Origin: a virus
Length of the DNA: 20,303 nt
Direction: 5' to 3' (one strand)
IMG/VR virus record: IMGVR_UViG_3300010354_000886
Coordinates: 1-20,303 of that record
The position numbers and the translations under genes were made by a program. This document shows, one piece after another, positions 1 to 20,303 of the stretch (the stretch's first letter is position 1; each line of letters opens with the position of its first letter). The notes under the pieces are model-generated. The model made no database searches. It had not been told where the DNA came from and saw only the letters and a program-made list of their open reading frames with translations.

Positions 1-928
1 AGGGCACCGGTATGCCGCGGTTGATCTGGCGCTCGATGTCGCCCCAATCAGCGCTCTGAGTGAAGGTGGCGCGGACGCCGTAGGACGCCAGAGCCTTGAG
101 CTGGGCCGGCGCCTCGGTGGTGTCGCCGTACTGGCGTACGCGCCGCAGGTAGTCGTCGTCGGCGTTGGGGCCGGTCAGCGCCCCTGGCGTCATGTAAGCG
201 GCGAGCATGGCGCAGGAGCTGGAGAAGCACATGCGCCCGGCTTGGCCCGCCACAGCGCTATCGCGCTGCGAAAAGTAGGGGACGCCTTTGAGGGGGTTGC
301 CTTTGGCGCTGAGGGTGGGGCCGCAGAACAGCTCCACCTCGGCGGCGCGGCGGCGCTCCAGTCCCGCCACCACCGCCTCCCCAGCATGACGCCACTTCGG
401 CAGCTCCTCGCGTACGACGGTGTCGGGATCGTCGCCAGCGAGGAGGCGCTTTCTCAGCGTGGAGGTTTCGAGGCTGTAGAGGCCGACGTTATAGCTGAAG
501 CTCACAAGAGCCGCAACGCGATTGCTGCTCCACCCTCGTGCCGCAGGCACGAGGTGCAGAACGCCGGGGCCGAATAGCGTGAGTAAGTCCTGCGTCAGTA
601 GCTCTTCGGCTTGGGCTTGGGTGATGGTGTCGCCCATGCGGACAGGGCGCCCCTGCATCCGCGTAGTGCCGTACCCCACAGTAGGTACACCGGCGGGACA
701 GCGATACGCTTCTAGGCGGCAGCCCTCGAAGTGGCGGATGAGTTTTAGAGCTGGTGCCAGCCACGACGGTGGCGCGGAAGGCTTCGGCGGTGGAGCGGCT
801 CGATACAGCTCAGCGAACTCCTCCAGCTCCTGCGCGGTGAGCTGCTCCTGGAGCCAATTCCATGCCGCGATCTGGTGCGACAGCTCGCCGTAGTGGTGGG
901 CGGCGTCGGTGAGGCGGATGGAGGCCAT
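1..928 (-). CDS. Endolysin: GH24 lysozyme plus C39-like peptidase domain (3' end cut by window edge)
   Basis: An open frame of 309 codons runs from ATG at 928 to the left edge with no stop, so the C-terminus is missing. Residues 1-45 form a helical N-terminal module (IRLTDAAHHYGELSHQ...). Residues 57-205 match phage lysozymes of GH24, which cleave the glycan strands of peptidoglycan. The catalytic triad is E68-8-C77-5-T83, the E-8-C-5-T form found in P1 Lyz rather than the E-8-D-5-T of T4. From residue 210, VPYFSQRD and MCFSSSCAML match a C39-like (peptidase_C39_2) papain-fold domain with candidate nucleophile C234; its His lies outside the window. There is no signal peptide or SAR helix, so release should need a holin. 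The start codon overlaps the upstream stop by one base (TGATG), which suggests translational coupling. The linkage of both domains is directly read; peptide cleavage by the second domain is inferred. Confidence 0.9.
   Translation of the reverse strand, partial: MASIRLTDAAHHYGELSHQIAAWNWLQEQLTAQELEEFAELYRAAPPPKPSAPPSWLAPALKLIRHFEGCRLEAYRCPAGVPTVGYGTTRMQGRPVRMGDTITQAQAEELLTQDLLTLFGPGVLHLVPAARGWSSNRVAALVSFSYNVGLYSLETSTLRKRLLAGDDPDTVVREELPKWRHAGEAVVAGLERRRAAEVELFCGPTLSAKGNPLKGVPYFSQRDSAVAGQAGRMCFSSSCAMLAAYMTPGALTGPNADDDYLRRVRQYGDTTEAPAQLKALASYGVRATFTQSADWGDIERQINRGIPVP
534..554. repeat. Perfect 9-bp hairpin, GCA loop, inside the endolysin gene
   Basis: CCTCGTGCC and GGCACGAGG flank a GCA triloop. 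It lies in codons for the V-P-A-A-R stretch of the lysozyme domain. It belongs to the hairpin excess described in the findings. Confidence 0.8.
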
Positions 929-1260
929 CAGCGCCCCCCAGTAAAACGGCCGCTAGCGTCGCGCCGAGAGCCGCCAGTGGCGGGGTGCTCCTGCTCCTCC
1001 GGTCGGCGCAGCGCCGGATTATACGTGGAAAATCCTGCGGCGAATCCGCCCTTGCCCGCAACGCCGATTCCCATAAGCGGTAGCGCTGTGAAGTAGCACG
1101 AGTCCACCGCTTCTCGCGTTACGGCTTTGCTGCTGAAGCGGCAGTCGGCGAGGTAGATGGCGCCCACCAACAGCGCTACGTTGGAGGCGCCGGAGATGAA
1201 GTGGCCGGTGCCTCCGAGGGCTGAACCGAGAACGCCGAGGAGCGACGGAGATAGCTTCAC
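928..1260 (-). CDS. Small membrane-associated lysis-module protein of unknown function
   Basis: 110 aa from a GTG start. I do not recognise the family. Residues 5-38 are Gly/Ala/Leu-rich and hydrophobic (GVLGSALGGTGHF, then NVALLVGAIYLADC). A second apolar stretch follows (ALPLMGIGVAGKGGFAAGF), and the last 30 residues are charged and polar (RRPEEQEH...GRFTGGR). Two weak membrane segments and its place between a one-TM holin-like gene and the endolysin make a lysis role plausible, but this is inference from context. The leader element GGAAATCTAGG ends 22 nt before the GTG, which supports this start since no Shine-Dalgarno is visible. The stop overlaps the endolysin start. Confidence 0.7.
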   Translation of the reverse strand: MKLSPSLLGVLGSALGGTGHFISGASNVALLVGAIYLADCRFSSKAVTREAVDSCYFTALPLMGIGVAGKGGFAAGFSTYNPALRRPEEQEHPATGGSRRDASGRFTGGR

Positions 1261-1281
1261 GACGGGAAAGGCGCCGGACTC

Positions 1282-1292
1282 CCTAGATTTCC
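1282..1292 (-). promoter_or_regulatory. Leader element, GGAAATCTAGG
   Basis: Copy of the recurrent GG(A/C)AA(A/C/T)CTAGG element. Its CTAG ends 22 nt before the GTG at 1260. Confidence 0.6.
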
Positions 1293-1302
1293 GCCTCTGG
1301 CG

Positions 1303-1593
1303 CTAGCGCCCCTGCTCCTGGCGCACCATCCTCACCTCCAAGTCTTTGAGCGCCGCCTTGAACTCCTGCAGCTCGGAGGCGAAACCCTCCTGATTGGTGA
1401 GGAGGCGGTCGAGGCGGATTGGCACTTGGACGGCGAGGTAGCCGATGCCGGCGACGCTGGAGATGATGAGCCAGGCAGTGACGTGCCGGCGGACGTCGTC
1501 CCAAAAGGGGTCGGGGATGCCGCTCACAAGGACCTCAAGCGCATGACCGAAGCTGTCTGTGGTACGAGAGAACTCATGGCCGAGAATCGTCAT
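1303..1593 (-). CDS. Putative holin or lysis accessory protein, one transmembrane segment
   Basis: 96 aa from ATG at 1593. One clear membrane helix lies at about residues 39-58 (AWLIISSVAGIGYLAVQV). It is preceded by an amphipathic N-terminus and followed by a charged, probably coiled-coil tail (ASELQEFKAALKDLEVRM). One TM plus a coiled coil, two genes upstream of an endolysin that has no export signal, fits a small holin or a holin/spanin-like accessory; no family was recognised. A longer frame opens at 1668, but its extra residues are an Arg-rich run encoded by a perfect hairpin (1625-1644) and cross the leader element, so the internal ATG, 20 nt after that element, is preferred. Confidence 0.65.
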   Translation of the reverse strand: MTILGHEFSRTTDSFGHALEVLVSGIPDPFWDDVRRHVTAWLIISSVAGIGYLAVQVPIRLDRLLTNQEGFASELQEFKAALKDLEVRMVRQEQGR

Positions 1594-1613
1594 GAGTGAC
1601 CGCGGGACACGGA

Positions 1614-1625
1614 CTAGGTTGCCCC
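1614..1625 (-). promoter_or_regulatory. Leader element, GGGGCAACCTAG
   Basis: Its CTAG ends 20 nt before the ATG at 1593. It directly abuts the hairpin at 1625-1644, giving the order hairpin, element, gene. The same arrangement is seen at 17659-17690. Confidence 0.6.
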
Positions 1626-1644
1626 GTCGCCGCAAGCGGCGACG
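1625..1644. repeat. Perfect 9-bp intergenic hairpin
   Basis: CGTCGCCGC and GCGGCGACG are separated by AA. It lies in the gap between the third adhesin gene and the holin-like gene. No T-tract follows on either strand, so it is not a standard terminator. Confidence 0.75.
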
Positions 1645-1713
1645 AACAAAGCCAGCCACGGACGCCACTAACAGTCACTGGTGCCGCGATCAGTCGGGGA
1701 CGCTAGTGGCGGC

Positions 1714-2610
1714 CTAGGGGATCGCGGCGGCAAAGGCGTTGATTAGGGCTGTGACGCGGGCGTCGAGGAGGGTGTGCAGTGGCGCACTGAGACCATCCCC
1801 AACTGAGTAGAAAGCCAGACGGGCATCCGTGTGTTCGCCTTCCGTGCCATTGTTGTTTCTGGCAAACACGCTAAAAGCAACTGCGGGAAGAGAAGGCGTA
1901 TTTGAGGATGTGGCGGAAGCTATGGAGACCCCGTTTTGGTAGAGCCGCAGATTATTGGTAGCAGTGCGTGACATGCTAATGCTGCCTGATGCCGTAAGAC
2001 CAGTTGAGATTGTCGCAGAGTTGGTGGGACTATTGCCTCCAGTGCCTGACCGAGTCTCACGTAAGACCGGCGTAATACTTGCCTCTATAATGTCAACTAG
2101 CGACGAAAGGCTTGATCCGTTATACACGCCACCCAGGTTGCAGGCCGAGGGTGCTGCCGTGGTTCTAAAACTGGTGCCATGCACAAAAAAGTGGTGCGAT
2201 GTGTTGCCAAGGCTTGACGCCAGCAAGCCGGTTCGCAGGCTCTTGTTAGAGCGGTTTCCCACCAACCCCGTCTTCCGGTTGTAGTCGCCAGAGACGAAGT
2301 TGTTATTCGTCGGCGCACTCCCTACCAGCGGCACCAGCGCCCCCGCCAACGTCCTCGCACCACTGAGGATGCAGCTGGCCTTGATCGCCGGCCAGATGCC
2401 ATCGGCTTTGCAGCCCTTGATGAAGGCGTTGACGGCAAGGCGGGTGGCAGGCTCCAGCGCTTGGCCGTCTGCAGCTTCCACGGCTGCCAGGTAGGTCATG
2501 GCGTCGGGGTCGTCCACCAGAGCGGCGGTGGGGGTGATGTTGAGCTTCCCCCCAGTCGGCTTCTGCACCAGCAGCTTGGCACCAGTTGGCTTCTGCACCA
2601 GCAGCGTCAT
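1714..2610 (-). CDS. Tail fibre / adhesin with LamG-like C-terminal region
   Basis: 298 aa from ATG at 2610, whose ATGA overlaps the upstream stop by 4 nt. The N-terminus holds two copies of a 10-residue unit (LLVQKPTGAK, LLVQKPTGGK), probably a virion-anchoring segment. Residues 25-90 are helical (YLAAVEAADGQALEPATRLAVNAFIKGCK). The remainder is Ser/Thr/Asn/Gly-rich and beta-predicted, and carries a LamG/concanavalin-like signature near the C-terminus (NNLRLYQNGVSIAS, then AFSVFARN, then DARLAFYSVGDGLS). That signature is typical of phage carbohydrate-binding fibres. It is the last structural gene before lysis. Local base composition is less GC-rich (about 1800-2300), which may mark a domain acquired by exchange. 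A receptor-binding role is inferred. Confidence 0.75.
   Translation of the reverse strand: MTLLVQKPTGAKLLVQKPTGGKLNITPTAALVDDPDAMTYLAAVEAADGQALEPATRLAVNAFIKGCKADGIWPAIKASCILSGARTLAGALVPLVGSAPTNNNFVSGDYNRKTGLVGNRSNKSLRTGLLASSLGNTSHHFFVHGTSFRTTAAPSACNLGGVYNGSSLSSLVDIIEASITPVLRETRSGTGGNSPTNSATISTGLTASGSISMSRTATNNLRLYQNGVSIASATSSNTPSLPAVAFSVFARNNNGTEGEHTDARLAFYSVGDGLSAPLHTLLDARVTALINAFAAAIP
2545..2604 (-). repeat. Two tandem 30-nt units encoding LLVQKPTG(A/G)K
   Basis: Residues 3-12 and 13-22 of the adhesin are near-identical decapeptides, with matching DNA, in direct tandem. This looks like a recent short duplication at the fibre N-terminus. Confidence 0.8.
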
Positions 2611-3005
2611 TCGCCACCTCCAGCCACCGGCCGCTCGTAGCTCAGCAGCTCAGCCACGCGGGCGGCGTCGAGCAGCTCAGCCTGCACCAGCACGTCGAGG
2701 CCGGGTGCCAGACGCGGGTCGTCGAAGTTGACCAGAGGCTCCGCGAGGAGGGTGGCGAGGAGGCCGGCGACGGTGGCATCAGTCTCGGCGGCGGCGAGGA
2801 TGCCCGAGTACTCAGCGGGGGTGAAGCGAGCGATGAAGGCGGCAGAGGTGATGACGCCTACTTTGAAGAGGTCGGCGTAGGACTTGCCTTGGGCCTCCAG
2901 TAGTTCCAGGGCGAGGGCTTCGGCGGTGGTGCCGTTGCGGTTGGCGGCCTCGGTGAAGCCGTCAGCGTTGCGGCCGGAAGGCAGGGTGATGGTGATGGCG
3001 GTCAT
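2607..3005 (-). CDS. Fibre-module small protein, conserved hypothetical
   Basis: 132 aa from ATG at 3005, 5 nt after the previous stop. It overlaps the next gene by 4 nt (ATGA). The protein is mostly helical and acidic: a short beta N-terminus (AITITLPSGRNADGF) is followed by EALALELLEAQGKSYADLFKVGVITSAAFIARFTPAEY. Its layout between two fibre genes is what is expected of a fibre-associated or fibre-assembly protein, but no biochemical function is evident. There is no signal peptide, membrane helix or catalytic motif. Confidence 0.75.
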   Translation of the reverse strand: MTAITITLPSGRNADGFTEAANRNGTTAEALALELLEAQGKSYADLFKVGVITSAAFIARFTPAEYSGILAAAETDATVAGLLATLLAEPLVNFDDPRLAPGLDVLVQAELLDAARVAELLSYERPVAGGGE

Positions 3006-3010
3006 GGCGG

Positions 3011-3847
3011 TCAGGTAGCGATGAGGCCGAGATCCCGCATACGGGACAACAGCAGGTTGAGTTGGGTGATGACGCTGGCAGCATCCGTCGCATCAGCCAC
3101 GGCTGCCGGCTGCACCACCGGGGCCTTGTTGAAGAAACCCAGCTTCTGCGTGGTGGCGGTGCCGATCTTGGTGCCGGTGCTGGTGCCCACGGCAATGTCG
3201 TTGGCATCAGCGACGGTCAGGCTGGAGCCAGTGAAGGCCCACTCCCTGACGCCTGCAATCTGCAGCTCCAGTAGCGCCCCTGCGAAAGCAGCCGCCGCAT
3301 TGACACCCAGGCCGGTGCCGCTGGTGCTCCACGCTGTAGACGTGGTGCCCGTAGGCTCAATGAGAAAGTGCGGCTTGGTGGTGGTGGCGCTGCCGCCTGT
3401 GAACCACGTGCCGGTTAAGGCTTTGGCCGGGGTGCTGGCGATGCTGGTATAGCTGTTGACGAAGCGCCCCGCCGTGGTCAGCGTGGTGCCGTCATAGGTG
3501 AGGGTGCTGATGCCGGCTAAGGCGCCGCCGTTGTTGTAGAGCACCTGCGTACTGGAGCCGCCCACCAAGGCCAGGGTGCCCGTGGCGTCGGGATAGCTGA
3601 TGGTGCGGTTCGCCGTGGGCGTCACCGTTTGCACGGTGGTGGTGAACGAGCCACCATCGTTGAGTTCAACGTCACCCGCTGTGGTGAGCTTGTTCGTGGT
3701 CTTGTTGAAAACAAGGCCGCTGTCACCGCCGAAGGCGCCAGAGTCGTTGAACTGGACCTGCGTGTCGGAGCCGGCGGGGGTGCCGGCGCCGCCGGAGCCG
3801 GTCTGGTCAAAGCCGGCCTTGAGTAGGGGGTTGTAAGTGACGCCCAT
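3011..3847 (-). CDS. Tail fibre protein with TQVQFNDSG-type repeats
   Basis: 278 aa from ATG at 3847. Two repeated blocks are visible near residues 29-58 (TQVQFNDSGAFGGDSGL...NKLTTAG) and 99-126 (TQVLYNNGGALAGISTL...TLTTAG). These are the beta-rich modules common in long tail fibres of marine and cyanobacterial phages. The middle is Thr/Gly/Ala-rich. The C-terminus ends in a Leu-heptad helix (SVITQLNLLLSRMRDLGLI), a likely trimerisation coiled coil. It sits 3 nt after the 69-aa protein and 5 nt before the 132-aa protein. A role in host recognition is inferred from family resemblance; no enzyme domain is seen. Confidence 0.8.
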   Translation of the reverse strand: MGVTYNPLLKAGFDQTGSGGAGTPAGSDTQVQFNDSGAFGGDSGLVFNKTTNKLTTAGDVELNDGGSFTTTVQTVTPTANRTISYPDATGTLALVGGSSTQVLYNNGGALAGISTLTYDGTTLTTAGRFVNSYTSIASTPAKALTGTWFTGGSATTTKPHFLIEPTGTTSTAWSTSGTGLGVNAAAAFAGALLELQIAGVREWAFTGSSLTVADANDIAVGTSTGTKIGTATTQKLGFFNKAPVVQPAAVADATDAASVITQLNLLLSRMRDLGLIAT

Positions 3848-3850
3848 GGC

Positions 3851-4060
3851 TCAGCTCCTTGTGACGGTGAGGAGGTTGCCGCTGCCGTCGTAGGTCATCA
3901 CCAGCGTCGCCACGATCACGCCACTAGCGCCTCCGCGGCGGAACACCGTCTGGGTGAGGTTGGAGCCCGTCCACGTATTGGCGATGTAGTCGTGGGTGGG
4001 GATGGCTAGGCCGTCACGCGCTACGGCGTCCCCGCCTCCGCCGCCGAGATAAGTCGCCAT
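3851..4060 (-). CDS. Small conserved structural protein (69 aa), unknown role
   Basis: The N-terminus is glycine-rich (ATYLGGGGGD). Two predicted beta-hairpin stretches follow, one containing TWTGSNLTQTVFRRGG and one VIVATLVMTYDGSGNL. Proteins of this size and pattern recur beside fibre genes in phages and may be small beta-sheet fibre or baseplate components; the exact role is unknown. The ATG at 4060 follows a leader element by 23 nt, and the stop lies 3 nt before the next ATG, so it is the first gene of a tightly packed run through 1714. Confidence 0.75.
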   Translation of the reverse strand: MATYLGGGGGDAVARDGLAIPTHDYIANTWTGSNLTQTVFRRGGASGVIVATLVMTYDGSGNLLTVTRS

Positions 4061-4082
4061 GTAGCCGCGCTGGAACTGGTGC

Positions 4083-4093
4083 CCTAGGTTTCC
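4083..4093 (-). promoter_or_regulatory. Leader element, GGAAACCTAGG
   Basis: The TAG inside this copy is also the stop codon of the upstream gene (reading GAA ACC TAG). Its CTAG ends 23 nt before the ATG at 4060. Confidence 0.6.
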
Positions 4094-4833
4094 ACCGCCA
4101 GAGCCACCTCAGTCACCGAGCCACTCACGGCAGTCAGCTCCACCCACACGTAGCTGTCAGCCGGAATCGGCATGGTGCCGAGGGCGAGGGCAGCGCCGGT
4201 CGTGGTATTGGTGACGGTGGCGCTGATGGTGACAGGGGTGCCGGCGGCGGTGCGGTCCAAGGCGTGCTTCAGCGCCAGCGTCACGCTTGGAGAACTGGTG
4301 CCCTGAACCACAGCCGTCACCGCCGTCAGCGTCACGGCGGCGTCGGTGCGGAAGAGCGTCACCTCGGCGCCAGCCACCGGCGCCGGAATGACGAAGGACG
4401 CCGGGATGAGCGGGAGCTGGTCCGCCGTTGGCGCCACATAGTTGAGCAGCACTGTGCTGCTGGGGATCGTCAGCGCCAGTTGGTTGGCGGGACCGACTTG
4501 GCGCGGAGCGGCAAGTGGCGAGACCGTGGAGCCGGCAAAGGCGTAGAGCAGTTCAGCGGCAATGGCATCCAGCGCCAGGGTGCCGTCCCAGTCCACGAGG
4601 TACAGAGTCCAATCGCGCAGAGTGCCCTGGCCCTCGTACTGGGGTACCGGCGTGAGCGACGGCTGCGCCAGAATCACCACCTCCAGTCCCGTGACTTTGG
4701 TGTGGGCTGGGAGCGAGTCGCCTTCGTTGCGGACGGCGATGGCGGGAGTGGTGGCGCCGTTAGGCAGCGTATAGGTGCCTAAGTCTGTGGCGAGGAGTGT
4801 CTCCAGGTGGCTTCTGAGCTGGAGGAGGTCCAC
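4084..4833 (-). CDS. Tail-terminator-like N-domain fused to a C-terminal beta domain
   Basis: 249 aa from GTG at 4833. Residues 1-95 (LLQLRSHLETLLATDLGTYT, then TPAIAVRNEGDS, then LRDWTLYLVDWDGTLALDAIAAELL) have the alpha-beta pattern and Trp/Leu spacing of small tail completion/terminator proteins that cap the tail tube. Residues 135-249 are a separate beta-rich, Thr/Val-rich domain ending IPADSYVWVELTAVSGSVTEV, a module often seen at the ends of phage fibre or decoration proteins. The fusion is directly visible; both functions are inferred. There is no Shine-Dalgarno, but the leader element is 22 nt upstream. The neighbours are the tail chaperone and fibre genes. Confidence 0.65.
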   Translation of the reverse strand: MDLLQLRSHLETLLATDLGTYTLPNGATTPAIAVRNEGDSLPAHTKVTGLEVVILAQPSLTPVPQYEGQGTLRDWTLYLVDWDGTLALDAIAAELLYAFAGSTVSPLAAPRQVGPANQLALTIPSSTVLLNYVAPTADQLPLIPASFVIPAPVAGAEVTLFRTDAAVTLTAVTAVVQGTSSPSVTLALKHALDRTAAGTPVTISATVTNTTTGAALALGTMPIPADSYVWVELTAVSGSVTEVALAVET

Positions 4834-4854
4834 GCTGACAGCTGGTGCGGCACT

Positions 4855-4867
4855 CCTAGGTTTCCCC
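4855..4867 (-). promoter_or_regulatory. Leader element, GGGGAAACCTAGG
   Basis: It lies in the 42-nt gap after the chaperone stop. Its CTAG ends 22 nt before the GTG at 4833. Confidence 0.6.
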
Positions 4868-4875
4868 CGAAGCCC

Positions 4876-6047
4876 CTAGCGCTCTGGCTGTGTGAGTAGC
4901 AGTAGCTCGGCTTCGAGCCAAGCGCTGGTGCGCCGATCCGGCAGCACCACGGTGTAGGTGGCGAGCGGCCTGTCAATGTCCCGTAGCTTGATGGGGCCGC
5001 TGATGGCGTCGGCTACGGCGACGAGGCCGGCGCGGATGTGGCCGTGCTCCCACTTCGGGCACAACAGCCACACACAGCGGTCGTCGGAGTGGAGCGCCCT
5101 AATCTCTGGTGGCACGGCTGTTTCGCTCGCGCTAGCCAGCACTTGGTCCCACGCCGCCAGCAGGATCGGAGCGTCTTTGCGTTCGGCGCGGAGTGCCAAC
5201 GCCGTTGCTGCCACCTCCGGTGACAGCGCACCGGCTTCGGCCTCGTCGCGCCGGAACAGCGCGAAGTCCTCAGGCGTAAACGGCTTGGGGCGCTTCTTGG
5301 AGTCGCGGTTGATGTTGGCGGTGAGCGCCTGGAGAGCCGCAATAGGTAGCTCCTGCAGATACGCTGCGCGTCGCTGGATCTGCGCCAGATGCCGCCAAGC
5401 CGTCAGCAGCGTCGAGCGCAGCTCGCTGCGGTAGCTGGTGTGGTGGAACTGCCCCGGAAAGCCGTGCGCTAGCTCCCAGAAGATGCTCTGCCAGTCCGTT
5501 TGGGTGCTGGTGGCGTTTCCGGCTGCGGCTTTTTTAGGTCAGCCTCCGATGGCGGAGAGCTGGGCAACGCCTCAGCCTCCTGCTCATCCAGCGCTAGCGC
5601 CCAGATGTCGTCGAACAGGGGCCGCACCAGGCCGCGGGTGTCCTCCATGGACCACTGGGGCAGGGCGCAGCGGTGGCGGATCAACGCCGTCACAGTCGCT
5701 TCGGAGCTGAGCCGCGAAGCGGCTGTATAGATGCGGTGGACCTGCTCAATGCGCTCGGCGTGGCGGAGGCTAATAGCCTTTGCCGCCTCCTCCATGGCTC
5801 TACCGCCGATGGTGTTTTCGATGATTTGGAACGCCTCGGTGATGGAGATGCTCTCCTCAGTGGCGATGGCGTCGGCGAGTTTGGCGCCGGCGGTGCGGCT
5901 GCTCTGCTCGCTGGTGCAGAGGTCGGCGATGGTGTCGGACTCCGCGACGGTCAAGCCTCCCCGCACCTCCAGCTCTAGTACGCCGGTGGCTTCGTTGCCG
6001 ACGCGGCGCGTGGTGCGCTGAGCTGGTGCGGTGACGAAGGGCAGCAC
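4876..6047 (-). CDS. Tail assembly chaperone, -1 frameshift fusion (G-GT type), 390 aa
   Basis: Translation starts at GTG 6047, reads 173 codons through AAG at 5531-5529, slips back one base, and continues from GCC (5529-5527) to the TAG at 4876. The second frame is open from a TGA at 5541 to 4876. Its highly patterned protein has no suitable start near its 5' end and begins PKKAAAGNATST, then WQSIFWELAHGFPGQFHHT, so it looks reached by frameshifting. The fused part carries N-I-N-R-D-S-K-K at about 245-252 and KPFTPEDF at 255-262, a motif typical of GT-type tail chaperones, which bind tape measure protein and tail tube subunits during tail assembly. The heptamer is A AAA AAG in the correct phase with a GGAGG 7 nt upstream. 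What is odd is its position, downstream of fibre genes instead of between tail tube and tape measure. Confidence 0.82.
5469..6047 (-). CDS. Tail assembly chaperone, zero-frame product (G type), 192 aa
   Basis: This is the unshifted product of the same start. A beta N-terminal part (RVGNEATGVLELEVRGG), then a helical region with Glu/Ala-rich helices (AKLADAIATEESISITEAFQ), leads to LPQWSMEDTRGLVRPLFDDIW and an acidic Ala/Glu/Ser/Pro-rich linker that contains the slip site. After the slip site the zero frame adds 19 Pro/Thr/Ser-rich residues and stops at 5469. GTG 6047 is preferred because it lies 23 nt after a leader element. A frame extending to ATG 6170 only repeats out-of-frame sequence of the upstream gene. 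The role, as a soluble chaperone present in excess over the fused form, is inferred from the lambda G/GT precedent. Confidence 0.78.
   Translation of the reverse strand: MLPFVTAPAQRTTRRVGNEATGVLELEVRGGLTVAESDTIADLCTSEQSSRTAGAKLADAIATEESISITEAFQIIENTIGGRAMEEAAKAISLRHAERIEQVHRIYTAASRLSSEATVTALIRHRCALPQWSMEDTRGLVRPLFDDIWALALDEQEAEALPSSPPSEADLKKPQPETPPAPKRTGRASSGS
5529..5547 (-). promoter_or_regulatory. Programmed -1 ribosomal frameshift signal
   Basis: The minus-strand order is GGAGG (5547-5543), seven bases, then A AAA AAG (5535-5529), with zero-frame codons CTA AAA AAG. It has the X XXY YYZ phase required for tandem -1 slippage, and the internal Shine-Dalgarno-like GGAGG is placed as in E. 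coli dnaX. I see no strong stem-loop immediately downstream. Confidence 0.82.
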
Positions 6048-6070
6048 GACGGCGGTGGGCGGATGCCTAC

Positions 6071-6083
6071 CTAGTTTAGTTGG
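6071..6083 (-). promoter_or_regulatory. Leader element, degenerate copy (CCCAACTAAACTAG)
   Basis: Its CTAG ends 23 nt before GTG 6047. The G-rich upstream part is less conserved than in other copies. Confidence 0.45.
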
Positions 6084-6084
6084 G

Positions 6085-6327
6085 TTAGCGCTGTTGGGCT
6101 GATCGCGCCTGCGCGGTGCGCAGGGCGTTAGTGGCGTTGATGGTGGATAGCGTGCCGAAGCGGTTGGCACTAGTGGCTATGCGGGCAGCAGCTCGCAGAG
6201 CGTTTAGGCGCTCCTGCGCCTCGATCACTTGCGCCTGCTGCGACTCATAGCGGCGGCGCTGGCTGTCGGCGGTGATGGCGTCGGCGGTGCCGGGGCGGGG
6301 GCCTGGAAGGGGGCGGTAGTTAGCCAT
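6085..6327 (-). CDS. Small helical protein (80 aa), unknown
   Basis: ATG at 6327 lies 2 nt after the stop of the LamG fibre gene, so it is probably co-translated. A Pro/Gly-rich N-terminus (MANYRPLPGPRPGTAD) is followed by one long helix rich in Gln, Arg and Ala (RRRYESQQAQVIEAQERLNALRAAAR) and a shorter Asn/Ala/Arg segment. The protein is basic and lacks a membrane helix or signal peptide. It could be a small tail accessory or fibre-attachment protein. No family was recognised; the tight spacing is the main reason to call it real. Confidence 0.65.
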   Translation of the reverse strand: MANYRPLPGPRPGTADAITADSQRRRYESQQAQVIEAQERLNALRAAARIATSANRFGTLSTINATNALRTAQARSAQQR

Positions 6328-6329
6328 GG

Positions 6330-7409
6330 CTAGGCCAGCGAGGTGATGGACGTGGGCGGGGTGAAGCTCGCGCCGCTGTAGAGGGCGCGGGGGGTGTAGC
6401 GGATGCCGTGGACGCTGCTAGAGGTTGCCTCAAGGTCGTATAGATAGTTTTCACCGAAGGAAAGCTCAATAAAGGTGTCTGAGCTGATGGGGGACCATGT
6501 GTTGAGCCAGTTAGCGAAAGTTGCGGCGCCATAGCTGAACATAGCGACTCTTGCCCCATTGAGATACATCTGCATCCTACTGCTCAACTCTCCGTCCGGC
6601 TCTTGAGTAATGGCAATATGATGCCACCTGTCGAAATCGTTAAGCTCGGCTTTTACCTCGCCGATGATGACGTTGCTTGCGCCCGTTGCCCTGTATGTGT
6701 TGCCGGCGCATTGGATGGAGATATTGCCCATCTGCGCGTAGTCAAACGGGTTTGCAATCTTTATGTAGTCTAGTCCCAAATATATGCGACAAAAGCCATA
6801 AAGTGTGTCTACCTGTACGTAGGAATATTCATTGATGCTAGAAGGATAGTCGGTGTCTGCTGCGGGCGGGATCTTGGCGAACAGCTCAAAGGTGAAAGCG
6901 CCCCCCGCAGGGGCGGCGGTGATGATGCTGTCCGCATAGAGCACGCTGCTATAGATCTTGGCCGCAAGAGGCGGGTTTCCTGTCGGAGACGTAGACGTTT
7001 GTATGCAGTTGCTGCCAGAGGGGCCAGAGGCGCTGAATAGGCTGTAGTGGGTGGAACGATAGCTGGAGGTGTCATCCAGAAATTGGAACGGCGCAATCCC
7101 ACGCACAACGGCGTTGAACCCGGCATCAGACGGCACCAGCAGCCAAGCCGGATCAACCTTGCCCGAGCGGTAGACAGCCACGGGCTGCTGCTGCACTCGT
7201 TGCCGGTCCGACCGGATGCCATACAGCAAAGCGCCATCGCGCCCTTGACCCTGCTGCGCCTTTGCCACGGCCTCAGCATCCACCGCATTCTGCGCCAGAT
7301 TGGCGTTGCGGTCTGCCAGGAGCTTGGCCTGGCGGTTGGCGTTGACCTGCGCTTGGTTGAGCTGGCGCAGGGCGGCCAGGGCAACGTCAACGACGATGTT
7401 GGTAGACAC
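6330..7409 (-). CDS. Tail fibre / receptor-binding protein with LamG-like domain
   Basis: 359 aa from GTG at 7409, 6 nt after the previous stop. Residues 1-60 form a helical coiled-coil-like stem (LRQLNQAQVNANRQAKLLADRNANLAQNAVDAEAVAKAQQ). From about residue 95 a LamG/concanavalin-A-like jelly-roll fold is indicated by FTFELFAKIPP, YSYVQVDTLYGFCRIYLGLDYIKI, WHHIAITQEPDGEL, QMYLNGARVAMF and FIELSFGENYLYDLEATS. This fold binds glycans in many fibres. The central part is less GC-rich than flanking genes (about 6430-7020), which fits domain exchange at a host-range locus. The stem would attach to the tail tip; the LamG domain would bind host surface sugars. Both roles are inferred. Confidence 0.8.
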   Translation of the reverse strand: MSTNIVVDVALAALRQLNQAQVNANRQAKLLADRNANLAQNAVDAEAVAKAQQGQGRDGALLYGIRSDRQRVQQQPVAVYRSGKVDPAWLLVPSDAGFNAVVRGIAPFQFLDDTSSYRSTHYSLFSASGPSGSNCIQTSTSPTGNPPLAAKIYSSVLYADSIITAAPAGGAFTFELFAKIPPAADTDYPSSINEYSYVQVDTLYGFCRIYLGLDYIKIANPFDYAQMGNISIQCAGNTYRATGASNVIIGEVKAELNDFDRWHHIAITQEPDGELSSRMQMYLNGARVAMFSYGAATFANWLNTWSPISSDTFIELSFGENYLYDLEATSSSVHGIRYTPRALYSGASFTPPTSITSLA

Positions 7410-7415
7410 AGCGCC

Positions 7416-7820
7416 TTAATCGTTGGTGTTGAGGCTGATGCGGTAGGTTTGTGTTTGGCCGGCGGCTAGGGTGATGTTGGGCGCTTCGGTTAGGACACTG
7501 TGCGGGTATGTGGCGCCGTCGATGTAGATGACGATGCGGTCGTAGCTGTAGCCGGCCCCAGTCGCTGTAAACGCCGCGTCAATGTCAGGCAGCTCATAGC
7601 GACCATCTGTGCCGTCGTAAGCGCCCGTGCCAATAGTGGTGGAATACCGCACGTAGCCGTTGCCGCTTTTCTCCACGCTCTGCCAATTCGCCACGGTGCT
7701 CTCGGCCGTGTAGCCGGTGCCCCCGACCGACGCCAAGAGCACTTTGAGAGTCTCGCCCTCGTAGGCCAAGGCTGCCACGCGCTCCAGTTCCTTCTGGCTC
7801 AGGGCTGCTGTGAGGGTCAT
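7416..7820 (-). CDS. Small tail/fibre-associated protein (134 aa)
   Basis: ATG at 7820, 16 nt after a leader element copy. The N-terminus is helical (AALSQKELERVAALAYEGETLKV) and the rest is beta-rich, with Gly/Thr/Tyr patches (VGGTGYTAEST, then YELPDIDAAFTATGAGYSYDRIVIYIDGATYPHS) and a terminal strand (QTYRISLNTND). Its size and pattern match small structural proteins that follow tail-tip genes in related phages, but no precise function is known. It is flanked by two LamG-type adhesin genes, so a tip or fibre-assembly role is likely. Confidence 0.72.
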   Translation of the reverse strand: MTLTAALSQKELERVAALAYEGETLKVLLASVGGTGYTAESTVANWQSVEKSGNGYVRYSTTIGTGAYDGTDGRYELPDIDAAFTATGAGYSYDRIVIYIDGATYPHSVLTEAPNITLAAGQTQTYRISLNTND

Positions 7821-7835
7821 GGCTCAGGCGTTTGG

Positions 7836-7847
7836 CCTAGGTTGCCC
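7836..7847 (-). promoter_or_regulatory. Leader element, GGGCAACCTAGG
   Basis: It lies in the 28-nt gap after the tail-tip stop. Its CTAG ends 16 nt before ATG 7820. Confidence 0.6.
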
Positions 7848-7848
7848 A

Positions 7849-10800
7849 TTAGGGTGCGGCGCTCTTGTAAGGGTGATCTGAGGGAAGGTCTGCCGTCAGC
7901 CCCCAGCGGTGGGCCGCATAGCCTTCCAGCTTCTGCAGGTTGGCTTCACTAAGGGCGCTATTGGCAATAGCAATCTCCGCTATATCCATCTCCTGATAGG
8001 TATTCTGGATGGTGTTCTTGCCGATGGTGAGGATGCCAGTGCTGTCCTCAGTGTTGCCGCTAGTAGCCGTGGCCGCTGTGCTGCCATTGCGACGAACGCC
8101 GAGCGTGCCACTGCCGTGGGTAAATATGATTATTGACCAGAGGTTATTGGCGCCGACTACTTGCTCCGCATAATCGTCGTCGCCGTCCCAGTTGTACCCG
8201 CGTATTGCGATCTCTGGAGTCGTAGGGCCTCTGGTATGCAGCCCGATGTAACCGTATTCGTCGGCCAGGATGGCGCGGTTGACGTAGCTGGTTGTGCTTC
8301 CGGTTCTGGTGTCTCGATGGCGGACAACTACCAGCATGGAGAAGCTAGCCGCCGAAATGAAGTCACTTAGCAAGGCGGTGCCGGATGTCAGGCAGTCGTT
8401 GGTGCCGTCAAATGTGACAAGGTTGAGGCTGTTCTGGGTAGCAGAGGCATAGGCGGGCTTGGCGGTGCCAGTGGACTGGCTCATGTGGCGAGCGTTTCCG
8501 CTGCGGTCGTTCCATTGGCTGACAGTGCCGGCGTCAAGAGTGAAGTCCCCGCTGGTGCCGGCGTCGTACCAACCCGTCAGTGTCAGCGATGCGGGGGTCC
8601 ATCCGGTCCCGCTCAGAGTTGAGGTGACAACAACGCCTGTCGTGATGCTGATGGATACCAGCACCAGCGACGGCTTCACGGTAAGCCCAAGATGGACGCC
8701 CGGTGCCGTCGTTGTGAGCAGCTCCAGCGCATAGGGCAGACTCTGCACCGTCAGCCCCAGCACGGTGGAGGCGGTGATCGGCACAGTCTCGTTCCACACC
8801 GGCACGGGCGTTGTCACCGTCATGGAGCCGCCCACTACCGGCGGCGTGGTGGGCAAAGTCGTTATGCCAGGGGCCACCGGGAACCAGAACGTGCCGGTGC
8901 CGCCTACAGCGCCCCAGAACAGGGCATCCGTGCTGGCGAGGATGCCATCGGGGCTCATCGTCCACGAGGTGCCATTGGTGCGATAGAGCGCCGAGAGGCC
9001 ATTGGCTTGGAGCACGAAGGGCGAGAACGGCGCAGCAGGCATCAGCTCCGCTGCCATCTGCACGTTGATGCCGTAGCGGTTGCCCATGAGCAGCATGTTC
9101 TGGGCCCTGCCGTAGGCCCTGGCCTTGGTGGGCGCATCGCTGGGGCTGGCGCTGTAGGTCACGCTCGGCGGGCTGCCGCTCTTGGTAAAGATGTCATCCG
9201 GTGCGTACGGCATTGACAGGGTGATGCGGCGCGTTGCCAGGGGGCTGCCCAGTGCCAGCTCAATCCCTGCCTCACTGGCTGTGCGCCAGCCGTTGTTGGG
9301 GTCGGGTTTTGCCTCGCCTTCGCCTTTGGCGCTGGCTTGGTTGATGCGGTCTGCGGCGCTGGCCCGCTGCTCTAGGCCGATGTCACGGCCAGTGCTGATG
9401 CGCGTCTCGGTGCCCTCGGACTGCAGCACCAGTGCCGCGTCAAGGAAAGCTGGTGCCAACTGCGTGTAGAAGTCGGCGTTGCTTTGGTTGCGCGTTAGCG
9501 CCGAGGCCAGGGCCTGCTGCCCCTTCTGCGTGTAGCCGTTGGCTCGCAGCGTCTCGGTGGTGGACTTGGTGCAAGGCGTGCCGGCCTGGGTGGTGCCCGC
9601 CTCAGGGATGCTGATGGTGCGGGACGCTGTGAAGCGTTCGGCGTTGCTCTTGCGGTACTCAAACACCGTGCCGCCAGGCTGCCCCGCCATGTCGTAGATC
9701 TGGCTGGAGGCGTACATCTTGATGCAGGGCTCTAACACTTCCTGCACCTGGCGCTCCACCTCTTGGTAGCCATCCGGTGGATCAGCCTTGGGCGTTTCAG
9801 CTGGTGCGGCGACGTTGTAGGTGTAGGTCTCGGTGGTGATGATGGTGTACTCATCGCTCCCGTCCGGCGGGCCGTAGACAGCCCACTCTTGGTACTGCCC
9901 GCTCTTGTGCTGGAGGTAGGCCGGCGCCAGCTCCGCCAGGATCGTGTACTGCGTCGTCGTGCGGGTGGTGACGCGATCGAGGGTGTCGTAGTTGGTGACG
10001 GTGACGGTGCGGGGGGTGTAGGTGTACTCCCACTGCTCTGGCACCGCTACGGGGAAGGGGTTGGAGTCGTAGAAGGGGTTGGACACCAGCACCGTGGTTG
10101 GTGCGCCGATGGTCTCTTCGCGCTCCCAGTTCTTTTCCGCCTTCTGCTCCTCGGCGGTGTCGGGGTCGAGGGGCTCCGGTGCGTTGAGCTTGAGGGTGCT
10201 GTAACTGACGGTGACGGCGTCGCCGGGGAGTTGGCCCACGCCGATGGGAGCCACGTCGATGATCTGGGCGGAGGTGATAACGGGGCCGGTGCCACCAGCG
10301 CTGCTGAGGTTGATGGTCTGGAGCACCTCGGTGGCGTCTAGATAGGCGCAGTAGCACTCCGACACCAGCAGGTCGCTCAGGATTGAGGCGTAGCCGGCGC
10401 TGAAGTCGAACTGGGCGATGCTGAAGGTGTTGGTGAGTGGCGTGCTGCCGCCGATGCCCATACCGGCTAAGCACTGAGCGGCGATGGAAGAGGCGTAGAG
10501 CGGGATGGTGACGATCTCTGCGTCGCCGGCATCAACGCTGGCGTTGAGGGGGTCATCTGTGTAGTCCCACTTCAGCGGCTCTTGGAGGTCCTGCAGGTAT
10601 GTGAGCTTGCAGCCCAGCTCCACTTGCGTGGTGCGGCGGAAGGGGTCGGCGAAGGACGAGAGGACGCGGAGCTTGCGCGGGACGGTGCGGGTGACGCCGC
10701 CTTTGGTGTAGCTGAAGGTGACGGCGGTGCCGATGGCGGGGGTGATTAAGCCACTGATCTCGCAAGAGCCTTTGGTCTTGACTAAGCCGGTGCCCTGGAT

Positions 10801-10887
10801 GTAGTCGTCGCTGATGCTGGCGCTGATGAGGGTAACGGCAGAGCCCCCGATGGTGCAGGCAACTGTGGCGCGGATGTCGATGGCCAT
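7849..10887 (-). CDS. Tail tip / tail-associated protein with C-terminal LamG-like adhesin domain (1012 aa)
   Basis: ATG at 10887 overlaps the upstream TAA by one base. Residues 1-330 resemble the hub/tail-associated lysin-like N-domains of siphovirus tip proteins: ACTIGGSAVTLISASISDDY, repeated short strands, and a cysteine-containing region DLLVSECYCAYLDATE. Residues 330-560 continue with mixed alpha/beta sequence. About residues 640-765 are Thr/Pro/Val-rich linker or Ig-like strands. Residues 765-1012 form a LamG domain (LTGWYDAGTSG, VSQWNDRSGNARHM, LVTFDGTNDCL, SMLVVVRHRD, IAEIAIANSAL) ending with LEGYAAHRWGL, a signature seen at the end of many such adhesins. It should close the distal tail and contact the host surface. 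No catalytic motif was recognised. Confidence 0.82.
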   Translation of the reverse strand: MAIDIRATVACTIGGSAVTLISASISDDYIQGTGLVKTKGSCEISGLITPAIGTAVTFSYTKGGVTRTVPRKLRVLSSFADPFRRTTQVELGCKLTYLQDLQEPLKWDYTDDPLNASVDAGDAEIVTIPLYASSIAAQCLAGMGIGGSTPLTNTFSIAQFDFSAGYASILSDLLVSECYCAYLDATEVLQTINLSSAGGTGPVITSAQIIDVAPIGVGQLPGDAVTVSYSTLKLNAPEPLDPDTAEEQKAEKNWEREETIGAPTTVLVSNPFYDSNPFPVAVPEQWEYTYTPRTVTVTNYDTLDRVTTRTTTQYTILAELAPAYLQHKSGQYQEWAVYGPPDGSDEYTIITTETYTYNVAAPAETPKADPPDGYQEVERQVQEVLEPCIKMYASSQIYDMAGQPGGTVFEYRKSNAERFTASRTISIPEAGTTQAGTPCTKSTTETLRANGYTQKGQQALASALTRNQSNADFYTQLAPAFLDAALVLQSEGTETRISTGRDIGLEQRASAADRINQASAKGEGEAKPDPNNGWRTASEAGIELALGSPLATRRITLSMPYAPDDIFTKSGSPPSVTYSASPSDAPTKARAYGRAQNMLLMGNRYGINVQMAAELMPAAPFSPFVLQANGLSALYRTNGTSWTMSPDGILASTDALFWGAVGGTGTFWFPVAPGITTLPTTPPVVGGSMTVTTPVPVWNETVPITASTVLGLTVQSLPYALELLTTTAPGVHLGLTVKPSLVLVSISITTGVVVTSTLSGTGWTPASLTLTGWYDAGTSGDFTLDAGTVSQWNDRSGNARHMSQSTGTAKPAYASATQNSLNLVTFDGTNDCLTSGTALLSDFISAASFSMLVVVRHRDTRTGSTTSYVNRAILADEYGYIGLHTRGPTTPEIAIRGYNWDGDDDYAEQVVGANNLWSIIIFTHGSGTLGVRRNGSTAATATSGNTEDSTGILTIGKNTIQNTYQEMDIAEIAIANSALSEANLQKLEGYAAHRWGLTADLPSDHPYKSAAP

Positions 10888-11639
10888 TAGATGATCTGCA
10901 GCGCAGTGAGGGAGACGGTGTAGCGGGTGGACTTGACGCCACCGGTGACGTAGACCTCGGCCGTGGCGCTAGGCGCCGTAATGGGGAACCAGCTCGTAGC
11001 CGCCGGTACGGCCACCACGGTCTCGTCGTACCAGCTCAAGACGTCTGCGTAGGAGCCGGTGGTGAGGTGGCCGCGGATCTGGCGGGCCTTATGCGCTACC
11101 AGCGGCCCCGTGATATAGCTGACGCCGGTAGCGGTGAGCGCTACTTGGGGGCCGTCCTGGCGGGTGTCCATGGGCTCGATCAGCGTTATCACCGGCGAGG
11201 TGCCGCTGGCGCGGGTGAGCGTCACGGTGCCAAGGTTGGGGATTTCGGGGTCGGCTTTCTCCGCTCCGCGGAGAAGCACTTGGAGCGCTTGTGCCGCGTC
11301 CACCATGACGACGCTGGCGGCCACGTAAGCGCCGGTCTGAACCCCCGAAGGGGGTTCAGCAAACCAGCAGGCGAGCGAGGAGATGCTCAGGCCGTTGGCT
11401 GGTGTGATCGTGACGGCGATGGTCGTGCCGACGACGCCGGAGATGGCGGTGTCTTCGTCGGTGATGCGGACGTCGCGCCAGGCGTTGTAGACGTCAACGA
11501 GCGACTTCCACTGCACCGGCGTCAGCAAGCCGCTGACTACAAACGTTCTGGCGGTGAGGCCAGAACGCGCTTCGCCCTCGTACGCGAACGGCTGGGCCGT
11601 GAGCGCGTTGCAGGTGAAGGTGCCGATGGTGACGGTCAT
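10887..11639 (-). CDS. Distal-tail-like (Dit-position) protein, 250 aa
   Basis: ATG at 11639 is 3 nt after the tape measure stop, and its own stop overlaps the tail-tip start by one base. The N-terminus (TVTIGTFTCNALTAQPFAYEGEARSGLTAR) and the WKSLVDVYNAWRDVRI segment fit a beta-sandwich ring protein with a helix. The C-terminus is beta-rich (SWFPITAPSATAEVYVTGG, then TRYTVSLTAL). Coming directly after the tape measure and before the tip, it holds the canonical position of the distal tail (Dit) protein that joins tube to hub. The assignment rests mainly on position. Two perfect hairpins lie within its coding sequence, at 11337-11359 and 11544-11567. Confidence 0.68.
   Translation of the reverse strand: MTVTIGTFTCNALTAQPFAYEGEARSGLTARTFVVSGLLTPVQWKSLVDVYNAWRDVRITDEDTAISGVVGTTIAVTITPANGLSISSLACWFAEPPSGVQTGAYVAASVVMVDAAQALQVLLRGAEKADPEIPNLGTVTLTRASGTSPVITLIEPMDTRQDGPQVALTATGVSYITGPLVAHKARQIRGHLTTGSYADVLSWYDETVVAVPAATSWFPITAPSATAEVYVTGGVKSTRYTVSLTALQII
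11337..11359. repeat. Perfect 10-bp hairpin with GAA loop inside the Dit-like gene
   Basis: CTGAACCCCC and GGGGGTTCAG flank GAA. The stretch codes for A-E-P-P-S-G-V-Q-T in the minus frame. Confidence 0.85.
11544..11567. repeat. Perfect 9-bp hairpin inside the Dit-like gene
   Basis: CGTTCTGGC and GCCAGAACG flank a 6-nt loop. The coding meaning is R-S-G-L-T-A-R-T near residues 25-32. Confidence 0.85.
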
Positions 11640-11642
11640 GGC

Positions 11643-14642
11643 TTAGATGGCTCGGTTGAGGACGTCGCCGTAGGCGGCGGAGCTGCCGTCGGCGTTGACG
11701 GCGACGTTGACGGCCCACTGCTTCGCAGCCAAGTCGCCGGTGGCTTTCAGTAGTTGGGCGTTGATGGTGGCGAGGGCGGCGGTGTTGTCGGCCAAGGCGC
11801 GTTGGACGTCGTTGACAGCTTTGGTGGCATCTAGCTCTGTTTTGACGCTGGTGATGAAGTCGCGGATGGCGGCGTTGACGTCTTGGGTGGAGCCGGAGAA
11901 CTCGGGTGCCGCTGCGCCGGTTAGGCCGCGGAATTGCTCTTGCGCCTGGCGGAACTGGGGCAGCAGCGTCTGGAAGTCGTTTTCGGCGCGCGTCTGTTGG
12001 TCGGCTGCAGAGAGAAAGCGGTTCAAGCCTTCGGGTGAGGAGCGCACCTCAGTGAACTTGAGAACGGCGTCGGTGAGGTCTTTGCTGAGGTCTTTGCCGG
12101 CTTGGCGGAGGGCGTCGGCGCCTTCGATAAGCTTCAGCCGCGTTGTCTCAGCCGCTGCCTTTTGTTGCTCAACGAGGCGGGCGGCTTCTTGCTCGCCGGC
12201 GTCGCCGCCGCGGAGGCGGGCAGCGTCAATGCCGGCGCCCAGAGACCGCTCGCGATCGCGAGATGCCGCAATCGCCTCCTGGAGTTGTTGGCGGCGCTGG
12301 AGTTCGGAGCGGGTGCGGTCGCCCTCGGTGGTGGCGAGAGTCTGGGCGGCGCTGATCTGGCGCTGGATGGCGCCCTGCTCAATGGCACTCTGCGCGTTTA
12401 GCTCAAACTGTGTGGCGAGCCGCTCCTGCTTAAGGCTGAGGAGCTGCTTCTCGGTGGCGTAGATCTGGGTGGCGTACTTCTGGTTGACCGCGTCGATGTC
12501 GGCTTGGGTGCGGTTCTTCGGCAGGTTGAAGATTTCGTCGTTGCGGGAGCGGATGAGTTGCTGTTTTTGGACCTCCAGCGTTTGTTGCTTGTAACCATCG
12601 ACGCTGGCGTCGATGAGTTGGTAGCTAAGGCGTTGGTTGGCGAGGTTGGCGGCTTCGGCGTTGGCGAGGCGGGACTCGGCCGCCAACACCTCGCGGGTCT
12701 TGCCGACGCGGCGGTCAAGCAGAGAGTTGACGTCTTTGTTGACTTCGAGGCTGGCGTCGGCCACGCTGATACCGGTGCCAGCTAGTTCGGAGGAGCGGCG
12801 CTGGCGCAGGGCGGCGACTTCGGCTTGTACGGCTTTCGGCGCTGCGGCGACACGCTGGTCGGTCTGGCCTTGGAGCACCAGAGCGTTAGTGCTGGAGGCG
12901 AGCTTGCTGATGAAGTCGGCGAGGGGGCCGGCGGCGAAGTTGGCGATGGCGACGCCCGCGCTGGCAAAGGCGCGGTTGAGGTCGTCGGTGGCGGAGCGCA
13001 ACTGCTCCAAGTTGCCGGTGTCGCCGTAGCGCTTGGCGATGTCGAGCTGGATCAGCGCTGCGGCTTCGCCCTCGCGGCCGGCGGCGATAAGCGCCGCAGC
13101 CTGACGCTCAATGGCACCCGAGGACAGCAGCGACGCTTGGCGCAGGGCGTCGAACTGGCCGATGGGGTCGTTGAGGCCGGCGGCCAGGGTCTTGCCCTTC
13201 TCCAGCGTTTGGTCGAAGGCGGCGCCGATGGCGGTGCCGACGACACTGAGGGCAAAGCCGAAGCCGCCACCTAGGGCGCCACCGGCGGCGCCACCGACGA
13301 GGCCGCCCGCAGCGGCACCGGCGCCTTGGCCGAACAGCAGGGGGAATCCGCCGCCGATGAGGGCAGAGCTGGCGACTCCGCCGAGGCGGTTACGGAAGCC
13401 GTCTGTGGCGGCAGTGGTCTGGCGGTCCTGCGAGGAGAGCAGCTCCTTGGCGCGTGTCTCCAGTTCGCGGCGGCGTTGTTGGGCAGCGCGTTCGTCGGTG
13501 CGGCGACCGGCGCGTTGGAGTAGCAGGAGCTGGCGCTGGCCCTCAGCCTTAAAGGCTGGGGAGCCGAGGATGTTGACAGCGCCGCCCACGGCTTGGCGGG
13601 CGCCGCCGAGGCGGGCGCCGCGGTTGATCTCGCGGAGGCGCTCGCGTTCCGCGAGACGCTCGCTGCGGCGGCCGGCGGCCTGGAGCAGGCGGAACTGGCG
13701 GTCGCCCTCGGCCTTAAACGCCGGGGAGCCGACAATGTCAACGGCGCCGCGGACCGGGAGACGGGCACCGCCGGCGCGGGCGCGGAAGGCGGTGTCGGCG
13801 GGAGAGCCTTCAAGGCCGATGCGGCCGTTGACGGGAGAGCGGGGGCCGCCAATGCGCTCGGCGGCTCGCTGTTGGCGCTGCAGCTCAATCGTGGTCTCGC
13901 GCTCAGTGCGAAGGCGAGCCTCGGCTAGACGTACTTGGCGGGTGAGGTCAACGCTGAGGCGGCGCTGTAGCTCGAACTGGCGCCCACTCTGAGCCTCCGT
14001 GACTTTGCCGAGGCTTGTGCGGAGGCGGGTAACGTCGGCGCCTTGCTCCTCAAGGCGGTTGATGCGTTGGGAGAGGTTAAAGCGGCGCTGTTGCGCCTGC
14101 TCCAAGGCGTTGAGCGATAGCGCTGCACCGCCTTGGGAGGCGCCGCGGGTGGCGAAGGCGGCGCTGCCGATGTCCCGGACGGAGCCGCCGATGGCGGAGC
14201 GGGGGCCTCCGGCGCGTTCGGAGGCGCGTTGCTGGCGCTCCAGCGCCGATGCCGTTTCACGCTCAGTGCGGAGTCGCGCCTGGGAAAGGCGGATCTGGCG
14301 GCTGAGGTCTACGCTCAGACGCCGTTGGAACTCGAACTGGCGCGAGGCTTGGGCTTCGGTGAGGCGCCCCAAGCTGGTGCGCAGCCTTGAGACGTTGGCG
14401 CCTTGCTCCTCAAGGCGGTTGATCTGTTGGGCGAGGCGGAAGCGGCGCTCTTGCGACTGCTCCAGCGCCCGGACTGATTCGCGTGCGCCCCCGGCGCCTC
14501 TGCCACCGCCTGTGGCGCGGGAGGCTTTGCCTACAGCGCCATTGACCTCTTTGACCTGCTTCTTTAGCGCTTCGAGTTTGGCTTTGGCGTCGCCGTCGTC
14601 TACCTCAATTCGCAGTATGGCTTTGCCGAGTTCGTCAGCCAC
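11643..14642 (-). CDS. Tape measure protein (999 aa)
   Basis: GTG at 14642. This is the longest helical protein of the window: a 55-residue start with a coiled coil, then Arg/Gln/Glu-rich helical repeats. Two 120-residue copies (residues 59-178 and 179-298) are followed by two 55-residue units sharing G-S-P-A-F-K-A-E-G. Residues 424-478 are a Gly/Ala-rich apolar stretch (SALIGGGFPLLFGQGAG, then GGFGFALSVVGTAIGAAF), typical of the membrane-interacting part of tape measures. The remainder is coiled coil. It sets tail length; at about 0.15 nm per residue it would give a tail near 150 nm, which is an estimate. It lies upstream of the Dit-like gene as usual. The chaperone gene normally just before it is absent there. 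Confidence 0.93.
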   Translation of the reverse strand: MADELGKAILRIEVDDGDAKAKLEALKKQVKEVNGAVGKASRATGGGRGAGGARESVRALEQSQERRFRLAQQINRLEEQGANVSRLRTSLGRLTEAQASRQFEFQRRLSVDLSRQIRLSQARLRTERETASALERQQRASERAGGPRSAIGGSVRDIGSAAFATRGASQGGAALSLNALEQAQQRRFNLSQRINRLEEQGADVTRLRTSLGKVTEAQSGRQFELQRRLSVDLTRQVRLAEARLRTERETTIELQRQQRAAERIGGPRSPVNGRIGLEGSPADTAFRARAGGARLPVRGAVDIVGSPAFKAEGDRQFRLLQAAGRRSERLAERERLREINRGARLGGARQAVGGAVNILGSPAFKAEGQRQLLLLQRAGRRTDERAAQQRRRELETRAKELLSSQDRQTTAATDGFRNRLGGVASSALIGGGFPLLFGQGAGAAAGGLVGGAAGGALGGGFGFALSVVGTAIGAAFDQTLEKGKTLAAGLNDPIGQFDALRQASLLSSGAIERQAAALIAAGREGEAAALIQLDIAKRYGDTGNLEQLRSATDDLNRAFASAGVAIANFAAGPLADFISKLASSTNALVLQGQTDQRVAAAPKAVQAEVAALRQRRSSELAGTGISVADASLEVNKDVNSLLDRRVGKTREVLAAESRLANAEAANLANQRLSYQLIDASVDGYKQQTLEVQKQQLIRSRNDEIFNLPKNRTQADIDAVNQKYATQIYATEKQLLSLKQERLATQFELNAQSAIEQGAIQRQISAAQTLATTEGDRTRSELQRRQQLQEAIAASRDRERSLGAGIDAARLRGGDAGEQEAARLVEQQKAAAETTRLKLIEGADALRQAGKDLSKDLTDAVLKFTEVRSSPEGLNRFLSAADQQTRAENDFQTLLPQFRQAQEQFRGLTGAAAPEFSGSTQDVNAAIRDFITSVKTELDATKAVNDVQRALADNTAALATINAQLLKATGDLAAKQWAVNVAVNADGSSAAYGDVLNRAI
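12249..12262. repeat. Perfect palindrome containing the only HIP1 octamer seen
   Basis: CTCGCGATCGCGAG includes GCGATCGC (12252-12259), the highly iterated palindrome of many freshwater cyanobacteria. It lies within the tape measure gene. Confidence 0.7.
13443..13772 (-). repeat. Two 165-bp tandem units in the tape measure gene
   Basis: Residues 291-345 and 346-400 align, with GGAR at the start, GSPAFKAEG in the middle and AGRR near the end of the shared core. Confidence 0.75.
13749..14468 (-). repeat. Two 360-bp tandem units in the tape measure gene
   Basis: Residues 59-178 and 179-298 are two copies with exact 120-residue spacing. Both carry INRLEEQGA, RLRTSLG, TEAQ, QRRLSVDL and ARLRTERET. 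This is a duplicated coiled-coil module. Confidence 0.88.
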
Positions 14643-14664
14643 CGCAAAGCGCTACGCCACTGGA

Positions 14665-14691
14665 CCTAGGTTTCCGTCCGGGAAACCTAGG
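14665..14691. promoter_or_regulatory. Two leader elements back to back between divergent genes
   Basis: CCTAGGTTTCC and GGAAACCTAGG are perfect 11-bp arms around GTCCG. Each arm is a leader element in the sense of its own gene: CTAG ends 23 nt before GTG 14642 (minus) and 21 nt before GTG 14712 (plus). This is the only divergent start-to-start gap in the window. Confidence 0.72.
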
Positions 14692-14711
14692 GAGCTGGTG
14701 CGGCCGAAGCT

Positions 14712-15101
14712 GTGAGCGCGTTTGAAGCCCTGGAGAACGCCGTAATGACGCTCACCGTGCCGGCAAGCGGCACGGTGACTGATCCTGATACGGGCAACGT
14801 CTTTGCGGCGACGGAGACGGTGGAGGTGAGGGCGTGGCTGAAGGCGGAGAGCGTGGCGGAGGCGACTTTCCCCGGCGTTGAAGTCATCTCGGCGCTCTAT
14901 GACGGGTACGTCACATCAGGCGCTCTCGACGCTCGCGTCGTCAAAGGCACTCTCGGCACCCTGGCGTTTGCTGGTGCAGCGGCGGTGGAGTGCGAGGTGG
15001 TGGAGGCACGGCTGCCTCACGGCGAGCAGGGGCTGCTGGGCGAGGTGCTCACAGGCGCACTCGGAGCGAAGCTCCGAGTGGTGTCGAGGGAGCGGAGCTA
15101 G
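14712..15101 (+). CDS. Head-closure / neck-type protein on the plus strand (129 aa)
   Basis: GTG at 14712 is the first possible start after an in-frame TAG within the leader element, and lies 21 nt after it. The N-terminus is a helix (SAFEALENAV). Beta-rich sequence follows (TVPASGTVTDPDTGNVFAATETVEVRAWLKAE), then FPGVEVISALYDGYVTSGALDARVVKG, and a terminal part ending GALGAKLRVVSRE. The size and pattern suit small neck or head-tail joining proteins in phages. It overlaps the next gene by one base (TAGTG), so the two act as a unit. It is transcribed opposite to all neighbours. The protein-like periodicity is much better than any minus-strand frame here. The function is inferred from the partner gene and size. 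Confidence 0.72.
   Translation: MSAFEALENAVMTLTVPASGTVTDPDTGNVFAATETVEVRAWLKAESVAEATFPGVEVISALYDGYVTSGALDARVVKGTLGTLAFAGAAAVECEVVEARLPHGEQGLLGEVLTGALGAKLRVVSRERS
15058..15080. repeat. Perfect 10-bp hairpin with GAA loop
   Basis: CACTCGGAGC and GCTCCGAGTG flank GAA, at the 3' end of the plus-strand neck gene. It codes A-L-G-A-K-L-R-V. Confidence 0.85.
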
Positions 15102-15607
15102 TGGCGCGAGTCACGCTGGAGCTGAAGACGTGGAACGCCGAGGCGTTACTGGCGCGGAGCGACCAAGTGCTAGGGGCGTTTGCGCCGGTCATTGCTCAGG
15201 AGGCTAGGCGCCAGCTCACCGAGGAGAAGTGGGTGTGGCCTAACCCCACCACGCGCTTTCGCAGCTTGTTCCAGAGCGGCAAGGCTGTGAAAAGCAAGTA
15301 CGGCACTGGCGTGGTGATTCCGGCGGGGCCGAGGGACGTGGTGGACACTGGCACTCTGCTGTCTTCGCAGCAGCCGCCGGTGGTGAAGAACGGCGTTCTC
15401 AGCATTGAGTGGACGGCGCCCTATGCGGAGAACGTGAGGCGGGGTGCCTATAACGCTGCGTACTACGGGCCGCTGTCGCGGAAACTGGTGCCAGCGCCAG
15501 GACAGAAGCCAGCGCGGGATTGGATTGCGGCGGCCCTGGCCGAGAAGCCGCTCAAGCCGTTCTTTGTGGAGAAGTGGCGCGAGTTGGCGGGTGGCGCTAA
15601 AGCATGA
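15101..15607 (+). CDS. Neck / tail-component protein, HK97 gp10-like (168 aa)
   Basis: GTG at 15101 shares its first base with the previous TAG. A helix (AEALLARSDQVLGAFAPVIAQEARRQL) comes first. The gp10-type signature follows: VDTGTLLSSQQPP, then VLSIEWTAPYAENVRRGAY, then KPARDWIAAALA, and a C-terminal FFVEKWRELA. In HK97-like phages gp10 family proteins sit at the head-tail junction. A longer frame opens at 14990, but its extra part overlaps the upstream gene and is Arg/Gly junk, so it is rejected. The gene is convergent with the tail tube gene; its stop touches that gene's terminator. Confidence 0.82.
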   Translation: MARVTLELKTWNAEALLARSDQVLGAFAPVIAQEARRQLTEEKWVWPNPTTRFRSLFQSGKAVKSKYGTGVVIPAGPRDVVDTGTLLSSQQPPVVKNGVLSIEWTAPYAENVRRGAYNAAYYGPLSRKLVPAPGQKPARDWIAAALAEKPLKPFFVEKWRELAGGAKA

Positions 15608-15629
15608 AAAAGCGGCCCGTGGGGGCCGC
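15607..15629 (-). terminator. Rho-independent terminator of the tail tube gene
   Basis: In the minus sense a 7-bp GC stem (GCGGCCC/GGGCCGC, 15612-15629) with a 4-nt loop is followed by TTTTT (15611-15607), 35 nt after the tail tube stop. No T-tract follows on the plus strand. Confidence 0.82.
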
Positions 15630-15663
15630 GGTGAAGACCAATGGCGCTTGGAGTGTAACGCTA

Positions 15664-16425
15664 TCAGGATACAGCTGCCACGGTGAACGTCGGTAAAACG
15701 TCTGCTCCTGCGTCGCCGACGGTGCCGGCGTTGACGGTGAGGATGTCGCCCACGCGATAGTTGGTGCCGGCGGCGATGATGGTCGGGGCGGCGGTGACGC
15801 CGCCACCGCCGGCAACCACGATGTCAGCGGTGGCACCCTTGCCGGAGCCGATGCCCTGCTGGGGCGTGACAGAGACGAGGGCGACGCCGCTGTAGGTGGC
15901 GGGGGTGAGGCCGCTGCCGCCGGTGGTGACGGTCAGGGTGGCGATTGGGTTGCCCTGCGGGTAGAAGCGGTAAGCGCCGTAGCCGGTCAGGGTGAAGCTC
16001 ACTTTGGCGATATTGCCGGCGGTGATGTCCTCGGAGAAGTCGCCGATCTGGGCGAGGCCAGTGTGGACTTCGGGGTTATCGCCAGAGGCGTCAGTGACGG
16101 GGGTTTCGCGGTACCACTCAAGTACGGCACCATCGGTAGCTTTAAGAGCTGCTTTTTTGAGGATTTCGTAACCAGAATCGGTCACGTCGAGGTTCATAGA
16201 ACAGGGAATCGAATATGACTGGCTGGTGATAAGGTTGCTTTGGAATCCTTGCTCCGAGTCATAATCAACGACAGAGGTTGACTCTGAGGTGCCTTGGATG
16301 CCGGTGTTGTCCAGCGACAGGATGCGGGTCAGGCCGGCGGTGGTTGTCGGCGCCGTACTGGCGGTGCTGCCCAGCTTCACATACAGCTTGTAGCCGAGCG
16401 AGGCGAAGAACGAGCCGGTAGCCAT
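15664..16425 (-). CDS. Major tail tube protein (253 aa)
   Basis: ATG at 16425, 19 nt after a leader element that contains the previous stop codon. Residues 1-165 fit a tail tube fold: LGYKLYVKLGST, ILSLDNTGIQGTSESTSVVDYDSEQGFQSN, SQSYSIPCSMNLDVTDSGYEILKKAALKATDG, VLEWYRE, then GDFSEDITAGNIAKVSFTLTGYGAYRF. Residues 166-253 are a separate Gly/Thr/Val-rich beta add-on with GSGLTPATYSG and GTNYRVGDILTVNAGT motifs, likely exposed on the tail surface. A strong terminator follows the gene, as expected for an abundant structural protein. It lies upstream of the tape measure, though a plus-strand pair intervenes. Tail tube is a confident call; the role of the C-domain is unknown. Confidence 0.85.
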   Translation of the reverse strand: MATGSFFASLGYKLYVKLGSTASTAPTTTAGLTRILSLDNTGIQGTSESTSVVDYDSEQGFQSNLITSQSYSIPCSMNLDVTDSGYEILKKAALKATDGAVLEWYRETPVTDASGDNPEVHTGLAQIGDFSEDITAGNIAKVSFTLTGYGAYRFYPQGNPIATLTVTTGGSGLTPATYSGVALVSVTPQQGIGSGKGATADIVVAGGGGVTAAPTIIAAGTNYRVGDILTVNAGTVGDAGADVLPTFTVAAVS

Positions 16426-16444
16426 GGACCCACTTACTAGTTCC

Positions 16445-16454
16445 CTAGATTGCC
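16445..16454 (-). promoter_or_regulatory. Leader element, GGCAATCTAG
   Basis: It overlaps the stop of the sigma-like gene (GCA ATC TAG). Its CTAG ends 19 nt before the tail tube ATG at 16425. Confidence 0.6.
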
Positions 16455-17008
16455 GTTTGTGCCTCCTGCGCCTCTAACTCGTCCCATGGCGTTGGGCGCG
16501 GACAGGTGTGGAGGTCGAAGCCGCGGATGTCGTGGTCGGTGGGTTGCGTAGCCACCAACGCCAGTTTCAGCTCCGACTCACTGATAGCCAGTTGCGTGAG
16601 TACCTCAGCGGCGGTCGAGCCTCTCTCTAGGAGGCGTCGTGCCATCTGGCCGATGCGGCGGACGTTGCCGGGCGCCTTCACCAGCCAGTTGTGGTCGCGG
16701 ATGAAGTGCAGGATGTCGCCTTCGCAAAAGACGGTGAGGAGCGTCGAGAACGTGCCTTTCTGTGGATCCCAGGCGCGGCACGTCTTTATGAAGCCCGTGT
16801 CGATGCAGCTGAAGAGGTCGCTGGAGTCAACGAAGGGGTACTTGCGGCAGAGCTTGCGGCCGAGCAGGCGGAGGAGGCCGCGATGCTCGCGGTACATCCG
16901 CGCCACATATCGCTGCTCGTCCGGGGAGAGCGGGGTGGCGAGGTAGCCGGTGCGGGGGCGTTTCCGCGCTGGTGCCGGTCGCTCGGAAGTGGCAGCGCAG
17001 TTTGCCAT
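16445..17008 (-). CDS. Sigma-factor-like protein (region 2/3-type, no region 4), 187 aa
   Basis: ATG at 17008 is preceded by GGGGGCGC. A longer GTG start at 17038 is rejected because it would sit inside a perfect hairpin. After a basic N-terminus (ARKRPRTGYL), residues 33-105 resemble sigma-70 region 2: YVARMYREHRGLLRLLGRKL, then DSSDLFSCIDTGFIKTCRAWDPQKGTF-S-T, then CEGDILHFIRDHN. Residues 106-152 (WLVKAPGNVRRIGQM, RLLERGSTAAEVLTQLAISESEL) resemble region 3. No region 4 follows; the last 35 residues are acidic. Such proteins direct RNA polymerase to promoters that need only a -10-like element, as phage T4 gp55 does. The call is from motif recognition; the activity is untested. Its location among structural genes is unusual. 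Confidence 0.7.
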   Translation of the reverse strand: MANCAATSERPAPARKRPRTGYLATPLSPDEQRYVARMYREHRGLLRLLGRKLCRKYPFVDSSDLFSCIDTGFIKTCRAWDPQKGTFSTLLTVFCEGDILHFIRDHNWLVKAPGNVRRIGQMARRLLERGSTAAEVLTQLAISESELKLALVATQPTDHDIRGFDLHTCPRPTPWDELEAQEAQTAI

Positions 17009-17019
17009 GCGCCCCCATA

Positions 17020-17042
17020 CTAGGTGGCACAAAGCCACCTAG
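17020..17042. repeat. Perfect 9-bp hairpin upstream of the sigma-like gene
   Basis: CTAGGTGGC and GCCACCTAG flank ACAAA. It lies between the leader element and the ATG at 17008, so any transcript from the element would carry it in its 5' leader. Confidence 0.82.
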
Positions 17043-17050
17043 CTAGGTTG
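17043..17050 (-). promoter_or_regulatory. Leader element, partial (CAACCTAG)
   Basis: Only the CAACCTAG core is kept. It lies 34 nt before ATG 17008, longer than in other copies because the hairpin at 17020-17042 is inserted between. Confidence 0.45.
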
Positions 17051-17054
17051 AGTC

Positions 17055-17073
17055 GATCCGGCTTCGCCGGATC
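17055..17073. repeat. Perfect 8-bp hairpin after the DnaT-like gene
   Basis: GATCCGGC and GCCGGATC flank TTC. On the minus strand this contains GCGAAGC, a sequence known to form exceptionally stable mini-hairpins. It overlaps the stop codon (17072-17074). There is no T-tract, so termination is doubtful. Confidence 0.82.
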
Positions 17074-17641
17074 AGGAGCGGACCACTGCGCACACGCCGC
17101 CAGTGCCGCCGCCGGTTGAGCTGGTGCAGAGACAGCCGAGGATGGTCGCCAGATGCGGCAACATCGTTAGTGGCGTGGGGCGGCTCGTAGTGCTGTTGGC
17201 GCGGTCAGAGCGCCACTCAAACTCGACCACGTCGAGCTTCAGCCGGCTCAAGTCGCGGTTGGGGATGCCGGGCACCAGCGCTTCGCTGGTGGCGCTGCTT
17301 CGCAACAGCGTCGGATCACCTAAAAGCGCGTTGGCTAGGTCGAAAGTGGCTAGTTCGATCTCGCGGGGGATCTCATCGTCGGCGGGGGCTTTGTCGCCGC
17401 ACTCGGCACCAGTGCGGGGCCACAACAGCGCCTGAGTCTCGGACGCCTTTGTGCCGATGTAGCTCAAGGTGTCCAAGCCGTTGGTGGCGGTGATTAGCGC
17501 ACGCGCCTTCTCGTCGCTAGTGGCGGTGCTCCACGCCAGAGTGCCCAACATGCCATTGGCGATGCTGTCGGCCGTGGCGGTGGAGATGTAGGTGTTGGCG
17601 CTGGCTGAGCCGGCGGTGGCGACAAGAGCTGGTGCAGCCAT
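17072..17641 (-). CDS. DnaT-like / head-tail connector family protein (189 aa)
   Basis: ATG at 17641, 17 nt after a leader element. The pattern ANTYISTATADSIANG, then W-S-TATSDEKARALITATNGLDTLSYIG, then ETQALLWPRTGAECGD, then P-REIELATFDLANALL matches the phage family annotated as putative DnaT-like ssDNA-binding protein. That family typically occupies the first connector position (gp6-like, docking below the portal), so a connector role is more likely than DNA binding. The C-terminal 40 residues are Thr/Ser/Gly-rich with three Cys (ATILGCLCTSSTGGGTGGVC). It follows the capsid genes and precedes the sigma-like gene. A small hairpin (17273-17291) lies inside the gene. Confidence 0.8.
   Translation of the reverse strand: MAAPALVATAGSASANTYISTATADSIANGMLGTLAWSTATSDEKARALITATNGLDTLSYIGTKASETQALLWPRTGAECGDKAPADDEIPREIELATFDLANALLGDPTLLRSSATSEALVPGIPNRDLSRLKLDVVEFEWRSDRANSTTSRPTPLTMLPHLATILGCLCTSSTGGGTGGVCAVVRS
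17273..17291. repeat. Perfect 8-bp hairpin inside the DnaT-like gene
   Basis: CACCAGCG and CGCTGGTG flank CTT. The minus strand contains GCGAAGC. It codes part of S-A-T-S-E-A-L-V-P. Confidence 0.75.
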
Positions 17642-17658
17642 GGGCCAGAGCTATAAAG

Positions 17659-17668
17659 CTAGTTTGCC
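17659..17668 (-). promoter_or_regulatory. Leader element, GGCAAACTAG
   Basis: It contains the stop of the 53-aa gene (GCA AAC TAG). Its CTAG ends 17 nt before ATG 17641, directly after the hairpin at 17668-17690. Confidence 0.6.
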
Positions 17669-17820
17669 TGAGCCGCCTGCGGCGGCTCAGATTTGACGCT
17701 GCGACGGCGAGACTTCGGCGCAGGAGGCTCTTCGGCGATAACCGGTGCAGCAGCCTCGGGTTGCTGTGCAGCTGCGGCGGCTTCCTGTTCGCGGAGGCGG
17801 CGAAAAGCGTGCATGCCCAT
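17659..17820 (-). CDS. Small Ala/Glu/Gln-rich charged protein (53 aa)
   Basis: ATG at 17820. The sequence begins MGMHAFRRLREQEAAAAAQQ and continues with PEAAAPVIAEEPPAPKSRRR and a basic Lys/Ser/Glu end. It is low-complexity with an N-terminal helix and a Pro-rich basic tail. It lies between the terminator after the capsid genes and the connector gene. Short proteins of this style occur beside connector genes in several phages, but no function is known. The frame also stays open upstream through the capsid decoration gene; that extension reads out-of-frame sequence and crosses the terminator, so the start here is the sensible one. There is no leader element before it, unlike most genes that begin a block. 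Confidence 0.6.
   Translation of the reverse strand: MGMHAFRRLREQEAAAAAQQPEAAAPVIAEEPPAPKSRRRSVKSEPPQAAQAN
17668..17690. repeat. Perfect 10-bp hairpin at the end of the 53-aa gene
   Basis: CTGAGCCGCC and GGCGGCTCAG flank TGC (GCA on the minus strand). It encodes S-E-P-P-Q-A-A-Q just before the stop, and abuts the leader element of the next gene. Confidence 0.85.
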
Positions 17821-17840
17821 GGCGGTAGAGGCGAAGGTAC

Positions 17841-17867
17841 AAAAAAGGCTCCAGCACTGCTGGAGCC
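17841..17867 (-). terminator. Rho-independent terminator after the capsid/decoration genes
   Basis: A perfect 10-bp stem GGCTCCAGCA/TGCTGGAGCC (17847-17867) is followed in the minus sense by TTTTTT (17846-17841). It lies 52 nt beyond the decoration gene and would separate capsid expression from connector expression. Confidence 0.88.
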
Positions 17868-17881
17868 CTGTGGGCTGATTT

Positions 17882-17902
17882 GTGGTCCGCGTAGCGGACC
17901 AC
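17882..17902. repeat. Perfect 9-bp hairpin with GTA loop before the terminator
   Basis: GTGGTCCGC and GCGGACCAC flank GTA, in the gap after the decoration gene. It lies 14 nt upstream (minus sense) of the terminator stem. It may protect the mRNA 3' end; this is inference. Confidence 0.85.
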
Positions 17903-17918
17903 TGAGCGGGCCGCTGGC

Positions 17919-18332
17919 TCAACCGCCTTTGCGGTAGGTGGTGAAGGCGGGGGTGTCTACGGCGGTGCAGTAGAAGACGTAGGTGGCGCTGGTGGCAGCG
18001 GCGATGGTGGCCGAGGCCGTGGCACCGCCGAGGGTGATGCCGGAGGCGCCGGCGGTGAAGGTGATGGCGTGGGTGGCGCTGGCGACGTTGACCACGGTCA
18101 GCTCGAAGCTGGTGCCGATCTCCAGCTGGCCGCCGAAGAAGGTCTTGAGTTCGGCGCCGGTGGGGGTGGTGAGGGAGCGGCCGGTGGTGGGGGTCATCGT
18201 GACGATGCCCTCCACGCACTGGGCGGCGGTGAGAGCGGTGTCGGCGTTGGAGGCGGCAGTGACGGGGCGCTGCCGAGCGCTGACGTTAGAGACGGCGAGG
18301 TCGCTCGTCAGCTCGAAGATGGAGGAAGGCAT
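17919..18332 (-). CDS. Putative head decoration / capsid-associated protein (137 aa)
   Basis: ATG at 18332. The N-terminus is Ser/Val-rich (SIFELTSDLAVSNVSARQRP). The rest is beta-rich and Thr/Ala/Gly-rich: ECIV-like strand VEGIVTMTPTTGRSLTTPTG, AELKTFFGGQLEIGTSFELTVVNVASATHAITFTAG, then SATIAAATSATYVFYCTAV. The position directly downstream of the major capsid gene and before a strong terminator fits an abundant small capsid decoration protein. No catalytic motif or membrane helix is seen. A weak CTAG copy (18353-18356) lies 20 nt before the ATG. The function rests on position and composition, so it is a moderate call. Confidence 0.7.
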   Translation of the reverse strand: MPSSIFELTSDLAVSNVSARQRPVTAASNADTALTAAQCVEGIVTMTPTTGRSLTTPTGAELKTFFGGQLEIGTSFELTVVNVASATHAITFTAGASGITLGGATASATIAAATSATYVFYCTAVDTPAFTTYRKGG

Positions 18333-18367
18333 TGGAGGCGGAAGCGGCGGGGCTAGCTACAACTGGT

Positions 18368-18390
18368 GCCCCCGCCCAAATGGCGGGGGC
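18368..18390. repeat. Perfect 9-bp hairpin between capsid and decoration genes
   Basis: GCCCCCGCC and GGCGGGGGC flank CAAAT. There is no T-tract. It could act as a processing or stability structure in the gap 18333-18436. Confidence 0.82.
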
Positions 18391-18420
18391 GGCTACTCAC
18401 TACAGCGACTGGCTGTTATT

Positions 18421-18436
18421 GCGCGCGTTAGCGCGC
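18421..18436. repeat. GC-only stem abutting the capsid stop codon
   Basis: GCGCGC and GCGCGC flank GTTA, one base from the major capsid stop. No run of T follows in the minus sense (AATAACAG follows), so termination would be weak. Confidence 0.6.
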
Positions 18437-19489
18437 TCAGTCGAAGTTCGACGTCACCGTGATCCGGACGATGCCGATGTTCTCGGTGCTGAACACCTTC
18501 TCCCAGTTGGCGGCGGTTGCCAGGTCGGCGGTGGTGGGGTTGGCAGAGCCGACGTAGCGGGCGCCCAGAGGGTGGTAGACGTTGTGCCAGTCAACGCTCA
18601 TGGCGTCGGACTTCGCGAGGATGTCGCGATCCACCTCAGAGCGCAGGGAGGCTTGCTCGCCGGTGCCGACTGCGCCGTTCGCCATGACGTAGCAGGCGTA
18701 CTTGGTGCTGGAGCCAGAGCCGGAGGTGGGGACGTCCTTGGAGCGGATCACGCGCATACCCATGTAGTAGGGCACTTGCATGTTGGCGGCGTAGGCCGCT
18801 GCCACCGAGCCGCCGAAGGCGTTGAGGCCTGTGATGGAGCCGGCAGCGATGGTGGAGGCAGTGACGCGAGCGTCGCTGGCGCTGACGAAGTCAATGGCCT
18901 TGCGCTCCTTGAGGTCGGCATACACGAGGGGGTGCATGACGATGGCGCCGAGACGCTCGGCGTCCTCCAGGAGGATGGCTTCGGCTGCGGCGATCTGGCG
19001 GGGGCCGAGGACAGTCTCGCCGGAGCCGGAGGCGTCAACCGACAGCGCCGCGAAGGCGGCGGTGGAGTTGGACGAGCCGAGAGCGCCGAAAACGCCACTC
19101 AGAGTGGCGATCATGTCCTTCTGCTGCTGGTTGGAGATGTAATCCGCAACCTTGGCGCCGATGGCACCCATGGGGTCAGAGCCGGCGGCGAGCTTGGCGA
19201 GGTCGCGCGACTCCCAGGCGCGGCCACGGTGCAGCACCACGCCGACCTGCTTGTCGGCGGTGATCTTGCCGGGGGTCAGAGAGGTGTTGTCGGTGAGGCG
19301 CTCGGCGTCGCCGCTCAGGTCGGCTTTCCAGTTCGGGACGTTGATCTTGTCGCCACCTTCGGTGGCGTTGAGGACGTCCAGGGGCGCTACGACGCCCGAG
19401 GTGAGGAAGCTGTTGCGAACCGTTGTCGCCTCAATGAGATAGGGCGTAAAAATCTCGGGGATGATTACGTCGCTACGGAGGGTAGCCAT
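18437..19489 (-). CDS. Major capsid protein (350 aa)
   Basis: ATG at 19489. The start ATLRSDVIIPEIFTPYLIEA, then FLTSGVVAP, then GGDKINVPNWKADLSGDAERL, then HRGRAWESRDLAKLAAGSDPM is typical of the HK97-fold coat protein family with an N-terminal IIPEIFTPY strand. Later parts include ILLEDAERLGAIVMHPLVYADLKERKAIDFV and YMGMRVIRSKDVP. The length is normal for such coats. No pro-domain with a protease site was obvious, fitting a phage with a separate scaffold just upstream. There is a weak start region with no Shine-Dalgarno and no leader element, so it may be expressed from the scaffold transcript. A hairpin follows the stop. Confidence 0.92.
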   Translation of the reverse strand: MATLRSDVIIPEIFTPYLIEATTVRNSFLTSGVVAPLDVLNATEGGDKINVPNWKADLSGDAERLTDNTSLTPGKITADKQVGVVLHRGRAWESRDLAKLAAGSDPMGAIGAKVADYISNQQQKDMIATLSGVFGALGSSNSTAAFAALSVDASGSGETVLGPRQIAAAEAILLEDAERLGAIVMHPLVYADLKERKAIDFVSASDARVTASTIAAGSITGLNAFGGSVAAAYAANMQVPYYMGMRVIRSKDVPTSGSGSSTKYACYVMANGAVGTGEQASLRSEVDRDILAKSDAMSVDWHNVYHPLGARYVGSANPTTADLATAANWEKVFSTENIGIVRITVTSNFD

Positions 19490-19526
19490 GGCGGGGGAAC
19501 CGGGTCAGGTGGGTAAGGCGTACCGC

Positions 19527-20270
19527 TCAGCCTCGGCTGGCTTCGGCTTTTAGACGGTCGTGCGTGGCACGGTCCTCTCGGTACAGACGGGCGATCTCGG
19601 TGAGGTTTGGCGGGCTAGCCAAGAACGGGTTGGAGCCGCTTGGCACTGAGGGCGTTAGCGCCGGCGAAGCCGGGGCTCCCATTCCTCTTGAGCCGGTGGG
19701 GGCAAAGTGGTGATCCCAGCCGGACTCGGGGGAGCGCAGACGCGCTAGGTAGTCCGTGAGGGGGATCTCAATGCCGCCCTGGATGACGGCAGGCTTGCCG
19801 TCGGCCTCGCGGAGATCTGGTGCGATGAGAGAGAGGAGTTGGTCGGGACGGAGCGCCTGAGCCGCGGTGATCTCTTGGATAGCCCGAGTGCGGAGTGACT
19901 CGGTGTTCCTGGCTTGGCGCTCGGCGTCAAGCTCGGACTGCAGTTCGGCTATACGCCGTTCCAGCTCGATATTGGTGGCTTTGGCGTCCTCCCACAGCTG
20001 CTTGTATTCGCCAGAACTGGCGAGCTGCTGCGTTTTACCGTCCTTGAGTTGGGCCTGCGTCGCTCTAAGCGACTCCTCCAGCTCCTGCAAGCGTTGGTTG
20101 AGCTGGGCGTTTTTCTCGCCGGCTCTCCGCTTGTCCTCGGTGACGAGTTCGAGCTTCGTCCTGAGGCGGGCTAGCTCTTCGGTGCTGGAAGTGTCTTGAG
20201 CATCGGGCGAAGGCGTCACGGACGCTTTCTGGTCCTCCGCAGGAGGGCCCCCGTTGACTGATTCAGCCAC
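19527..20270 (-). CDS. Scaffold-like coiled-coil capsid assembly protein (247 aa)
   Basis: GTG at 20270, 22 nt after a leader element. Residues 1-35 are polar and disordered (Pro/Ser/Glu-rich). Residues 33-130 form a long coiled coil (ELARLRTKLELVTEDKRRAG, RLQELEESLRATQAQL, ELERRIAELQSELDAERQ). After this come ITAAQALRPDQLLSLIAPDLRE, a Gly/Pro-rich part (TGSRGMGAPASPALTPSV) and a short C-terminal helix (LTEIARLYREDRATHDRL). An acidic coiled coil with a small C-terminal helix directly before the major capsid gene is the classic layout of a scaffold (GP20-like minor structural protein). It would guide capsid assembly and then leave. No protease motif is seen. Confidence 0.82.
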   Translation of the reverse strand: MAESVNGGPPAEDQKASVTPSPDAQDTSSTEELARLRTKLELVTEDKRRAGEKNAQLNQRLQELEESLRATQAQLKDGKTQQLASSGEYKQLWEDAKATNIELERRIAELQSELDAERQARNTESLRTRAIQEITAAQALRPDQLLSLIAPDLREADGKPAVIQGGIEIPLTDYLARLRSPESGWDHHFAPTGSRGMGAPASPALTPSVPSGSNPFLASPPNLTEIARLYREDRATHDRLKAEASRG

Positions 20271-20292
20271 GCGGGTAAGTGAGGGTACATGA

Positions 20293-20303
20293 CTAGTTTG
20301 CCG
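20293..20303 (-). promoter_or_regulatory. Leader element at the window edge, CGGCAAACTAG
   Basis: Its CTAG ends 22 nt before GTG 20270. The copy touches the right end of the window, so its full context is not visible. Confidence 0.55.

Follow-up and report, generated by a model that had tools for sequence, protein, structure and literature searches.

The window, which is the whole 20,303-nucleotide stretch of viral DNA analysed here (positions 1 to 20,303 of IMG/VR record IMGVR_UViG_3300010354_000886), contains on its minus strand an intact open reading frame for a 187-residue protein, SIG, with an ATG at 17008 and a stop at 16445. An in-frame GTG at 17038 is a possible alternative start codon. 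In a first-pass annotation, made from the sequence alone, the gene had been described as encoding a sigma-like factor between connector and tail tube genes. This placement was borne out by the flanking genes, and the locus comprises the following features.

16445..17008, minus strand: SIG, assigned as a region-4-less sigma factor gene (187 aa; PHROG and NCBIfam profiles and predicted structure)
17072..17641, minus strand: Ad1, head-tail adaptor gene heading the Ad1-SIG-TT block (phrog_477, E 1.4e-27; synteny)
15664..16425, minus strand: TT, major tail (tube) protein gene (phrog_1407/38654, E about 1e-8; synteny)
14712..15607, plus strand: inverted gene pair, running opposite to the other genes of the cassette and kept in sigma-carrying relatives
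17845..17869, minus strand: hairpin resembling a terminator, ahead of the Ad1-SIG-TT block (by pattern match only; stem of 11 bp with a T run)
15612..15629, minus strand: terminator-like hairpin after TT (pattern match only)

The second gene of the inverted pair resembles a tail-completion protein by eye and has no PHROG match. No Rfam match and no tRNA were found in the window.

All sequence blocks quoted in the first-pass annotation are present in the SIG protein, in which region 2 is placed at approximately residues 29-108 and region 3 at approximately residues 114-153, and which ends in a conserved C-terminal tail, CPRPTPW-D/E-LE. In searches against PHROG profiles, SIG matched phrog_351, annotated as RNA polymerase sigma factor, above chance (E 8.8e-11) as well as phrog_36098 (E 1.7e-8), and phrog_3741 was the only other family listed. 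Matches to the NCBIfam subfamilies SigF, SigB and FliA had E-values of 1e-6 to 3e-5, under the curated cut-offs. A Pfam scan of the single SIG protein gave no match, and Sigma70_r2 was found sub-threshold (E 1e-4 to 1e-2) in three of the four relatives scanned. A profile built from 39 relatives matched the solved SigB structure 8x6g at positions 35-156 with an E-value of 2.6e-6.

An AlphaFold model based on the 39 relatives has a mean pLDDT of 74; in blocks of ten residues the region 2 helices reach about 80-91, and the weak parts are the N-terminus and the linker at residues 157-169. Every Foldseek match listed for the model is a sigma factor or a sigma-polymerase complex (best E 1.4e-3), and the top VIA-align matches are likewise all sigma factors. 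The N-terminal domain of SigE (8b3z) aligned over 77 residues with a Z-score of 9.5 and an rmsd of 2.3, a match to be read with the caveat that helical folds reach middling Z easily. Residues 26-172 aligned to sigma 70, sigma 28 and SigB with Z-scores of about 8-9 and a large rmsd, which a different relative placement of domains 2 and 3 would be expected to cause. Because the structural match agrees with the sequence profiles, including that to the solved SigB, the sigma assignment is firm, and the region 2-like and region 3-like blocks proposed earlier are upheld. The earlier claim that region 4 is absent agrees with the Pfam scans, in which the region was found neither in SIG nor in four relatives, and with the model, which aligns to sigma only to about residue 172 and ends in a region 3.2-like tail, the family alignment being 197 columns long. 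Judged by profiles and model together, SIG is a protein of the sigma-70 superfamily with regions 2 and 3 and without region 4.

Relatives of SIG were found in 80 IMG/VR loci, with 54-99% identity, and the order adaptor, SIG, tail tube is retained in all 80 where the contig covers the slot. Downstream of the tail tube gene the relatives usually carry the conserved inverted gene pair, followed by the tape measure gene. The family alignment has 44 invariant columns, and the most conserved parts of the protein, IRDHNW, DLFSCID-F-K-C and PxxGxFST, are the core-binding and DNA-facing segments. SIG and its slot persist across these loci, although identity among the major capsid proteins varies between about 26% and 98%. 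By these comparisons SIG is a real, conserved gene. A TAG inside SIG of G015/G018 was considered as a recoded codon, a reading that is unneeded in L127 (identical to G018), where the TAG precedes the true ATG. In one locus (L057, 2518-3225) SIG is separated from the tail tube gene by an HNH-like, homing-endonuclease-like gene of about 0.7 kb, and similar gaps occur in L060-L062, L065, L069, L073 and L076.

A nucleotide-level relative of positions 14500-17700 was not found among 50,697 phage records. The contig scan gave L106 (JAURGS010000261.1), a 3.3-kb contig in a Rhodoferax MAG with a SIG 73% identical; Rhodoferax was set aside as the host, since the contig is probably misbinned phage DNA, and the host is not fixed by L106. 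Based on the relatives of the capsid and sigma proteins, the host is probably cyanobacterial.

The DNA upstream of conserved genes in the loci was found on reading to contain an 11-bp directional sequence, GGMAACCTAGG. Expectation-maximisation with random starts, applied to the 100 nt upstream of 527 genes called with a home-made script in the window and eight long relatives, gave GGCAACCTAGGT as its best motif, with about 20% of the genes using it. A scan of the nine sequences with a matrix trained on these same genomes yielded 174 sites at or above 9.5 bits, of which 100 lie between genes and point towards a start codon. Distances from motif to start peak clearly at 15-25 nt, with a minor second peak at 0-5 nt. 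The window holds ten sites, every one of them directed at the next gene.

17658..17668, minus strand: putative promoter GGCAAACTAGC, 16 nt before Ad1 (13.6 bits)
16444..16454, minus strand: putative promoter GGCAATCTAGG, 18 nt before TT (motif scan)
14665..14675, minus strand: putative promoter GGAAACCTAGG before the tape measure gene (motif scan)
14681..14691, plus strand: putative promoter GGAAACCTAGG before the inverted pair, back to back with 14665..14675 (motif scan)
20292..20302, minus strand: putative promoter before the scaffold gene (14.6 bits)
7836..7846, minus strand: putative promoter GGCAACCTAGG before gene 7416-7820 (motif scan)
4855..4865, minus strand: putative promoter GGAAACCTAGG before gene 4084-4833 (motif scan)
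4083..4093, minus strand: putative promoter GGAAACCTAGG before gene 3851-4060 (motif scan)
1613..1623, minus strand: putative promoter GGCAACCTAGT before the gene with a stop at 1303 (motif scan)
1282..1292, minus strand: putative promoter GGAAATCTAGG before gene 928-1260 (motif scan)

The plain CTAG count in the window is not raised (54 observed versus 64 expected); only the longer directional motif is. A generic sigma-70 promoter scan of the window gave two sites, which equals the chance expectation. No prior description of GGMAACCTAGG was found in the open-access PMC literature. About ten motif copies end 0-5 nt before a start codon (e.g. G003 24003, G002 24773, G001 25518), which would mean either leaderless late mRNAs under the promoter register suggested below or misplaced start codons. 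Close to where the late and early arms converge lies an inverted repeat of two motif-like halves, GGCAACCTTGGCATAGCGCTAGGTTGCTCGG (G001 43904-43931, G002 41990-42017, G004 38211-38238 and G005 39854-39881), possibly a bidirectional terminator built from motif-like sequence.

In the eight long relatives the motif, at a threshold of at least 12 bits, precedes 81 of 265 late-arm genes versus 4 of 248 early-arm genes, an odds ratio of 27 for borders that were drawn by hand from landmark genes after the motif matches were known, so that its p-value should not be read at face value. The landmarks, taken from PHROGs, were terminase, portal, head, tail fibre and endolysin for the late arm, and DNA polymerase, primase, exonuclease and the full-length sigma for the early arm. 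All four early-arm exceptions are in G003, one of them before the full-length sigma gene, and the other seven of the eight genomes have none.

Across 76 distinct sites the information is restricted to one 11-bp block, and at -59 to -18 no conserved second block that could be a -35 partner rises above background. In the -10 element read by sigma 70, A-11 and T-7 are the bases flipped out by sigma region 2. The near-invariant A and T of the motif lie four bases apart and were numbered -11 and -7, and on this assignment GG would occupy the extended -10 position at -14/-13, followed by the hexamer, with the transcription start 4 nt after the block. The sole isolated downstream peak, an A at 51%, sits exactly at the predicted +1. 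A TATA stretch that follows the motif in some relatives was set aside as the true -10, being missing in the window's copies. The isolates S-CBS2 and S-CRES1 have a related motif, GGNANNCTAG, before their late genes; it includes GGTATACTAG, and its TATACT is close to the canonical -10 hexamer in the same register.

The association of motif and SIG was assessed in relatives gathered by a portal-protein search, independently of SIG. Of the 40 loci that carry SIG and extend far enough upstream, the scan found the motif ahead of the portal gene in 38. L183 and L184, where it was missed, have a G003-type portal, and the G003 copy is 26 nt upstream of the portal start, slightly beyond the scanned stretch. 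In the SIG-free loci with the adaptor-adjacent slot covered, the motif precedes the portal in none of three (L171, L177, L181), which may be one lineage. Whole-record motif searches agree with the portal scan, except that G010 and G012 each contain a single stray match, and among portal-sharing phages of similar G+C the motif density is 4.24 per 10 kb with SIG versus 0.27 without. In L181, read by eye, a conventional tail gene order follows the adaptor, all on one strand, and the inverted pair that lies between tail tube and tape measure in the relatives was not seen.

This leads to the question of which protein reads the motif. Each long relative (G001-G008) also encodes, in its early arm, a full-length group-2-like sigma with region 4 (e.g. 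G007 19089-20048), which could serve as the reader, and a further contig, G009, carries the motif and a full-length sigma with no SIG on the contig. Mycobacteriophage repressors, moreover, use short directional sites near gene starts, the L5 stoperators. The motif might thus be a promoter or operator for another protein, either the full-length phage sigma or a repressor of the L5 type, with SIG having an unrelated regulatory job. However, phage KBS-S-2A, which has a related capsid protein (60.5%) and a full-length sigma, has no detectable SIG and zero motif matches. G009 is incomplete after the capsid gene, where no adaptor gene was found, and its SIG may lie beyond the end of the contig. Unlike the sites of region-4 sigmas the motif lacks a -35 block, and its counterpart in S-CBS2 and S-CRES1 resembles a -10 element. 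Taken together, KBS-S-2A and the co-occurrence suggest that the motif is read by SIG and not by the full-length sigma, and a different reader appears unlikely.

Among the known systems closest to SIG are the group 3 sigmas of cyanosiphoviruses. P-SS2 has two sigma genes, of group 2 and group 3, and the passages on them in PMC2784084 suggest a particular regulon for the group 3 sigma and assign it no promoter of its own. SIG and the SigF-like group 3 sigmas of P-SS2, S-CBS2 and S-CRES1 are homologous over regions 2-3 (hhalign 98.1%, E 7.9e-14). By Pfam these group 3 sigmas have only region 2 and, like SIG, no region 4, and each of these phages carries a second, RpoD/group-2 sigma gene, as the SIG phages carry a full-length sigma. 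On the other hand, SIG shares just 29-37% identity with them, and their genes adjoin terL, whereas the SIG slot in the 80 loci is between Ad1 and TT. The earlier remark that a sigma gene is out of place in a virion-structure cassette therefore needs correction as to its unusualness, although the placement itself stands. The bacterial sigmas SigB, SigF and FliA, which represent the best curated families and solved structures for SIG, differ from it in having region 4 and bipartite promoters.

In function, the nearest precedent is phiEco32 gp36, a region-4-less sigma with a single-element middle/late promoter, tAATGTAtA, from which transcription starts 6-8 bp downstream (PMC8948821). SIG also lacks region 4, and its phages have a single-element late motif that SIG would read; promoter sequence, host and gene position differ, and the likeness is functional and not drawn from sequence comparison. 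The second precedent is T4 gp55, a region-2-type sigma without domain 4 that uses a short late promoter resembling extended -10 sites (PMC2988020). T4 late transcription requires gp33 and the sliding clamp, and SIG is likened to gp55 by function only. The comparison with gp55 made in the first-pass annotation gains support as far as SIG would work like gp55, given a late-gene-specific single-block motif that co-occurs with the gene; membership of the gp55 family lies outside that support. The sequences of gp55 and gp33 were not among the family or structure matches listed for SIG, and a relation may still exist.

Two further roles were considered for SIG. Its gene sits among connector and tail genes, and the PhyR sigma-like domain (3t0y) is among its structural matches, so that SIG could be a sigma mimic, either a PhyR-like anti-sigma decoy or a sigma-derived virion or connector component. 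This is very improbable, because conservation in SIG is highest in the core-binding and DNA-facing segments, and SIG co-occurs with a late-gene motif; no sign supporting a virion-component role was found, and the virion proteomics table in PMC2784084 gives 0 peptides for the P-SS2 group 3 sigma. That SIG chiefly redirects host genes, in line with the phage sigma factors acting on host dormancy that PMC9429907 mentions for Bacillota phages, is scarcely credible, given the enrichment of the associated motif upstream of the phage's late genes.

Thus, SIG very likely acts as a sigma factor for late genes at promoters consisting of a -10 element alone; in function it would resemble T4 gp55 and phiEco32 gp36, and it forms a family of its own. 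Contact with the host RNA polymerase core would be made by the conserved region 2.2 of SIG, and regions 2.3-2.4 and 3.0 would recognise and open a compact promoter in which GG at -14/-13 precedes a -10 hexamer of MAACCT type (-12 to -7, including A-11 and T-7) and AGG follows it, with a start about 7 nt past T-7. With no region 4 in SIG, a -35 element would not be needed. Expression of the packaging, head, tail and lysis units would depend on about ten such promoters per genome. The motif at 17658..17668 would drive Ad1-SIG-TT, which places SIG within its own predicted regulon; SIG would then feed back on its own synthesis and late transcription would stay on. Early genes would be read by the host sigma together with the phage full-length group-2-like sigma, and the first SIG molecules might, as a guess, come from read-through or from the full-length sigma.

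What is new here is the SIG family, its position in the virion cassette, the late promoter assigned to it and the evidence for their co-occurrence. By genome comparison it is likely that the late genes of a widespread, uncultured, cyanophage-like lineage form a late regulon of their own that depends on a region-4-less sigma and about ten one-block GGMAACCTAGG promoters per genome, a system gained or lost with the sigma gene and diverged to GGNANNCTAG, the counterpart motif, in S-CBS2-like phages. If so, a late-transcription switch would be mapped for a phage group with annotated sigma genes, of whose promoters no description was found in the open-access literature, and the late-sigma claim is directly testable in the existing isolates S-CBS2 and S-CRES1. 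With the motif, early genes could be told by sequence from late ones in many uncultured genomes, and small orthogonal sigma/promoter pairs are possible cyanobacterial expression tools. SIG and its promoter would constitute a further natural class of -10-only, region-4-less sigma/promoter pair beside those of T4 and phiEco32.
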